Of a stretch of DNA of 64,000 bases, positions 1-64,000 are shown piece by piece; the first letter of the stretch is position 1, and every line of letters starts with the position of its first letter. The position numbers were made by a program, and so were the translations under genes. The DNA is from Parafrankia discariae (lineage in GTDB: Bacteria; Actinomycetota; Actinomycetes; Frankiales; Frankiaceae), in NCBI RefSeq assembly GCF_000373365.1, contig NZ_KB891209.1, positions 188-64,187 on the forward strand. The letters are read 5' to 3'. The notes below the pieces were generated by a model. It ran no database searches, was not told the origin of the DNA, and saw only the letters and a program-made list of their open reading frames with translations.

Positions 1-2
1 CG

Positions 3-260
3 GACTCGATCTGGCCCGAGGCGCCGGAGTTCGTGCTCAACGAGCTGAACAACGTCGGCGCGACCGACGAGGAGATCGACAAGATCACCTGGCGGAACGC
101 CTGCCGGTTCTTCAACTGGGACCCGTTCGCCGAGATCCCGAAGGAGCGGGCGACCGTCGGTGCCCGTCGCGCGATCGCGACCGACGTCGACACCACCATC
201 CGCTCCCGCAAGGAGTGGGCGCGGATGTTCGCCGAGAAGCACCCCGAAGCGGTCATCTGA
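3..260 (+). CDS. Amidohydrolase-family protein, C-terminal fragment
   Basis: The frame is open from the left edge of the window to a TGA, so only the last 85 or so residues are present. The fragment reads as the C-terminal helices of a metal-dependent amidohydrolase (amidohydrolase 2 / COG2159 type): a segment ITWRNACRFFNWDPF resembles the family's closing NA.R.F.ld motif. No metal ligand or catalytic residue lies in the visible part, so the substrate cannot be named. Proteins of this family often sit beside acyl-CoA and quinone oxidoreductase genes in actinomycetes, which fits the neighbouring operon, but that operon runs on the other strand and converges on this gene. The family call is moderate and the specific function unknown. 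Confidence 0.6.
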   Translation, partial: DSIWPEAPEFVLNELNNVGATDEEIDKITWRNACRFFNWDPFAEIPKERATVGARRAIATDVDTTIRSRKEWARMFAEKHPEAVI

Positions 261-378
261 GACCACCCATGCCGGCCGGCCCGGGAACGGGCCGGCCAGC
301 CCAGATGCGCGAAGACCCGGCGCGGCGCACCCACCCCGTTGTGGATGCGCCGCGCCGGGCGTCGTTTCCGCCCCCCCA

Positions 379-415
379 CGGGACGTCCACCGCGGCACCC
401 GCGGTGGACGTCCCG
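379..415. terminator. Long perfect hairpin between convergent genes
   Basis: Positions 379-395 pair perfectly with 399-415: 17 bp with a 3-nt loop (CAC). It lies between the stop of the amidohydrolase and the stop of the convergent quinone oxidoreductase, so it probably serves as a bidirectional terminator. No U-tract follows on either strand. Confidence 0.75.
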
Positions 416-422
416 GGCCGTG

Positions 423-1400
423 CTACGGGGCGATCTCCAGGAGGATCTTCCCGATGGCGTGGCCGTCGGCCACATAGCGCAGCGCCGCCGCTGTCTCGTC
501 GAAGGTGAAGCTGGCGCCGATGTGCGGCACGGCTTTGCCCGCGGCGAACAGCTCGATGAGCTCCCGCTCGTTGCGCGCGAGCTCGTCCGGCGCGTTCAGC
601 CCGAAGTCGCGCAGCTGCATCCCACCGATCTGGATGCCCTTGAGCAGCACCAGGTTGAGCGGGATCCGCGGGATCGCGCCCGCGGCGTAGCCCACCGTGA
701 CGAACCGGCCGCGCCAGCGCAGCGAACGCAGCGCCGGCTCGGCCAGGTCGCCGCCGACGGGGTCGATGACCACGTCGGCACCGCCCGGGAGGGTCTCCTT
801 CAGCGCCTTGCGGAGGTCGTTCGCGCGGTGGTCGACGAGGTGGGTCGCGCCGTTGGCGGCCGCCACCTCGAGCTTGCGCGCGGACGACGCCACCGCCGTC
901 ACCGTGGCGCCCAGGGCCGCCCCGAGCTGGACGGCGGCGAGGCCCACCCCGCCACCCGCGCCGAGCACGACGAGCTGCTCGCCGGGCTGCAGCCGGGCCA
1001 CCGACCGGAGCATGTGGTACGAGGTGCGGTGCGCCACGCCGAAGGCGGCGGCCACGGAGTCGGCGATGCCGTCCGGCGTGTGCGTGACGGCGGCCCCCGA
1101 CGCCACCGCGACCTCACCGAAGGCACCGACCATGCCGGTGCCGAACACCCGTTCGCCGACGGACACGCCGGTCACGTTCGCGCCGACCGTCTCGACGACA
1201 CCGGCGAACTCGCTGCCGGGGACGAACGGCGGCGGCACCTTGACCTGGTACTGGCCCGCGACCAGCAGGACGTCGGAGTAGTTGACCGCCGCCGCGTGCA
1301 CCCGTACGCCGACCTGGTCGGGCCCCGGCTCGGGAGTGGGGAACTCCTCGACGTGGACGACCTCGGGCTGGCCGTACTCGCGGCAGACCGCGGCGCGCAC
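423..1400 (-). CDS. NADPH:quinone oxidoreductase, zinc-independent MDR family
   Basis: A 325-residue medium-chain dehydrogenase/reductase. The N-terminal GroES-like domain (about residues 1-120) contains NYSDVLLVAGQY and PFVPGSEFAGVV. The Rossmann domain carries the nucleotide-binding motif LGAGGGVGLAAVQLG near residues 146-160. The Cys/His ligands of zinc alcohol dehydrogenases are missing, which places it with quinone oxidoreductases (QOR/zeta-crystallin type) that use NADPH to reduce quinones or enoyl compounds. The start is GTG. It is the last gene of a minus-strand group that begins with an acyl-CoA dehydrogenase, 75 bp after the enoyl-CoA hydratase, and may reduce an enoyl or quinone intermediate of the same pathway; that link is inferred. 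Confidence 0.85.
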   Translation of the reverse strand: MRAAVCREYGQPEVVHVEEFPTPEPGPDQVGVRVHAAAVNYSDVLLVAGQYQVKVPPPFVPGSEFAGVVETVGANVTGVSVGERVFGTGMVGAFGEVAVASGAAVTHTPDGIADSVAAAFGVAHRTSYHMLRSVARLQPGEQLVVLGAGGGVGLAAVQLGAALGATVTAVASSARKLEVAAANGATHLVDHRANDLRKALKETLPGGADVVIDPVGGDLAEPALRSLRWRGRFVTVGYAAGAIPRIPLNLVLLKGIQIGGMQLRDFGLNAPDELARNERELIELFAAGKAVPHIGASFTFDETAAALRYVADGHAIGKILLEIAP

Positions 1401-1475
1401 CTCAGCCCACCCGGCCGCTGGTGAGCGGGCGGCGGGCGGCGGCCGGGCCGCCGCTGGTGGACGGGCGGCGCGCGG

Positions 1476-2279
1476 TCACCGGCCCTTCCACTGCGGGGTG
1501 CGCTTCTGGATGAAGGCCATCGCGCCCTCCTTGGCGTCCTCGCTCTTGAACACCGTCGGCGAGAGCTGCGCCATGCGCTCCTGCCCGCGCGCGGGGTCGG
1601 CCGCGGCGGCCCGGACGATCTCCTTGGTCGCGGCGACGGCGAGCGGGCCGTTGGCGGCGATGCGCTCGGCGAGCGCCAGCGCCGCCTCGAGCACCTTCTC
1701 CGGCTCGGTCACCGTGTTGACCAGGCCGAGCTGCTGAGCGCGGGCGGCTTCCACGGTGTCACCGGTGAGGGTCAGCTCCAGCGCGAGGGCGAGCGGGATC
1801 CGGCTGGCGATGGCGACCGCGCCGCCGCCGGCCGCGAGCAGGCCCCGCTTGACCTCGGGCAGGCCGAACTTCGCCGCCGAGGAGGCCACCACGACGTCAC
1901 AGGAGAGCAGCAGCTCGAAGCCGCCGCCGACCGCGGTGCCGTTCGCGGCGCCGACCAGCGGGATCCTGACGTCGCCGCTCATCAGCCGGTCGAAGGCCGC
2001 CCGGCCCTCCTTCTCCTCCGGGGCGATCTTGGAGAAGTCGCCGCCCGAGGTGAAGGCCTTCAGGTCCATCCCGACACAGAACGCCCGGTCGCCCGCGGCG
2101 GTCAGCACGGCCACCCGGATGTCGGGGTCCGACTCCGCGGTGATGATCGCCGAGCCGATGGCGCTGAGCAGCGCGGGGGTCAGGGCATTGCGGGCCTCGG
2201 GCCGGTTGAGGCGGATGACCAGCACCGCCCCGACCCGCTCCAGCAGGATGTCCGCGGTGCTGGTGTCGGTGTCGGTCAT
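1476..2279 (-). CDS. Enoyl-CoA hydratase/isomerase family protein
   Basis: A 267-residue crotonase-fold protein, close to the usual family length. The first oxyanion-hole segment is AGDRAFCVGMDLKAF near residues 62-76, and the second is the glycine-rich GTAVGGGFELLLSCD near 114-128. Two glutamates, E122 (GGGFE) and E142 (FGLPEVK), fall where the catalytic pair of 2-enoyl-CoA hydratases lies, so water addition to an enoyl-CoA is plausible. Its ATG overlaps the stop of the upstream phosphotransferase by 4 nt, implying translational coupling in the acyl-CoA operon. The exact acyl chain is not determined. Confidence 0.9.
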   Translation of the reverse strand: MTDTDTSTADILLERVGAVLVIRLNRPEARNALTPALLSAIGSAIITAESDPDIRVAVLTAAGDRAFCVGMDLKAFTSGGDFSKIAPEEKEGRAAFDRLMSGDVRIPLVGAANGTAVGGGFELLLSCDVVVASSAAKFGLPEVKRGLLAAGGGAVAIASRIPLALALELTLTGDTVEAARAQQLGLVNTVTEPEKVLEAALALAERIAANGPLAVAATKEIVRAAAADPARGQERMAQLSPTVFKSEDAKEGAMAFIQKRTPQWKGR

Positions 2280-3298
2280 CGCTTGTAGTCCGTGCTCTCC
2301 GCGAGGTCGGCGGCCTCCTTCATGGCGTCGAGCACGATCGGGCCGAACGACAGCAGCTTCTCGTCGTCACCCGCGCGCTGGAAGCCCTGCTCGAGGACGA
2401 TGGCGAGCTTGAACTTGCAGAGGATCAGGTAGTAGTCGTAGTCGTCGACCTGCCGGCCGGAGACCTCCGCGTAGTGCGCGAGGAGCTGCGACTTCGTCGG
2501 CATCGCGTAGAGGTCCGCGTAGCTCTTGCCGATCAGGTCGGTCGAGCTGGTGTCCTCGGGCCAGCTCTGCAGCATCCAGGCCAGGTCGAGCTTGGGGTCG
2601 CCGACCGTGCCCATCTCCCAGTCGACGATGGCGGCCAGCTTCGCCGGCGCCCCGTTCTGGAACATCACGTTCGCGAACTGGTAGTCGCCGTGCATCAGGC
2701 CGGGGATGAAGTCGATCGGCCGGTGCGTGCGCAGCCAGTTGGCGGCGACGTCGTAGCCGGGCAGCTCCCGCTTCTTGATGCGGTTCAGGAAGGCCGTCCA
2801 GCGGTCGACCTGGCGCTCGTGGAAGTCGTCGGGACGGCCGAGGCCCTCCAGGCCGCGGGCCCTCCAGTCGACCTTCGACAGCAGTGCGATGCCCTCGGCG
2901 AGCTGGTAGGACAGCCCCTTGCGGAGCTCGAGGTCGGAGTTGAACGGCTCCGGCCAGACACCGCGCTGGCTCATCGGCGACCAGCCGTCGACGAAGCCCA
3001 TGATGTAGAAGGAGCGGCCGAGGACGGAGGCGTCCTCGCACATGCCGATCGCCGCGGTGTGCGGGACGTCGGTCCCGTCCAGGGCCTCGATGATGCGCCA
3101 CTCGCGCAGGATGCCGGCGTCGCGGCTGGCGGGTGCCCCCGCCGGCGGGATGCGCAACGCGCCGTGCAGGTCACCACGACGGATCTCGTAGATCTCGTTC
3201 TGGGTGCCGCCGGAGACGTAACGGTGCTCGATCGGCTCGCCCTTGCCGGCGAGTCCGGCCTCGTCCATCCACGTGGCGAGGCGCTCGATGTCGATCAC
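2276..3298 (-). CDS. Phosphotransferase (APH / ACAD10-11 kinase type)
   Basis: A 340-residue protein-kinase-like phosphotransferase. The catalytic loop reads HGDYQFANVMF (H203, D205, N210) and the metal-binding segment VDWEMGTVGDPKLDLAW (D226, D234), the pattern of aminoglycoside and choline kinases. In the animal proteins ACAD10 and ACAD11 this domain is fused to an acyl-CoA dehydrogenase and phosphorylates 4-hydroxyacyl-CoA so that it can re-enter beta-oxidation. Here it lies between an acyl-CoA dehydrogenase and an enoyl-CoA hydratase, with 4-nt overlaps on both sides, so the same role is the most economical reading. An antibiotic-resistance role is much less likely. Confidence 0.85.
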   Translation of the reverse strand: MIDIERLATWMDEAGLAGKGEPIEHRYVSGGTQNEIYEIRRGDLHGALRIPPAGAPASRDAGILREWRIIEALDGTDVPHTAAIGMCEDASVLGRSFYIMGFVDGWSPMSQRGVWPEPFNSDLELRKGLSYQLAEGIALLSKVDWRARGLEGLGRPDDFHERQVDRWTAFLNRIKKRELPGYDVAANWLRTHRPIDFIPGLMHGDYQFANVMFQNGAPAKLAAIVDWEMGTVGDPKLDLAWMLQSWPEDTSSTDLIGKSYADLYAMPTKSQLLAHYAEVSGRQVDDYDYYLILCKFKLAIVLEQGFQRAGDDEKLLSFGPIVLDAMKEAADLAESTDYKR

Positions 3299-4596
3299 AG
3301 GTTCCCCACTTCGAGTTCCAGGTACTCGGCGTACTTCTCACGCGCCGCGGCGAGACGCCGGGGCAGGTGCTCGGTCGGCCACAGGTCCTCGCTGGGCTTG
3401 TAGTCGCGCAGCACCTGCTTGGCCACGGTGACCTTGTGCACCTCGGTCGGCCCGTCGGCGAGGCCCATCACGAACGAGCCCATCACCATCTGGCTGAAGG
3501 GCATCTCGTTGCTCGCGCCGAGCGCGCCGTGCACCTGCAGCGACCGGGAGGCGATGTCGTGCAGGACCGCGGGCATGACCACCTTGACCGCGGCGATGTC
3601 CTTGCGGACCTTGCGGTAGTCCTTGTGCTTGTCGATCGACCACGCCGTGTAGAGCACGAACAGCCGGAACTGCGCGAGCTGCGCGTACGAGTCGGCGATG
3701 AAGCCCTGGACGAACTGCTTCTCGGCCAGCAGGCTGCCCTGGGTGCTGCGGCTCAGCGCGCGCTCGCACATCATGTCCAGCGCCTTCTTCGCCAGGCCGA
3801 TCGTGCGCATCGCGTGGTGGATCCGCCCGCCGCCGAGGCGGGTCTGCGCGATGGCGAACGCCTGGCCCTCGCCGCCGAGCAGCGCCTCGTCCGGGACGCG
3901 GACGTCCTCGTAGTGGATGAGGGCGTGGTGCCCCTCGCCCAGCGGCTCACCGGGCAGGCCGACGTTGCGGACGATGTTGATGCCCGGCGTGTCCGTCGGG
4001 ATCAGGAACATCGACATGCCGTGGTACCGGGTGACGTCGGGGTTGGTGACCACCATGACGATGACGAACCGGGCGGTGCTGGCGTTCGAGGAGAAGAACT
4101 TCCAGCCGTTGATCACCCACCCGTCGCCGTCCTTCACCGCGCTGCAGGTGAACTGGGTCGGGTCCGAGCCGGCCTGCGGCTCGGTCATCGAGTACGACGA
4201 GAAGCACTCGCCGTCCAGCAGTGGCTGCAGGTACTGCTTCTTCTGGGCCTCGGTGCCGTAGTGCGCGATGATCTCGGCGTTGCCGGTGTCCGGCGCCTGG
4301 CACCCGAAGACGATCGGCGCCCAGCTGGAACGGCCCAGGATCTCGTTGAGCAGCGACAGCTTGAGCTGCCCGTGCCCCTGGCCGCCGAGATCCGGACCCA
4401 GGTGGGTCGCCCACAGGCCGTGGTCCTTGACCTGCTGCCGCAGTGGGTCGACGACCCGCTGCAACGTCTCGCCGCGCGGCACGAACTGCAGGTCGGGCCA
4501 GGCCATGTCGAGGGGCTCGACCTCCTCCCGCACGAACTTGTCCGCCCAGTCCAACTGGGCCTGGTATTCGGGCTCGGTCTCGAAGTCCCACGACAT
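3295..4596 (-). CDS. Acyl-CoA dehydrogenase
   Basis: A 433-residue flavoprotein of the ACAD fold. The flavin/substrate segment YSMTEPQAGSDPTQF lies near residues 135-149, followed by GWVINGWKFFSSNA, and the C-terminal helical domain ends with the region DGPTEVHKVTVAKQVL. It should oxidise an acyl-CoA to the 2-enoyl-CoA with transfer of electrons to ETF. I chose the ATG at 4596 because AGAGGAGA lies just upstream; a frame 18 codons longer lacks such a site. It is the first gene of a coupled minus-strand operon. It most resembles the ACAD10/11 branch, agreeing with the kinase gene that follows. Confidence 0.92.
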   Translation of the reverse strand: MSWDFETEPEYQAQLDWADKFVREEVEPLDMAWPDLQFVPRGETLQRVVDPLRQQVKDHGLWATHLGPDLGGQGHGQLKLSLLNEILGRSSWAPIVFGCQAPDTGNAEIIAHYGTEAQKKQYLQPLLDGECFSSYSMTEPQAGSDPTQFTCSAVKDGDGWVINGWKFFSSNASTARFVIVMVVTNPDVTRYHGMSMFLIPTDTPGINIVRNVGLPGEPLGEGHHALIHYEDVRVPDEALLGGEGQAFAIAQTRLGGGRIHHAMRTIGLAKKALDMMCERALSRSTQGSLLAEKQFVQGFIADSYAQLAQFRLFVLYTAWSIDKHKDYRKVRKDIAAVKVVMPAVLHDIASRSLQVHGALGASNEMPFSQMVMGSFVMGLADGPTEVHKVTVAKQVLRDYKPSEDLWPTEHLPRRLAAAREKYAEYLELEVGNL

Positions 4597-4620
4597 CGTC
4601 GGTCTCCTCTCGGAGCGGTC

Positions 4621-4678
4621 AGAATAGCGTTCTGTACACGAAGAACACAACTCCCGGATGATCGAAATATCGATCCGG
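4621..4678. promoter_or_regulatory. Inverted repeats upstream of the acyl-CoA operon
   Basis: Three overlapping symmetric elements occur within 60 bp of the acyl-CoA dehydrogenase start. AGAA/TTCT arms lie at 4621-4633, GTTCT (4629-4633) pairs with AGAAC (4642-4646), and CCGGAT (4654-4659) pairs with ATCCGG (4673-4678) around an AT-rich centre. The base composition is clearly less GC-rich than the surroundings. This looks like an operator/promoter region, for example for a TetR-type repressor of fatty-acid genes. The regulator itself is not known. Confidence 0.5.
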
Positions 4679-4809
4679 AGCTGGTCTGGTGATCACGGAT
4701 CGTCGGGCGGACGTTCGGATCGGCCCAGGGCGGCAGGGCGGCAGGGCGGCGAGGCAAGGGGGTGGCGGTGGGGCGGTGACGGGTCGGCTACGCGCTGGTG
4801 ACGGGCCGT

Positions 4810-6495
4810 TCACGGCAGCGGGACATTCCGGGCGGCCCGTGTCCGTCCCAGCCCGGGGCCCACCAGTTCGGGGGTGTAGACGGCCGGTTCCCCGTTCCGC
4901 CTGGCCTTGGCCGCGTACATCGCCAGGTCGGCGCGGTGCAGCAGCTGCTCGGCGGTGCCCGGGACATCCGCGCCCGACTCGGTCTCCGGGTCGACGGTCA
5001 CCAGGCCCACGCTGGCCGCGACGGTGAAGGTGCGGCTCGTCAGCCGCACCGGCGCCCGGACCGCGGCGGCCAGTCGACGTCCGACCGCCTCGGGATCGTC
5101 GGCGTTGGCGGAGACCAGCAGGACCGCGAACTCGTCACCGCCGAGGCGGCCCACGGTGTCCACCGCGCGGACGCAGCCGGCGAGTCGGGCGGCGGTGATC
5201 CGCAGCAGGTCGTCGCCCGCCGCGTGGCCGAGGATGTCGTTGACCCGCTTGAAGTCGTCGAGGTCGCAGAACAGGACGGCGAAGCGCTCGGCGGGGCGCG
5301 GCTGGCGGCGCAGCGTCCGCTCGAGCCGGTCGATGAACAGGCTACGGTTCGCCAGGCCGGTCAGCGGGTCGTGGAACGCCTGGTGCCGCAGCTGCCGCCG
5401 TTTCTCTTCCACCTGGCCGAGCAGACGGATGTTGTCCGACATCGTCATCATCTGGCGGGCCAGCGCGAGCAGCAGCAGGGCGAGCAGCGCCCAGACCTCC
5501 TCCCAGCGCTCGACGTCGTCACCGACGATCTCGATCACCACCGCCGCGCCGGCCGCGGTCAGCGGGAGGTAGGGCAGGATCGCGTGCCAGCGGCGGAGCC
5601 GGGCCGAGGCGGCCCGCCGATCTGAGCTGGGACCGACAGCCCACCCCATCCCCGCGGCCTCGGTAGCCGTGCCGGTGCTGGCGTCCGGGTCGGAACCGGG
5701 ATCGGTGGAGATCGCGGCCAGGCCGATGAGCAGCGCACCGATGCCGATCGGCAGGTCGGTCAGCCGCGGGACGTCGTCCATGCCGTGGATGAGCACCGCG
5801 AGCTCCCACATGGCGGAGATCGAGGCGGCGCATACGCCCGCGAGCAGGAGCGCGTGCCCGCGGCCGTCTCGCGGCTCACGGAACACGGCCACCAGGATCA
5901 GCACGACGAAGACCACGAGCGAGACCGCGGCGAGGATGATCGAGTAGAGCGGGCCGGGGCCGAGCGGTCCGCCCTGCTCCACCGTGCGCCGCAGCACGAT
6001 GACCCAGACCAGCAGTGCCACCGCGCCCACCACGATCATGCCGTCCAGGATCGTGATCACGTACCAGCGGTAGGCCCGCAGCGGGCCGCCGTCCCCGGTG
6101 TCGTCGTGCTCGACCGGGTCGGTGGGGTAGAGCAGTACGCCGGCGACACCCAGCGCGAGCGGAACCAGGTAGACCAACGAGGCCGGGGTCAGCTGGGGGA
6201 TGGGGGACCGCCCCGCCATCGTGTCCCGGAACACCGCGGCCGACGCCACCGCCGCGGCGAGGACCATCACCGCCACGAGAAGCCGCCACCACCGTTCGGC
6301 ACCATGGCGGCGCAGCCCGGTGACCACACAGGTCGTCCCACCGAGCAGCAGGAACCCGATGACGCCCAGCCGGACGACAAACAGCGCCACGCTGTCGGGC
6401 AGTGCCTGGGCGAGAACCGCGCAGGCGACCGCCAGCGCCGCGGCGGTGACCGCCGCGCGGCGGAAGAGCCGGTCGCGCCGACGGCTGCGCCCCAT
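4810..6495 (-). CDS. Membrane diguanylate cyclase (GGDEF)
   Basis: A 561-residue protein. About ten hydrophobic segments fill residues 13-355, followed by a GGDEF domain (about 375-540). The active-site motif is intact (RLGGDEFAVLL), as is the inhibitory I-site: RAVD lies exactly five residues before GGDEF, as in the RxxD-x5-GGDEF pattern. It should therefore make cyclic di-GMP from two GTP and be product-inhibited. No EAL domain follows. The multi-span N-terminus is probably a sensor; I do not recognise its family. It stands alone on the minus strand, 213 bp from the acyl-CoA operon and 88 bp after the TetR gene. Confidence 0.9.
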   Translation of the reverse strand: MGRSRRRDRLFRRAAVTAAALAVACAVLAQALPDSVALFVVRLGVIGFLLLGGTTCVVTGLRRHGAERWWRLLVAVMVLAAAVASAAVFRDTMAGRSPIPQLTPASLVYLVPLALGVAGVLLYPTDPVEHDDTGDGGPLRAYRWYVITILDGMIVVGAVALLVWVIVLRRTVEQGGPLGPGPLYSIILAAVSLVVFVVLILVAVFREPRDGRGHALLLAGVCAASISAMWELAVLIHGMDDVPRLTDLPIGIGALLIGLAAISTDPGSDPDASTGTATEAAGMGWAVGPSSDRRAASARLRRWHAILPYLPLTAAGAAVVIEIVGDDVERWEEVWALLALLLLALARQMMTMSDNIRLLGQVEEKRRQLRHQAFHDPLTGLANRSLFIDRLERTLRRQPRPAERFAVLFCDLDDFKRVNDILGHAAGDDLLRITAARLAGCVRAVDTVGRLGGDEFAVLLVSANADDPEAVGRRLAAAVRAPVRLTSRTFTVAASVGLVTVDPETESGADVPGTAEQLLHRADLAMYAAKARRNGEPAVYTPELVGPGLGRTRAARNVPLP

Positions 6496-6583
6496 CTCCT
6501 TCCCCTACCGTTAACCAACACAAAATACACAGATCGTTACTTTGGGTGGCTACCTGGTGAGAGGTCGGTGGCGGACCAGGGTT

Positions 6584-7243
6584 TCAGTCGGCGGACGCCG
6601 GCCGCGCCTGGAGAATCGACACGCAGAAGTCGATGAGGTGCCGCTGCTCGTCCTCGGACGGCACCGTGCGGGGCTCGACGTGGCGTTGCAGCGCGGCGAG
6701 GACGGCATCCTGGATCAGCTGGGCGTCGAGATCCGGTCGTGGCCGGCCGGCCGCCGTCAGCGGCGGGACGAGCAACTGCCCGAGCTGCTGGTCGAGGGTG
6801 GCCCGCCCCGGTATCGAATCGCTGGCCCGGGCGAGCAGCCGGTTGACGGTGGCGCCCTGCTGCGCGACCACCGGCCGGGTGATCTGCGCGAGCATGCCGC
6901 TGACCCAGGCGGTCATCTGGCCGGCCGGGTCGGACTTCTTCGACATCTGATGCCGGAGGTACGACCGCAGGATGACGATCCCGCGCTCCATCACCGCGTG
7001 CATGAGCTCGTTCTTGCCGGCGAAGTACCGGTAGAAGGTCTGGTTGGACGTCCCGGCCTCGGCGACGATGTCGGCGACCTTGGGGTCGGCCGGCGCGACC
7101 CGGACGGAGACCCGCAGGGCCGCGTCGAGGATCTGTTCGACCTCGACGAGGGCGTCGCGCTGGTGCCGGTTCAGGGCCCGGTCGACAGCGGCCCGCACCG
7201 AGGCGGGGGTGCCCTCCCATTCCACTCCAGCAGTGTCGCTCAT
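6584..7243 (-). CDS. TetR-family transcriptional regulator
   Basis: A 219-residue protein with a TetR-type helix-turn-helix at about residues 55-90 (VADIVAEAGTSNQTFYRYF, then KNELMHAVMERG) and a helical C-terminal ligand domain. The ATG start is preceded by an AAGGACC ribosome-binding site. The upstream 600 bp has no gene and contains an AT-rich patch with a minus-strand TATAAT, so autoregulation from that region is likely. Candidate targets are the gene itself, the diguanylate cyclase downstream on the same strand, or the divergent uppP; the sequence does not decide between them. Confidence 0.88.
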   Translation of the reverse strand: MSDTAGVEWEGTPASVRAAVDRALNRHQRDALVEVEQILDAALRVSVRVAPADPKVADIVAEAGTSNQTFYRYFAGKNELMHAVMERGIVILRSYLRHQMSKKSDPAGQMTAWVSGMLAQITRPVVAQQGATVNRLLARASDSIPGRATLDQQLGQLLVPPLTAAGRPRPDLDAQLIQDAVLAALQRHVEPRTVPSEDEQRHLIDFCVSILQARPASAD

Positions 7244-7305
7244 GGTCGAGGTCCTTCGGGTACGGGGTGCTGGGAGATGCGAAATTCGGTTCTTTGACTA
7301 ATGGA

Positions 7306-7311
7306 ATTATA
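7306..7311 (-). promoter_or_regulatory. Probable -10 element of the tetR promoter
   Basis: Minus-strand TATAAT about 63 bp upstream of the tetR start, inside an AT-rich island that stands out against the GC-rich background. No good -35 hexamer is seen at 17 bp. Confidence 0.4.
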
Positions 7312-7542
7312 TTCTTTGCCGGCCGGGTTGAGGAGGCCTCGGGGGCGGCCAGGGTACCGGGCCCGGACCGGGTGGATCACCGCAACCGGGTGGCTCGCGG
7401 GCCGGCCACCTGGGGCGCGACGGAATGCTCGCCCCAGTCATGCTGCTGCCGATCACCGCCGAGACCCCGACCGGCCCGGTGCCCGGTGCCCGGGTGCCGG
7501 CGTCCGTCGCGCCGGGGGCGTCGCGCACTGTTGCTCCTGTTC

Positions 7543-7572
7543 CGTGACGCCGCGCCCGATGTCGGCGTCACG
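7543..7572. repeat. 10-bp perfect inverted repeat upstream of uppP
   Basis: CGTGACGCCG (7543-7552) pairs perfectly with CGGCGTCACG (7563-7572) across a 10-nt loop. It could be a dyad operator or the hairpin of an unrecognised short transcript. Confidence 0.55.
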
Positions 7573-7848
7573 TGACCGATGGGCGCCTTCGTGCCGTTGG
7601 GTCGGACAAGTATCCGAGCCGGCGGCGGGAAGTGGTGGCGCCTTGTTCCGACCCGCCCCGGTTCCGACCCGCCCCGCCAGCGGAGGGCTCCGATCGTGGA
7701 CGGTCACCTGACCGCGGGCACCCGCTGCTGCCGGGTGTTCGCCGCGCGCGCAGCGTGACCGGGGCGAACCCACCGCGTATTGGTGATCTTTCTCGACATA
7801 CACTCCTGGCGATCTCCCGGTCGGAGGTGATGTGGAGGAAGGGCTGGC

Positions 7849-8685
7849 ATGAACATCGTCGAAGCGGTATTTCTCGGCGCCGTCGAGGGGCTCACCGAGT
7901 TCCTCCCGGTCTCCAGCACCGGTCATCTGACGATCATCGAGAAGCTGCTCGGCTACCGCATCGACGACCCGGACATCACCGCATTCACGGCGATCATCCA
8001 GGTCGGCGCGGTGTTCGCCACGCTGCTGTACCTCAGGCATGACTTCCGGCGGATCATCGCCGCGCTGGCCCGGGGTGTGACCCAGCCGGAGTACCGCGAC
8101 CACCCGGATTTCCGGTTCGGTGTGGCGGTGATTGTGGGATCAATTCCCATCGGAATAGTCGGCCTGTTGTTCAAGGATCAGATCGAAACCACGCTGCGTA
8201 GCCTGTGGTTCGTCGGCACCGCCCTGATCGGGTGGAGCGCGGTCATGGGCTACGCCGATCGCGTCGCCACCCAGAAACGGCACGAGGACGACGTGACCTG
8301 GAAGGACACGCTGGTTATCGGGGTCGTCCAGTGCATGGCGCTGATCCCGGGAATCTCCCGTTCGGGATCGACGATGTCCGCCGGACTGCTGCGCGGGATC
8401 GACCGGGTGACCGTCACCCGCCTGTCGTTCTTCCTCTCCATACCGGCGCTGTTCGCGGCGGCCCTGCTGCAGGTCGTGACGGAGTCGTCCAACATCGAGC
8501 AGGGCGTCGGCTGGACGGTCACCATCACCGCGACGGCGGTGAGCTTCGTGACGGCCTACTTCGCCATCTCGTGGCTGCTCAAGTTCGTCGCGCGCCACAG
8601 TTACAGCGTTTTCATCTACTACCGGCTCGCGCTCGGCTCGGTGATCCTTTTTCTCCTCGCCACCGGGATCATCTCCGCGACCTGA
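7849..8685 (+). CDS. uppP: Undecaprenyl-diphosphatase UppP/BacA
   Basis: A 278-residue polytopic membrane enzyme that removes one phosphate from undecaprenyl pyrophosphate to recycle the lipid carrier for peptidoglycan and other surface polymers. Both family signature motifs are present: EGLTEFLPVSSTGHL at residues 13-27 and PGISRSGSTMSAGL at 167-180. The length is normal. The ATG at 7849 follows GGAGGAAGGG. It is a single gene, divergent from tetR. Excess enzyme gives bacitracin resistance in other bacteria, hence the old name bacA. Confidence 0.95.
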   Translation: MNIVEAVFLGAVEGLTEFLPVSSTGHLTIIEKLLGYRIDDPDITAFTAIIQVGAVFATLLYLRHDFRRIIAALARGVTQPEYRDHPDFRFGVAVIVGSIPIGIVGLLFKDQIETTLRSLWFVGTALIGWSAVMGYADRVATQKRHEDDVTWKDTLVIGVVQCMALIPGISRSGSTMSAGLLRGIDRVTVTRLSFFLSIPALFAAALLQVVTESSNIEQGVGWTVTITATAVSFVTAYFAISWLLKFVARHSYSVFIYYRLALGSVILFLLATGIISAT

Positions 8686-8702
8686 CGACGCCGGTTCCGG
8701 CG

Positions 8703-8718
8703 CCGGGATCGCTCCCGG
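8703..8718. terminator. Short hairpin after uppP
   Basis: CCGGGA (8703-8708) pairs with TCCCGG (8713-8718) 18 bp after the uppP stop. No U-tract follows; two copies of ATCTCCCCATG come immediately after. Weak terminator candidate. Confidence 0.35.
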
Positions 8719-8850
8719 ATCTCCCCATGATCTCCCCATGATCGGGCGCGGCCCGGCACCCTTTTGCCATCCCGTCCCGGATGCGTGTGTTAGGGCCTGA
8801 CCATCGGGGAGGACCCCACCCGTCCGATGTCGAAGTCGATGGGAGGAACC

Positions 8851-9549
8851 ATGGCGAGCACCGTGCAGGAATCGATCGATGTGGCCGTCCCGATCCGGAC
8901 CGCCTACAACCAGTGGACCCAGTTCGAGTCGTTCCCGAACTTCATGGAGGGGGTCGAGTCCGTCCAGCAGACGGACGACACCCACACCCACTGGCGGATC
9001 AAGGCCGGTGGCACCGAGCGCGAGTTCGACGCCACGATCACCGAGCAGCTCCCGGACGAGCGTGTCGCGTGGAAGAGCACGGAGGGGACCCGCCACGCCG
9101 GCGTGGTGACGTTCCACCGGCTGGCCGACGACGCCACTCGGGTGACGGTGCAGATGGACTGGCAGCCCGAGGGGCTCGTGGAGAAGGCCGGCTCGGTGCT
9201 GGGCGCCGACGACCGCCGGGTGAAGGACGACCTCAAGCGGTTCAAGTCCTTCATCGAGGACCATGGCCAGGAGACCGGAGCCTGGCGGGGTGACGTGCGG
9301 CGCCCGGACGCCGCCGGTCCGGGACGTGAGGGCGACCTCGGATCCGCTGGTCAGCGCGGTGAGTCCGGTCAGCGCAGCGAGCCCGGTCAGCGCAGCGAGC
9401 CCGGTCAGTTCGGTCAGCCCGGTGAGTTCGGTCAGCCCGGCCGGTTGGGTTCGTCGGAAGCCCCCGGCACGGGCGGCGCCGGTGGCCCGCAGCGGGATCA
9501 GGGGGCCGGCGGGGCGACGTACTCACAGCCCGGCGGCGGCGAGTTCTGA
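8851..9549 (+). CDS. SRPBCC (cyclase/dehydrase-like) protein with repetitive tail
   Basis: A 232-residue protein. Residues 1-145 or so form an SRPBCC/START-like domain (QESIDVAVPIRTAYNQWTQF, then FPNFMEGVESV), the type annotated as cyclase/dehydrase. Such domains bind a hydrophobic ligand or act as stress-associated proteins; no specific reaction can be named. I chose the ATG at 8851 because GGGAGGA sits 3-9 bp upstream, better than the upstream in-frame ATG. The last 85 residues are Gly/Gln/Pro/Ser-rich and contain short tandem repeats of the type GQRSEP and FGQPGE. The tail is probably disordered and may vary in length between strains. Confidence 0.8.
   Translation: MASTVQESIDVAVPIRTAYNQWTQFESFPNFMEGVESVQQTDDTHTHWRIKAGGTEREFDATITEQLPDERVAWKSTEGTRHAGVVTFHRLADDATRVTVQMDWQPEGLVEKAGSVLGADDRRVKDDLKRFKSFIEDHGQETGAWRGDVRRPDAAGPGREGDLGSAGQRGESGQRSEPGQRSEPGQFGQPGEFGQPGRLGSSEAPGTGGAGGPQRDQGAGGATYSQPGGGEF
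9350..9443 (+). repeat. In-frame tandem repeats in the SRPBCC gene tail
   Basis: Consecutive 15- to 18-bp units beginning GGTCAG, most clearly two copies of GGTCAGCGCAGCGAGCCC and two of a related GGTCAGTTCGGTCAGCCC-like unit. They encode a Gly-Gln-Pro-rich tail. Confidence 0.75.
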
Positions 9550-9578
9550 CCTGGCGAGTCAACTCCGCGGCCGGGTCG

Positions 9579-10280
9579 TCAACCAGCCGCACCGGCTGAT
9601 TCGGCGGTTTGTGCCTCCCGCACGGCGGCGCGCAGCGCCGGGACGGCCGGCCCGGCGACCGGTTCCAGCAGCGCGAGTCGACCCTTGAGTGCCCGCCGGG
9701 CCCGGCGGCTTTTCATCGCCCCGATCTCACCGGCGGCGAGAAGCGCGACCAGGCTCGCCGGGCCGGGCTCGGCCCGGCCGGCCGGGCCTCCGTGCAGGAT
9801 CTGCTCCATCTCGCGGTGCAGCCGGCGGACCATCGCCCGGTCCCGCACGGTCACGGAGGTCGCCGGGATCATTCCCAGGATCCGGCGTCGCTCGACCCTG
9901 ATCCAGCGGCCCGCCTCGAGCTGGTCGCGCACGACTCGGCCGGCGGTCCGCTGGTTTTTGTTCACCCAGTGCTTCCACGACCGGTGACGGGACGACGCGC
10001 CGATCTCGCCGATGAGCTGTGCGCACAGCTCATCGGCGGTCGGGTCCGGCCGCCGGCCCGGGTGAGCCGGGTGGCCTCCCGGGTGCGGCTGGCGCCCTGG
10101 GCGGGACTCGGCGGGCTTCACCCGGCCGTTGTCGTCGGTCAGCAGCCCGCCCTGGTAGAGCTCGGTCGCGGCGGCCGCGCGCAGCGCGCGACCCAGGTAG
10201 GGCGAGCGGTACATGCGGTCCCGCTCCAGGTCGTAGGCCAGCAGGTAGAGCTGGGCCGGCAGCGACGTCGGTGGTCGCAT
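9579..10280 (-). CDS. GPP34 (GOLPH3/Vps74-like) family protein
   Basis: A 233-residue protein whose N-terminus (LPAQLYLLAYDLERDRM, then GRALRAAAATELYQGGLL) matches the GPP34 family, known from the eukaryotic Golgi phosphoinositide-binding proteins GOLPH3/Vps74 and abundant in actinomycetes. The C-terminus is helical and basic. In eukaryotes the fold binds PI4P and glycosyltransferases; the bacterial role is not established, and membrane or lipid association is an inference. It is the last gene of a three-gene minus-strand group, 24 bp after the ribbon-helix-helix gene, itself 22 bp after an SPFH gene. The spacing argues for one transcript. Confidence 0.82.
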   Translation of the reverse strand: MRPPTSLPAQLYLLAYDLERDRMYRSPYLGRALRAAAATELYQGGLLTDDNGRVKPAESRPGRQPHPGGHPAHPGRRPDPTADELCAQLIGEIGASSRHRSWKHWVNKNQRTAGRVVRDQLEAGRWIRVERRRILGMIPATSVTVRDRAMVRRLHREMEQILHGGPAGRAEPGPASLVALLAAGEIGAMKSRRARRALKGRLALLEPVAGPAVPALRAAVREAQTAESAGAAG

Positions 10281-10304
10281 GGCGGTTCTCCTCCCGGTTG
10301 TCGA

Positions 10305-10577
10305 TCACGGGGGTGGGGTGCGGCGGACGTCCACCGTGTCGGCCGGTCCGGCGTCGCCGGGGCCGGGGCCGCGATCTTCGGTGGTGTCCCGCCGGGGGCG
10401 TCCGCGCCGGGGTATGGCGCCGGCCTCCCGCGGGAGCCGGCCCCGGTCCGCGAGCGCGGACCGCAGCAGGAACTCGATCTGTGCGTTGGTGCTGCGCAGC
10501 TCGTCCGACGCCCAGCGCGCCAGCGCGTCGTGGACGGCGGGGTCGAGGCGCAGCAGGATCTTCTTCCGCTCGGCCAC
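10305..10577 (-). CDS. Small ribbon-helix-helix (Arc/CopG-like) protein
   Basis: A 90-residue protein. Residues 1-47 (KKILLRLDPAVHDALARW, then DELRSTNAQIEFLLRSAL) have the strand-helix-helix pattern of Arc/CopG DNA-binding proteins, with the helix-capping STNAQIE segment. The remainder is Pro/Arg/Gly-rich and probably disordered. No toxin gene is adjacent, so a toxin-antitoxin role is not supported. It lies between SPFH and GPP34 genes and is the obvious candidate regulator of that operon, perhaps through the palindrome upstream of the SPFH gene. That pairing is inferred. Confidence 0.78.
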   Translation of the reverse strand: MAERKKILLRLDPAVHDALARWASDELRSTNAQIEFLLRSALADRGRLPREAGAIPRRGRPRRDTTEDRGPGPGDAGPADTVDVRRTPPP

Positions 10578-10599
10578 GTACCGTCACCGGCTCCGGGGC

Positions 10600-11547
10600 T
10601 CAGGTGTAGAGAGATCCGGCATTGATGACCGGTTGCGTCGACTGTTCGCTGCACAGGACCACGAGCAGGTTGCTGACCATGGTTGCCTTCCGTTCCTCGT
10701 CCAGCTCGATGATGTTCTCCCGGTCGAGGCGTTCCAGGGCGGCCTCGACCATGCCCACGGCGCCCTCGACGATCCGCGAGCGGGCCGCGACGACGGCGCC
10801 CGCCTGCTGGCGCCGGAGCATCGCCTGGGCGATCTCCGGCGCGTACGCCAGCCGGGTGATGCGGGACTCGATCACGTGTACACCGGCGGAGGCGACCCGG
10901 GCCGCGATCTCCAGGGAGAGCTTCGCGGTGATCTCCTCGGCGTTGTCGCGCAGCGACATGATCTCGGGGGCCGCGTCGTAGGGGTAGCTCGTCGCGATGT
11001 GCCGTACGGCCGTCTCCGACTGGATGGCGACGAACTCGACGAAGTCGTCGACCTCGAAGACGGCCTGCGCGGTGTCCTTCACCTGCCAGACGACGACGGC
11101 CGCGATCTCGATCGGGTTGCCGTCGGCGTCGTTCACCTTCGCCACGCCGCTCTCGTGGTTGCGGATCCGGGTGGAGACCTTCTTACGGGTGGTGAAGGGG
11201 TTCACCCAGCGCAGCCCGGTGGTGCGCACCGTCCCGACGTAGCGGCCGAAGAGGGCGACGACCCGGGCCTCGCCCGGCGCGACGGCGGTCAGGCCGCACA
11301 GCGTGAACAGGGCGGCGAAGAAGCCGAGCACACCGGCCACGATGAGGACGGCGCCGACGGGGGCGGAGTGGTCGGCGGCGACGACGATCCCGGCGATGCC
11401 GAGCGCGACGCAGCCCAGCATGCCGAGCAGGCCGGCCAGCAGCGCCAGCAGGCCGGAGCGGTCCTTGGCGCGATGTTCCCGGACGCTCGGCTCGGGCATG
11501 TCGACGACGACGCGGTCGATCCCCGCCTGCGGTGTCCCGGTGCTCAT
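10600..11547 (-). CDS. SPFH / band-7 membrane protein
   Basis: A 315-residue protein. Two hydrophobic segments (about 32-57 and 63-90) precede an SPFH/band-7 domain that starts [24 protein letters not shown] and continues with [15 protein letters not shown] and [21 protein letters not shown], typical of slipin/stomatin-like proteins. These form oligomers in membrane microdomains and scaffold other proteins. It is the first gene of the SPFH-RHH-GPP34 operon, divergent from an ABC exporter, with a 16-bp palindrome in the shared upstream region. The two cargo-type partners suggest a membrane-organisation module. Confidence 0.9.
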
Positions 11548-11653
11548 GTGTGCCTCCTGATGGGGAGCGGGAGCCGGCGAGCGGTCCGTTCGGCACGCTC
11601 CGACCCGGTGTTCTCCTTGAGTTCTCGCGCCGTTACGCTAGCGTCGAGGTATC

Positions 11654-11669
11654 AAAGTGATATCACTTT
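11654..11669. promoter_or_regulatory. Perfect 16-bp palindrome, likely operator
   Basis: AAAGTGATATCACTTT reads identically on both strands and sits in an AT-rich stretch between the divergent SPFH operon and the ABC exporter. It is 107 bp from the SPFH start and 53 bp from the ABC start. The symmetry, AT content and position make it a strong operator candidate for one or both operons. Confidence 0.75.
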
Positions 11670-11721
11670 AGCTCGGTACTATGTGGTCGTCCAGTAGCGG
11701 GACGCGACGCGGAGGTGGCCG

Positions 11722-12696
11722 ATGCCGGACCGGCGGCTCGAGATCGACGATGTGCGCAAGCGGTACGGCGAGGTCGTCGCGCTCGACGGCATGACCTTCG
11801 ACGTCCGCGCGGGGGAGCTGTTCGGCTTCGTCGGCAGCAACGGGGCCGGCAAGACGACGACGATGCGGATCGTGCTCGGGGTGCTCGCGGCCGATGCCGG
11901 GCAGGTCCGGTGGGCCGGCCGCCCGGTCGACCTCGCCGCCCGCCGCCGGATCGGCTACATGCCCGAGGAACGGGGCCTGTATCCGAAGATGCCGGTCCGT
12001 GACCAGCTCATCCACCTCGCCCGGCTGCACGGGATGCCGGCCGCGGCCGCCGGCCGCTCCGCCGACGCGTGGCTCGAGCGGCTGAGCGTCGCGCAGCGGC
12101 GGGACGACGAGGTGCAGAAGCTCAGCCTCGGCAACCAGCAGCGGGTCCAGCTCGCCGCCGCGCTCGTGCACGACCCGGAGGTCCTCGTGCTGGACGAGCC
12201 GTTCTCCGGGCTCGACCCGGTCGCGGTCGACGTCATGAGCCAGGTCCTGCGGGAGCGGTGCGACGACGGGGTTCCCGTGGTGTTCTCCAGCCACCAGCTC
12301 GAACTCGTCGAACGGCTCTGCGACCGGGTCGGCATCGTCGCCGCCGGGCGGATGGTCGCCGCCGGCACGGTCGACGAACTGCGCTCGGACGGCACCGAGC
12401 GGATCGTCGTCGAGGTGCCCGGGGCCCCGCCGGGCTGGGCGGCGGGCCTGCCCGGGATGACCGTCCGCGCCACCGAGGGGGCACGCACGGTGGTCGACCT
12501 GGCTCCCGGAGCGGATGACCAGGAACTGCTGCGCCGGGCGCTGGCGGTCGGCCCGGTGCGGGAGTTCCGCCGCGGCCGGCCCTCCCTCGCCGAGCTGTTC
12601 CGCTCCGCTGTGAGCGCCGACGAGGACGCGTCCGGCGTCCGTACCACCTCCGGAACCGACCCGGCGACCGCGAGGAACGAGGTGACGGTGCGATGA
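11722..12696 (+). CDS. ABC transporter ATP-binding protein
   Basis: A 324-residue ATPase of the NatA/DrrA class. Walker A is GSNGAGKTT (38-46), the signature LSLGNQQR (134-141) has N in place of the usual G of LSGGQ, Walker B is LVLDEPFSGLDP (155-166), and the H-loop is SSHQ near residue 190. The C-terminal 90 residues resemble the extra domain of NatA-type exporters. It overlaps the permease gene by 4 nt, so the two form one exporter. The start ATG follows GGAGGTGGCC. The substrate is unknown; sodium, drugs and lipids are all handled by this class. Confidence 0.92.
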   Translation: MPDRRLEIDDVRKRYGEVVALDGMTFDVRAGELFGFVGSNGAGKTTTMRIVLGVLAADAGQVRWAGRPVDLAARRRIGYMPEERGLYPKMPVRDQLIHLARLHGMPAAAAGRSADAWLERLSVAQRRDDEVQKLSLGNQQRVQLAAALVHDPEVLVLDEPFSGLDPVAVDVMSQVLRERCDDGVPVVFSSHQLELVERLCDRVGIVAAGRMVAAGTVDELRSDGTERIVVEVPGAPPGWAAGLPGMTVRATEGARTVVDLAPGADDQELLRRALAVGPVREFRRGRPSLAELFRSAVSADEDASGVRTTSGTDPATARNEVTVR

Positions 12697-14084
12697 GCCC
12701 GGATTCCGATCACGGGACCGATCACGAGACCGGTCGCCCGGCCGCCCGCCCGGCCGCGGCCGTGGCAGGAGCGGCGGGCCCGGCAGGAGCGGCCGGCCCG
12801 GTCCCCGGCATCCCGGCGCAGACCGGCGCCGCCCCGGGGCCCCGACCTGGCTCGGTGCTCGGGCCTGGTCCCGGGGACCTGGGCGACTATTCGGCGCTGG
12901 GCTCCTGGGCGACGGTGCGGCTCGTCGCCGGTCGCGAGCTCGGCGTGCGGCTGCGCTCCAGGGTCTTCCGGATCACCACCGCCGTCCTGCTCGTCCTGCT
13001 CGTCGGCGCCGCGGTCGTGATCGACCTGGTCGGCGACGGGGAGTCGACGAAGTCCGTCGGCGTGACGGCGGCGGAGTCCGCGATCGCCGCGCCGCTCGCC
13101 GCCGCGGCCCGGAGCATGGACGTCGCCATCACGAGCCGTGAGGTGCCCGACGAGGCCACCGGCATGCGCGAGGTCGCCGACGGCGATCTGGACATCCTGG
13201 TGACCGCGGCCCCGAACGGCCTGCGCGTCGCCGTCAAGGAGGACCTGAGCGACGCGCTGACCGGCGTGATGACGGTTCTCGCCCGCCAGCAGGTCCTCGA
13301 CAACGAGATCAGCGTGCTCGGTGGCGATCCGGCCCGGGTGAACGCGGCGGTCGCCGCCACCCGGGTCGACTTCGTCGAGCTCGACCCGGCACCGCCGCAC
13401 CAGGGCGAGCGGCTCGTCCTCGGGATCGCCGCCGCGCTGCTGATCTACATGGGCCTGATGCTCTACGGACCGGCCGTCTCCCAGGGCGTGGTCGAGGAGA
13501 AGTCGAGCCGGGTGGTCGAGCTGCTGCTGTCGACGGTCCGCCCGTGGACGCTCATGGCCGGCAAGGTGCTGGGCATCGGGCTGGTGGCGCTGATCCAGAT
13601 GATCGTGCTGTCCGGTGGGGGCCTGGTCGCCGCGCTGGTAACCGGCGCACTGTCCCTGCCCTCCGGTGAGGCCACCGGGACGGTGATCTGGTCGGTGGTC
13701 TGGTACGTCATCGGGTTCTTCCTGTACGCCCTCCCGTTCGCCGCCGTCGGGGCGATGGTCTCCCGGCAGGAGGACGTCGGCGGCATCTCGAGTCCCATCG
13801 TGCTGGCGATCGTGGTGCCCTGGGTGCTGGGGATCTCGATCGTGCCGGGCGATCCCGACAACGGCCTGATCGCGGTGCTGTCCCTGCTGCCGATCTTCGC
13901 GCCGGTGCTGATGCCGATGCGGATCGCGCTCGGGGTGGCCCCGGTCTGGCAGCTCGTCCTGTCGGTGGTGCTGGCCCTGGCGTTGATCGGCGTACTCGTT
14001 CGGCTCACCGGGCGGATCTACCGCAACGCGGTGCTGCGGACCGGGGCGAGGGTCTCGTTCCGGGACGCCCTGCGCGAGGCCTGA
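12693..14084 (+). CDS. ABC-2 family transporter permease (NatB-like)
   Basis: A 463-residue permease. The first 80 residues are Pro/Ala/Gly-rich and probably a disordered cytoplasmic extension, unusual for the family. Next come TM1 (about residues 94-110), a large extracytoplasmic domain, and five or so TM segments in the C-terminal half. The motif VVEEKSSRVVELLLSTVRP is characteristic of NatB-type ABC-2 permeases. It starts inside the stop of the ATPase gene (ATGA) and works with that protein as an exporter. The SPFH gene upstream is divergent, so shared control is possible. Confidence 0.9.
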   Translation: MSPDSDHGTDHETGRPAARPAAAVAGAAGPAGAAGPVPGIPAQTGAAPGPRPGSVLGPGPGDLGDYSALGSWATVRLVAGRELGVRLRSRVFRITTAVLLVLLVGAAVVIDLVGDGESTKSVGVTAAESAIAAPLAAAARSMDVAITSREVPDEATGMREVADGDLDILVTAAPNGLRVAVKEDLSDALTGVMTVLARQQVLDNEISVLGGDPARVNAAVAATRVDFVELDPAPPHQGERLVLGIAAALLIYMGLMLYGPAVSQGVVEEKSSRVVELLLSTVRPWTLMAGKVLGIGLVALIQMIVLSGGGLVAALVTGALSLPSGEATGTVIWSVVWYVIGFFLYALPFAAVGAMVSRQEDVGGISSPIVLAIVVPWVLGISIVPGDPDNGLIAVLSLLPIFAPVLMPMRIALGVAPVWQLVLSVVLALALIGVLVRLTGRIYRNAVLRTGARVSFRDALREA

Positions 14085-14140
14085 GCCGCCGCGGGACCTG
14101 GATCCGCCGCCGCGGGTCCGGGGCCCGCCGCCGGCGGCTC
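14083..14140. terminator. Nested GC-rich inverted repeats between convergent genes
   Basis: GAGCCGCC (14083-14090) pairs with GGCGGCTC (14133-14140), with an inner GGACC/GGTCC pair at 14094-14098 and 14115-14119. This lies exactly between the convergent permease and amidase stops. Probable bidirectional terminator, but less regular than others in the window. Confidence 0.4.
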
Positions 14141-14148
14141 CGGACGTC

Positions 14149-14952
14149 TCACACCTGGCGGTTCATCCCGACGAGGACATAGCCGATCTTGCGCCAGGTG
14201 TTCGGGCCGCAGACCCCGTCCTCGGGGATGCGGCCGAACCACGGTGTCGCGTACCGCTGCAGCGAGGCCACCCGGGCGGTGGTGAGCGCGCCGTAGGCGC
14301 CGTCGGGCGTCAGGCGGTAGGGGTCACCCGTCGGCGCCTCGTGGCCGAAAATGATGTTCAGCGCGTTCTGCAGGGTGACGACCTCCGGCCCGCGCATGCC
14401 CTCCCGCAGGGTGGGCATGCCCGCGTAGCGCTGCCCCGGGTCCGCGAGCGACCCCCCGGGAGACGCCCCCAGCGCGGCCGCGAGGATGTCGCCCCGGCGG
14501 TTCGCGCGGGGGTTCCCCGGGCAGGAGTGGCCGCCCCACGCGGTGCCGCCCATCCGGTGCGTGCCGAGCCCGTAGCCGCTGGGGGAGTCCGTGATCTCGG
14601 GGCGCCAGCCGAACTCATGCATCCCCCAGGCGAAGAGCTCGCCCAGGCGCTGGATCTGGATCGCCGTGTAGTCCTCGGAGTCGTAGCCCTCGCACTCCAC
14701 GCTGATCCAGAACGGGTTGCCGGCGGCCTGCGCCCAGGCCCGACGGTCGAACGGGACGTACTGCTCGAACTCACCTGTCTTCGACAGCCACAGATGGGCG
14801 CTGACCTGGCTGGCCGGATTGTCGAACCAGCCGAAGAGCGAACCGGTGCCGACCTGGACGTGGGGGATCAGCCCGCGGGTCGGTTCCACCATCGTCCCGG
14901 ACGTGTTGCGGACCGGGCGGTTGCGAGCCGGTGGGTAGAGGGTGGCCGCCAC
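14149..14952 (-). CDS. N-acetylmuramoyl-L-alanine amidase with peptidoglycan-binding-like tail
   Basis: A 267-residue protein. Residues 25-155 resemble an amidase_2/PGRP domain: a likely zinc histidine at H31, VSAHLWLSKTGEFEQYVPF, and the closing WGGHSCPG in which H142 and C144 match zinc ligands. Residues 175-267 (MPTLREGMRGPEVVTLQNAL, then PDGAYGALTTARVASLQRY) form a peptidoglycan-binding_1-like domain. It should cleave the MurNAc-L-Ala bond. No signal peptide is apparent, and the design looks like a phage endolysin, so it may be a phage-derived cell-wall hydrolase. The GTG start is weakly supported. Confidence 0.82.
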   Translation of the reverse strand: MAATLYPPARNRPVRNTSGTMVEPTRGLIPHVQVGTGSLFGWFDNPASQVSAHLWLSKTGEFEQYVPFDRRAWAQAAGNPFWISVECEGYDSEDYTAIQIQRLGELFAWGMHEFGWRPEITDSPSGYGLGTHRMGGTAWGGHSCPGNPRANRRGDILAAALGASPGGSLADPGQRYAGMPTLREGMRGPEVVTLQNALNIIFGHEAPTGDPYRLTPDGAYGALTTARVASLQRYATPWFGRIPEDGVCGPNTWRKIGYVLVGMNRQV

Positions 14953-15429
14953 GGTCAGCCCCGGCCGTTCGTGACCGTCGCGTGCCCGACCCCCGTCGGT
15001 AGCGGGGTCCCGGCCGGTGCCCGGGTCCCTGGCTGCGCTCGACGTACCGGTTGCCGTCGGTCTGGACGAGTCACGTGTTCCTCTTCGCGTCTGTGTGGTG
15101 TCCGGGTGGCCCGCCGCGGGCCCGTGCCCGCAGCCCCTGGTGGTCGGCTCCAGGACGCGCTTTCCGCGCTTCGCGTGCGATCCCCTGACGATCCGTACAA
15201 GAGGGATTCCTACCCCTGCGCTGGGAGCCCGTCACATCTGGGTCGGCTGAGCGGGCGGACTCCGGATCGTCGCGCCCTTCCGCGACCTGGTGGCGGTTGT
15301 CGGTGTAGTGATGCATTTGTCGTTTTCCATAGGGTTATGCGGTCTATGAGTGTGCGGATTGTCAAGGTGGATTGACTGCCTACACTGACAAACCGTGCAC
15401 CCTCCGCGCGCCGTCACCGGGTTTCTGCG
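14953..15429. other. 477-bp intergenic region between amidase and acetyltransferase
   Basis: Divergent promoter region with no supported gene. GC-rich near the amidase and noticeably AT-richer at 15300-15395, where a promoter-like TTGTCA-16-TACACT is seen for the rightward gene. Confidence 0.55.
15359..15391 (+). promoter_or_regulatory. Putative promoter of the acetyltransferase gene
   Basis: -35-like TTGTCA (15359-15364), 16-bp spacer, -10-like TACACT (15381-15386). TTGTCA is also repeated in inverted form as TGACAA (15386-15391), so a regulator could bind across the promoter. Confidence 0.5.
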
Positions 15430-16152
15430 GTGACGCCTTCCTCGAAGGCCGTCACCGGTGCCCTTGGCAGAGGTCCAACCTTTGTCCTCGTCGCGGGCGT
15501 CCCGCCGGCGGCGGTGTTCGACCTGCGCCACGAGGTCTTCGTCGGGGAGCAGGGCGTGCCCGCCGACCTGGAGCGCGACGCCCTGGACGCGAGTGCCGAC
15601 CACGCCGTAATCGTCGGTGCGGGCGGCCTCGTGCTCGCGACAGCCCGGCTGATCACCCCGGCGGGTGGCGCGGAGCCGGCCGCCGGGCGCGGGAGGTTCG
15701 GCGTGGTCGGGCGGGTCGCCGTCCGGCGCCCCTACCGCGGGCGGGGCCTCGGGCAGTTCGTCACCGAGGCCCTCGAACAACTCGCGGTCGAGCGGGGGCT
15801 GACCGCGATCGAACTGCACGCGCAGCAACGGGTCGAGGAGTTCTACCGGCGGGCCGGCTACCGGCCGCGGCCCGCCCGTTTCGGGCCGGTGCGCGACAGC
15901 GAGGCCGGCATCGACCACATCTGGCTGCGCCGCGACCTCGAACCCGGGCCGCGCCTCGACCCGGGTCGGGATCCACGGCCCGCCGGGGTCGGCGAGCTGT
16001 GGGTCGGCGGCGTCGCCCCGGACGCGCTCCGTGTCATCGAGCGTCTCGGCTACGCGCGTACGGGCCGGGAGCGTGAGCCGCCGGAGCAGGGGGCGCGGGA
16101 GCGTGCGGGAGTACCTGAACTGGAGTACCGCCGTGCTTCGGTCGCGCCGTGA
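15430..16152 (+). CDS. GNAT-family N-acetyltransferase
   Basis: A 240-residue protein. The N-terminal part (FDLRHEVFVGEQGVPADLE) is the ElaA-like opening of GNAT enzymes. The acetyl-CoA-binding motif is VGRVAVRRPYRGRGLGQF near residues 95-112, followed by GLTAIELHAQQRVEEFYRRA, the usual helix and loop. It should acetylate a small amine or protein; the substrate is not inferable. The last 80 residues (GELWVGGVAPDALRVIERLG) form an additional Arg/Glu-rich part not needed by the core fold. The start is a GTG without a clear ribosome-binding site, so the N-terminus is uncertain. Confidence 0.82.
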   Translation: MTPSSKAVTGALGRGPTFVLVAGVPPAAVFDLRHEVFVGEQGVPADLERDALDASADHAVIVGAGGLVLATARLITPAGGAEPAAGRGRFGVVGRVAVRRPYRGRGLGQFVTEALEQLAVERGLTAIELHAQQRVEEFYRRAGYRPRPARFGPVRDSEAGIDHIWLRRDLEPGPRLDPGRDPRPAGVGELWVGGVAPDALRVIERLGYARTGREREPPEQGARERAGVPELEYRRASVAP

Positions 16153-16343
16153 GCCGGGGGTGCCGTGCCGGGGCTGGTGCGGCGGCGGCGCACCAGCCGG
16201 CGCGGTGGGCGTCGCCGCGCCGTGGCTCCGGTGGTCCGGTTGTGCCCTGTCGCCAAACTGACAGGCCGTGTGTCGCCCACCAAGTCGGCGCCGATGTTCA
16301 CCCAGCGTGTTTGTCTGATCGTCCGTAGAGGGAGGGTGTCACC

Positions 16344-17126
16344 ATGACCGTCGCACGATCGTTCCCAGTGGGCCGGGCGGGGCTCGTGGCTGTTCTGATC
16401 GCCGGTATGTTCGCGCTCACCGGCCAGACGGCGGCCCGAGCAGGTGGCACCCCGGCGGCCGAGTGCCCGGGCGGGCAGGAGTTCGAGATCGCCACCACCG
16501 GCGACGAACCCGATCCCGGCCCGCCGGTCCGGCTCGAGGACGGCTACTACGCGCAGACCGCGGCCTTCTGGCCGCCCCGGTCCGCGGTGCTGTGCCGCAC
16601 GGAGTCGGGCACGGACCAGCCGTCCGCCGAGGTCACCCACACACCTGGCCTGACCTGCCCGTCCGGTACCTCCGAGCTGGTCGTCCCGGACGTGATCCCG
16701 ACCGATTACGAAACGCCCGTCGTCGCGGATTCCGGGGCGCTGCTGCCCGCCGGCTGGTACTCGCTGCCGTCGCTGGACCCCGAGTCGGCATCGGCCGGCA
16801 CCCAGCCCACCGACCCGGCCGCGCCGGTTGACCCGGCCGCGCAGGCCGCGCCGGTTGACCTGGCCGGGCAGCCTGATCCGGCTACTCCCGCGTACGGGTC
16901 CAGCACCGACCAGACCGCTCTCACCAGCTCCACGACCGAGAACGGCGCGACGGAGAGCCCCGCGACCGAGAGCCCCGCGGTCGAGAGCGCTGGGACCGAA
17001 GGCGGCGCGGCCGAGGTCGGTGCGTTCACCGGCGGCGGCGCCGCGCCGGATCCGGCCGGCGCCGGCCCGGTCAGCTGGACCACCGTGTGCTGGTCCCAGA
17101 CCGATCCCGGCGCCCCGGCCGCCTGA
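16344..17126 (+). CDS. Secreted protein of unknown function
   Basis: A 260-residue protein with a clear signal peptide: basic start, hydrophobic GLVAVLIAGMFALTG, and a likely cleavage after AARA near residue 33. The mature part contains four cysteines (in AECPGG, VLCRTE, LTCPSG and TVCWSQ), enough for two disulfides. Between them lies a long low-complexity region of PVDPAAQ-like and TESPATES-like repeats that is probably extended or glycosylated. I do not recognise a family. The ATG is preceded by GAGGGAGGG. It is a monocistronic gene ending at the strong hairpin shared with ahcY. Confidence 0.75.
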   Translation: MTVARSFPVGRAGLVAVLIAGMFALTGQTAARAGGTPAAECPGGQEFEIATTGDEPDPGPPVRLEDGYYAQTAAFWPPRSAVLCRTESGTDQPSAEVTHTPGLTCPSGTSELVVPDVIPTDYETPVVADSGALLPAGWYSLPSLDPESASAGTQPTDPAAPVDPAAQAAPVDLAGQPDPATPAYGSSTDQTALTSSTTENGATESPATESPAVESAGTEGGAAEVGAFTGGGAAPDPAGAGPVSWTTVCWSQTDPGAPAA

Positions 17127-17205
17127 GCAACCCGCTACCACGGGCCGCGAAGACTCCGGGCCGGGAAGACTCCGCGCGGCGCACGGCGGCCGGTGCCCGC
17201 GGACG

Positions 17206-17242
17206 ACGAGGGCCGCCCCGATCGAATCGGGGCGGCCCTCGT
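17206..17242. terminator. Perfect 17-bp hairpin between convergent genes
   Basis: Positions 17206-17222 pair perfectly with 17226-17242 around a 3-nt loop (CGA). It lies between the stop of the secreted-protein gene and the convergent ahcY stop and should stop transcription from both sides. No U-tract follows. Confidence 0.85.
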
Positions 17243-17276
17243 GTTCACGGCGACTCGGCGCGGCGAGCCTCGGTGC

Positions 17277-18713
17277 TCAGTAGCGGTAGTGGTCCGGCTT
17301 GTACGGGCCCTCCACCGGCACGCCGATGTAGTCGGCCTGCTGCTTCGACAGGGTCGTGAGCTTGACGCCCAGGGCGTCCAGGTGCAGCCGGGCGACCTTC
17401 TCGTCCAGGTGCTTGGGCAGCGTGTAGACGCCGACCGGGTACTGATCGGTCTTGGCGAACAGCTCGATCTGGGCGATCACCTGGTTGGTGAAGCTGTTCG
17501 ACATCACGAAGCTCGGGTGGCCGGTGGCGCAGCCGAGGTTCATCAGCCGGCCCTCGGCCAGCACGATGATCGAGTGCCCGTCCGGGAACACCCACTCGTC
17601 GACCTGCGGCTTGATGTTGATCTTCTCGATGCCGGGGGTCTTCGCGAGGCCGGCCATGTCGATCTCGTTGTCGAAGTGCCCGATGTTCGACACGATCGCC
17701 TGGTGCTTCATCGCGGCCATGTGCGCGGCGGTGATGATGTCGTAGTTGCCGGTGGTCGTCACGAAGATGTCGGCGGTGGAGACGACGTCCTCGAGCGTGG
17801 CGACCTGGAAGCCGTCCATCGCCGCCTGCAGCGCGCAGATCGGGTCGATCTCGGTGACGATGACGCGGGCGCCCTGGCCGCGCAGCGCGTCCGCGCAGCC
17901 CTTGCCGACGTCGCCGTAGCCGGCGACGACCGCGACCTTGCCGCCGATGAGCACGTCGGTCGCCCGGTTCAGCCCGTCGATGACGGAGTGGCGACAGCCG
18001 TACTTGTTGTCGAACTTCGACTTGGTGACCGAGTCGTTCACGTTGATGGCGGGGAAGGCGAGCGTGCCGGCCTTCGCCATCTCGTACAGCCGGTGCACGC
18101 CGGTGGTGGTCTCCTCGGTGACCCCCTTGACCGACGCGGCGGTCGTCGTCCAGCGGCCGGGCTTCTCGGAGATCGTGCGGCGCAGCGTCTCCAGGATGAT
18201 CGCGTACTCCTCGGAGTCCGCGGCGTCGGTCGCCGGCACGGCGCCCGCCTTCTCGAACTCGGCGCCCTTGTGGACGAGCAGGGTGGCGTCACCGCCGTCG
18301 TCGAGGATCATGTTCGGCGCGCCGCCGTCCGGCCAGGACAGCGCCTGGTCGGTGCACCACCAGTACTCCTCGAGGGTCTCGCCCTTCCAGGCGAAGACCG
18401 GCACGCCCTTCGGGTCGTCCTTGGAGCCGTTCGGCCCGACGACCACCGCGGCCGCGGCGTGGTCCTGCGTGGAGAAGATGTTGCAGGACACCCAGCGGAC
18501 GTCCGCGCCGAGGGCGACGAGCGTCTCGATCAGGACCGCGGTCTGGATCGTCATGTGCAGGGAGCCCATGATCCGGGCGCCCTTGAGTGGCTGGCTGGCC
18601 GCGTACTCGGCGCGGGTGGCCATCAGCCCGGGCATCTCGTGCTCGGCAAGCCGGATCTCCTTGCGGCCGAACTCGGCCAGCGCGAGATCCGCGACCTTGA
18701 AGTCGAAAGTCAT
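17277..18713 (-). CDS. ahcY: Adenosylhomocysteinase
   Basis: A 478-residue enzyme that hydrolyses S-adenosylhomocysteine to adenosine and homocysteine, relieving product inhibition of methyltransferases. The NAD-binding motif [13 protein letters not shown] lies near residues 265-277, substrate-site segments include [13 protein letters not shown], and the protein ends KPDHYRY, the canonical C-terminus of the family. The length matches the long actinobacterial/plant form with the 40-residue insertion. The start ATG follows GGAGAGGGC. It is a single-gene unit with a small leader hairpin (18730-18747). The SAM-dependent methyltransferase in this window is one of many possible sources of substrate. 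Confidence 0.97.
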
Positions 18714-18729
18714 GCCCTCTCCTCATTGC

Positions 18730-18747
18730 GCTCGGTGGCTGCCGAGC
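18730..18747 (-). promoter_or_regulatory. Small hairpin in the ahcY leader
   Basis: GCTCGG (18730-18735) pairs with CCGAGC (18742-18747) with a 6-nt loop, 6 nt upstream of the ahcY ribosome-binding site on the minus strand. It could modulate translation. It lacks the other conserved parts of the SAH riboswitch. Confidence 0.35.
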
Positions 18748-18926
18748 CTGTACGGCGGTGTCACGTTCCGCTTCCGGACTGCCGGCATGGCAGACAGCCG
18801 TCCGCCGCGACAGCGCGAGTCAGTCGAGCGTGCCACAGGGGTGAGGAACGGCGAAGACCCGGTCCGGCCGCGTCACACCGGACCGGGTCCGTCGGCCTGC
18901 CTGTCACGGGCGGGCCGGGCGGGCCG

Positions 18927-21500
18927 TCAGCTCTCGGGAGTGGGCCCGGTCGAGCTCCCCGCGGCCGGCGGGGTCGGGCTCCCGGCCGGCCCGCCGATCT
19001 CTGCCGAACCGCCCACCTCCGCCGGGGTGGGCCGCGGGATCGTGCCGGCCGCGGCGCGCGGGCCGCGGTAGACCCAGCCGCGCTCGTCCGCCCACAGCAG
19101 CAGCGGCGGCAGCACGACCAGCGCGGAGAGCAGGGCGACACCCACGTTGAGGGCCACCACCAGGCCGAAGTCGCGCAGCAGCGGCAGCGAGCTGAACGCC
19201 AGGACCACGATCCCGATCACCGCGGCCAGCGCGGACACCATGAAGGCACGCCCGGTCCGGGCCGCGGCCTCCTCGATGGCGCCCAGCGGGTCGCGCCCGC
19301 GGCGGCGCTCCTCGATGTGCCGCATGACGATCAGTGTCGTGAACTCCGTGCACAGCGCGATCACGAGTGGCCCGCCGACCGCCGTCAACGGGCTGAGGTC
19401 GAAGCCGGCGAGCCAGGAGACGATCGCGGTGAGCCCGACCGCGATCAGCACGGGGACCACCGACACCACCGCGCGGACGATGTTGCGGTGCCACAGCAGC
19501 AGGATCAGGAACACGCCGATGAGCGCGAAGTACGTCAGCTCGATCCGGTTCTTCTCGAAGTTCTCCAGCAGACCGGTGCCGACGACGGCCAGGCCGGAGG
19601 GCGTCGCGCGGATCCCCTCGGGCGGGTTGACCGTCGCCCGGATGTCGTCGACGACGACCGCGCGTTCCTCCAGCGCGCCCGGCCCGGTCCGGAAGATCAG
19701 ATTGAGCGCCTTGCCGTCCAGGTTGACCGTGCTCTTCTGGATCGCCTCCGGGGTGACCCGGTAGGCCCGCTCGATGTCGGCGCCGGTCGGGGCGAGCAGC
19801 GTGGTGTCGGGCACCTCCATGAGGAAGCTGATCGTCGTCACCAGGCTGGACGCCGTCACCAGCTCCCGGGGGTGCTCCTCGAGCTGCTGGTAGGTGAAGT
19901 CGTGGACGAACTTCACCGTCTCGTCGTCGAAGACGTCCCCGGACTGGATGAAGACGCCGAGCTCGCTGCTGGAGCCCGTCTGCGCCTTGAGGCTCTGGAT
20001 GTCGTGCACGACCTGGGAGTCCTGGTTAACCCACTTCTCCGGGTCGGTCTGCACCTTCAGATCGCCCTCGACGACCAGACCACCGGCGAAGATCGCGACA
20101 GCGAGCACGACGAGGGGGATGGCGGTCGCCCGGGGCAGCGAGCCGAGCCCCACCACCGCACGCCCCAGCGGGCCTCGTGAGTAGTCCTTCGGCGCGGTGG
20201 GGGAGCGGCGCTCCCGGAACCCGAGCGAGGCGGCGCTGAGCAGCACGGTCGCGACGACGATGACCGGCAGGCCGATCGCGAGCAGGACGCCGAAGTCACG
20301 GATCATCGGCACCTGGCTGAACTCCAGCGCGAGGAACGCGACGACACCGGCGACGGCGGCCACCGCCAGGGCCGGCATCAGCCGGGCCAGCGCCTCGGTG
20401 ACGGGATCGCGGGCCCGGTCGAGCTGTGCCTCCTCCTCGACTCTGCTGTGCAGCTGGACCGCGAAGTCGATGCCGACCCCGAGCAGGACGGGCATGCCGG
20501 CGATGGTCACGACGGACAGCGGCACACCCAGGTAGCCGGCGAGCCCGAACGCCCAGACGAGGCCGACCGCCACCACCCCGAGCGGCAGCAGCCGCCAGCG
20601 CACGGCGAAGGCGACCAGCAGCAGCCCGGCCATGATGACCAGCGAGATGGCACCGAGGGTGAGGAAGCCGCCGCGCAGGTAGTCGTTGATATCCCGGAGC
20701 AGCACGGCCGCGCCGGTCGTCATGACGTCGGCGTTGTCGAAGGTCAGGTCCTTCATCGCGGCCTCGGTGGCCGATGCTCCGCGGCCCTCTTCCTTGATGG
20801 ACGCGTTCCCCTTCAACCGGACGATCATCTGCGCGGTCCGGTCGGTCGGGAAGAACGACTCCAGTGACTTGCGGACGGCACCGGTGTTGTCGTGCAACAG
20901 GAAGTCAGCCCACTCGGGATCGTCGAAATCACGGCGATCTGCCGGTATTGCGTTGATTCTTTCCAGGGTGCGCAGCGAGTCGGCGAGCCGCCGCTTCGCG
21001 GAGTCCGGATTCGGATCGCGGCTCTGGGCGTCGAGCAGGATCTGTCCCGCCGGGCTGCTGATCGGATTCCCGTCCGGACTGGTGACCAGGTTCGCGGTGA
21101 ACTGCAGCGCGGTGAGCGGAGTGATCACGCTCTCGATGCGCGGGTCCTTCTCCAGCTGCGCGGAGAGATCACGGAACTTCTTGACGTTACCGGTGGTGAA
21201 GAGGTCGACGAGATCCGCGCCGGGCTTCGTGGTGAAAAGGACGATCATGGCCTGACCGCCGAAGAGGCCCTGGTAGGCGACGTTGTCCTTGGCGACCTGC
21301 GAGTCGGAGTTGAGGTAGTTGTCCTGGCCGGTGGTGAATTCCAGCTTGGTCAGGCCCAGGCCGAGCACCGCGGTGATGATCACGGCCACCACGGCCACCA
21401 CGCCCGTCCGGCGGCCGACCGTGCGTCCGAGGCCCGACCAGAATCGCGCCGACCCACCGGGCGGGGCGGACGGATCGGACGGCGCTGGCGAGCTTGGCAT
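18927..21500 (-). CDS. RND/MMPL-family membrane exporter
   Basis: An 857-residue RND-superfamily protein with two repeats of one TM segment, a large extracytoplasmic domain and a five-TM bundle. The proton-relay region of the first bundle contains GVGIDFAVQLHSRVEEE (about 338-354); in the second it reads ALCTEFTTLIVMRH (about 709-722), where the usual Asp is replaced by Glu. The architecture resembles MMPL and hopanoid-associated (HpnN-type) exporters that move lipids to the outer envelope; the substrate is not proven. I chose the ATG at 21500 with GGAG upstream; a longer in-frame start exists. It is a single gene with a Pro/Thr/Ser-rich C-terminal tail. Confidence 0.88.
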   Translation of the reverse strand: MPSSPAPSDPSAPPGGSARFWSGLGRTVGRRTGVVAVVAVIITAVLGLGLTKLEFTTGQDNYLNSDSQVAKDNVAYQGLFGGQAMIVLFTTKPGADLVDLFTTGNVKKFRDLSAQLEKDPRIESVITPLTALQFTANLVTSPDGNPISSPAGQILLDAQSRDPNPDSAKRRLADSLRTLERINAIPADRRDFDDPEWADFLLHDNTGAVRKSLESFFPTDRTAQMIVRLKGNASIKEEGRGASATEAAMKDLTFDNADVMTTGAAVLLRDINDYLRGGFLTLGAISLVIMAGLLLVAFAVRWRLLPLGVVAVGLVWAFGLAGYLGVPLSVVTIAGMPVLLGVGIDFAVQLHSRVEEEAQLDRARDPVTEALARLMPALAVAAVAGVVAFLALEFSQVPMIRDFGVLLAIGLPVIVVATVLLSAASLGFRERRSPTAPKDYSRGPLGRAVVGLGSLPRATAIPLVVLAVAIFAGGLVVEGDLKVQTDPEKWVNQDSQVVHDIQSLKAQTGSSSELGVFIQSGDVFDDETVKFVHDFTYQQLEEHPRELVTASSLVTTISFLMEVPDTTLLAPTGADIERAYRVTPEAIQKSTVNLDGKALNLIFRTGPGALEERAVVVDDIRATVNPPEGIRATPSGLAVVGTGLLENFEKNRIELTYFALIGVFLILLLWHRNIVRAVVSVVPVLIAVGLTAIVSWLAGFDLSPLTAVGGPLVIALCTEFTTLIVMRHIEERRRGRDPLGAIEEAAARTGRAFMVSALAAVIGIVVLAFSSLPLLRDFGLVVALNVGVALLSALVVLPPLLLWADERGWVYRGPRAAAGTIPRPTPAEVGGSAEIGGPAGSPTPPAAGSSTGPTPES

Positions 21501-21939
21501 CAGGCTGCTCCGGGGATCGAAGATGTTCACGGAGGGCCCGTGAGGTCCGTCCGTGAACGGTTTCCAAGGTGTATAGCGCACGTCACATCTGTGTGCCGAC
21601 CCCTTGCACAGGAGGAAATCGTCCTGGGCCGGCGTACGGCCCGGGCGGTTCCGCTCACCGCTGACCAGTTGATCCTGGTAGCGGGCCTTTGGCTCCGCTG
21701 GGAGGGAGTCCCGCCGGTGCGAGCGGATGTGTCAGGTTCTGATCGGCACTGCACGTGCGGTCTATCGATCTCCGGAAAAACGGGTGTCCGGACGAGCGTG
21801 TGTGGGCACTCGGGGAATGTGCGGGCGGGCAGGCGTCACGCCCGGGCGTGACGCCCGGAGCCCGGCGGACCGGGCGGCGGCGCCTTCGGTCGCCTGTGTC
21901 AGGCGCGCCCGGGCGTTCGCACGAGTTCTCAGGTGCTTG
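21501..21939. other. 439-bp intergenic region upstream of the RND exporter
   Basis: No gene supported. It contains the exporter's leader and a long GC palindrome at 21832-21855 that probably terminates the DUF1918 transcript arriving from the right. Confidence 0.55.
21832..21855 (-). terminator. 24-bp perfect palindrome after the DUF1918 gene
   Basis: GGCGTCACG (21832-21840), CCCGGG, CGTGACGCC (21847-21855): a perfectly symmetric 24-bp sequence 85 bp downstream of the DUF1918 stop on the minus strand. As RNA it forms a 9-bp stem. A second register (CGGGCG/CGCCCG) partly overlaps. Probable terminator, possibly a protein site instead. Confidence 0.5.
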
Positions 21940-22146
21940 TCAGGCCCTCGCGTGCTCCCGTGCCGGCCGCAGCTCGATCGTGGAGTCGGCGCCCGGGAAG
22001 AACAGGCCCTCGTGGCCGTCATCCCAGCGGACCACGTACGGAGGGCTACCGGCGACCCCGCGGACGTCGACGATCACCCCATGGCGCTCCGGGCACCCGA
22101 CAGTCCGGCCGTGGACGACGAAGCGGTCCCCGACGGATGCGTACAT
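21940..22146 (-). CDS. DUF1918 domain protein
   Basis: A 68-residue protein. MYASVGDRFVVHGRTVGCPE, then RHGVIVDVRGVAGSPPYVVRW and GHEGLFFPGADSTI match the small DUF1918 family, a compact beta-barrel found in many actinomycetes, often in stress-related or regulatory settings. The biochemical role is unknown. I chose the ATG at 22146 because AGGGAGA lies 8-14 nt upstream; a longer frame begins 25 codons earlier but would include no recognised sequence. It is a single gene on the minus strand. Confidence 0.85.
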   Translation of the reverse strand: MYASVGDRFVVHGRTVGCPERHGVIVDVRGVAGSPPYVVRWDDGHEGLFFPGADSTIELRPAREHARA

Positions 22147-22902
22147 GATGTTGTCTCCCTTCGACCAGCGGTGCGCGACGCCGCCCGACCGGGGTGGCCC
22201 GCATCGCTGCGCGCCTGCCACGGCTGGTCGGCGGTCTCCTCCGACGAGGCCGGCCCGGAGCGCGGACGCCCCGGTGCCGCCCCGACGGAGCGGTAGTTCC
22301 GGAGTAACACGGTTCGCGGCTACCGGCAGCTTGGCGGGAGCGGAACGCCGCGAAGGTCCGCTTCATTCAATTTTGCGCGGGGCGGCGGGACGTCGGATCG
22401 GGGCGCGGCGGTCACGACCGCCTCGACCGTGAGCTGATTGTGTGATTTCGGCTATAGTCGTCGGCTCCGACGTCCTGGTGTGTGTCATGTCTCGCCCTAA
22501 CGTGCACGGTGGGTCGAGTACGGACACTTCGCCCACGGATGACTGAATTCGCATGTCGTCGGCATGTCCGTGCCCAAGGCGGGCACAAGTATGGCTGACA
22601 GGTGTCGGGAATCTGACACGACAGTGGGAGAAAGTGTCCGATGTGGTGGAAATAGCCGAGGGCTGTTCGCCGTTGGTTTATCTCACTGTCACCCGTCGTG
22701 GCGACCGGCGCGTCGTATGAGTGCTGGTCTGATGGCGGAGCGCAACGAGCGTGGCGACTGAGAGTCAGTACGTGGCCGTCTCCGGGGGATGAGTGCGGGG
22801 TCACACTTCTCAGGAGCTTGCTCTACTTACCGATCGGCCGGTAGGAACGTGAGGTTAACGGGGCATGTCGGCGGGAGGGCGTGAGATGCACCGGGAAGCC
22901 TC
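22147..22902. other. 756-bp intergenic region with a TetR-type dyad
   Basis: Divergent region between the DUF1918 gene and the PAP2 gene. Short open frames on both strands show no plausible protein. Base composition is less GC-rich at 22360-22800. An imperfect dyad at 22828-22843 precedes the PAP2 gene. Confidence 0.5.
22828..22843. promoter_or_regulatory. Dyad upstream of the PAP2 gene
   Basis: TACCGATCGGCCGGTA, 6 of 8 positions symmetric, 60 bp before the PAP2 start. TACCG...CGGTA dyads are typical of TetR-family operators, so a repressor site is plausible. Confidence 0.45.
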
Positions 22903-24108
22903 ATGGTGAGCATTCCGTTTCCTTCGCACGGGCGGGCCGGGTCCGCGACCGGGTCTGTCCCGGTCCACTCGGGAAGCTCCGGGTGGCGGGCGACCCGCGC
23001 CGGCCGCGCGGCCGGCGCGACGATCTTCTTCGTCGGCCAGGTGCTGCTGCTCGGCGCGCTCTATCTGATCTATCGCACCGGGCGGCAGTTGGCCGTCGGC
23101 CGGGAGCCCGAAGCGCTGGCCAACGCGCGGGACGTCTGGAGCCTGGAACGCCTGCTCGACCTGCCCAACGAGTCCGCGGTCCAGCAGCTCGCGCTGCACT
23201 CCACCGAGCTGCTGGAGCTGGCGAACCGGTTCTACATCGGGGTCCACTTCCCGGCGTCGATCACATTCCTGCTGTGGGTGATGATCCGGCACCGGGACTA
23301 CTGGCCCCGAGTCCGCACGGTGATCCTCGCGTCCACCGGCGCCGCGCTCATGATCCACATCCTGTACCCGCTGGCGCCGCCCCGGTTTCTGCCGCAGGAG
23401 CTGCCCCACGTCACCCTGATCGACACCGGCGCGGTCTTCGGCCCCTCCCCGTACACCGCCGGCGACACCGTGGCCAACCAGTACGCGGCCATGCCGAGCC
23501 TGCACGTCGGCTGGTCGATCCTGGTCGCCTGGGGGGTGGTGACCATCCTGCGGTCGCGGGCCCGGTGGCTCGTCATCGCCCATCCGGTGATCACCACCGT
23601 CGTCGTCGTGATCACCGCGAACCACTACTGGCTGGACGGAATGATCGGCGGTGGCCTGGTGGCCACGGCGGTTCAGCTCACCCGGCCCGAGGTGCACGCC
23701 CGGATGCGGCTGTGGACCATCACCGCCGGCCAGTGGGTGTGGGGACGGGCCGGTGAGGCGACCGTGCCGCTCGGCGGATCACATCCCGGAGCCCGCGGTG
23801 GCGCGGGTGCCGGCGTAGCCCTGGACGCGGGGGTCGGCATAGGCGCGGACGCGGGTGTCGGGAAGACGACTGGTGCGGATCCGCGGCCCGGACCGGACCA
23901 CAGGAAGGGTACGGACCACCCGGTGGGCGTGCCCTCCTCCGTGGCCCTCGCAGCGGTGCTTCCGGCCGCGCGCGGCCGACCTCCCGTCGCAGACCTGCCC
24001 GTACAGCGCCCGCTTCCCCGGGGCGGCGCCGAGCCGGAGGACCGCCCGCCCTCGGCGGCGCGGGCCGATGTCGCCGGGGCGGAACCGGCCGGCGGCGAGA
24101 GCGGCTGA
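22903..24108 (+). CDS. PAP2-type membrane phosphatase / inositolphosphotransferase-like
   Basis: A 401-residue polytopic protein of the PAP2_3 (Aur1/Ipt1-like) group. The active-site motifs are LYPLAPPR, PSLHVGW (198-204, with H201) and NHYWLDG (240-246, with H241 as the likely nucleophile), positioned between TM helices. The family hydrolyses or transfers phosphate-linked headgroups of lipids, for example phosphatidate phosphatase or phosphoinositol transfer. The last 120 residues are Gly/Ala/Pro-rich and probably disordered. The start ATG is preceded by GGGAAG. The next gene begins 74 bp downstream on the same strand, so they may be cotranscribed. Confidence 0.85.
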   Translation: MVSIPFPSHGRAGSATGSVPVHSGSSGWRATRAGRAAGATIFFVGQVLLLGALYLIYRTGRQLAVGREPEALANARDVWSLERLLDLPNESAVQQLALHSTELLELANRFYIGVHFPASITFLLWVMIRHRDYWPRVRTVILASTGAALMIHILYPLAPPRFLPQELPHVTLIDTGAVFGPSPYTAGDTVANQYAAMPSLHVGWSILVAWGVVTILRSRARWLVIAHPVITTVVVVITANHYWLDGMIGGGLVATAVQLTRPEVHARMRLWTITAGQWVWGRAGEATVPLGGSHPGARGGAGAGVALDAGVGIGADAGVGKTTGADPRPGPDHRKGTDHPVGVPSSVALAAVLPAARGRPPVADLPVQRPLPRGGAEPEDRPPSAARADVAGAEPAGGESG

Positions 24109-24182
24109 CCGCCGTGGATCGTCCTCGGCCACTGCCGCCCAGACCCCGGTCGGAGCGGCGTTCCCGGCACTAGGCTCGGCGG

Positions 24183-25355
24183 ATGGCGGTGGATGATCTC
24201 GCGGGGTCACGCCCGGTGCGCGACGAGGACGCGTTCGACGTACCCGCGGTGGACGGCTGGCTTCGGCGCCGGCTGGAGGAGCGGGCCGCCGTCGGTACGG
24301 CCGAGCTGGGGGTCGCGACCGGCGCGGGGGTGCTGACCGAGCGCCCGCCGGTCGCCCGTTCCGTCCCGCCACCGGGCCGCCCGGTGGTCCGGCAGTTCTC
24401 CGGCGGCGCGTCCAACCTCACCTACCTGCTGCGCTACCAGGACCGCGACCTCGTCCTGCGGCGGCCACCGCACGGGCGGAAGGCGTCCGGCGCACACGAC
24501 ATGGCGCGGGAGTACCGGGTGCAGGCCCGGCTGCGTCCGGCCTTCCGGTACGTCCCGCGGATGGTCGCGTTCTGTGACGACCCCACGGTGATCGGCTCGG
24601 AGTTCTACGTCATGGAGCGGGTCTCCGGCGTCATCCCGCGCTCGGAGTTCCCGCGCTCCCTCACCTTCGACCCGGAGCGGACCCGCCGCCTCGCCTTCCA
24701 CGTCGTGGATCTCCTGGTCGCCCTGCACGACATCGACCCGGTCGCCTACGGGCTGTCCGACCTGGGGCGCGGCGCCGGGTATGTCGATCGGCAGCTCACC
24801 GGCTGGGCCCGGCGCTACCGGGAGGCCCGCACGCCGAACGTGCCTTCCTTCGACGTCGTCGTGCGCTGGCTCGCCGAGTATGCCCCCGAGGACGTCGCCA
24901 CCTGCGTCATCCACAACGACTTCCGGATCGACAATGTGGTCTTCGACGTGTCCCGTATCGACGAGGACGGCCTCCCCAGGATCAGCGGTGTCCTCGACTG
25001 GGAGATGGCCACCCTCGGTGATCCACTCATGGACCTCGGGGGCGCCCTCGCGTACTGGGTGCAGGCGGACGACGACGACCTCTTCCGGCTCACCCGGCGC
25101 CAGCCGACCCACAGCCCCGGCATGCCCACCCGGGCGGAGGTCGTCGAGTACTACGCGGCACGGCGCGGGCTGGACGTCGGCAGATGGCCCTTCTACCAGG
25201 TGTTCGGGCTGTTCCGGCTGGCCGTCATCGCCCAGCAGATCTACTTCCGGTACCACCACGGCCAGACGACCAACCCGGCGTTCCGCGAGTACTGGCGGGT
25301 CGTCGCCCATCTCGAGAAGCGGTGCCTGCGCGTGATGGCCGCGGCCGGCCTCTGA
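24183..25355 (+). CDS. Phosphotransferase (APH / ACAD10-11 kinase type)
   Basis: A 390-residue paralogue of the phosphotransferase at 2276-3298. The catalytic loop is VIHNDFRIDNVVFDV (H244, D246, N251) and the metal site LDWEMATLGDPLMDLGG. The phosphate-binding part includes FSGGASNLTYLL. The same WEMxTxGDPxxDL signature in both proteins marks the ACAD10/ACAD11-associated branch, so phosphorylation of a hydroxyacyl-CoA or related alcohol is likely. Unlike the first copy, no acyl-CoA gene is adjacent; the neighbours are a PAP2 phosphatase and a protease. The first 55 residues are extra compared with the other copy. Confidence 0.82.
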   Translation: MAVDDLAGSRPVRDEDAFDVPAVDGWLRRRLEERAAVGTAELGVATGAGVLTERPPVARSVPPPGRPVVRQFSGGASNLTYLLRYQDRDLVLRRPPHGRKASGAHDMAREYRVQARLRPAFRYVPRMVAFCDDPTVIGSEFYVMERVSGVIPRSEFPRSLTFDPERTRRLAFHVVDLLVALHDIDPVAYGLSDLGRGAGYVDRQLTGWARRYREARTPNVPSFDVVVRWLAEYAPEDVATCVIHNDFRIDNVVFDVSRIDEDGLPRISGVLDWEMATLGDPLMDLGGALAYWVQADDDDLFRLTRRQPTHSPGMPTRAEVVEYYAARRGLDVGRWPFYQVFGLFRLAVIAQQIYFRYHHGQTTNPAFREYWRVVAHLEKRCLRVMAAAGL

Positions 25356-25403
25356 CGCCGCCCCCGAGCGCGTCCGGCCGCTTCGGCTGGTGGGAACTGT
25401 CTG

Positions 25404-27254
25404 TTGTCCTCTGCCGTCACGCCGGTCCACGGCGGGTGGAACGTGGTTACCGTTGGTCATCACTTTTCGTGTCGCGAGGCTGGTCGGAGTGTGACCACTG
25501 TGACTTCAACGGCGACGGCTCCAACGGCGACGGCTCCAACGGCGACGGTTTCAACGGCGACGTCGGTGTTACGCCGGGTCGCGGCGGCGAGCCTGTCGCT
25601 GCTCGCGCCGGTACTCGCCCTGGACGACGACGAGACCTGGCGGTCGCCGTGGCAGCGCCGCTGCCACGGCCGCATCGACGAGTGGGCGTCCGCGCTCGCG
25701 GCCGGGGCCCGCGCGGCGCGGGATCAGGCGGCGCGGCTGGATCTTCTCGCGGCTCAGGGCGCCCGGGGGGCCGTGGTACCCGGGCCGGCAGCGCCGAGCG
25801 GGCCACGTCCGTCCGCCCCGCCCGTCCCGGCTGGCTGGGGTCGGCCTCCGGCCGGCCCGGGTTCGACCGTGGTCGGCGTGGCCTTCTCTCCGGAGCGGCT
25901 CGCGGAGCTGGCCCGCCGGCTCCGCCGCGCCGCGGACGACGCGGCCCGGCTCGCGGCCGAGGTGCGGCGCATCGTGCCCGCCCTGCCCGGTGACACGGGC
26001 GGCGCCCTGGTGGTGGCCGGGCCATGCCAGGGCCTCGACCAGGTGGCGGCCGAGGCACCCGACCTGGCCGACGCCATCGCCGGCCGACTGACCTACGCCG
26101 CGTCCGGCGGTTCCGCAGGGTTCGCCGGGTCCGGCGGGTCTGTCATGACCGCCGCGTCCGGTGGGAGGGGCGCGGACGTGGCTCCTACCGTGACCGGGCT
26201 GGCCGCGTCCATCGGTGCGGACCCGTTCCGGCTCGACCTGCGTGAGCTGAGCGAGCTGGCGACCCGGCTGGGTCAGCTCGGCCCGGCCGAGCTGCGGGCG
26301 GTCGTCGGTGGGCTGCGGGGGCGCCCGCTGGAGGTGCTCGCCGCCGCGGTGCGCATCGCGCCCACCCGGGCGGAGCTGCGCACGCTGGGGCTTCTGCCGG
26401 CCGTCCTCGCCGTTGGCGACCTGCTCCTGCGTGGGGCGCCGGCGTCGATGGTGGCCGAGATCGCGCGGCTGTTCCCCGGCCTCGAACCGCCCGTCGGCGG
26501 GCGGTACGGGCCGTGGGAATACACCGTGGGGCATCCGCCGTCCACCGGTGACCTGACGATGCACGACCGCGGTCGTGATCCGCTCTGGGCGAGCGGTGTC
26601 ACCCCGTCGGACGTCGGTCAGGGTGCGGTGGGGGACTGCTACCTCCTGGCCGCGCTCATCGGCATCGCGCGGGCCGATCCGGGCCTGCTGCGCCGCAACC
26701 TGCGGGAGAACCCGAACGGGACGGTCAGCGTCACCGTCCACCTCCCGAGCGGAGCGGTCCCGGTCACCGTCACCCGAAGCCTGCCGGTACGGGCGGGGGC
26801 CGGGCAGGAGATCGCGGCGGACGGGGACAACCCCGCGGGCGAGCCGGAGCTCTGGGCCGCTCTCTACGAGAAGGCCTACGCGCGGATGGCCGGCAGCTAT
26901 GCGCGTCTTGAGGGCGGCGACCCCGCCACCGCGATGGAGTACCTGACCGGCACCACCGCGGTCCGCCGCTCGCCGTCCGCTGTGACCGTGGGCGAACTCG
27001 CCGCCAGGCTGGCGGCAGGTGGGGTGGTGACCGTGGTGACACGCTCGGATCTTCCGCCGGACTCTGGGCTGGTGCCCAACCACGCCTACGCGGTGTTGGG
27101 GGCGGACGCGCGGACGGGCCGGGTCCTGCTCTGCAACCCGTGGGATCAGACCGGCACCGACGACCGGCTGGACTGGCATGACTGGGACGGCCTGGAGCCG
27201 GCGCTGGGGGGCGTCCAGTGGGCTTCGACCCGCCGCGGTCCGCCGGCTCGTTGA
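25404..27254 (+). CDS. Calpain-like cysteine protease (peptidase family C2)
   Basis: A 616-residue protein. The C-terminal 220 residues carry a calpain catalytic core with all three expected residues: C412 in GQGAVGDCYLLAAL, H560 in VPNHAYAVLGAD and N578 in LLCNPWDQ. Tryptophan and aspartate residues that surround these in calpains are also present. The N-terminal 400 residues are Ala/Arg-rich and helical, with no recognised domain, and no signal peptide is clear. The first 50 residues include TATAP repeats; GTG at 25491 is an alternative start and I leave this open. The substrate is unknown. It is the third gene in a plus-strand series but has its own 48-bp spacer. Confidence 0.85.
   Translation: MSSAVTPVHGGWNVVTVGHHFSCREAGRSVTTVTSTATAPTATAPTATVSTATSVLRRVAAASLSLLAPVLALDDDETWRSPWQRRCHGRIDEWASALAAGARAARDQAARLDLLAAQGARGAVVPGPAAPSGPRPSAPPVPAGWGRPPAGPGSTVVGVAFSPERLAELARRLRRAADDAARLAAEVRRIVPALPGDTGGALVVAGPCQGLDQVAAEAPDLADAIAGRLTYAASGGSAGFAGSGGSVMTAASGGRGADVAPTVTGLAASIGADPFRLDLRELSELATRLGQLGPAELRAVVGGLRGRPLEVLAAAVRIAPTRAELRTLGLLPAVLAVGDLLLRGAPASMVAEIARLFPGLEPPVGGRYGPWEYTVGHPPSTGDLTMHDRGRDPLWASGVTPSDVGQGAVGDCYLLAALIGIARADPGLLRRNLRENPNGTVSVTVHLPSGAVPVTVTRSLPVRAGAGQEIAADGDNPAGEPELWAALYEKAYARMAGSYARLEGGDPATAMEYLTGTTAVRRSPSAVTVGELAARLAAGGVVTVVTRSDLPPDSGLVPNHAYAVLGADARTGRVLLCNPWDQTGTDDRLDWHDWDGLEPALGGVQWASTRRGPPAR
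25505..25565 (+). repeat. 15-bp tandem repeat at the protease gene start
   Basis: Four imperfect copies of a 15-bp unit beginning AACGGCGACGGCTCC, coding for TATAP-type repeats. It falls around the alternative start codon. Confidence 0.7.
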
Positions 27255-27321
27255 GCCGCCCGTGCCGGTCGGCGGACTTCAGGCGTCAGGTATCAGGGGT
27301 CAGTCAGGCATCGGCCAGGCG

Positions 27322-28521
27322 TCAGGCCCGGATGATCGCGACGGGGGCCGCGGAGTGCAGCATCGTCTGATGGCTGACCGAGCCCAGGAGGAGCTCGGCG
27401 AACCCGCCCTTGCCCCGAGCCCCGACAACCAGCAGGTCGGCGTCGCGGCTTGCCTCCAGGAGAGCCCGGGTGGCCGAAGCGGGCACCAGCTGACGGCAGA
27501 CCTCGATCTTCCCGGAGCCGGGTGCCGGAGCGTCGAACCGGAGCACGGCGGCTCCGGAACCGGCCGGTCCGGCGGGCCTTCCGGGCTCGCCTGGCTTTCC
27601 GGGCTCGCCTGACTCACCGGGCTTTCCGGCCTCGCCGGGCCCGTCGCCGGTGAACGGGCCGAGGACCTGTTCGACGGACTCGTCCAGCACGGCCTGCGCC
27701 TGGCCTTCGATCGCCCGCACGATCTCCCCGGACGTCTCGGCGAACGGCAGGGAGACCGCGGCGAGCCACCCGTGGACGACATGCAGCGGTGCCCCGCGCA
27801 GCGCCGCGGCGACCGCGGCCCACAGCAGGGCGGCCAGCGAGTTGGGTGAGCCGTCGACCCCGACGACCACCGGCCGTCGGTGCGGCGAGCCCGGTCCCGG
27901 CGCGCTCGCCGCGCTCAGCCGATCGCCGGCGGCTGACCCGGCCCCGGCGAGGCCGTCGGTACCGGGATCCTCGGCATCCCCCGAACGGGGGGGTCGCGTG
28001 ACGACTACCGGAACGGGGGAATGGACGGCCACGGACGTACTGACCGATCCGAGCCGCAACCGGTGCAGGAGCCCGCGCCCGCGCGCCCCCACGACGATCA
28101 TCGCCGCGTCCCGACCAGCCGTGAGCAGGGCCTCGGCGCCGGGGGCGTCCACCACCTCCTCAAGGACCTCGAGTCCGGCGGGGATGGGCGCGGCACCGAT
28201 CGTCTCGTGCAGAACATGGCTGGCGGCGAAGGCCAGGGTGGCCTCGTCGTGCGGCCCCGCCACCGCGTCGGCGGATCTGCGTACGGCGGTGGGCTGCTCA
28301 CCGGCGCAGGATCCGAGGACGGCGCGCACCCGCAGGCCGCGTCGGCCGGCTTCGGTGACCGCCCAGGCCAACGCCACGGCGGCGCCGGGGGATCCGTCGA
28401 TCCCGACCACGATGTCGGTGGCCGTACCGTGCGTGGGCTCACGGTGCCGCTCGGTCGCCGGACGGGCGGTTCGTTCCGAGGTCCGTGCCGCCTCGATGCC
28501 GGTAAGGGCGCCGTCGGTCAT
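27322..28521 (-). CDS. Tandem universal stress protein (UspA x2)
   Basis: A 399-residue protein with two UspA domains (about 35-185 and 225-399). Both keep the ATP-binding signature G-2x-G-9x-G-S: VVGARGRGLLHRLRLGS in the first and VVGARGKGGFAELLLGS in the second, along with the initial DGSPGAAVALAWA and DGSPNSLAALLWA motifs. Such ATP-binding Usps act in stress and dormancy. The second domain carries a 40-residue Gly-Pro-rich insertion with GEPGKPGEPG repeats. The start ATG at 28521 follows AGGAGGACC. It is a single gene, convergent with the protease. Confidence 0.92.
   Translation of the reverse strand: MTDGALTGIEAARTSERTARPATERHREPTHGTATDIVVGIDGSPGAAVALAWAVTEAGRRGLRVRAVLGSCAGEQPTAVRRSADAVAGPHDEATLAFAASHVLHETIGAAPIPAGLEVLEEVVDAPGAEALLTAGRDAAMIVVGARGRGLLHRLRLGSVSTSVAVHSPVPVVVTRPPRSGDAEDPGTDGLAGAGSAAGDRLSAASAPGPGSPHRRPVVVGVDGSPNSLAALLWAAVAAALRGAPLHVVHGWLAAVSLPFAETSGEIVRAIEGQAQAVLDESVEQVLGPFTGDGPGEAGKPGESGEPGKPGEPGRPAGPAGSGAAVLRFDAPAPGSGKIEVCRQLVPASATRALLEASRDADLLVVGARGKGGFAELLLGSVSHQTMLHSAAPVAIIRA
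27575..27640 (-). repeat. Collagen-like repeat inside the Usp gene
   Basis: Short 9- and 18-bp units encode Gly-X-Pro-type triplets (GEAGKPGESGEPGKPGEPG) in an insertion of the second Usp domain. In-frame and likely length-variable. Confidence 0.75.
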
Positions 28522-29524
28522 CGTGGTCCTCCTGCTCGGCGCGAGCTGTCCGTCCCGCCACGTGCCCTCGTGTCACGGCGTCGGCGTCGGCGTCGGCGTG
28601 GATGGCGCGGCGACGGCGACGGGACGTGCCGTCGGAGCGGACCTACCCGGCCAGCGGAGCGGGAACCTGAGCTGTCTGGCGAGCAGATCGTTGTCGTCCG
28701 ATGGGGACGGAGGGCGGCTGGGAGCCCGCCGGAACATCAAGTAGTTGTCGTTTTCGTGGGTTGATTTCAACTCTGATGTGTGCCGGGGATTGCGGATAAA
28801 GATCCTCGACGTTGTGTTTCGCGAGAGGATTTTGACCTCGGCGTAGCGGAGAAAATTCGATCGAATCATGCGCCGTGGCCGGAGCGTGGCCTCCCTGTGC
28901 GCAGTCTGGCGCGGAGTCGGCGGGCCCAACCGGGTGGTGCCGATCATTCCGGACTGTCACGCATGATTCCGTCGCCAGTCGGTGTGTGCTCTTTGTATGC
29001 TCTGCGTCCGCGCATCGAGGTCGTCGCCAGCAGCGGGAGCGTCCGGTGACCTCGCGGCTACGCGACGCCGGTGAGGGAGCTGTGTTCTGGACGTGGGTGG
29101 GCGGTGGTCGGCCCTGGCGCGTCGCCGCGGGGGGCGGAGTAACGTACGTGAGCGGACGAAGGCCCGCGTATCGTTGTCTCCCCGTCAGGGCTCCGGGTGC
29201 TGCCGGAGCGGCCTGGCTCAGATGACGGCCCAGATGACAAAGGTGCATTCGACAACCTGCGCGCTCCGGGGGTGAGTGCCGTGCCACCGGGAGCGCGCAC
29301 GCTCAGTCCCTGGCTAAACGCCAGTTAAAGCGATCGGACAACTACGAGACCGCACAACAACGCGATCTCAGCATCACCGGACGGCCTCCACGACTGATAC
29401 CAAAGACCATCGAACGCGCCAGTCGGCGGCCGCGTACCCGTGACCGGTAGGTCGCGGGCGGCGCGGCCGCGGGGGCGGCGGCCTCCGGCACCGGAGGCGC
29501 CTGCCATCGGAGGGAAGGAGGAGC
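28522..29524. other. 1-kb intergenic region between usp and a winged-helix gene
   Basis: No supported gene on either strand. It contains a GGCGTC run near 28573-28597, an unusually AT-rich stretch at about 28735-28870 with a 12-bp palindrome ATTCGATCGAAT (28855-28866), and the AAGGAGGAG ribosome-binding site for the gene at 29525. Probably two divergent promoters, with room for an unrecognised RNA. Confidence 0.5.
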
Positions 29525-32125
29525 GTGGCTTCCGACACCATGACCCAGTTGGTCATTCCTGGCGCCCTAGTGATGGTCAGTACTCCCGACCGAGGTGTCC
29601 CGGTCGCGAGCACGGCGGACTGGCACGACGCTCTCCTGAACGCCAAGTCGGGTGTCACGCCCGCGATGAAGCTCGTCGCCTTCACGGTCTGCACACACAG
29701 CGCTCCGGCGGGCCGGCCGGCGCCGAGCGGTGCCTACATCACCTCGCCCGGTCTGTCGCTGCTCTGCGAGCAGACGAACTTCAGCCGTACCCACGTGCAG
29801 CGCCAGCTCTCGCTGCTGCGGGCGAACGGCTGGCTGGTGACGATCATCCGGCCGGCGGCCGGCCGGCCGGCGCGGTACCTGCTGAGCGTGCCCGTCGCGG
29901 TCGCGCGGGCGGGCGGCTACCGGCTCGCCGGCGAGGACGTCGCGCGGCGCGACCCGGAGCGGGCCGGGCAGCGTGACCCGGAACCGGCCGGCGTGGCCGC
30001 CGCTCCCGGCCGCCGCACCTCCGGCCTCACCGCCGTGACGTCGTCCGATGACATGCTCACGACCCCATCGGCACCGGGCGGGCCGGCGGAGCCCGGTCGA
30101 AGCCCCGGGTGTCTCGCCTCCGGCGCCCTGGAGCGGCCGGCGCTCGTCCGCCGCCGCAAGCGCGCGACGTACAGCGCGGGCGGTCGCGGGGTCGTCCGGG
30201 TGCGGCGCAAGCCGCGCACGCTCCCCCCCTCGGTGGTCACGGACGTGATCGCGGCCGCGTCCTCGGTGGCGCCCGTGTCCGTGGGGGAGACAGCACCCGC
30301 GACCGGCCCGGAGCGGGTTGACGAGGCACATCCGATCGCCGTCGGCGAGACGAGCTACGTACCGTTCGGCGCGGGAGGACCGGTAGGCCCCGACGGCGCC
30401 GCCGGGCCCGCGGGTGGCCAGGTCCGCGCGGTGTCCGACATCTCGACCGGGGTCTTCGGCACGGCCCGGTCTCCGTCGGTGCAGGCAGCCTCGTCAGCGG
30501 CGCCTTCCGTAGCGGCGCCTTCCGTAGCGGCGCCTTCCGCGTCGGGGCCTTCCGCGTCGGCGATGCCGTCGTCGGCGGCTCCGGTGCCGGTGACATCGGG
30601 TCGCTCGCTCCCCCCACGTCCGATCGTCCCCGTGAGCGAGCTGGTCGCCAGTGCGGCCCGGGCGTCGGAGGCCTCGGCCCGTGAGGCCGGTGGCGCACCG
30701 CCGACCCTGGAACACCAGGTCGAGGCGGCGACGCCCTCCCCGGCGCGGCATACCGACGAGAGCGGGCCGTCAGCTCCCGCGGGCCCGCAGATGCCGCCGG
30801 AAGTCCAGGAACTGCCGGAAGTTCGGGAAGTGCCGGAAGTCCAGCCGTCCCCGAGTACCGCGCCACCGCCGGCGAGCGCCGCGTCGCCGATCGCACCCGA
30901 GCCGCCGACAACGGTGCCCGGGCCTGTCCCGCCCGTGGCTCCGCCGGTGGTGCCCGCGCCGGCCACGCCTTCCTCGCCGGCGTCGCCCAGGTATGAACCC
31001 GCGCTGACCGGCGAGGCGCCGTCGTCCGAATCGCGGGCGCCGGCACCGGAGCCCGAACCGGAGCCCGAGACGGAGCTGGAGCTGGAGTCGACCGAACCAC
31101 CTGTCGTGGACGAGATCCGGCTGGCGACCCGTCAGGTGATCGACATCCTCTCGAAGATGCTGCGCTGCCCGGTCGAGGACTTCGCGGAGCTGGACAAACG
31201 GGTCTACGAGGTTCTCTCCGAAGGCGACTGGGCCCCGGTGGAGCTGGCCACCCACCTGGTCAACTTCGTCGCCAACGGTGTCTGGGTGAACGGCGACGAC
31301 GTCGCCGACAACATCCGGTGGCGGATGGACCGGCTGCCGCTCGGCGTGACCGAGTGCGGCTGCAAGTCCTGCCTGGGTTGGCGGGCGGCCCCGGAGCGTC
31401 CGCCGCGGCCGGCACCGCCCTCGGCGCCCAGGTCGTCCGGGTTGTCCGGGCCGTCCACGGCGGGGGCGTCCGCGAGGACGTCCGCCCCGACGGGGGCCGG
31501 GCCGGCATCGGCTGGTCCGGTCGCGCCGGTAACCACCGCCGCCACGACGAAAACGGGCTTTGCGCGCCCCGGGCGTTCCCCCGCCGCCAACCCTCCGGCG
31601 CCACCGGCTCGCTCGGCTTCGGCCTCAGGTGTCGCGGCGAAACAGGCCGATTCGGCTGGTCAGAAGAGTTCGGCTGGTCAGGCGAACCAGGCGGGCCCGG
31701 TGGAGCAGCCGCCCGCTACGCCGTTGCCCCCGCCGCCGGATCTCGCCGCCATCGCGGCGGCCGCCGCCGCCGGAGCGGAGGAGGCCCGACGCAACGAGGA
31801 GGCGAGGCGACTCCTCGTTGTCGGTGGCCTGTTGGGCAGCGACCTGACGGGCGGCATCCCGGAGCCCGGCATCCCGGAGCCCGGTGAGCCGCCGGCCGGT
31901 GAGCCGCCGGCCGGGGAATCGGCACCGGGCGACTCGCCGCCCGGTGACCCGGCGCCCGGTGGCGTGGCTGTCGAGGGGGGCTCGCCGGCCCAGATCCCGC
32001 CGGGTACCGCGGGCGTGCCGGACATCACCGGCCAGAGACCGGACGTCACGGGCCAGGGATCAGACGTCACCGGCCAGGAACAGGAAAGCGCGAGCCACGA
32101 AACGGAGCCGCCGACGGGAGATTGA
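29525..32125 (+). CDS. Large winged-helix protein with disordered centre and C-rich module
   Basis: An 866-residue protein, start GTG after AAGGAGGAG. Residues 35-125 read as a winged-helix DNA-binding domain (SLLCEQTNFSRTHVQRQLSL, then ANGWLVTIIRPAAGRPARYL), the type seen in replication initiators and transcription factors. Residues 130-520 are Pro/Ala/Ser-rich and low-complexity, with four copies of a SVAAP-like unit. A second conserved-looking block at 528-620 (IRLATRQVIDILSKMLRCP) ends in TECGCKSCLGW, a CxCxxC cluster that could bind metal. The last 240 residues are Pro/Gly-rich with GEPPAGEPPAG repeats. I do not recognise the family. A large DNA-binding or scaffold role is inferred. Confidence 0.65.
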   Translation: MASDTMTQLVIPGALVMVSTPDRGVPVASTADWHDALLNAKSGVTPAMKLVAFTVCTHSAPAGRPAPSGAYITSPGLSLLCEQTNFSRTHVQRQLSLLRANGWLVTIIRPAAGRPARYLLSVPVAVARAGGYRLAGEDVARRDPERAGQRDPEPAGVAAAPGRRTSGLTAVTSSDDMLTTPSAPGGPAEPGRSPGCLASGALERPALVRRRKRATYSAGGRGVVRVRRKPRTLPPSVVTDVIAAASSVAPVSVGETAPATGPERVDEAHPIAVGETSYVPFGAGGPVGPDGAAGPAGGQVRAVSDISTGVFGTARSPSVQAASSAAPSVAAPSVAAPSASGPSASAMPSSAAPVPVTSGRSLPPRPIVPVSELVASAARASEASAREAGGAPPTLEHQVEAATPSPARHTDESGPSAPAGPQMPPEVQELPEVREVPEVQPSPSTAPPPASAASPIAPEPPTTVPGPVPPVAPPVVPAPATPSSPASPRYEPALTGEAPSSESRAPAPEPEPEPETELELESTEPPVVDEIRLATRQVIDILSKMLRCPVEDFAELDKRVYEVLSEGDWAPVELATHLVNFVANGVWVNGDDVADNIRWRMDRLPLGVTECGCKSCLGWRAAPERPPRPAPPSAPRSSGLSGPSTAGASARTSAPTGAGPASAGPVAPVTTAATTKTGFARPGRSPAANPPAPPARSASASGVAAKQADSAGQKSSAGQANQAGPVEQPPATPLPPPPDLAAIAAAAAAGAEEARRNEEARRLLVVGGLLGSDLTGGIPEPGIPEPGEPPAGEPPAGESAPGDSPPGDPAPGGVAVEGGSPAQIPPGTAGVPDITGQRPDVTGQGSDVTGQEQESASHETEPPTGD
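30496..30555 (+). repeat. Four tandem 15-bp repeats in the winged-helix gene
   Basis: AGCGGCGCCTTCCGT occurs at 30496, 30511 and, with one change, 30526; a more divergent copy follows at 30541. They encode SVAAP-type pentapeptides. Confidence 0.8.
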
Positions 32126-32193
32126 GCGGGGGCGTGACGATCGTCCGTCACGCTCCGCTCTCGGTGTCCCGGCGCACCCGAATTCCTGGCGGC

Positions 32194-34008
32194 ATGATGG
32201 GTCACATGGGCGGCGACGAGACCGAGCGGTCAGGCGCGGGCATCGAGCCTCGGGACGACTGCGACGTCCTGGTGATCGGCAGTGGGTTCGGAGGCAGCGT
32301 GACCGCGCTCCGCCTGGCCGAGAAGGGCTACCGCGTCACGGTCGTCGAGGCCGGCCGCCGGTTCACCCCGGAGACGCTGCCGAAGACGAGCTGGGACGTC
32401 CGCAGGTACCTGTGGTTGCCCCGTCTCGGCTGCCATGGGATCCAGAAGATCACCCTGCTCGGGCGGGTTCTGGTGCTCTCCGGAACAGCGGTCGGCGGTG
32501 GATCGGTCGTCTACGCGAACACGCTGTACCGGCCGCTGGACGCTTTCTACGACGATGCCCAGTGGGCGGACATCGCCGACTGGCGCGCCGAGCTCGGGCC
32601 GTTCTACGACCAGGCCGAGCGCATGCTCGGCTCCACCCGGAACCCGTCGATGACCATGGCGGACGAGGTCTTCCGGGACGTCGCGCGGGACATGGGCGTC
32701 GGTGACACCTTCCGGCTGACCGACGTGGGCGTGTTCTTCGGCCGCGACGGCCGGCGCGAACCGGGGGTGACGGTTCCCGATCCCTACTTCGGCGGTGCCG
32801 GCCCGGCCCGGACGGGCTGCGTCGAGTGCGGCGAGTGCATGACGGGATGCCGGCGCGGCGCGAAGAACACCCTGGACCGCAACTACCTCCACCTGGCCGA
32901 GGGGCTGGGCGCCCGCATCGTGGCGGACACGACCGTGCGTTCGGTGCGCCCCGACGGACACGGTGGCTACGAGGTCGAGACGGTGCGCACCGGCAGCCGG
33001 CGGCGGGACGCGCGGCGCTGGACGGCCGGCCAGGTCGTGTTCGCCGCGGGTGCCCTGGGAACCCAGGGTCTCCTGCTCGGCATGCGTGAGCGGGGGCACC
33101 TGCCCGGCATCTCCGCCCGGGTCGGCCATCTGACCAGGACGAACTCCGAGGCGATCCTGGGCGCGACCCGGCTGCGGCCGGACGGGCGGATCACCCGGGG
33201 GGTCGCGATCACGTCGTCCTTCTACCCGAACGATCACACGCACGTCGAACCAGTCCGTTACGGCCGGGGCAGCAACCTCATGGCGTTCCTGTCGAGCGCG
33301 ATGACCGACGGCGGCGGTTCCCTGCCGCGCTGGGCGAAGCACCTGCTGCTGCTGGTCCGCCGTCCCCACCTGGCTCTGCTGGCCCTGCCGTGGCGGTGGT
33401 CGGAGCGAACCATGATCGCTCTCGTCATGCAGTCCCGGGACAACTCGCTCACCGTCACCCGGCGCCGTGGGCCGTTCGGGACGTCCTGGCTGACCAGTCG
33501 CGCGGGCCACGGGGAGCCCAATCCGACCTGGATACCAGAGGGCAACCAGGCGGCGCGGCTGGTCGCGGAGCGCCTGGGCGGCCATCCGGGAGGCGCGATC
33601 ACCGAGCTGGCCGACATCCCGCTGACGGCGCACATCCTCGGCGGGGCGGTCCTGGCCGCTGATCCCAGCCGGGGCGTGATCGACCCTTATCACCGGGTCT
33701 TCGGCCATCCGGGCCTGCATGTCGTGGACGGCTCGGCGGTGCCGGCGAACCTCGGGGTGAACCCGTCCCTGACGATCACCGCGATGGCGGAGCGGGCGAT
33801 GGCCTGCTGGCCGAACCGGGGCGACACCGACCCCCGCCCGCCGTTGGGAACGCCGTACCGGCGGATCGCGCCGGTGGCACCACGGAACCCGGCGGTACCG
33901 GCGGAGGCACCAGGGCACTACGAAATAAGTGCCCTGACCAGTACGAATAACGATTCGCGCCGGGATGAGGTCGCTGACGGAGACCAGGAGACTCCCCGCA
34001 AGATGTGA
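32194..34008 (+). CDS. GMC-type FAD-dependent oxidoreductase with cysteine cluster
   Basis: A 604-residue flavoenzyme of the GMC/cholesterol-oxidase superfamily. The FAD dinucleotide motif is VIGSGFGGSVTALRL near residues 26-40, the middle region has GTAVGGGSVVYANTLYRP, and the C-terminal domain ends with VDGSAVPANLGVNPSLTITA, the GMC active-site region. A four-cysteine cluster (C209, C212, C215, C219, in TGCVECGECMTGC) lies between the domains and could bind a metal or an iron-sulfur centre; it is not part of classic glucose oxidases. The start is one of several nearby ATGs. The electron acceptor and substrate are unknown. An MFS exporter gene follows at 34091. Confidence 0.85.
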   Translation: MMGHMGGDETERSGAGIEPRDDCDVLVIGSGFGGSVTALRLAEKGYRVTVVEAGRRFTPETLPKTSWDVRRYLWLPRLGCHGIQKITLLGRVLVLSGTAVGGGSVVYANTLYRPLDAFYDDAQWADIADWRAELGPFYDQAERMLGSTRNPSMTMADEVFRDVARDMGVGDTFRLTDVGVFFGRDGRREPGVTVPDPYFGGAGPARTGCVECGECMTGCRRGAKNTLDRNYLHLAEGLGARIVADTTVRSVRPDGHGGYEVETVRTGSRRRDARRWTAGQVVFAAGALGTQGLLLGMRERGHLPGISARVGHLTRTNSEAILGATRLRPDGRITRGVAITSSFYPNDHTHVEPVRYGRGSNLMAFLSSAMTDGGGSLPRWAKHLLLLVRRPHLALLALPWRWSERTMIALVMQSRDNSLTVTRRRGPFGTSWLTSRAGHGEPNPTWIPEGNQAARLVAERLGGHPGGAITELADIPLTAHILGGAVLAADPSRGVIDPYHRVFGHPGLHVVDGSAVPANLGVNPSLTITAMAERAMACWPNRGDTDPRPPLGTPYRRIAPVAPRNPAVPAEAPGHYEISALTSTNNDSRRDEVADGDQETPRKM

Positions 34009-34090
34009 ATGGGGTCACAATCGCTCGGGATGTGGTCGACGGCGGGCTCGTGGCCGAATTCCGTCGGCGGTCCCGGTTATGTTCCCGGGC

Positions 34091-35614
34091 ATGTCGACTC
34101 CACCCGACGCAGGGACAACGCCACCACCGCGGGGCACCGCCCCGGGGCGTTTCGGCCTCGCCCTGCTGGTCATCTGTGGGGCGCAACTGATGATCGTCCT
34201 CGACGCGACGATCGTGAACGTCGCGCTGCCGAGCATGCGTGACGATCTCGGGATCAGCGAGGTCAACCTGCCCTGGGTCCTGAACGCCTACACCCTCGCG
34301 TTCGGTGGCCTGCTGATGCTCGGCGCCCGGGCGGGCGACATCCTGGGCCGCCGCCGGATGTTCGTGATCGGTGTACTGGTGTTCGCCCTGGCGTCGCTGG
34401 TGGGCGGGTTCGCGACGAGCCCGGCCTTCCTCTACGCCGCCCGGGTTGTGCAGGGGGTCGGCGGCGCGATCGCGGCCCCGGCGGCACTGTCGCTGGTGAC
34501 GACCACCTTCCCGGAGGGTCAGCAGCGCAACCGGGCCTTCGGCATCTACGCCGCGATGTCCGGATCGGGCGCCGCGATCGGCCTGATCCTGGGCGGCATC
34601 CTGACCGACCTGCTGTCCTGGCGCTTCGTCCTCTTCGTGAACGCGCCGATCGGCCTGCTCGTGGCCCTGCTGGCGCCGCGGGTCCTGACCGAGGCACCCC
34701 GACGCACGGGAACGTTCGACCTCCCCGGCGCGGTCGGGGTCACCGCCGGCGTGACGGTCGGCGTCTACGGCCTGACCCGGACGACCACCCACGGCTGGTC
34801 GGATCCGCTGACTCTGCTCTGCCTGATCGGCGGGGTCGCGCTGCTGGGGCTTTTCCTGCTCCGGGAGGCGATGTGCCGCGAGCCGCTGGTTCCGCTGTGG
34901 CTGTTCCGCAACCGGGATCGCGGCGGCGCCAACCTGATCATTCTCGCGGTCGCCGCGGCGATGTTCGGCGTCTTCTACTTCCTCACCCTGTTCGTGCAGG
35001 GCGTGCTCGACTACAGCCCGCTCCAGACCGGCTTCGCGTTCCTGCCCGTCAGTATCGCGATCATGGTAGCGGCCGGCGTCTCCGGCCAGGTGTTCGGCCG
35101 GTTCGGGGCGAAGCCGCTGCTGGTGATCGGCCCGCTGCTGGCGGCGGGGGCGCTCCTCTGGCTCTCGACCCTGTCGGCGGACTCGTCCTACCCCACGTTG
35201 CTGCTGCCCACGACGGTGCTGTTCGGCTTCGGGGTGGGCATCTCCTTCGTCCCACTCACCGCCGTCGCGGTCGCCGGCGTCGACGCGGCGGACGCCGGGC
35301 TGCCCTCCGGTCTGCTGAACACCACCCAACAGGTCGGTGGTGCCATCGGGCTGGCGGTGCTCGCCACGGTCGCCAGCACCGTGGCGAACAACCACGCGGC
35401 GGACGCGGCCAGCGCCGCCGGGGCGACCAGGCTCTCGCCCGCCGAGCTCATCGAGGCCTCGGTGGCCGGCTACGCCGACGCGCTCCTGGTCGGGGCGGGG
35501 ATGTGCCTGGCAGCGATGCTCGCCGGGCTCTTCATGATCACATCGGCCGCCGGCCGGCTGGAGTCGGCCGGGGCCGCCGAGGGCGCGTCCCAGCCCGTTC
35601 CGGGTCACGTCTAG
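34091..35614 (+). CDS. DHA2-type MFS drug exporter (14-TM)
   Basis: A 507-residue transporter. The first TM contains LDATIVNVALPSM, the motif of the EmrB/QacA (DHA2) family, and motif A reads GARAGDILGRRRMF in the first cytoplasmic loop. The hydrophobic profile fits 14 TM segments. These proteins exchange protons for hydrophobic drugs or secondary metabolites. I chose the ATG at 34091; a frame 42 codons longer would be arginine-rich and unlike any transporter. It starts 82 bp after the flavoenzyme gene, with which it may share a promoter. Confidence 0.9.
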   Translation: MSTPPDAGTTPPPRGTAPGRFGLALLVICGAQLMIVLDATIVNVALPSMRDDLGISEVNLPWVLNAYTLAFGGLLMLGARAGDILGRRRMFVIGVLVFALASLVGGFATSPAFLYAARVVQGVGGAIAAPAALSLVTTTFPEGQQRNRAFGIYAAMSGSGAAIGLILGGILTDLLSWRFVLFVNAPIGLLVALLAPRVLTEAPRRTGTFDLPGAVGVTAGVTVGVYGLTRTTTHGWSDPLTLLCLIGGVALLGLFLLREAMCREPLVPLWLFRNRDRGGANLIILAVAAAMFGVFYFLTLFVQGVLDYSPLQTGFAFLPVSIAIMVAAGVSGQVFGRFGAKPLLVIGPLLAAGALLWLSTLSADSSYPTLLLPTTVLFGFGVGISFVPLTAVAVAGVDAADAGLPSGLLNTTQQVGGAIGLAVLATVASTVANNHAADAASAAGATRLSPAELIEASVAGYADALLVGAGMCLAAMLAGLFMITSAAGRLESAGAAEGASQPVPGHV

Positions 35615-35616
35615 CC

Positions 35617-35701
35617 GGAACCGCGCGGTTCCCCCAGCCGACGACGCGGCTCCGGGCGGGCGGCGGGGGCGGTGCCCGGCCAGTGGAGGCGCCGGGCACC
35701 G
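35617..35701. terminator. Hairpins between convergent MFS and coiled-coil genes
   Basis: A 16-bp palindrome GGAACCGCGCGGTTCC at 35617-35632 is followed by an 11-bp perfect stem (35670-35680 with 35691-35701, 10-nt loop). Both lie between the MFS stop and the stop of the opposite gene. Probable bidirectional terminator. Confidence 0.65.
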
Positions 35702-35710
35702 CACGGCCGG

Positions 35711-36433
35711 TCAGGGGCGCCGGCCGGCCTCGGTCATGGTGTCGATGCCGGGCATCTCCTCGAGGCCGGAGGTCACCTCCGGGCCCACGCCGTCGGCGAG
35801 GTCGGAGCGCAGCGGGGCGACCGGCTCGGCCGTGATCGTCTCGGTGTCGGCGCTGGCCAGGTAGCGGCGGGCCGCGACGGCAGCCGCCGCGCCGACGCCG
35901 ATGAGGAACAGCGTCACGAATCCGCGCCGACGGCGCCGGTGCACCCGGGCGAGCTTCACCTCGGCCTTCTCCAGCCGCTTCTCCAGCAGCTCCTGGGCGC
36001 GGTCGGCCCGCTGGCGGGCCTTCGACTCGGAGCGGACGGCCTTGCGCGAACGCGACTTCTCCAGCCGGAGCTCGGTCGCCATCCGGGCCCGCTCGGCCGA
36101 CAGCTCCGCGCTGGACCGGGCCTTCTCGATCCGCCGGGCTGTCCGGCCCGACACCGTCGTGGCCTTGCCGACGGCGAGCCCCGCAGCCTTGCCGGCCGCC
36201 TTGCCCGCGGCCGCCCCCCCGGCGCCGGAGACATCGGAGACCCGGTGCGCGAGTGTGCTGCTGGCGTCCCGGGTGGCGTGCGCCGCGGATCCCGCGGTGC
36301 TGCCCGCCTTCAACGCGGCCTTCGACGCCGCCGCGCCCGCGCGGTCCGCCACGTTCTTCGCCGCGCTCGGGAGCCCGCTCACCGGCGCGGCGTCCGTCAC
36401 GTGCGCGAGCCTGTCCTTGAGTGTCGTGCTCAT
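35711..36433 (-). CDS. Lysine/arginine-rich coiled-coil membrane protein
   Basis: A 240-residue protein, start ATG at 36433 after AAGGGATG. Residues 20-90 are Ala/Gly/Lys-rich with AAGKAAGKAAG-type repeats. Residues 90-165 form a highly charged helix likely to be a coiled coil (AELSAERARMATELRLEKS). A single hydrophobic segment FVTLFLIGVGAAAAVAARRY follows near residue 170, then an acidic 50-residue tail. I do not recognise a family. The charge pattern suggests a membrane-anchored protein that could bind nucleic acid or another polyanion, which is inferred only. Confidence 0.65.
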   Translation of the reverse strand: MSTTLKDRLAHVTDAAPVSGLPSAAKNVADRAGAAASKAALKAGSTAGSAAHATRDASSTLAHRVSDVSGAGGAAAGKAAGKAAGLAVGKATTVSGRTARRIEKARSSAELSAERARMATELRLEKSRSRKAVRSESKARQRADRAQELLEKRLEKAEVKLARVHRRRRRGFVTLFLIGVGAAAAVAARRYLASADTETITAEPVAPLRSDLADGVGPEVTSGLEEMPGIDTMTEAGRRP

Positions 36434-36907
36434 GGCATCCCTTCGCTTACTGCGTCGTGACCTGTCGCGATCCTGGTGGCGGATCGCGCCCGGCGGCCGG
36501 CCACGGCTCCACCGGCGGAGTTGATACGCGCCGTCAAGATCTGTGCAGTGTCCCGTACCCCGTTCGGTGGCTCCTAACAACGCGACGGGACGCGGGTCGT
36601 GTCACCTACCCTTGCGACACATGCCCTGTGCTGTCCCGGGTACCGGCGGTCACCGGTGGTCCCGTGTGGGCGCGGACCGTGGTGTCGCTCCGGTACGACG
36701 TCCGGGCGTCCGGGCACCCGACGGGGCGGTGGGGTGTGCCGGCGCGGTGTCCGGTGTGGCCGGCGGGATGTCCGGGAGCCGGCCGCGGGCGGCGCACCCG
36801 GTTTCCGTCGGAGGTGCGGCATACGATCGGGACGAGGACACGCCGTACGTGCCGAAAAGACCGGGCCGGAAAGACCGTGCCGAAAAGACGGAGAGAAGAG
36901 AGGCCCC
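36434..36907. other. 474-bp intergenic region before ppiA
   Basis: Divergent promoter region with no supported gene. A GTGTC/GACAC inverted repeat with a 12-nt spacer lies at 36599-36620. The ppiA ribosome-binding region is AGAGAAGAGAGG. Confidence 0.5.
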
Positions 36908-37435
<528 letters not shown>

Positions 37436-37498
37436 AGCGTCGACCATGAAGGCAGGGGTGGCGCGCGCGACCGACCGGGATGATCACAGCTGCCCGGT

Positions 37499-38713
37499 GT
37501 GGCGGGTCCGGCGGTGACGGACTCGCCGGCAGGTGATCCGACCCGTGCGTCGGACGGCTCCGGTGCGCGCGGCGGCGGCGCTGATGGTGGCGCCGGCCGG
37601 GCCGGCGGCGCCGATGGTGCCGGCCGGGCCGAGATCCCGCGTCCCGCGTCCCCCCTGCCGTCGGCCGGCGAGGCGCCGCCCCCCGGTGGGCCGCCGTCGG
37701 GTGGTCCAACCCCGGGCGACCCGCCGGCGGGTGGCCTGACGCCCGGTGGTCCGCCGCCGGGCGGTCCACCGCACGGGCAGCAGCTCGGATGGCGGCCGGA
37801 GACCGGCCCGTCCACCGGCCAGGCCGGCTGGACCCCGCCGCCGGCGGGAGCGCCGAGTCTGCCCCACTGCTATCGGCATCCCGAGCGGGAGACCTACGTC
37901 ACCTGCCAGCGGTGCGGGCGTCCCATCTGTCCGGACTGCATGCGTCCGGCGGCTGTGGGCTTCCACTGCCCGGAGGAATCCGGCGCCGGCGGCGGCGGGC
38001 GCACCGAGCGGCGCCGCGAGCCGCGGACGGATTTCGGGAGCCGGGCGGGAACCGGCCGGCGCGGGCTGGTCACCCAGATCCTGATCAGTCTGTGCCTGGT
38101 GGCGTTCGTCCTGCAGGGCCTGCCCGGGCTGGTGCGGAACTCCGGTTCCCTGAACCAGTTCAGCGCCGACTTCCGCCTGTACGGTGTGGCCCTCGCGTGG
38201 GATGACCAGTACTACCGGCTCCTCACCGCCGCCTTCCTACATGTCAACTACCTGCACGTCCTGGTGAACCTGTACGCGTTGTTCGTGCTCGGTTACCAGC
38301 TCGAGGCCATTCTCGGGCGGCTTCGCCTGGTGGCCCTGTTCGTCGCCTGCGCCGTCGGCGGGAACACACTGAGCTATCTGGTGAACGGCGCGTCCGTGAA
38401 CTCGGTCGGGGCGTCCACCGCGATCTTCGGCTTCTTCGGCGCGTACTACGTGATCGCCCGGCGGCTGCGCGCCGACACGACGCAGATCCTCATCCTGATC
38501 GGGATCAACTTCGCGCTCACGTTCACCCTGTCCTTCATCGATCGCTGGGGCCACGTCGGAGGACTGGCCACGGGGGTGCTTGTCGGCCTGCTCTACGCCT
38601 ACGTCCCACCACGTCGAACGGTCGTGCAGGCGGCCGGGGTGGTGGCGCTCGTCGGCCTGCTCCTCGCGGCGGCCGTCATCAAGAGCGCGGACCTGACCAC
38701 CGCCTTCGCCTAG
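37499..38713 (+). CDS. Rhomboid-family intramembrane serine protease
   Basis: A 404-residue protein. A long Gly/Pro-rich N-terminus (1-120) precedes a small zinc-binding module with four spaced Cys/His pairs (CYRHPERETYVTCQRCGRP, then CPDCMRP and FHCPE; B-box type). The rhomboid core follows: HVLVNLYALFVLG (HxxxN), the nucleophile S306 in VGASTAIFGFFGAYY, and H352 in WGHVGGLATG, giving the Ser-His dyad. GxSx is GAST rather than GASG, also seen in actinobacterial rhomboids. It cleaves membrane proteins. The GTG start is uncertain. It sits where the ppiA neighbours usually run straight on to the PH-domain gene. Confidence 0.9.
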   Translation: MAGPAVTDSPAGDPTRASDGSGARGGGADGGAGRAGGADGAGRAEIPRPASPLPSAGEAPPPGGPPSGGPTPGDPPAGGLTPGGPPPGGPPHGQQLGWRPETGPSTGQAGWTPPPAGAPSLPHCYRHPERETYVTCQRCGRPICPDCMRPAAVGFHCPEESGAGGGGRTERRREPRTDFGSRAGTGRRGLVTQILISLCLVAFVLQGLPGLVRNSGSLNQFSADFRLYGVALAWDDQYYRLLTAAFLHVNYLHVLVNLYALFVLGYQLEAILGRLRLVALFVACAVGGNTLSYLVNGASVNSVGASTAIFGFFGAYYVIARRLRADTTQILILIGINFALTFTLSFIDRWGHVGGLATGVLVGLLYAYVPPRRTVVQAAGVVALVGLLLAAAVIKSADLTTAFA

Positions 38714-38717
38714 CGCC

Positions 38718-38742
38718 CCCGGTTCCGCCCGCCGGAGCCGGG
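38718..38742 (+). terminator. Hairpin after the rhomboid gene
   Basis: CCCGGTTCCG (38718-38727) pairs with CGGAGCCGGG (38733-38742), 10 bp with one G-U pair and a 5-nt loop, 5 bp after the rhomboid stop. Confidence 0.6.
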
Positions 38743-38855
38743 TCGGGGCCTGGTGCGCGGAAGCGAGTTGGGTGAGCCGGGCTATGCGCTGGTGGGGCAA
38801 CTCGTAACGGCTGGCTGGCCGGGGGTCGGGCTGGCCGGCAGCCGACGCACTGGTT

Positions 38856-39308
38856 TCAGCCCAGGCGGAGGCGGAGTTCCTCGAGGGCCTCGGCGATCTG
38901 TTCCGGGTCGACGCCCAGTGCGCGGCGGCTGAGTAGCACGGGCCCGTCGATGGTTTCGATCTCCAGGGTCCGCAGGTGGACGAGGCGCCGTCCGTGGGTG
39001 AGGGTTCCCGATCGCGCGCCGAGCACCGCGGCCCATGGCAGATGGCGCCGCCGCAGGCCCTCCACGTAGTCGATCCCGCCGAGACTGAGCCGCAGGGCCG
39101 GTCGGGACACCGCGTCGTTGATCGCGAGCGCCACCAGCCCCAGCCCGACCAGCCCGACCAGCAGCCGTCCCGCGCCGTCGAGGGAGGCGACCCGCCAGGC
39201 GAGATCCGCGACGGCGGCGACGGCGATCAGCGCCGCGCCGCCCGCGGCGTAGGCCACGCACCGCCAGATCGGCGGGGACCACGAGAGGTCGACCGGGGGC
39301 GTGCTCAC
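38856..39308 (-). CDS. PH-domain membrane protein (Rv0010c-like)
   Basis: A 150-residue protein with two N-terminal hydrophobic segments (about 12-31 and 40-60), then a bacterial PH-type beta domain (LSLGGIDYVEGLRRRHLPWA, then ARSGTLTHGRRLVHLRTLEI). This is the layout of mycobacterial Rv0010c, located between ppiA and crgA. The function is unknown. The GTG start at 39308 is only 5 bp from the stop of the upstream regulator on the same strand, which favours this start over a longer arginine-rich frame and suggests cotranscription. The gene is convergent with rhomboid. Confidence 0.75.
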   Translation of the reverse strand: MSTPPVDLSWSPPIWRCVAYAAGGAALIAVAAVADLAWRVASLDGAGRLLVGLVGLGLVALAINDAVSRPALRLSLGGIDYVEGLRRRHLPWAAVLGARSGTLTHGRRLVHLRTLEIETIDGPVLLSRRALGVDPEQIAEALEELRLRLG

Positions 39309-39313
39309 CCGCC

Positions 39314-42300
39314 TCACCCAACCACAGGCGGCGCGGGCGTCCCGGCGCACTGGTTCGCCAGCTGGGCGAGCGTCGTCAGGGCGAGGTCCACGACCTCCAG
39401 CCGGTTCAGCCGCGCGGCCTGCCCCCGGATCGCCGCGACCGCGTCCGCGCCGAGCCTGGCCCGCAGCTGCTCCACCAGGGCGTGGACCCGCTCGGCATCC
39501 GCTCCGACCACGGCGGGGGAGTCCAGGTCCGCGTCGGCGGCCGTGGAGAGCAGCAGCGCCTCGGCATCCTTCCCCAACTGGGCGAACAGGTCCGCCACGT
39601 TGCGCAGTGTGGTCCACTGCTGCGGCCAGCTACCGGTGCGCAGCCACAGCCGGATCACCTCCGGGTAGTGGGCGGTCGCCGTTGCCAGGTCACCTGTCCG
39701 CACCGCGGATGAGGCGAGGGTGACCAGCGAGATCCCGACCGCGAAGGGGACACCGCCGGTGCGGGCCGCGGCCAGGGCGCGCTCGGCGTGCCGGCGTGCC
39801 GCCACGGGATCGTCGTGGATGTGGATCTCGGCCTGGACGTACTCGACGAACGACCAGATGATCGGCCCGCCCGAGGTGCCGATGAGCTGACGTGCCCGCG
39901 TGACCAGCGTTTCCGCCCAGTCGGCATCGCCGCCGTAGGCCGCGGCCAGCGCCGCGACGGCCATCTCGTGGGCGGCCAGTTCGGAGTCGAGGGCGGCCGC
40001 CGTGACGAGGTGTTCGATCGACGAGGCGAACTCGCCGGCGAAGAGGTCGGTGACGCCCAGCGCGTAACGGGCGGTCGCCTCACCGGCGTCGTCCACAGCG
40101 GTGGCGAGGGCCCGGTCGGCCAGCTCGCGGGCCTTCCCGAGACTGCCGGCCCGCCAGGCGGCGTGGCTGGCCGCGGCGTACAGCAGCGGGGCCTCGGGCA
40201 GCCCGGCGAGGCCGGGAGCGTCTGCGGTCTCCAGCGCCCAGGCCCACAGCTCGGCGTTGTTGTGCCAGGCCGCGAACTCCCCGAGATCGATGCTTATCCG
40301 GGCCGCCCCGGCAAGGTCGCCCTGTTCCATCATCCGCTCGCGGCAGGCACGCAGCACGGGCAGCGCGGTCAGGATCCGCCGGCCCCAGCGCGGCCCGTCC
40401 GGGCCGTGCAGGCCGGCCGCCGCGGACCGGGTGAAGCCGTGGGCCCACGCCGCGATCAGGACCTGGGCGGTCTCGAGCTCCCCGGCGGCCCGCGCGGCCT
40501 CCAGGCCGAACGCGCGGATGCTGTCCAGCATGCGGAACGCCGTGCCGTCGTCAGGACGGGCCGGGTCGGCGACCGTCTCCACCATCGACGCGTCGACGAG
40601 CGTGCTGAGGGCGGCGATCGGATCCCGGGCCGGCTCGGAACCCTCACCGGACCTGGACCTGGACCTGGAGCCGGACAAGGCGGCGGCGATGAACTCCGCG
40701 ATCGAGAGGTCGAACAGGCCGGGAACGGCCGCCAGATGGCGGAAGAGGAGCTGCGCCCAGGGGTCGAGCAGCCGGTAGGACCAGGCGATCGTGCCGCGCA
40801 GGGTGTGATGCCGGTGGTCGTCGACGGGTGGTCGCCGGACTCGCCCGAGGTCGAGCCCGGCGTCCATGCGCGCGCGCAGGTCCGCCGGGCTCAGCGTCGT
40901 CAGTCGGCTCGCGGCGAGCTCGATGGCCAATGGCAGCCCGTCCAGGCGTCGGCAGATCGCCGCCGCGTCCCCGAGGGCCGCCGCGGGCAGGTCCCGGCCG
41001 CCCCGAGCCTGGCGCGCCCGGTCGAGGAACAGCCGGACGGCGGCGGCGTCTTCGGGAGCGGCGTCCGCGGCGGGCAGCGGCAGCGGCCCGAGGCGGAACA
41101 CCCACTCCCCGGACGTCCCCAGCGGAGCGCGGCTGGTGGCGAGCACCGTGAGGTTCGGCACCCAGCGGAGCAGCTCGCCCACCAGGTCGCGGACAGCGTC
41201 CAGGAGGTGCTCACAGTTGTCGATCACCAGTATCTGCCGGCGGGTCGCCAGGTAGTCGATGACCGCGCGGACCAGGTCTCCCTGTGTCGTGACCTCGAGG
41301 GCCTGAGCCAGCACGAACGGGAGGGTCGCTTCGTCCCGGACCGGCGCCAGCTCGACGAGGGTGGCCCCGTCCGGCCACCGCGGGGTGGCATGGTGCACCA
41401 CGTCCAGCATCAGCCGGGTCTTTCCCACGCCGCCGGGGCCGACGACGGTGACGCACCGGTCGGGGTGCAGCAGCTCCGCGAGCCGGTCCAGTTCCTCCGC
41501 GCGGCCCAGTAGCGGAGTGGGCGAGTGTGGGACGCGCGCCCTGGCCGCCTGGTCCCCACGGCCGTCCGGGCCGTCCGGCTGCCCTGACCACACCGTGCCC
41601 GCGGCGACAGCCGTGCCCGTGCCGCCCGGCCTGGCCGTGACCGGCGGCCCGGGCCTGACGGCGCGTGGCGTGGGGGCGGCGAGGTCGCCGCGGGCGACCG
41701 CGCGTTCGAGCTCGGCCAGCGCTGACGACGCCTCCAGACCCGTCTGGTCGGCGAGCCGGCGGCGGAAGTCACGGGCCGCGGCGAGGGCCTCGGGCGCCCG
41801 GCCGTCCAGGGCCAGCGCGCGGACCAGCAGCAGCAGCGCCGACTCGCGTAACAAGTCGGCGTTCGCGGCCTGCTCGGCGTCGCCGATTACCGCCGCCGCC
41901 GGGTCGCAGGCCAGCCGGGCGTCGAGCAGGCCGTCCACGAGGGTCTGCCGTAGCCGGGTGAGCCGGGCGGCCTCGGCACCGAGCGGGCCGACGGCACCGA
42001 ACTCCGCCAGGGCGTCACCCCGCCACAGGTCGAGGGCCTGCCGTAGCTGGTCGGCCGCGGCGGCGGGATCGGCCGGGCGCAGCGCGCGGGCCTTGGCGGC
42101 GAGCGTCTCGGCGCGGGCGGCGTCAAGCGCGCCCGCGCCCAGGACCAGGCGGTATCCGCCTCCGTCCCGGACCAGGCGGCCGGCCCGCGGCCCCAGATGG
42201 CCCCGGACTCGGGAGAGATGGCTGTGTAGCGTGCCGTCGGCCGAGGCGGGCGGGTCCGCGCCCCAGACGGCGTCGATCAGCGCGCCGGCTCCGACGACCC

Positions 42301-42433
42301 GCGTCCGCGACATCGCCAGCATGGCCAGCACCGCCCGCCGCCGCGCACCGGGGACGTCCACCTCGACGCCGTCGACTCGCAGCCGCAGCGGGCCGAGCAC
42401 GTCGACCTCCACACCCGCGTCCGGGTCGTCCAC
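39314..42433 (-). CDS. AfsR/SARP-like regulator with BTAD, NB-ARC and TPR parts
   Basis: About 1,039 residues. An OmpR-type DNA-binding domain (VDVLGPLRLRVDGVEV, then GTLHSHLSRVRGHLG) is followed by a BTAD helical domain, an NB-ARC ATPase (Walker A GPGGVGKTRLML near residue 335, Walker B RQILVIDNCEHLLDAV) and helical TPR-like repeats. This is the AfsR-type architecture that activates secondary metabolism or morphological genes. A run of Ser-Arg repeats is encoded by 6-bp repeats near 40656-40677. I prefer the GTG at 42433; the frame continues further but would overlap the divergent methyltransferase promoter. Its likely targets are the divergent genes. Confidence 0.85.
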   Translation of the reverse strand: MDDPDAGVEVDVLGPLRLRVDGVEVDVPGARRRAVLAMLAMSRTRVVGAGALIDAVWGADPPASADGTLHSHLSRVRGHLGPRAGRLVRDGGGYRLVLGAGALDAARAETLAAKARALRPADPAAAADQLRQALDLWRGDALAEFGAVGPLGAEAARLTRLRQTLVDGLLDARLACDPAAAVIGDAEQAANADLLRESALLLLVRALALDGRAPEALAAARDFRRRLADQTGLEASSALAELERAVARGDLAAPTPRAVRPGPPVTARPGGTGTAVAAGTVWSGQPDGPDGRGDQAARARVPHSPTPLLGRAEELDRLAELLHPDRCVTVVGPGGVGKTRLMLDVVHHATPRWPDGATLVELAPVRDEATLPFVLAQALEVTTQGDLVRAVIDYLATRRQILVIDNCEHLLDAVRDLVGELLRWVPNLTVLATSRAPLGTSGEWVFRLGPLPLPAADAAPEDAAAVRLFLDRARQARGGRDLPAAALGDAAAICRRLDGLPLAIELAASRLTTLSPADLRARMDAGLDLGRVRRPPVDDHRHHTLRGTIAWSYRLLDPWAQLLFRHLAAVPGLFDLSIAEFIAAALSGSRSRSRSGEGSEPARDPIAALSTLVDASMVETVADPARPDDGTAFRMLDSIRAFGLEAARAAGELETAQVLIAAWAHGFTRSAAAGLHGPDGPRWGRRILTALPVLRACRERMMEQGDLAGAARISIDLGEFAAWHNNAELWAWALETADAPGLAGLPEAPLLYAAASHAAWRAGSLGKARELADRALATAVDDAGEATARYALGVTDLFAGEFASSIEHLVTAAALDSELAAHEMAVAALAAAYGGDADWAETLVTRARQLIGTSGGPIIWSFVEYVQAEIHIHDDPVAARRHAERALAAARTGGVPFAVGISLVTLASSAVRTGDLATATAHYPEVIRLWLRTGSWPQQWTTLRNVADLFAQLGKDAEALLLSTAADADLDSPAVVGADAERVHALVEQLRARLGADAVAAIRGQAARLNRLEVVDLALTTLAQLANQCAGTPAPPVVG

Positions 42434-42665
42434 GCCGTCGCCCCCGAATCCCCTCGTCCTCCACCCACCGGGACGGCTGTGCGTCCGCCGTTCGACGGTG
42501 GTGCGCTCGCCGTTGGACGGCCGTGCGTCCGCTGGGAGCACGGCGCATCCCGCGTGCAGGTCCCATTCAAGTCGGTGACCGCAGTCTCGGAGGTGTTCAT
42601 CGCCGGGATCGTCCGGACGGGTGCCTGACACCTCGTCGGACATCCGACCCAACGAGGAGACAGCC

Positions 42666-43904
42666 ATGACGAGCACGACCCACGGGACGACGGCCCACAG
42701 GACGAGCGAGGAGGCGGCGCCCGGGACCACCGCCGAGGCCGCCCCCGGGACGGTCGGCGCGGCGGCCGCCGCGGCGGGTCCGTCCGCGGGCCTGGATCTC
42801 GCGGAGGTCGAGCGGTTCGCGTACAAGATCGCGCAGGACCAGGCGATCGCCACCGTGGGTGCGCTGGGCTGGCTCGGCGACCGGCTCGGGCTGTGGGCCT
42901 GTCTCGCGGCCGCGGGCCCGGTCACCAGCACGGAGCTCGCGGCGGCGACCGGCCTGGCCGAGCGGTACCTGCGCGAGTGGCTCGCGTCCCAGTTCGCCGC
43001 GGGCAACCTGCGCCATGACCCGGCGAGCGGGCGGTTCCACCTGCCCGCGGAATGGGCCGCGGTGCTCGCGGACCCGGACTCGCCGGTGGCCTCGGCCGGC
43101 GGCTACGAGTCGCTCATGGGCTTCTACGCGGCCGCGGACCGGCTGGTCGAGGCGTTCCGCACCGGCGGCGGCATCGGCTGGGGGACCCACGATCCGCGGC
43201 TCTACAGCGGTGTCGACCGGTTCTTCGCCCCGCTCTACCGCGCCAGCCTGGTGCGCGAGTGGCTGCCCGCGCTGGGCGGGGTCGTCGAGCGGCTGCGCGC
43301 CGGCGCGAAGGTCCTCGACGTGGGCTGCGGCCACGGCACCTCGACGTTGCTCATGGCGGAGGCGTTCCCGGCGTCCACCTTCCACGGCGTCGACCCGCAC
43401 CCCGAGTCGATCAACGCCGCGCGGACGGCCGCCAACCGCGCCGGGGTGGCTGACTGGACGACGTTCTCGGTCGCCCCGGTGACGGGCGGCATCGGCGACG
43501 GGTACGACCTGATCTGCTTCTTCGACTCCTTCCACCACGTCCGGGACGCGGTGGCGGCCGCGGTGGCCTGCCGCCGGGCGATGGCGCCGGGCGGCACGCT
43601 GATGCTGGTCGAGCCGCGCGCGGGGGACAGCGTGCAGGAGAACACCGACGTCGTCGGGTTGAGCTTCTACGCCGCCTCCACCCTGGTGTGCCTGCCGGAC
43701 GCGCTGTCCCAGCACGACCACGACCGTGACGGCGACGGTGACCACGGCGCCGACATCCTCGCCGGTGAGCGCGGCGCCCGGGACGCGCTCGGCGGCATGG
43801 CCGGGCCGGCTCGGCTGGGTGAGGTCCTGACGGCGGCGGGGTTCGGTTCGGTCCGGGTGGCCGCCGAGACGATGGTGAACATCGTCGTCGAGGCCCGACA
43901 GTGA
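42666..43904 (+). CDS. SAM-dependent methyltransferase with winged-helix N-terminus
   Basis: A 412-residue protein. Residues 50-150 form a winged-helix dimerisation domain (GPVTSTELAAATGLAERYL, then WLASQFAAGNLRHD), followed by a class I methyltransferase fold with SAM motif VLDVGCGHGTSTLLMAEAF near 215-233 and GVDPHPESI. This architecture is shared with mycobacterial Rv2258c-type proteins. The C-terminal insertion contains HDHDRDGDGDH, an unusual acidic/histidine run. The ATG follows ACGAGGAGA. It overlaps the next gene by 4 nt (GTGA) and is divergent from the SARP-like regulator, which is its likely activator. The methyl acceptor is unknown. Confidence 0.85.
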   Translation: MTSTTHGTTAHRTSEEAAPGTTAEAAPGTVGAAAAAAGPSAGLDLAEVERFAYKIAQDQAIATVGALGWLGDRLGLWACLAAAGPVTSTELAAATGLAERYLREWLASQFAAGNLRHDPASGRFHLPAEWAAVLADPDSPVASAGGYESLMGFYAAADRLVEAFRTGGGIGWGTHDPRLYSGVDRFFAPLYRASLVREWLPALGGVVERLRAGAKVLDVGCGHGTSTLLMAEAFPASTFHGVDPHPESINAARTAANRAGVADWTTFSVAPVTGGIGDGYDLICFFDSFHHVRDAVAAAVACRRAMAPGGTLMLVEPRAGDSVQENTDVVGLSFYAASTLVCLPDALSQHDHDRDGDGDHGADILAGERGARDALGGMAGPARLGEVLTAAGFGSVRVAAETMVNIVVEARQ

Positions 43905-44788
43905 CTCCCGGGCCGGCCGCCGGGCCGCCCACGACGGAGGTCGCCGCCGCTGTCGATCCCGAGGCGGCGGCGGTGGTTCGGCGCCTTCTCACCGCGGGCC
44001 GTGCCGCGGCGGGAGGCCCGGCGGCGGCCCTGTCCCTCGGACCGCTGCTCGGCGTCTGGGCGCACCCGGACGACGAGACCTACCTGTCCGGGGCGCTGAT
44101 GGCCACCGCCGCGCAGCTCGGTGCCCGGGTCGTCTGCGTCACCGCCACCTGCGGAGAGCTGGGTGGCCCGGTCCCGCCCGGCTCGCCGCCGGGGCTGACT
44201 CCGGGGCGGCTGCGGGTGGCCGAGCTGACCGAGGCGCTGGACGTTCTCGGGGTGAGCGAGCAGGTTCTGCTCGGCCTCCCCGACGGTGGCTGCGCCCGGC
44301 TCGCCCCGTCCGCCCCGTCGGTCCCGTCGGGTGCGGCCGACGTCGCCGGCCCGGTGGAGCGGATCGAGGGTGTCATCCGCGAGCTCCGACCGGCGGTCGT
44401 GGTGACGTTCGGGCCGGACGGGTTCACCGGCCACCCGGACCACCGCGCCGTTTCGGCCTGGACCACCACCGCGTTCAGACGGGCGGCCCCCGACGGCGCC
44501 CGCCTGCTGTACGCGGCCGCGTCCACCGACCACCGCGAGCGGACGAGGGACGTCGACGAGCTCCTCGATGTCGCCATGGACGGCGCGGACCTCGACGGCG
44601 TCGACGGCCCGGTCGTCGCGCCCGGCGCGCTCGCGGTCCGGTTGAACCTGACCGGACGGCTGCTGGAACGCAAGGTCGCCGCGCTGCGGGCGCACGCCTC
44701 GCAGACCACGGGCGCGTTGGCGGTGCTGGGTCCGCGGCGGTTCGCCGGCTGGGTCGCGGAGGAGGCGTTCGTCGATCACCGCGGCTGA
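43901..44788 (+). CDS. PIG-L (LmbE/MshB-like) deacetylase
   Basis: A 295-residue zinc hydrolase. The family motif AHPDDETYLSGALM lies near residues 51-64 and the second metal motif GHPDHRAVSAW follows near 173, so the metal-binding site is complete. PIG-L enzymes deacetylate N-acetylglucosamine-linked substrates, for example MshB (mycothiol) and LmbE-type proteins; others cleave thiol conjugates (Mca). The GTG start overlaps the methyltransferase stop, so the pair is translationally coupled and may modify one compound. The substrate is not determined. A GH15 enzyme follows 183 bp downstream. Confidence 0.88.
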   Translation: MTPGPAAGPPTTEVAAAVDPEAAAVVRRLLTAGRAAAGGPAAALSLGPLLGVWAHPDDETYLSGALMATAAQLGARVVCVTATCGELGGPVPPGSPPGLTPGRLRVAELTEALDVLGVSEQVLLGLPDGGCARLAPSAPSVPSGAADVAGPVERIEGVIRELRPAVVVTFGPDGFTGHPDHRAVSAWTTTAFRRAAPDGARLLYAAASTDHRERTRDVDELLDVAMDGADLDGVDGPVVAPGALAVRLNLTGRLLERKVAALRAHASQTTGALAVLGPRRFAGWVAEEAFVDHRG

Positions 44789-44871
44789 GGGACACCGTGG
44801 CTGTCACCTCGGCGACTCTCCGGCAGGGGAGCTTGCGTACCACGAGGTGGCAGCTACCATTCGCGTTCTTG

Positions 44872-44885
44872 ACTTTACTGAAAGT
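44872..44885. promoter_or_regulatory. Inverted repeat upstream of the GH15 gene
   Basis: ACTTT-ACTG-AAAGT at 44872-44885, overlapping a TTGACT (44869-44874), in an AT-rich patch 87 bp before the GH15 start. Candidate operator/promoter. Confidence 0.45.
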
Positions 44886-44971
44886 AGCGACGCGGTGGCC
44901 CTGATCCGATGCGATGAGGGCGCCGGTCGCGCGCGAGGGCGCCGCGTGGGCGGCGTGGGTGAGGGGGAGCG

Positions 44972-46882
44972 GTGGCGCACGCACCGACGCGGCGGGGCGG
45001 GGGAAGCCCGTTCCCGCCGATCGCCGAGTACGGGTTCCTCTCCGACTGCGAGACGAACTGCCTGGTGGCCCCGAGCGGCAACGTCGAGTGGATGTGCGTG
45101 CCGCGCCCGGACGCGCCGAGTGTGTTCGGTGCCGTGCTCGACCGCTCGGCCGGCGGCTTCCGCTTCGGCCCGGACCGGACCTTCATCCCGGCCGGCCGGC
45201 GGTACCTGCCCGGCACGAACGTCCTGGAGACGACCTGGCAGACGCCCACGGGGTGGCTGATCGTCACCGACTGCCTGGTCGTCGGCCGCTGGCACCGGAC
45301 GCACCGGCGGTCCAACACACATCGGCGCACCCCGGGTGACTGGGACGCCGACCACGTGCTGTTGCGGCTGGCCCGCTGCGAGCACGGCGACGTCGACCTC
45401 AGCCTCGTCTGCGAGCCGAACTTCGACTACGGCCGCAGCCCGGCGTCCTGGAAGTACGAGGGTGCCGACTACTCGACCGGGATCATCACCCACGAGTCCT
45501 CGGACGGCGACCCGGCGGCGGGCGTCGCGCTGCGGCTGCGCACCGATCTGCGGCTCGGGTTCGACGGCCGGCGCGCGCTGGCCCGGACGACGCTGCGGGA
45601 AGGCGACACCGCGTTCGTCGCGATGACCTGGCGGGCCGAGGACCCGCTGCTGCCCGGCGACTACGCGAGGGCCTGCGCCGCCGTGGACAGCACCACCGAG
45701 TTCTGGCGGCAGTGGCTTTCGCGTGGGCGGTTCCCCGACCACCCGTGGCGCCGGCATCTGCAGCGCAGCGCACTGGCGCTCAAGGGTCTCACCTACGCCC
45801 CGACCGGGGCCCTGCTCGCCGCCGCGACCACCTCACTGCCGGAGACACCGCAGGGCGAGCGCAACTGGGACTACCGCTACAGCTGGATCCGGGACTCGAC
45901 GTTCGCCCTGTGGGGCCTCTACACCCTGGGGCTCGACTACGAGGCGAACGACTTCTTCTCCTTCATCGCGGACGTCGCCGAGCACGCCGACGACATCCAG
46001 GTGATGTACCGGGTCGGTGGCGAGCCGAAGATCGACGAGGAGATTCTCGGGCATCTGTCCGGCTACGACGGGGCCGTCCCGGTGCGGGTCGGCAACGAGG
46101 CGGCGCAGCAGCGTCAGCATGACGTGTGGGGGGCCATCCTCGACTCGGTCTACCTGCACACCCGGTCGCGGGACTATCTCTCGGAGCGGCTGTGGCCGGT
46201 GCTGGTCCGGCTGGTGGAGGCGGCGGCCGCGCACTGGCGGGAGCCCGACCGCGGCATGTGGGAGGTCCGGGGCGAGCCGCGGCACTTCACGTCGTCGAAG
46301 ATGTTCTGCTGGGTCGCGCTGGACCGGGGGCGCCGCCTCGCGCAGATGCGCGGTGACCTGCGCACCGCGGGCCGCTGGGACGACATCGCCGACGAGATCC
46401 ACGCGGACGTCCTGGCGAACGGTGTCGACCACCGCGGTGTCTTCACCCAGTACTACGGCTCGACGGCGCTGGACGCCTCGGTGCTGCTGATGCCGCTGCT
46501 GGGTTTCCTGCCCTCGACGGACGACCGGGTGAAGGCGACCGTGCTCGCCATCGCCGACGAGCTGACGGTGGACGGCCTGGTGCTGCGCTACCGGACGGAG
46601 GAGACCGACGACGGTGTCGAGGGCGAGGAGGGTGCCTTCCTCATCTGTTCGTTCTGGCTCGTCTCCGCGCTGGTGGAGATCGGTGAGCTGACCCGGGCCC
46701 GGCAGCTGTGCGAGCGGCTGCTGAGCCTGGCCAGCCCGCTGGACCTCTACGCCGAGGAGATCGATCCGGCGGACGGGCGGCACCTGGGTAACTTCCCGCA
46801 GGCCTTCACCCACCTGGCACTGATCAACGCGGTGATGTACGTGATCCGGGCCGAGGACGGGGAGTCCTACGCCCGTTCGTGA
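44972..46882 (+). CDS. Glycoside hydrolase family 15 protein
   Basis: A 636-residue protein with the GH15 layout: an N-terminal beta domain (FPPIAEYGFLSDCETNCLVA, then GNVEWMCVPRPDAPSVFG) and a catalytic (alpha/alpha)6 barrel. The barrel carries NWDYRYSWIRDSTFALWGL near residues 298-316 and YAEEIDPADGRHLGNFPQAF near 592-611, the two regions that hold the acid/base residues. Bacterial GH15 members act as glucoamylases or trehalases; trehalase is common in actinomycetes, but I cannot tell which applies. There is no signal peptide. The GTG start follows GGGGGAGC. It is probably part of the module controlled by the AfsR-like regulator. Confidence 0.9.
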   Translation: MAHAPTRRGGGSPFPPIAEYGFLSDCETNCLVAPSGNVEWMCVPRPDAPSVFGAVLDRSAGGFRFGPDRTFIPAGRRYLPGTNVLETTWQTPTGWLIVTDCLVVGRWHRTHRRSNTHRRTPGDWDADHVLLRLARCEHGDVDLSLVCEPNFDYGRSPASWKYEGADYSTGIITHESSDGDPAAGVALRLRTDLRLGFDGRRALARTTLREGDTAFVAMTWRAEDPLLPGDYARACAAVDSTTEFWRQWLSRGRFPDHPWRRHLQRSALALKGLTYAPTGALLAAATTSLPETPQGERNWDYRYSWIRDSTFALWGLYTLGLDYEANDFFSFIADVAEHADDIQVMYRVGGEPKIDEEILGHLSGYDGAVPVRVGNEAAQQRQHDVWGAILDSVYLHTRSRDYLSERLWPVLVRLVEAAAAHWREPDRGMWEVRGEPRHFTSSKMFCWVALDRGRRLAQMRGDLRTAGRWDDIADEIHADVLANGVDHRGVFTQYYGSTALDASVLLMPLLGFLPSTDDRVKATVLAIADELTVDGLVLRYRTEETDDGVEGEEGAFLICSFWLVSALVEIGELTRARQLCERLLSLASPLDLYAEEIDPADGRHLGNFPQAFTHLALINAVMYVIRAEDGESYARS

Positions 46883-46891
46883 CCGCCGCGG

Positions 46892-46926
46892 CGGCGCCCG
46901 GCCCCGGTGCGCGGGGCCGGGCGCCG
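46892..46926 (+). terminator. 15-bp perfect hairpin after GH15
   Basis: 46892-46906 pairs perfectly with 46912-46926 (5-nt loop), starting 9 bp after the GH15 stop. No U-tract follows. Confidence 0.8.
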
Positions 46927-46962
46927 GGGACACAACTACCCGGATGGGGGATCAGAGTCACG

Positions 46963-46994
46963 ATATCCACATTGTGGACAACGGTTGTGGATGA
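46963..46994. promoter_or_regulatory. Cluster of three DnaA-box-like 9-mers
   Basis: ATATCCACA (46963-46971, plus), TTGTCCACA (46973-46981, read on minus) and TCATCCACA (46986-46994, minus). The second is an exact actinobacterial DnaA box (TTGTCCACA); the others differ by one base from TTATCCACA. They are packed within 32 bp in the non-coding stretch before crgA. Confidence 0.6.
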
Positions 46995-47080
46995 ATGACA
47001 GTCGTGCAAGTTACCTCTGCTCCGAGGCGCCCGGTGGACGGCCTGGTCGGGCGCCCGCGAGCACTGCCTGGAACCGCTGG

Positions 47081-47347
47081 TCAGCGCCACTGAGTGGACA
47101 CGGCGAGGCCCACGACGACAAAACCGAAGCCGATCAGGATGTTCCAGCCGCCCAGACTTTCCATCCCCAGCACGCCGCCGTTGGAGAAGTAGTAGACGAG
47201 CAGGTAGGCGATGCCGATCAGGAAGAACGCCAGGATCAGGCCGCCGAACCACGGCGGTGACGGCGGCCTGCGCTTCGGCGCGCGTGTGCTGGTCTGCGGG
47301 GCCGCCACCGTGGTCTTCTTCGGCTTCCGGCGTCGGGATTCGGGCAC
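47081..47347 (-). CDS. crgA: Cell division protein CrgA
   Basis: An 88-residue protein: basic N-terminus, then two TM segments (WFGGLILAFFLIGIAYLLVY and WNILIGFGFVVVGLAVS) separated by the short loop FSNGGVLGM. This matches CrgA, which in mycobacteria and Streptomyces interacts with FtsZ, FtsI and other divisome proteins and affects septation. The GTG start follows GAGGAGC. It sits left of trpG and the pknAB cluster, as in other actinomycetes. The order is conserved, but here the ppiA side is separated by an accessory module. Confidence 0.93.
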   Translation of the reverse strand: MPESRRRKPKKTTVAAPQTSTRAPKRRPPSPPWFGGLILAFFLIGIAYLLVYYFSNGGVLGMESLGGWNILIGFGFVVVGLAVSTQWR

Positions 47348-47650
47348 TGCGGGCTCCTCGTGACCAGGTTCTCACGGTGCGCAGACCAGGCCGCCGGGCC
47401 GGCACCGTCCAGATGTTCACCACCAGCGTAGACAGTGCGCCCCCACGGATGTGGTGACGGGCGGTCCCGACACTCCCGGCGCGCCGGGAGTGACCGCCCT
47501 GGCAGCGCAGCGTGGTCCGCGGCGTAGCCTGCGGTCGGGGACGATCGCGGCACCCGGGCCTCGCCCGGCGGTGGCCCGGCACGGAAGGCCGGAAGCACGA
47601 CGGACGAGACGGACGACACAGACGAGACAGCCGGGCCGGCGCTGGCACCG
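47348..47650. other. 303-bp divergent region between crgA and the DUF881 gene
   Basis: No gene. It contains a large inverted-repeat structure at 47459-47499 and the crgA ribosome-binding site. Upstream of the DUF881 start no clear Shine-Dalgarno is visible. Confidence 0.6.
47459..47499. repeat. Two-part inverted repeat in the crgA/DUF881 intergenic region
   Basis: An inner perfect 20-bp palindrome (47472-47491) is enclosed by 8-bp arms GGGCGGTC (47459-47466) and GACCGCCC (47492-47499), with a 5-nt bulge (47467-47471) on one side. As RNA it would form a long bulged stem in the DUF881 leader; as DNA it could be an operator. Confidence 0.7.
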
Positions 47651-48475
47651 GTGCCGGCGGCGTCGTCGGCGGCGCGGCGGGCCGCGGGTCGGCGGGCCGC
47701 GGGCTGGCGGATCGCGCTGGTCGGCCTGGTGGTGGCCTGTGCCGCGCTGCTCACCGCGGCGGCGGTACGGCCGTCGGCGGGCGGGCGCGCCGGAGGCGCC
47801 GGGGTCGTCAGCGTCGCCGGGCTGGTCGCCCAGGACCGCCGTCGGGTGGACTCGGACCTCGACCGGCTCCGGACCGAGCGGGACGCGCTGGCGGCGGACC
47901 CGGCCTCGGCGGCGGCCTCACCCGGGCCATCCACGACGCCCGCCCCTGCCAGCCCGACACCGGGTGATCCGCTCGACCGTCGTGCCGCGCTCGCGGCCCA
48001 GGTGGGGCTCACCGCGCTGCGCGGGCCGGCGGTCACGGTCGAGCTGGACGACGCGCCGCGGGAGAGCCGGGGCCGGTCGCTGCCCCCGGGCGTCCCCCCG
48101 CCCGGCCCGAACGACCTAGTCGTGCACCAGCAGGACGTCCAGGCCGTCGTGAACGCGCTCTGGGCCGGTGGCGCCGAGGCCATGGCCATCATGGATCACC
48201 GGGTGACCCCGCGGACGGCCGTGCGGTGCGTGGGGAACACGCTGCTGCTGGAGGGGCAGGTGTACTCGCCGCCGTTCCGGATCAGCGCCATCGGTGACCC
48301 CGACCTGCTGCGGGCCGCGCTGGACACGGACCCCGGTGTGCTGCTCTACCGGGAGTACGTCGATGCCTACGGCCTGGGGTATCAGGTGACGTCCGGCCCG
48401 GACGTCGTCCTGCCCGCGTACACCGGGAGCCTGCTGACCGGCGCCGGAGCGGTGGCCCAGCCCGGAACAGGGTGA
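47651..48475 (+). CDS. DUF881 family membrane-anchored protein
   Basis: A 274-residue protein with one N-terminal TM (about 21-43), a short coiled coil (VDSDLDRLRTERDALAADP) and a C-terminal DUF881 domain (GPAVTVELDDAPRE, then NALWAGGAEAMAIMDHRV and RFRISAIGDPDLLRAAL-like FRISAIGDPDLLRAAL). This is the usual product of the gene between crgA and trpG (Rv0012-like); such proteins are thought to act at the divisome, but no reaction is known. The GTG start lacks a clear ribosome-binding site, so a slightly different N-terminus is possible. The middle has a Pro/Thr/Ser-rich stretch. Confidence 0.82.
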   Translation: MPAASSAARRAAGRRAAGWRIALVGLVVACAALLTAAAVRPSAGGRAGGAGVVSVAGLVAQDRRRVDSDLDRLRTERDALAADPASAAASPGPSTTPAPASPTPGDPLDRRAALAAQVGLTALRGPAVTVELDDAPRESRGRSLPPGVPPPGPNDLVVHQQDVQAVVNALWAGGAEAMAIMDHRVTPRTAVRCVGNTLLLEGQVYSPPFRISAIGDPDLLRAALDTDPGVLLYREYVDAYGLGYQVTSGPDVVLPAYTGSLLTGAGAVAQPGTG

Positions 48476-48584
48476 TCGCCGCCGCGGCCCGCCGCACCCG
48501 CCTGCTGGGCGTTCGCCGGGTCAGGCGGGTCAGGCAGGATGGAGCGAGCATCCGAGGGCGGGTGCCGTGCTCCGGGGAGGCCCG

Positions 48585-49235
48585 ATGCGGATCCTGGTCG
48601 TCGACAACTACGACTCGTTCGTGTTCAACCTGGTGCAGTACCTGGGCCAGCTCGACACCGAGTGCGTGGTGCGCCGCAACGACGAGGTCGACCCGGCTGA
48701 CCTCGACGGGCTGGGGGCCGACGGCGTCCTGCTCTCGCCGGGGCCGGGCACCCCGGAGGCGGCCGGGGTCAGCATCGCGATGGTGCACGCCTGCGCGGCG
48801 CGCCGGCTGCCGCTGTTCGGCGTGTGCCTGGGCCACCAGGCGCTCGGCGTCGCCCACGGCGCCACGGTCGACCGGGCGCCCGAGCTGCTGCACGGCAAGA
48901 CCTCGGTGGTCCACCACGAGGGCGTCGGCGTGCTCGCGGACCTGCCCTCGCCGTTCACCGCCACCCGCTACCACTCGCTGGCGGTCGAGGAGAGCACCCT
49001 GCCGGCGGAGATCGAGGTGACCGCGCGCACTGACAGCGGCGTGGTCATGGCGATGCGGCACCGCGAGCTGCCGCTGGAGGGCGTGCAGTTCCACCCCGAG
49101 TCGGTGCTGACCCAGGGCGGGCACCTGATGCTCGCCCGCTGGCTGGAGATCTGCGGCGACGGGGGCGCGGCCATGCGCCTCGCCCCCGCCCTGGCGGCCG
49201 AGGTCGAGACCCTCCGCCTGGCCGCCTTCGCCTGA
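48585..49235 (+). CDS. trpG: Anthranilate/aminodeoxychorismate synthase glutaminase subunit
   Basis: A 216-residue class I glutamine amidotransferase. It begins MRILVVDNYDSFVFNLVQYL and contains the nucleophile C81 in GVCLGHQA with the H170/E172 pair in FHPES, so all three catalytic residues are present. It supplies ammonia to anthranilate synthase (tryptophan) and/or aminodeoxychorismate synthase (folate); the partner subunit is not in this window, so trpG or pabA are both possible. The ATG at 48585 follows GGGGAGG at 4 nt. Its place next to pknB matches other actinomycetes. Confidence 0.92.
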   Translation: MRILVVDNYDSFVFNLVQYLGQLDTECVVRRNDEVDPADLDGLGADGVLLSPGPGTPEAAGVSIAMVHACAARRLPLFGVCLGHQALGVAHGATVDRAPELLHGKTSVVHHEGVGVLADLPSPFTATRYHSLAVEESTLPAEIEVTARTDSGVVMAMRHRELPLEGVQFHPESVLTQGGHLMLARWLEICGDGGAAMRLAPALAAEVETLRLAAFA

Positions 49236-49281
49236 CCCTTCCCCGGCCGGCCCCTCACCGGGACCGGCCCCACCGGCCGTC

Positions 49282-51381
49282 TTACCGGCCGGCCCCACCG
49301 CCGCCGCCGGCGGCGCCGGGCTGCTGACCGCCCGTGGGCGGCCCGCCTCCGGCCGGAGTGGTGGGCACCGCCGGCGGGGTCGTCGCCGGCGGGGTCGTCG
49401 GCTCGATGATCACCGGTGGGTCCTCGGTCGGCGGCGGGGTGGTGGCGGTCGCCGGCGGGGTGGTCGGTTGCTGGTTCTCCGCCGCGATGAAGATCTTCAC
49501 CTTCGAGCCGCGGTTGACGGCGCCGCCGGACGGGCTCTGGTCGAAGACGGTGCCGGGCTGTTGAGAGTTGTTGACGCCGGTCTCCTGGACGGGGGTGAGG
49601 CCGTACCGCTGCAGCTCGGAGATGGCCGCCGCCGCGGCCTTGCCCGTCACGTTGGGCACGTTGACCGTCGAGCTGACCACCCAGATCGTGACCGTGCCGC
49701 CGGCGTCGACCGGGGACCCGGCCTCGGGGTCGGCCTTCTCGACCTTGCCCACGCCCTGGCTCGCCGCCTCGTAGTACGGCATCGCCGACACCTGTAGCCC
49801 GAGGCCGGTCAGCGCGTCCGTCGCCGCCTGCTGGCTCATCCCGACGATGTCGTTCGGAACGACCTGCTGGCCCGGCGCGCTCGCCACCGTGATGGAGATC
49901 GTGCCGTCCGCCGCGATGGTCTGGCCCTCGCCCGGGGAGATCTCCAGCACCGCGTCCGGCTTGACCTCCGTGCTCTCCTGGGTCTGCTTGTCGAAGTGCC
50001 CGGTGAAGCCCGAGCTCTGCAACCGGGCCACGACGGCGTCGTAGGGCTGGCCCTTCAGCCCGGACGGGATGGTGATCTCGGCCGCGGCGGTGTCGCCACC
50101 GTCGCCACCACCGCCGAGCAGGGAGGAGGCGAGCAGCGCGACCACCACGAAGACGACGACCGCGCCGAGCCCGGCGAGGACGAACTTCCAGGTCGACGAG
50201 CCCGCGCGGTCCTCGTCGGCGCCGGCGCCGGCGCGGTGGCCGGGGGGGCCGGCGTTGCCGTAGCGGTCGACCGGCCCGGTCTGGTCGAAACGGTCGTAGG
50301 ACTGCCCACCGAGGCGGGTCTGCTCGCCGTAACCGTCGTCGTACCCGCCCGGCTCGTCGTAGCCGTCGTCGTAGCGGCCCTGGTAGCCGGTGCGGCCCTC
50401 GTACCGGTCGTCGTAGCCGCCGCGGGAGTTGCCGAGCAGCGCCGTGCCGGCCGTCCCCGCTCCGGTGTCGCCGAGCATCGTCTCGTCGCCCGCGCCCATC
50501 ATCATGGCGTGCACGCGGTGCCCGCTCAGCGCGCGCTCGAGGTCTTCGCGCATCTCACCGGCGGTGGCGTACCGGTCGTCGGGGTCCTTCTCCATCGCCT
50601 TCAGGACGACCGCGTCGGCCTCGGGGGAGATCCGCGCGTCGTGGCTCGACGGCGGCGGCGGGATCTCCCGCACGTGCTGGTAGGCGACGGCGACCGGGTT
50701 GTCGCCGCGGAACGGCGGCTCGCCGGTGAGCAGCTCGTAGAGCAGCACGCCGGTGGAGTAGACGTCGCTGCGGGTGTCCACCCGGGCGCCACGGGCCTGC
50801 TCGGGGGAGAGGTACTGGGCCGTGCCGATCACGGCGGACGTCGCGGTCATGTTCGACGTCGTGGCGGTGGTGGCGCGGGCGATGCCGAAGTCCATCACCT
50901 TGGCCGAGCCGTCGGTGGCCAGCATCACGTTCGCGGGCTTGATGTCGCGGTGGATGATGCCCATCCGGTGGCTGTAGTCCAGCGCCGCGCAGATCTCCGC
51001 GGTGACCTGCATGGCGTGCCGCTCGTCGAGGGGGCCCTGCGCCTGCAGGACGTCCCGCAGGGTCTGGCCCTCGATGAACTCCATGACGATGTACGGGAGC
51101 TGGGTCCCGTTGATGACGTCCTCGCCGGTGTCGTACACCGAGACGATCGCCGGGTGGTTCAGCGAGGCCGAGGACTGCGCCTCCCGGCGGAACCGGGCGA
51201 GGAAGGTCGGGTCGCGGGCGAGGTCGGCGCGCAGCGTCTTGACCGCGACCTCGCGGCCGAGGCGGATGTCGCGCCCCCGGTAGACCTCGGCCATGCCGCC
51301 GTAGCCGATGCAGCCACCGAGCTCGTACCGCTCACCGACCAGTCTCGGTTGAGCGTCGTACCTGTCAGTTACATCGGTCAC
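49282..51381 (-). CDS. pknB: PknB, Ser/Thr kinase with PASTA domains
   Basis: A 699-residue receptor kinase. Kinase domain 18-280: K48 in EVAVKTLR, HRD at 144-146, DFG at 164-166 and YLSPEQARG in the activation segment. A Tyr/Gly/Asp-rich juxtamembrane region (about 310-385), TM near 394-416, three PASTA repeats (about 425-625) and a Pro/Thr-rich tail follow. PASTA domains bind muropeptides and lipid II, so the kinase senses wall synthesis at poles and septa. Mycobacterial PknB has four PASTA units; I see three. Its start overlaps the pknA stop by 4 nt. Confidence 0.95.
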   Translation of the reverse strand: MTDVTDRYDAQPRLVGERYELGGCIGYGGMAEVYRGRDIRLGREVAVKTLRADLARDPTFLARFRREAQSSASLNHPAIVSVYDTGEDVINGTQLPYIVMEFIEGQTLRDVLQAQGPLDERHAMQVTAEICAALDYSHRMGIIHRDIKPANVMLATDGSAKVMDFGIARATTATTSNMTATSAVIGTAQYLSPEQARGARVDTRSDVYSTGVLLYELLTGEPPFRGDNPVAVAYQHVREIPPPPSSHDARISPEADAVVLKAMEKDPDDRYATAGEMREDLERALSGHRVHAMMMGAGDETMLGDTGAGTAGTALLGNSRGGYDDRYEGRTGYQGRYDDGYDEPGGYDDGYGEQTRLGGQSYDRFDQTGPVDRYGNAGPPGHRAGAGADEDRAGSSTWKFVLAGLGAVVVFVVVALLASSLLGGGGDGGDTAAAEITIPSGLKGQPYDAVVARLQSSGFTGHFDKQTQESTEVKPDAVLEISPGEGQTIAADGTISITVASAPGQQVVPNDIVGMSQQAATDALTGLGLQVSAMPYYEAASQGVGKVEKADPEAGSPVDAGGTVTIWVVSSTVNVPNVTGKAAAAAISELQRYGLTPVQETGVNNSQQPGTVFDQSPSGGAVNRGSKVKIFIAAENQQPTTPPATATTPPPTEDPPVIIEPTTPPATTPPAVPTTPAGGGPPTGGQQPGAAGGGGGAGR

Positions 51382-53081
51382 AGGCTGTCACCCGTCGTCG
51401 GCTCTGCAGCGCCGGCCACCACCGTGCCAGCCGCCTCGCCGGTCAGGCCGACGATCTCACCCGCTGTGGGTGTGAGATATAGCACATTTGGCGTGGCGAC
51501 CGCCCCGTCCTCGGAGCCGCCCGCCTCGGCGACGGTACGGGTGATCACCGCCACCACCAGGACGGTGAGGAGCAGCAGCGCGATGAGTACCGGCAGCGGG
51601 AGGCGCCGGCGCTGGGCCGCGGCGCCCGGCCGGCGGTGCGCGACCCGGCCGCCCGGCCCGTCGCCCGGCGGGTCCGACCAGGACGGCGCCGGCTGGTAGA
51701 GCGTGTTGGCCGGATCACCGGGCCCGCCGTCCCGGTAGCCACCGCCGTCACGATGCCCACCGCTGTCACGATGCCCACCGCCGTCACGGTGGCCGCCGTC
51801 GTCCCGGCCGCCGGGCCACCCCGACCCCGAGCCGTGCTCGCCGGCCGGCGGGTAGTCGTTGCGGTAGTCGGCGGGGCCGCGGTAGTCCGTCGAGTAGTCG
51901 CCCGGCCCGTAGAGCCGCCCCGCCCCGCCGCCGCGCCCCGCGGCCGACCCGGGGCCGCCCTGCCCCCCGGAGGGCTGCAGCGCGGTGGCCGGCAGACCGG
52001 GTGCCGCGGCGGTCGGGTCCGCCGGCGGCGGCTGCTGGGTCCAGGACGCGCCACCGGAGCGGTTCCACGACGGCGTGCGCGGAGCGGTCGGCGCCCGCGG
52101 GGGCACCGGCCCCAGATGCGGCGGGGCGGGCGGAGCCGGATGACGCGCGGTGGCGTCCGCGGCCCCCTGGGGGCCGCTCCACCGCCCGGCGTCGGAGTTC
52201 CACAGGCTGCGCCGGATGCTGGCCGCCGAACGGGCGAACGCGCCCGCCGAGCTCGGCCGCCGCGACGCGTCCTTCGACATCGCCGACTCGACCAGTGCCC
52301 TGACCTGGTACGGGATGTCCGTCGGCAGCGGCGGCGGATTGTCCTGTTGGTGCGCCATGACCACGACGATGGGGTTGCGGTCGTCGAACGGCCGCCGCCC
52401 GGCCAGACACTCGTAGGCGACCACGCCGAGTGAGTAGACGTCGCTCGCGGGGGTCACCGGGCGCCCGGACGCCTGCTCCGGGGAGACGTAGTACGCCGTC
52501 CCCATCATGATCCCGGTCGCGGTCAGCGGGGCCGCGTCGACCGCGCGCGCGATGCCGAAGTCGGTCACCTTCACCGCGCCGTCGGTCCGCAGCAGCAGGT
52601 TGCCGGGCTTGACGTCGCGGTGGACGACCCCCAGGGCGTGCGCCGCCTGCAGCGCGTCGGCGGACTGGCCGAGGATGTCGAGCATCCGGTCGGGGCTCAG
52701 CCGCTTCTCCCGGTGCAACAGCGCGGAGAGCGGCTCGCCCTCCACCAGCTCCATCACCAGGTAGGCGGTCGGGTAGTCGTCGGCGGTGGAGACCTCGCCG
52801 TAGTCGTACACGGAAGCCACACCGGGGTGGGACAGCCGAGCCGCGTGCCGGGCCTCGCCCCGGAAACGGACCAGGAACGACTCGTCACTGGCGTACTCGG
52901 GACGCAGCAGCTTGACCGCGACGGGCCGGCCGAGCGTCTGGTCGAGGCCACGCCAGACCTCGCCCATCCCACCGGTCGCGATGCGGCCATCCAGCCGGTA
53001 GCGGTTGTCGAGCACGGTGTTGGGGGAGGCGGCGCCGGCGAACGGCTGCGACGGCGACGGGCTGTTGGCAGATGTGCTCAT
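51378..53081 (-). CDS. pknA: PknA-like Ser/Thr protein kinase
   Basis: A 567-residue kinase. Kinase domain 28-290 with K57 in PVAVKLLR, HRD at 154-156, DFG at 174-176 and YYVSPEQASG. Then comes a long disordered region with Gly/Pro/Tyr-rich sequence, including histidine-rich repeats (GGGHRDSGGHRDGGGYRDGG), a TM near 495-517 and a short extracytoplasmic tail with no PASTA domain. It overlaps pbpA by 4 nt at its start and pknB at its end. PknA regulates cell shape and division through FtsZ, Wag31 and wall enzymes in mycobacteria. The histidine repeat is not seen in mycobacterial PknA. Confidence 0.93.
   Translation of the reverse strand: MSTSANSPSPSQPFAGAASPNTVLDNRYRLDGRIATGGMGEVWRGLDQTLGRPVAVKLLRPEYASDESFLVRFRGEARHAARLSHPGVASVYDYGEVSTADDYPTAYLVMELVEGEPLSALLHREKRLSPDRMLDILGQSADALQAAHALGVVHRDVKPGNLLLRTDGAVKVTDFGIARAVDAAPLTATGIMMGTAYYVSPEQASGRPVTPASDVYSLGVVAYECLAGRRPFDDRNPIVVVMAHQQDNPPPLPTDIPYQVRALVESAMSKDASRRPSSAGAFARSAASIRRSLWNSDAGRWSGPQGAADATARHPAPPAPPHLGPVPPRAPTAPRTPSWNRSGGASWTQQPPPADPTAAAPGLPATALQPSGGQGGPGSAAGRGGGAGRLYGPGDYSTDYRGPADYRNDYPPAGEHGSGSGWPGGRDDGGHRDGGGHRDSGGHRDGGGYRDGGPGDPANTLYQPAPSWSDPPGDGPGGRVAHRRPGAAAQRRRLPLPVLIALLLLTVLVVAVITRTVAEAGGSEDGAVATPNVLYLTPTAGEIVGLTGEAAGTVVAGAAEPTTGDSL
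51739..51792 (-). repeat. 18-bp tandem repeat encoding histidine-rich repeats in pknA
   Basis: Three adjacent 18-bp units (51739-51756, 51757-51774, 51775-51792) with 1-4 mismatches. Each encodes a hexapeptide of the HRDGGG type. Confidence 0.8.
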
Positions 53082-54526
53082 CGTTGCGTGTCCAATGCGG
53101 CCTGCATGACTTCCTTGGCAACGGGTGCTGCGACGGCGCCGCCGGTGGCGAACTCGCCGCCGCCGTCCTCGACGATCACCGCCACCGCGACCTTCGGCGC
53201 GCTGGCGGGAGCGAAGCCGACGAACCAGGTGTGCGGCGGTTCGCCGTCACCGTGCTCGGCGGTGCCCGTCTTGCCGGCGACGTCCACTCCGTCGATCCGG
53301 GCGTTGCGGCCGCTACCCGACGTCACGACGCTCTCCATCATCGTCGTGAGCTTGGCGGCGACCTCGGGTGAGATGGGCTTGTTGAGTTCCGTCGGTTCGG
53401 TGTGGTCGAGCCGTTTGAGATCCGGCCCGCGCAGTTCGGAGACGAGATAGGGCTTCATCCGGACACCCCCGTTGCCGATCGCCGCCACCACCTCCGCCAT
53501 CTGCAACGGGGTGACCCGGACGTCGAACTGGCCGATCGCCGACTGCGCGGTCTGCGCGCCGTCTAGGTCGGACGGGAAGACGCTGCGGGCCTGCTGGAGC
53601 GGGAAGTCCTCGATCGTCGAGTTGAAACCGAACGCCTCCGCCTGGGCACGGAGGACGTCGTCGCCCATATCGATTCCGAGCTGGGCGAACGCTGTGTTGC
53701 AGGAGATGGTCAACGCGTGGGTCAGGGTATCGGTCCGACCGTCCCCGCAGCGTTCCCCCCCGAAGTTGGGTAGCACTGTGGTGCTCTGCGGGAGGGTGAG
53801 CTCGTCCGGCGCGGAGACCCGGGTGTCCGGCTCGGTGCCACGGGCGAGCGCCGCCGCGGCGGTGATCAGCTTGAAGGTCGAGCCCGGCGGATAGGTCTGC
53901 TGCGCGGCACGGTTGAGCAGCGGCTGGTCGGCGTTCGTGGACAGCTGCTGGTAGGCGTCGGTCGCCGCCGCGGCGTCGTGGGTCGCCATCGCGTTCGGGT
54001 CGAACGACGGGGTCGTCACCATCGCCAGGATCGCCCCGGTGGACGGGTCGAGCGCGACGACGGCGCCCCGCCGGCCGTCGAGCGCGTCCATGGCCACCTG
54101 CTGGACGTGCGGGTCGATGGTCGTGACGACCGTGCCGCCGCGTCGCGACTCCCCGGTGAACAGGTCGGTGACCCGGCTGGCGAGCAGCCGGTCGTCGTCC
54201 CCGGAGAGGAAGGCGTTCTCGGAACGCTCCAGGCCGGCGGTGGTGAACAACGTGTAGTAGCCGGTCAAATTGGCATAGAGCGGCCCGTTCGGGTACTGCC
54301 GCTGGTACTTGTACTCGTCGTCGACCGGCACGGACGTGGCCAGCACGGTCTCGCCGGCGATGATGCCGCCGCGCTGGCGCTCGAGGCGGTCGGTGACCTG
54401 CCGGGCGTTCGTCGGCTCGGCCTTGAGCCGGCCCACCTGGCCCACCTGCACCCAGTTGGCGTTCACCAGCAGGGCCGCGAACAGCACCATGCAGGCGAGG
54501 GCGACCTTGCGGACCGGGGTGTTCAC
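53078..54526 (-). CDS. pbpA: PbpA, class B penicillin-binding protein
   Basis: A 482-residue transpeptidase. TM near 8-28, a dimerisation domain, then the transpeptidase with S216 in PPGSTFKLI (SxxK), SCN at 275-277 and KTG near residue 419 (DVAGKTGTAEHG). It cross-links peptidoglycan strands. The GTG start overlaps the rodA stop (GTGA), and this choice avoids a much longer frame antiparallel to real coding. It pairs with the RodA/FtsW glycosyltransferase immediately upstream. Mycobacterial PbpA is regulated by PknB/PknA, matching the gene order. Confidence 0.95.
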   Translation of the reverse strand: MNTPVRKVALACMVLFAALLVNANWVQVGQVGRLKAEPTNARQVTDRLERQRGGIIAGETVLATSVPVDDEYKYQRQYPNGPLYANLTGYYTLFTTAGLERSENAFLSGDDDRLLASRVTDLFTGESRRGGTVVTTIDPHVQQVAMDALDGRRGAVVALDPSTGAILAMVTTPSFDPNAMATHDAAAATDAYQQLSTNADQPLLNRAAQQTYPPGSTFKLITAAAALARGTEPDTRVSAPDELTLPQSTTVLPNFGGERCGDGRTDTLTHALTISCNTAFAQLGIDMGDDVLRAQAEAFGFNSTIEDFPLQQARSVFPSDLDGAQTAQSAIGQFDVRVTPLQMAEVVAAIGNGGVRMKPYLVSELRGPDLKRLDHTEPTELNKPISPEVAAKLTTMMESVVTSGSGRNARIDGVDVAGKTGTAEHGDGEPPHTWFVGFAPASAPKVAVAVIVEDGGGEFATGGAVAAPVAKEVMQAALDTQR

Positions 54527-56004
54527 GTGGTCTTCACCACCTGGGTGGGACTGTCCGCCACGGCGTTCGGGTCGAACAGCGGCGCGTCCGGGACGGGTTC
54601 CTCCAGCCGGCGCGCGGCGTCGCTGATCCGCAGCAGCAGCGCGATGATGGCGGCGTTCGCGACGATGGACGAACCGCCGTAGGAGACGAACGGCAGCGTG
54701 AGTCCGGTCAGCGGGATGAGTCGCATCACGCCCCCGACCTGCACGAACACCTGCAGCGCGACGGTCGCGGAGAGACCGGTCGCCAGCAGCTTGCCGAACG
54801 GGTCCTTGGCGCCGAGCGCCGCCCGGATGCCGCGGGCCGCCACGAGCGCGTACAGCAGCAGGATCGCCATCACGCCGGTCAGCCCGAACTCCTCGCCCAG
54901 GCTGGCCATGATGAAGTCGGTGTTGGCGAACGGGACCCGCTGCGGGCTGCCCTGGCCGATCCCCGTGCCGGTCAGGCCCCCGGCGGCGAATCCGTAGAGG
55001 CCCTGAACGAGCTGGTACGACGTGTTCGACGGGTTGTTGCCGTCGAAGGCGTGCAGCCAGCCGTCGACCCGGACCTGGACGTGGCCGAACAGGCTGTGCG
55101 CCACCACGGCGCCGAGCATGAACAGGCACATGCCGATCGCGACCCAGGACGCGCGCTGCGTCGCCACGTAAAGGATGACCAGGAACATCCCGAAGAACAG
55201 CAGGGACGAGCCGAGGTCCTTCTGCACCACCAGGACGCCCAGGCTGGCCAGCCACGCCACGAGCACCGGCCCGAGGTCACGGGCCCGCGGGATCTTCATG
55301 CCGAGGAAGGACCGCGACGCCAGGGAGAGGACGTCCCGCTTGTTCTCCAGGTAGGCGGCGAAGAAGATCATCAGGGCGATCTTCGAGACCTCGCTGGGCT
55401 GGAACGAGAACGGCCCGACCTGCAGCCACAGCCGGGCCCCGTTGATGGTGGCCCCGATACCGGGCGCGATCGGCAGGACCAGGAAGACCAGGCCGGCCAG
55501 GCCCAGCGTGTAGGCGTAGCGGGAGAGATCCCGGTGATCGCGCACGACCGCCAGGACCAGCACGAACACCACGATCGCCAGCAGGGTCCAGACGAGCTGG
55601 GTCTGCGCGGCCCCGGTCGGGATCGGATTGCCGGCGCGCCGCGCGCTGTCGGCCTTCGCCAGGTCCAGCCGGTAGATCATGACCAGGCCGATCCCGTTGA
55701 GCGCCGCCACCACCGGGAGCAGCACCGGGTCGGCCGCCGGCGCGAACCGGCGGACCGCCAGATGACCCAGCGCCCACAGTGAGAAGAAACCGAGACCGTA
55801 GGTGAAGACCTGGAAGCCGATCGTGCCGTCATGAGCCAGCGTCAGCGCGGCCAGCGCGCCCGTCGCCAGAACGCCGGCGTAGCCGAGCAGGAACAGCTCG
55901 CGACGGCGGTACGGCGGCAGTTCGAGCCCGCTCGGCAGCGGGAAGCCGGCGAACGTCGCCGTCAGGTCCGCCGACCTCGGTCGGCGCAGCGGGGGGAGGG
56001 TCAT
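54523..56004 (-). CDS. rodA: RodA/FtsW-type SEDS glycosyltransferase
   Basis: A 493-residue polytopic protein with about 12 TM segments and SEDS signature regions (INGARLWLQVGPFSFQPSE, then GSPQRVPFANTDFIMASLGEE and TGLTLPFVSYGGSS). It polymerises lipid II into glycan strands and acts with the class B PBP that follows. The length and the location next to pbpA match the mycobacterial rodA gene. It starts 13 bp after the pstP stop. The N-terminal 40 residues (LPSGLELPPYRRRELFLLG) are cytoplasmic. Confidence 0.94.
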   Translation of the reverse strand: MTLPPLRRPRSADLTATFAGFPLPSGLELPPYRRRELFLLGYAGVLATGALAALTLAHDGTIGFQVFTYGLGFFSLWALGHLAVRRFAPAADPVLLPVVAALNGIGLVMIYRLDLAKADSARRAGNPIPTGAAQTQLVWTLLAIVVFVLVLAVVRDHRDLSRYAYTLGLAGLVFLVLPIAPGIGATINGARLWLQVGPFSFQPSEVSKIALMIFFAAYLENKRDVLSLASRSFLGMKIPRARDLGPVLVAWLASLGVLVVQKDLGSSLLFFGMFLVILYVATQRASWVAIGMCLFMLGAVVAHSLFGHVQVRVDGWLHAFDGNNPSNTSYQLVQGLYGFAAGGLTGTGIGQGSPQRVPFANTDFIMASLGEEFGLTGVMAILLLYALVAARGIRAALGAKDPFGKLLATGLSATVALQVFVQVGGVMRLIPLTGLTLPFVSYGGSSIVANAAIIALLLRISDAARRLEEPVPDAPLFDPNAVADSPTQVVKTT

Positions 56005-56017
56005 CGCGCGTCCGGAC

Positions 56018-57421
56018 TCACGGGGACGGCGTCACGACCGCCCCGGGGCAGCCCACCGGCGGCGCGGCGCCGGTGACCGCGCCCAGGCACGTGGGGTTGA
56101 CGCTCGGGATCGGATCCGACCTGGACGTCTTCGCGTCCGGTTCCCGGGTGGGAGGCGTGGTCGGCTCGGTGTCGTCGGACGACGCGGCCGAGGCCGTTGT
56201 GGGCAGGTCGGCCGCGATGCGCTGGGCGTCGGCGAGGTCGTCGGCCTCGATGCCGTCGCGCACCGTCGCCTGGAAGGGCTCGTTGACCTCGGACAGGAGC
56301 TGGTGGCGGGAACGCACCGTCGAGAGCGAGATGCCCGCGATGCTCCCCTTCAACCCCTGGAAGACCGCCACGTGATCGTCGTCGACGCCCACGTAGTACT
56401 GGCCGCGCACGTACGTCCAGCCGGCTGCCGCGCCGGCGACCACCAGGACGAGCACGACCGTCGACATGAACAGCCGGCGCCGGCCGCCGTGGGCCGTGCC
56501 TCGTTCGGGGTCGTCGTCGGGATCGTCGTGGCGGTCGCCGGAGCCCCGGCGGTGAAAACCCGTCCGGCCGATCCGGGCCGCCTTCGCCGCCGCCGACTCG
56601 GAGTCGGTGTTGCGCGGGTTGGGCCCGGTGCGGGCAGCCGCCGCCCCGGGCACCACGCGCTTCTCCGCGGCCGCGCCCGCCACGAGCGGGTCGTCGTCGT
56701 CGAGCTCGTCGTCGACGACGTCCGCGACCACCACCGTGATGTTGTCCGGGCCGCCGCCCTTGAGGGCGAGCTCGACCAGGCGGTCCACCACGTCCTGCGG
56801 CGCCGGTAGCAGCAGCGCCTCCAGGATCGTCTCCTCGCTGACCACCCCGGACAGGCCGTCGGTGCACAGGAGGTAGCGGTCCCCGTCGACGGCCTGGCGC
56901 ATCGAGACGTCCGGCTCGACCTCGCGGCCGTCGAGCGCCCGCATCAGCAGCGACCGCTGCGGATGGGTGTTCGCCTGCTCCGGGGTGATCCGGCCCTGGT
57001 CGACCAGGTCCTGGACGAGGGTGTGGTCATGGGTGATCTGCGTCAGCACGCCGTCGCGCAGCAGATACGCGCGGGAGTCGCCCACGTGCAGCAGGCCGAG
57101 ATGCTCCCCGGAGGACAGCATCGCGGTCACCGTGGTGCCCATGCCGTCCAGGGAACTGTTCTCCAGCGCCATGTCACGCAGGCGGCGGTTGGCGTCCCGT
57201 ACGGCGTCGGACAGCTCCTCGAGCAGGTCTGTCGCGTCGAGGTGCTCGTCGAGCTCGGCCAGCCGGGAGATGACGGTCGAGCTCGCGACCTCCCCGGCGG
57301 CATGGCCGCCCATGCCGTCGGCCACGGCGAGCAGGCGGGCTCCCGCGTAGGCGGAGTCCTCGTTCCCTTCTCGGACGTGCCCGACATCCGAGCGGACGGC
57401 GAAGTGAAGCCTGAGGCTCAC
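56018..57421 (-). CDS. pstP: PstP, PP2C-type Ser/Thr phosphatase
   Basis: A 467-residue protein. A PP2C catalytic domain (1-240) has the metal-binding motifs EGNEDSAYAGARLLAVADG and DGMGGHAAGEVASS, HVGDSRAYLL and GGPDNITVVVADV. One TM (about 304-322) and an extracytoplasmic tail of about 140 residues follow. It dephosphorylates PknA/PknB and their substrates. The GTG start overlaps the fhaB stop by 4 nt (GTGA), favouring this start over a longer frame. The length is close to mycobacterial PstP. Confidence 0.95.
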   Translation of the reverse strand: MSLRLHFAVRSDVGHVREGNEDSAYAGARLLAVADGMGGHAAGEVASSTVISRLAELDEHLDATDLLEELSDAVRDANRRLRDMALENSSLDGMGTTVTAMLSSGEHLGLLHVGDSRAYLLRDGVLTQITHDHTLVQDLVDQGRITPEQANTHPQRSLLMRALDGREVEPDVSMRQAVDGDRYLLCTDGLSGVVSEETILEALLLPAPQDVVDRLVELALKGGGPDNITVVVADVVDDELDDDDPLVAGAAAEKRVVPGAAAARTGPNPRNTDSESAAAKAARIGRTGFHRRGSGDRHDDPDDDPERGTAHGGRRRLFMSTVVLVLVVAGAAAGWTYVRGQYYVGVDDDHVAVFQGLKGSIAGISLSTVRSRHQLLSEVNEPFQATVRDGIEADDLADAQRIAADLPTTASAASSDDTEPTTPPTREPDAKTSRSDPIPSVNPTCLGAVTGAAPPVGCPGAVVTPSP

Positions 57422-57957
57422 CGGTGAAGCTCCAGGACCGTCTTCCCGATCCTGACCGGCGCGCCGAGAGGTACCGGCATGGGACTCGTCACCTTCGTGC
57501 GGTTGAGGAATGTGCCATTGGTCGAGCCGAGGTCCTCGACGAACCACTGTCCGTCGTGAGGAACGAGTCTCGCATGCCGTCCTGACGCGAAGTCATCCTC
57601 GAGGACCAGAGTCGAGTCCGGTGCCCGTCCGATGGTGATTGCCTCGGGACCCAGTGGGATTGTTGTGCCGGCAAGATGCCCCTTTGTGACCACGAGCCGG
57701 CTCGGAGCCGGGTTGGTGGGCTGCGCGGGGGCTGGGCGTGGGCTCTGGCGCGGCGATCTGACCCGTTCGGGGCGCCCCCCGGCGGCCGGGGACGGCGCCC
57801 GCGCGACCACCGGCTGGCGTCGCTGCTGGCGCTTGGTCGGCCCGAACATGTCCAGCCGGACAGCTCGGACGGCCACCAGGACGAACCCCCAGAGCAGAGC
57901 CAGGAAGCCGATTTTCACCAGCAGCAGGACGAGCTCGCTCGGCGCGGTCGGATCCAT
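57418..57957 (-). CDS. fhaB: FhaB (FipA), FHA-domain protein
   Basis: A 179-residue protein: one N-terminal TM (about 9-28) and a C-terminal FHA domain (85-170) with TIGRAPDSTLVLEDDFASGR and the GSTNGTFLN signature, which binds phosphothreonine. In mycobacteria FhaB/FipA interacts with FtsZ and FtsQ and is regulated by PknA. It is 3 bp from fhaA and overlaps pstP by 4 nt. The spacing and order are canonical. Confidence 0.94.
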   Translation of the reverse strand: MDPTAPSELVLLLVKIGFLALLWGFVLVAVRAVRLDMFGPTKRQQRRQPVVARAPSPAAGGRPERVRSPRQSPRPAPAQPTNPAPSRLVVTKGHLAGTTIPLGPEAITIGRAPDSTLVLEDDFASGRHARLVPHDGQWFVEDLGSTNGTFLNRTKVTSPMPVPLGAPVRIGKTVLELHR

Positions 57958-57960
57958 CGG

Positions 57961-59562
57961 CTACCAGCCCCTGCGCCGGCGGTCGTCGCCGGGATGGTTC
58001 GCCGCCCGGCTGGGCAGGCGGGTCTCGGCGTCGTCGAAGCCGTCGAGCGGCTCCAACGCCTCGAGACCGTCGTCGGCCCGCCCGGGCGGGCGCTGGCGCG
58101 GATCGGTGGGCGAGCGGTACATCTCGTCGGCGGGACCGCCCCCGCCGCCCCCGCCGGCACGCGGAGGCTCCCCGCGGTAGCCGCGGGCCGGATCGGGCCG
58201 GGCCGGGCGACCGTACTCGGGCTCCCGGCCCGGCCCGGGGGCCCGCCGGCCGCCGTCGCCCCGCTCGCCGCCGTGGCGGGCGTCAGGAGGCGGCGTCGGC
58301 CCGGGACGGCCCCGAGGGGGAGCGCCGTCATCCCGGAAACGCGGGGCGGGTCCCTCGCGGTAGGTGTCCGGCCGGCCGGCCGGCGGCCGGCCGGGTGGCT
58401 CATCCCGGAAACGCGCCGCCGGGCCCTCGCGGTAGCCGCCGTCAGGCGGGGTCGCGCGGGCACCCGGCTCGTCCCGGAAGCGGGGGGCGGGTCCCTCGCG
58501 GTACGAGTCCGGCTGGTAGTCGTCGCCCGGGCGGGCCGGCGGCCCGTCGCGGAAACGCGGGGAAGGCCCCTCGCGGTAGTCACCGTCACGCGGATCCCGG
58601 CCGGGGCGGTCACGGTAGCCGGGCTCGCGACCACCCGGGCCGCCCGGATCCGGACGGGCGTAGCGGTCGTCCGGCGGAGGAGTGCCCCGACGGGTCGACG
58701 GAGTCGGCTGGCGCGGATCGAACGGCGGCGGAGTGCGGTGATCAGCCGGGGGCGGGGTCGGTCGACCTGGTGGCGGTGCCGAACGGGCCGGGACCGGCGT
58801 GCGCGGCCCACGCGGGCCGGTGGCACCGCGGGCCTCCTCACGGCGGAACTCGACGACCGCGGTGCCCAGCTCGATCCGGTCACCGCTCACGAGCTTCACC
58901 TGCGTCGCCGCGCGCCCGTTGACCAGGCTGCCGTTCGTGGAACCGGCATCCACGTACAGGAACTGCCCGTCCGGCAGGCGGCGGATCTCGCCATGCCGCC
59001 GTGAGACACCGGTGTCGTTCAGCCGGATGTCGCACTCGACGCTGCGCCCGATCACCGTGGTCTCCGCGTCCAGCGGGTACTCCCGCTCCCCGCTGCCCGA
59101 CCCTCCCGGCGCGCGCGTCGTGATCAGTAGATGCGGGGTACCCGGCGCGGCGGGCCGCGGGCGCGGCCGGCGGCCACCGACCACCGCGGGATCCGCGGAG
59201 GCCACACTGCTGCGGATCCGGAAGACACCGATGTCGAGATCGGCGGCCTCCGCCAGCCGGACAGTCACCGGGCCGACGAAGGTGTAACGCTGCTCCGCCG
59301 CGTGCTCACGGACCATCTCCGCCAGCTCGTCGCACAACGCCCGGGTGTAGGGGGCCAGCCGGGCGAAGTCGCCACCGGCCAGCTCGACGGCGAACTCGTT
59401 CGGGACCAGGACACGGTTCGAGCTGTTCGCACGCCGGTCGTCGGTCTCCCGAGCCAGGGCGCTGGCGATCTCGACGGGTTCGACCCCGCCTTTGAAGACC
59501 TTCGCGAACGCGCCCTCGACGAGGCCGCCAAGGCGCCGTTCGAAGCGCTGCAGCACGCCCAT
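57961..59562 (-). CDS. fhaA: FhaA, DUF3662 and FHA-domain protein with repetitive centre
   Basis: A 533-residue protein. The N-terminal DUF3662 domain (1-115, MGVLQRFERRLGGLVEGAF) precedes an FHA domain near 145-225 (TVIGRSVECDIRLNDTG, then GSTNGSLVNG), which binds phosphothreonine. The C-terminal 300 residues are Pro/Arg/Gly-rich with repeats of the type YREGPAPRFRDEP. In mycobacteria FhaA binds phosphorylated MurJ (MviN), linking kinase signals to lipid II export. I chose the ATG at 59562 because GGGAGG lies upstream. The order of domains (FHA before the disordered part) differs from the mycobacterial protein, where FHA is C-terminal. Confidence 0.92.
   Translation of the reverse strand: MGVLQRFERRLGGLVEGAFAKVFKGGVEPVEIASALARETDDRRANSSNRVLVPNEFAVELAGGDFARLAPYTRALCDELAEMVREHAAEQRYTFVGPVTVRLAEAADLDIGVFRIRSSVASADPAVVGGRRPRPRPAAPGTPHLLITTRAPGGSGSGEREYPLDAETTVIGRSVECDIRLNDTGVSRRHGEIRRLPDGQFLYVDAGSTNGSLVNGRAATQVKLVSGDRIELGTAVVEFRREEARGATGPRGPRTPVPARSAPPPGRPTPPPADHRTPPPFDPRQPTPSTRRGTPPPDDRYARPDPGGPGGREPGYRDRPGRDPRDGDYREGPSPRFRDGPPARPGDDYQPDSYREGPAPRFRDEPGARATPPDGGYREGPAARFRDEPPGRPPAGRPDTYREGPAPRFRDDGAPPRGRPGPTPPPDARHGGERGDGGRRAPGPGREPEYGRPARPDPARGYRGEPPRAGGGGGGGPADEMYRSPTDPRQRPPGRADDGLEALEPLDGFDDAETRLPSRAANHPGDDRRRRGW
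58330..58590 (-). repeat. Imperfect tandem repeats in fhaA
   Basis: At least four copies of a 25- to 30-residue unit built on YREGPxPRFRDxP, encoded in a GC-rich region. The units vary in the spacer but keep the core. Confidence 0.8.
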
Positions 59563-59722
59563 GCCCGACCTCCCTTCTCCCGGTCTGTGAGATCGTATGC
59601 CCCCAGGCCGGTCCAACCCTCGGCTCGGCAGCTTGACATGCCCCCGGGGCCCGCCGGGGGGGTGCGCAAGGTACCGCCTGTGGCGTGATAGCGTGTCCCA
59701 CGGCAAGGAGATAGTCCCACTC

Positions 59723-59805
59723 GGGCGAGTGGCGGAATGGCAGACGCGCACGGTTCAGGTCCGTGTGTCCTAACGGACGTGGGGGTTCAACTCCCCCCTC
59801 GCCCA
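59723..59805 (+). tRNA. tRNA-Leu (anticodon CAG)
   Basis: Acceptor stem GGGCGAG (59723-59729) pairs with CTCGCCC (59798-59804), with discriminator A at 59805 and no encoded CCA. The anticodon arm is CACGG-TTCAGGT-CCGTG with CAG at 59756-59758, reading leucine CUG. A variable arm (TGTCC/GGAC) and the T arm GGGGG-TTCAACT-CCCCC are present. A tRNA-Leu beside fhaA is also found in mycobacteria. Confidence 0.95.
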
Positions 59806-60354
59806 CGAGCCGGCCCGTCGTGCTTACCAACCGTTGGTTGGTTGCGCGGCGGGCCGCAATGTTTTCCGGGGGGCGACCCCCGGGCCCTCGGAGGGCTGGG
59901 GGGCGGTGGCCCCGGGCGTTTCGGCTTTCTGAGCGCGGGGCCCTGGCGGTTGGTCGTTCGGGTGGGGTGGTCGTCTGGGGCTCGGGCTCGCTTCGCTCGG
60001 CCTCGGGGGGCTTGGGAAGGCTTGCGGGGGGTGGGCTCGCTTCGCTCGGCCTCGGGGATCTCTTCGGCTTCTGGGTGGCGCTGTGGGCCGCTTCGTCGCC
60101 GGGGGGCTGGATCTTTCTTGGCCGGTTTTGGCTTGGTGGGCCGTGGATCGCGCGGAGCGCGGGTGGTTGCGCTGACCAGCGCGGAGTGGGGCCGGGCGGG
60201 TGTCGGGGGAGAGCGGACCGGTGGTGGTCCGGAATGTCTCCCACGTCGGGATGCGTACCGGTCGGCTTACCGGGTACTCCGACCCCGATCACGAAGGTCG
60301 GAGGTCACCTCGTCAGCGTCCTCCGCCGGACAGGCCCACGGAGGGAGCAACGGA
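59806..60354. other. 549-bp region after tRNA-Leu
   Basis: No supported gene. It contains two terminator-like hairpins just after the tRNA and a 25-bp direct repeat (59984-60008 and 60033-60057). Many poly-G runs make the reading frames here unreliable. Confidence 0.55.
59826..59883 (+). terminator. Hairpins following tRNA-Leu
   Basis: ACCAACC-GTT-GGTTGGT at 59826-59842 and a second stem CCGGGGG/CCCCCGG at 59866-59872 and 59877-59883. One or both probably terminate the tRNA transcript. Confidence 0.6.
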
Positions 60355-60687
60355 ATGGGAATCGGTGCCGGAGTATTCCTGATGGCGCTCGGCGCGATCC
60401 TCACGTTCGCGGTCGACGTGTCGATCTCCGGGCTCGACATCGCGGTCGTCGGGATCATCCTCATGCTGGCCGGGGCGGTCGGGCTCGTTCTTGAGCTCGC
60501 GGTGTTCGCGCCCCGGCGGCGGCGTGCCCTCGTGACGCGGTCGGATGTGGACGTCTACCCCGAGGCCGGGGCGTACGAGGAGCCCCCGACCCAGGCCCTG
60601 CGGGTGCAGCGCCGCACCACCCGGCAGGTGGACGTCCCGGCGGACTATGAGGTGGACGGTCGCACCGGGTACCCGCCGGTGCGCTGA
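60355..60687 (+). CDS. DUF6458-like small membrane protein
   Basis: A 110-residue protein: GVFLMALGAILTFAVDVSI and VVGIILMLAGAVGLVLELAV are two TM helices separated by a short loop, followed by a basic patch (RRRR) and a polar tail with a TRQVDVPADYEVD segment. This matches a small actinobacterial membrane family (DUF6458), of unknown function. The ATG is preceded by GGAGGGAGC. A strong terminator lies directly after the gene. Confidence 0.75.
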   Translation: MGIGAGVFLMALGAILTFAVDVSISGLDIAVVGIILMLAGAVGLVLELAVFAPRRRRALVTRSDVDVYPEAGAYEEPPTQALRVQRRTTRQVDVPADYEVDGRTGYPPVR

Positions 60688-60701
60688 CCACGACTGATCG
60701 C

Positions 60702-60751
60702 CGTCCGGCCGGCACCCCGCGCAGTGGCGGGGTGCCGGCCGGACGGGTTTT
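60702..60751 (+). terminator. 19-bp perfect terminator hairpin
   Basis: 60702-60720 pairs perfectly with 60727-60745 (loop GCAGTG), followed by GGTTTT on the plus strand. The best intrinsic terminator in the window, 15 bp after the DUF6458 stop and before the convergent HNH gene. Confidence 0.9.
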
Positions 60752-60759
60752 CGGTACTT

Positions 60760-60822
60760 AGGACAAGCGTGCGGTGCTCAAAGGACAAGCTTGCGGTGCT
60801 CAGGACGGGTGCGTGGTGTTCA
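60760..60822. repeat. Three tandem 21-bp units between terminator and HNH stop
   Basis: Units at 60760-60780, 60782-60802 and, more divergent, 60802-60822. The first two match at 20 of 21 positions (AGGACAAGCGTGCGGTGCTC type). The third runs into the HNH stop codon. Confidence 0.75.
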
Positions 60823-61590
60823 GCCGGCGGCCGCGGTCGTTCCGAGTGGTGGCTGCTGCGGGCAGGACTGCAGCACCTGGCGCATCGCGTCCGCCTCGGC
60901 CTGTTCGACCCAGAGGCCGTAGCGGGATTTCAGCCCCACCTGGCGGGCGATGTAGGCGCAGCGGATGCCCGGGTTCGGCGGGAGCCACTCGGAGGCGTCC
61001 TTGTCGCTTTTCTGCTGGTTGGTCGGGCCGTCGACGGCGAACAGGTTCTCCGGGTCGTTCGCGAAGCCGAGCCGTTCCTGGTCGGTCCATTCCAGCGCGC
61101 CGGTGCGCCAGGCGTCGGCCAGCGGGAGCACATGGTCGATCTGCACGGCCGACGAGTTGCGCCCGCGGTCGAACCGGATGATCCGGTTGGTGTACGGGTC
61201 GCGCAGCTCGCCGGTCAGGACGATGCAGTCGTCGTTACTGCGGGTGGTGATGCTGCGCAGGTCCCGGTGCAGGATGTCGTTGCGGGTGTCGCAGCCGTTG
61301 TGGTCGACGTCGCTCCAGGCCGTCCCGAACTCGTCACGTCGGTAGGGCGGGTTGTTGTCCTCCGCCCGGATCTGCAGCGTGCCGAGCATCTCGAGGGCCG
61401 AACCGGCGCCGGCCGGGGCGCCGGCGCCCACCCCGCCGCTGTCGGGCGCGGGCGCGGCGGTGGGATCTCCCGCCGTGGCGTCGAGGACCTCGTCGCATCC
61501 GCCCGCCAGCAGGACGATCGCGACCGCGCACAGGGCGCCGGCGACGCGGACCGGCCTTCCGCGCGCCGCGCCGGCCGTGCTCTTGCCCAC
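60820..61590 (-). CDS. HNH-type (DUF1524) nuclease lipoprotein
   Basis: A 256-residue protein. The first 35 residues form a lipoprotein signal (GALCAVAIVLLAGGCDEVL, lipobox LAGGC), so it should be anchored outside the membrane. After a Pro/Gly linker, the C-terminal half has the HNH-like core: IDHVLPLADAWRTGALEW and NLFAVDGPTNQQKSDKDASE, with the His, Asn and acidic residues of the DUF1524/GmrSD-type fold. Several cysteines (GCDTRND, DDCIVL, RCAYIA, SCPQ) may form disulfides. A surface nuclease, used for DNA degradation or competition, is the likely role. Single gene on the minus strand. Confidence 0.85.
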   Translation of the reverse strand: MGKSTAGAARGRPVRVAGALCAVAIVLLAGGCDEVLDATAGDPTAAPAPDSGGVGAGAPAGAGSALEMLGTLQIRAEDNNPPYRRDEFGTAWSDVDHNGCDTRNDILHRDLRSITTRSNDDCIVLTGELRDPYTNRIIRFDRGRNSSAVQIDHVLPLADAWRTGALEWTDQERLGFANDPENLFAVDGPTNQQKSDKDASEWLPPNPGIRCAYIARQVGLKSRYGLWVEQAEADAMRQVLQSCPQQPPLGTTAAAG

Positions 61591-61772
61591 TGTTGTCCCC
61601 GATCTGCTCGGCGTGGCCGGTCCGCTGTCACGTCCGGCTCCGTCCGTCTACGGCCGTTTCCACCCGTGACGGCCACCGTAGCCTGCGCCGATGCGAAGCC
61701 GTGTCCGGTCCCGTCAGATGAGCCCCGGGAAACGGCCGGCTGGGCCGGTTGATACCCATACAGTGTTCTGGC

Positions 61773-62576
61773 ATGTACGGGGGGCCGACCGGTGGCGGGA
61801 CGACTGACCATGATCTGGGCCGGCCGGGTGCCGAGCCGGTGTTCGCACGCCGGGCCGGTACGGAGACCGCGCCCGCCCGGCATCTGAGTTCGCTTCCCGT
61901 GCAGCCCGTGCCGGCAGGCCCGAGGGCGGTCTCCCGGCCGGCGGGCTCGCCGCGGCCGCTGCGCCGCGACGCCGAACGCAACCGGGAGCGGGTGCTCGCC
62001 GCCGCCCGGGAACTGTTCGTCGAGCAGGGCCTGGACGTCGGCGTCGACGAGATCGCGAAGCGGGCCGGCGTCGGGATGGGCACGCTGTACCGACGGTTCC
62101 CGAACAAGGACGCGCTCATCGAGGCGATCCTCGGCACGGTCGTCGACCATCTGCGCTCGATCGCCACGAACGTCCTGGCCACCGAGCCGCCGGGGGCGGC
62201 GCTGCGGTCCTTCTTCATCCGGTCGATCACGACCGAGGTCTGTCAGTGGGCGTTCCTGTCGAGCCGGCTGTGGAGCGGGCGGACCAACGAGCTGCTGTTC
62301 GCCGATGTGGTCCCGCTGATCGGCGAGATGTTCACCCGGGCGCAGCAGGCCGGGGCGGTGCGGTCGGACGTCGTGCTCTCCGACCTGATCGTGCTGGTCC
62401 GGTCGATGCGGGTCGTGCTGGACCTGACCGAGGAGTTCGCGCCCGAGGCCTGGCGGCGCCACCTCGACCTCCTGCTGGACGGCCTACGGCCCTGCTCCGG
62501 CAACGCCGTCCTCGGCGTGGAGCCGATGCCGTTCGACGCGCTCGCGATCTCGGTGGCGGCCCGGCCACTCGTCTGA
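61773..62576 (+). CDS. TetR-family transcriptional regulator
   Basis: About 267 residues. The HTH region (ERVLAAARELFVEQGLDVGV, then VDEIAKRAGVGMGTLYRRFP) is typical TetR, near residues 75-120. The first 60 residues are Arg/Pro-rich and unusual; the true start may be later. The ligand domain contains the usual helices. A TTGATA hexamer overlaps the region just before the ATG chosen. The divergent HNH nuclease gene is a possible target. Confidence 0.87.
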   Translation: MYGGPTGGGTTDHDLGRPGAEPVFARRAGTETAPARHLSSLPVQPVPAGPRAVSRPAGSPRPLRRDAERNRERVLAAARELFVEQGLDVGVDEIAKRAGVGMGTLYRRFPNKDALIEAILGTVVDHLRSIATNVLATEPPGAALRSFFIRSITTEVCQWAFLSSRLWSGRTNELLFADVVPLIGEMFTRAQQAGAVRSDVVLSDLIVLVRSMRVVLDLTEEFAPEAWRRHLDLLLDGLRPCSGNAVLGVEPMPFDALAISVAARPLV

Positions 62577-62598
62577 CCCTGAGGCCCGACGCTCCTGG

Positions 62599-62621
62599 GC
62601 CGCCACGGCTGCTCTGGCGGC
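62599..62621. terminator. Weak hairpin between tetR and the kinase gene
   Basis: GCCGCCA (62599-62605) pairs with TGGCGGC (62615-62621), 9-nt loop, between the two convergent stops. Confidence 0.35.
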
Positions 62622-64000
62622 TACGGCCGGATGGTGACGCCCTGGCTCTCCGGGCGCTCGTGCAGTTCCAGATCCTGGGGCTTCGCGTCCACCGGTATGT
62701 CGAAGACGATGGTGCCGGTGGCCGTGGCGCCGGGTGCGATCGTGTTCCACACGTCGTCGTGGAGCCAGAGGCGGGACCAGAAGTCGGCCGCGTGGCGGTC
62801 GCCGTCCACGGTGCGCAGGTACTGGTCAGAGTTGCTCAGCGTCCGCTCGGCCGTGCCGACGTTGGTGATTTTGATGTCGACCAGGCAGAACTGGCCGTCG
62901 GGGTGGGGAGCCAGGAAGTTGTCACCGAGCTGCTTCTTGCCGCAACTGAGCGTGCTCGCGACGAACTCGAGCTGGTCGTCGCGGACCGTTGTGTTCAGGC
63001 CCCCGCTGCGCGGGATCGTCGGCTGCTGGGACGGCGCGGTCCGGTCGCCGTTCGCCGCGGGCGCTCCCGGATCGTCCGAACCGCCGGCGACCGAGCTGAT
63101 CAGCCACGCTGCCAGGACGACCACGAGCGCGGCCGCGCCGAACAGGAGCACGCGGTGCCAGGTGGAGCGGGACTGGTGGGGGGCGGGTGCCCCGCCACCG
63201 GCCGGGCCGGCGGGTACAGGCGGATAGGGGCCGCCCTGCCCGGGCGGATACGGGCCCTGCACGGATGAGTGCTGGCCTTGCGCGGGCTGATACGGGCCCT
63301 GCGCGGATGGATACGGGCCTTGCGCGGGTGGATACGGGCCCTGCGCGGGCGGGCGTGCCCCGGGGCCGGCACCCGCGGGGCGCGGGGCGGCGGGCCCGAA
63401 GCCCGCGGGGCCGCCGACGGGCACCGGCCCACGGGCCGATCCGGGGGCTCCAGGTGCTCCGGAGAAGGCCGGTGCGCCGGCCGGCGCCGGAACGGCCACA
63501 CCGGCCGCGCCGGCCGGCCCGGCCGCGGCGGCCCTGCTGGCGGACGGCTGTGGGGCGACCCGGGTCGGTGTGAGGCCGGGCAGGGTCGTTCCCCGGGTGA
63601 GGTTCAGCAGTTCCTCGGCCTGGCCGACGGCGCTGGCGCTCGGCTGCCCGGTACCGTCGTCCCGGCCGTCGCCGGACCGGGTGGGTGGCAGCGAGATCAG
63701 GTTCAGCAGGAGGTCCCGGGCGCTCGGGCGGGCGTCGGGGTTCTTGGCGAGGGCCGCCGCGACCAGCGCCTTCAGGTCGTGTGGCAGGCCGTCCAGGGCC
63801 GGATGGGAACCGACGATGCGGGTGCTGAGCTCCAGGTCCGTCCCGGTGCCGAACGGGTGGTGGCCGGTGCCCGCGTAGGCGACCAGGATGCCCCAGGTGA
63901 ACACGTCGGCCCCCGGGCCGATGGCCTGGCCGTTCACCTGCTCGGGCGCCATCCAGCCGGCGGACCCGAAGCCCCACGCGGTGGGTTTCGCCTTGGCGCC
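62621..64000 (-). CDS. Ser/Thr protein kinase, C-terminal part (5' truncated by window edge)
   Basis: About 460 residues are visible; the frame stays open to the right edge. It begins in kinase subdomain VIII (GWMAPEQVNGQAIGPGADVF) and ends the kinase lobe near KNPDARPSARDLLLNLI. A Pro/Gln/Gly-rich stretch follows with repeats of the type PAQGPYPPAQGPY, then one TM (HRVLLFGAAALVVVLAAWLI) and an extracytoplasmic domain of about 120 residues (QFCLVDIKITNVGTAERTLS, then GTIVFDIPVDAKPQDLEL), which resembles DUF4352/telokin-like domains. It is a receptor-type kinase, not PASTA-based. The Asp and Lys active-site residues lie outside the window. Confidence 0.85.
   Translation of the reverse strand, partial: GAKAKPTAWGFGSAGWMAPEQVNGQAIGPGADVFTWGILVAYAGTGHHPFGTGTDLELSTRIVGSHPALDGLPHDLKALVAAALAKNPDARPSARDLLLNLISLPPTRSGDGRDDGTGQPSASAVGQAEELLNLTRGTTLPGLTPTRVAPQPSASRAAAAGPAGAAGVAVPAPAGAPAFSGAPGAPGSARGPVPVGGPAGFGPAAPRPAGAGPGARPPAQGPYPPAQGPYPSAQGPYQPAQGQHSSVQGPYPPGQGGPYPPVPAGPAGGGAPAPHQSRSTWHRVLLFGAAALVVVLAAWLISSVAGGSDDPGAPAANGDRTAPSQQPTIPRSGGLNTTVRDDQLEFVASTLSCGKKQLGDNFLAPHPDGQFCLVDIKITNVGTAERTLSNSDQYLRTVDGDRHAADFWSRLWLHDDVWNTIAPGATATGTIVFDIPVDAKPQDLELHERPESQGVTIRP
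63228..63350 (-). repeat. 21- to 24-bp tandem repeats in the kinase linker
   Basis: Five or so GC-rich units encode AQGPYPP-type heptapeptides between the kinase and TM parts. Units differ by small substitutions. Confidence 0.75.

Follow-up and report, generated by a model that had tools for sequence, protein, structure and literature searches.

SARP regulators act at targets in which repeats spaced by 11 or 22 bp adjoin the -10 element (PMC10936776), and the operators of the PimR/SARP-LAL group consist of three heptamers separated by 4-nt spacers, with a 3-nt variant also known (PMC5930380). AfsR of Streptomyces coelicolor, a large SARP (8hvr, 8jke, 8k60), joins SARP, NTPase and TPR regions in one protein and acts at promoters whose 11-bp direct repeats adjoin a weak -10. 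The locus described here encodes a regulator of the same architecture facing similar predicted promoters but, unlike AfsR, this regulator has two enzyme genes as linked neighbours and seems to act locally, not globally. The enzymes also have described relatives. The deacetylase shares its PIG-L family and the AHPDD/HPDH metal-site motifs with MshB and Mca (mycothiol deacetylase and conjugate amidase), and the methyltransferase (MT) has the two-domain architecture of TnmJ and of the Rv2258c-like methyltransferase 5f8c.

The locus lies in the window, by which we mean the whole stretch of 64,000 nucleotides analysed, from a genome that groups with Parafrankia soli and P. colletiae (MT identity 87% and 81%, respectively). 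The mycobacterial gene block runs ppiA-PH-crgA-DUF881-trpG-pknB, and its order is kept in the window. Relative to that block a rhomboid gene (between ppiA and PH) and a GH15 gene are additional throughout the Frankiaceae, and the regulator-MT-PIG-L trio is additional in some Parafrankia only; the window order is ppiA-rhomboid-PH-(regulator/MT-PIGL)-GH15-crgA-DUF881-trpG-pknB-pknA. The genes and borders are as follows.

38856..39308, minus strand: PH-domain gene (bPH_6), left border of the insertion and outside the trio; adjoins GH15 in empty-site species
39314..42433, minus strand: large-SARP (AfsR-like) regulator with Trans_reg_C, BTAD, AAA/STAND NTPase and TPR regions (Pfam)
42666..43904, plus strand: SAM methyltransferase (MT) with an N-terminal Rv2258c-like winged-helix domain, HTH_65 (Pfam; nearest solved structures)
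43901..44788, plus strand: PIG-L family deacetylase (Pfam PF02585; AHPDD and HPDH motifs)
44789..44971, plus strand: GH15 upstream block, right border of the insertion and outside the trio (comparison with empty-site genomes G018, G020 and G021)
44972..46882, plus strand: GH15 glycosidase/trehalase-like gene, ancestral resident outside the trio; in almost every Frankiaceae genome located upstream of crgA
47081-47347, minus strand: crgA, the neighbour 3' of GH15

The four genes that the initial annotation had placed here (regulator, MT, PIG-L and GH15) are all present at its coordinates and intact, with a 4-nt overlap (GTGA) between the MT stop and the PIG-L start, and the 5-bp gap it reported between regulator and PH gene is correct (PH start GTG at 39308, regulator stop at 39314-39316). 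It had also read the four as a 7.6-kb insertion between PH and crgA, and had proposed comparing gene order at crgA across relatives. We retrieved the corresponding locus from 25 further genomes of the Frankiaceae and mapped the window proteins onto each; 24 of the 25 loci were informative, L076 ending before the site. Of the 24, 22 carry GH15 upstream of crgA, and in the other two (L089 and L091, genera g4 and g5) it was not found at the locus. The trio occupies the site in three of six Parafrankia species (the window, P. soli G019 and P. colletiae G017) and mapped to no other Frankiaceae locus. In three species of the same genus (G018, G020, G021) the site is empty and PH adjoins GH15, the two being about 210 bp apart in G018 and G020 and <300 bp in G021. 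Directly after the PIG-L stop the window carries a block, GCTTGCG...TACCATTCGCGTTCTT...TTTACT-AAAGT, which is likewise found ahead of GH15 in the species whose site is empty; the insertion therefore extends from the start of PH as far as this block. Because GH15 retains this conserved block it has a separate control region, and because it stands upstream of crgA in so many genomes with the block in place it is ancestral; on this comparison GH15 has long occupied the site and is unrelated to the trio. The accessory insertion is thus real, but only 39314-44788 is accessory, and the gene-order comparison supports an insertion without supporting a quartet, GH15 being kept where the trio is missing.

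The GH15 product has a TREH_N domain and matches the GH15 Pfam model; against TreH1, the GH15 trehalase (NF041084), it reaches 352 bits, below the cut-off of 820. The insertion lacks the signature of a mobile element: in the window no transposase gene separates PH from GH15, and no repeats of at least 8 bp are common to the two borders. Base composition gave no usable indication of transfer (GC of the trio 75.5-77.5%, within the 66.7-77.8% of the neighbours). P. soli has an IS605 OrfB gene between regulator and PH, a local and probably more recent event.

The three accessory proteins can be assigned to families, though not to the best-known members of these. The regulator fits the definition of a large SARP (Trans_reg_C, BTAD, and NTPase and TPR regions, all above gathering cut-offs), and AfsR orthology was rejected, the score of 114 bits lying below the equivalog cut-off of 1430 (NF053617). 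The MT scores as an Rv2258c-like methyltransferase (HTH_65, 57.6 bits against a cut-off of 24.1; Methyltransf_12, 61.5 bits), and its nearest solved structures are TnmJ (8g5s; phmmer E 3e-44) and 5f8c (E 1e-39). It retains the glycine motif as VLDVGCGHG, whereas in TnmJ this is altered to VAHVGSGGG, and TnmJ belongs to an enediyne (tiancimycin) cluster whereas the MT sits in an orphan trio. The AHPDD and HPDH motifs of the PIG-L protein align with MshB and are invariant in the three species, but identity as MshB (94.3 bits against 224.35; TIGR03445) or Mca (68.7 bits against 277.15; TIGR03446) was rejected, and a true MshB is encoded elsewhere in the genome (C107:216845, 357 bits). The enzymes are of small-molecule-modifying types, as first proposed. 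Predicted structure models (AlphaFold; pLDDT 54 and 36) were too poor for a fold search.

The linkage of regulator and divergent enzyme pair noted in the initial annotation recurs outside the Frankiaceae. Among 197 genomes of g44, a genus of the actinobacterial family f26, a PIG-L homologue (E<=1e-25) was found in 12, and nine of these hold all three genes, in an order that differs from the window: the MT is divergent from PIGL-regulator. A proteasomal ATPase gene (ARC/Mpa) adjoins the trio in the five loci where it is visible (L129, L133, L215, L216, L217); in L129 the trio is flanked on its other side by Dop and a proteasome subunit. Partial sets also occur, with the regulator divergent from an MT in L094 and L095 and next to a PIG-L gene in L172, and AfsR-like genes that neighbour an MT or PIG-L gene in other genomes share 40-47% local identity with the window regulator. 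A class-level sample of 394 genomes has MT in 81 overall and in 18 of the 26 with PIG-L (Fisher p=3e-8, with no correction for relatedness); the two lie within 5 kb in 5 of the 18 genomes with both, where <1% per genome is expected. The majority of PIG-L homologues, and likewise of MT homologues, are unlinked in other genomes. Family f19 has a different, UbiE/ArsM-like methyltransferase following the same type of PIG-L gene, with a shared promoter layout in 3/3 cases. That the trio is a genuine unit, housed in differing housekeeping blocks across bacteria, is well supported by these comparisons.

The promoters of these loci share an architecture rather than a motif. All nine g44 trios have GTGACAG-N4-GTGACAG-N10-xAnnnT, a classical SARP layout, upstream of PIG-L; it was defined on L129, L133 and others when seven of the nine g44 loci were unseen, and the g44 loci are mutually related. 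Since the pattern stops 6-7 nt 5' of the PIG-L ATG, it suggests leaderless PIG-L transcripts. The f19 promoters repeat the layout with CCTTGAC heptamers (3/3). A universal GTGACAG motif upstream of every MT homologue was rejected: most held-out homologues were negative with one fixed matrix, which fails to generalise because the heptamers vary by lineage (GTGACAG in g44, GTGCA/ATTCAAG-like in Parafrankia and CCTTGAC in f19, versus CGGCAAG for PimR). Given these lineage-specific heptamers, we used lag-based tests in place of a fixed matrix. In each of three upstream-region sets a lag of 11 ranked first or tied for first among repeat lags (z=6.3, 4.0, 2.5), and in a grid of lag and gap, lag 11 with a gap of 9-10 was found in 15 of 24 sequences and other lags in at most 2, the set including previously seen sequences.

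In the window, the divergent region 42434-42665, singled out earlier as the candidate target of the regulator, does contain SARP-type repeats:

42472..42537, plus strand: three 22-bp direct repeats (two helical turns), a possible distal SARP operator (lag-22 self-similarity)
42543..42587, plus strand: predicted SARP box and -10 of the MT promoter, GCGCATC-N4-GTGCAGG-N4-ATTCAAG-N10-CAGTCT (block kept in three species; layout as in the g44 PIG-L promoters)

Set against the SARP rule of repeats 11 or 22 bp apart upstream of a -10, the region has significant 22-bp repeats (lag-22 self-similarity, p=0.002 in the window and p=0.001 in P. soli; 1000 dinucleotide shuffles) and a degenerate 11-bp box (lag-11 p=0.37 in the window by itself). 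The box fails a strict heptamer test, and a GTGACAG matrix found nothing in the window (p=0.46). What argues for the predicted 11-bp box is its conservation in three species together with the 22-bp repeats. P. colletiae has a variant of it with a 3-nt spacer, as among PimR/SARP-LAL operators; those operators also share the arrangement of three heptamers with 4-nt spacers, whereas the putative target here is an enzyme operon. A pattern built from the window's own box has one match in the 7.9-Mb genome (control 0), and a single site is consistent with a dedicated regulator.

The history of the trio is less simple than its distribution. A tree of GH15, trpG and crgA makes the trio carriers paraphyletic to G018, G020 and G021 (support 0.94-0.98), leaving their monophyly within Parafrankia unsupported; with six species, our reading is a gain on the Parafrankia stem plus one loss, though rooting noise is possible. 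In the protein trees, Parafrankia PIG-L groups with g44 (0.999) and Parafrankia MT with family f17 and g44 (0.967), separate from other Frankiaceae MTs; these groupings point to a source that was probably outside the family. Transfer by plasmid found no support (one plasmid PIG-L match at 41%), and plasmid homologues of the MT, mostly on rhizobial plasmids, have an identity of <=48%.

We propose that 39314-44788 is a portable, self-regulated three-gene tailoring cassette in which the SARP activates the MT-PIG-L operon, whose products carry out deacetylation followed by methylation, and give this reading a probability of about 0.72. It starts from direct observations (which genes are present, that the trio recurs, that some sites are empty, and how the repeats are arranged), and its linkage and promoter logic are well supported; for binding and activation, the order of the enzymes, the type of substrate and the trigger we infer the following. 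The large-SARP regulator would bind the 11/22-bp-spaced repeats in 42472-42571 and recruit RNA polymerase to the weak -10, switching on the translationally coupled operon. The PIG-L enzyme would then strip an N-acetyl group from an amino-sugar-like or mycothiol-like substrate, and the MT would methylate the deacetylated product, probably on the amine thus exposed or on a hydroxyl close by. The occurrence of two unrelated methyltransferases with one type of deacetylase, seen in the f19 pairing, favours such a two-step tailoring of one molecule, acetyl off and then methyl on, and points to deacetylation that may be coupled to methylation. The compact modification unit of the initial annotation therefore survives as the regulator-MT-PIG-L trio, and the glucan enzyme drops out of the functional picture.

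A possible but clearly less probable explanation is that the trio, detached from a larger natural-product pathway encoded elsewhere in the genome, finishes the molecule which that pathway makes, with the SARP as its pathway-specific activator. SARPs are typical pathway activators (PMC10936776) and the nearest solved relative of the MT comes from the tiancimycin cluster, but no core biosynthetic genes are present among the identified neighbours in the window or at the proteasome locus of g44, the compactness of the trio in two families suggests self-sufficiency, and the box pattern matches nowhere else in the genome, a second site with those heptamers not being seen. We consider it unlikely that the trio is a detoxification or self-protection unit, in which the NTPase/TPR half would sense a stressor that a Mca/MshB-like amidase and the MT inactivate. 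The relationship of PIG-L to Mca and MshB would fit, as would the appearance of the heterocyclic-toxin methyltransferase Rv0560c, at a weak E-value, in the PDB list for the MT; against this, neither an exporter nor a stress gene is linked in the examined loci, the tests for membership of Mca and MshB fail, and SARPs normally activate biosynthesis. Far less probable, and contradicted by the comparative evidence, is a four-gene carbohydrate unit acting on a glucan or trehalose-linked metabolite, the adjacency of MT, PIG-L and GH15 on one strand notwithstanding: GH15 occupies this position also in Frankiaceae that lack the trio, has its own upstream block right after the PIG-L stop, and is absent from the wide g44 loci L129 and L133. 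Chance juxtaposition of three unrelated accessory genes, each from a family common in actinobacteria, can be dismissed given the independent arrangement of the same three genes in nine g44 genomes and the excess of enzyme pairs within 5 kb.

Beyond the portable tailoring cassette itself, we offer a broader idea as speculation: the trio may be a self-contained actinobacterial system for acetyl-to-methyl exchange on a conserved metabolite or signal, with the STAND-type SARP as sensor, placed repeatedly in housekeeping loci (the division block, the proteasome locus). On that tentative reading, one function might be served by two unrelated methyltransferase families under a shared promoter layout.

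The components belong to known families, and the combination appears to be undescribed in the literature searched; we found no description of the SARP-MT-PIG-L trio in open-access literature. What had been a loose impression of four genes becomes a defined unit with a predicted, testable operator, and the g44 promoters provide a clean and unusually regular natural set of putative large-SARP target sites, comprising heptamer, spacer, -10 and near-leaderless start. The repeated pairing of a PIG-L deacetylase with a methyltransferase points to an uncharacterised deacetylate-then-methylate tailoring step.

The Rv2258c-like SAM methyltransferase encoded beside the window's large-SARP (AfsR-like) regulator has stand-alone homologues, 51–52% identical, at three loci in family f17 (L126, L127 and L128), where two to three GTGACAG-like heptamers at the 11-bp spacing of SARP promoters lie upstream of the gene. 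No AfsR-like gene was detected in the fetched flanks (about 7 kb) of these homologues, which are probably SARP targets in trans. A second, diverged AfsR-like/methyltransferase divergent pair occurs at another locus in each of P. soli and P. colletiae (L097, L098). Homologues of the window's methyltransferase are also frequent on plasmids of Rhizobium/Sinorhizobium, where the identity is about 47%.

In family f19, a homologue of the PIG-L deacetylase is followed by a UbiE/ArsM-like methyltransferase (L173, L175, L176). Here, a SARP-like promoter with CCTTGAC heptamers at 11-bp spacing precedes the pair, near which no AfsR-like gene was detected at the three loci.

The upstream block of the glycosidase gene GH15 contains the following feature:

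44872–44885, inverted repeat ACTTTACTGAAAGT, immediately 3' of the conserved TACCATTC element

The repeat is retained, with one-base changes in some, by the Parafrankia relatives lacking the regulator–methyltransferase–deacetylase trio, and looks like an operator for some GH15 regulator.

Whereas 5 bp separate the regulator from the PH-domain gene in the window, an IS605 OrfB/TnpB-type gene is lodged between them in P. soli (L066:14309-15520). In genus g7, the PH-domain gene had no match in the rhomboid–GH15 slot (L073:9285-10505 and the equivalent stretch at other g7 loci), and in L073 a different S-adenosyl methyltransferase (Methyltransf_19, PF04672) occupies its place; thus the rhomboid–GH15 interval is variable across the family.
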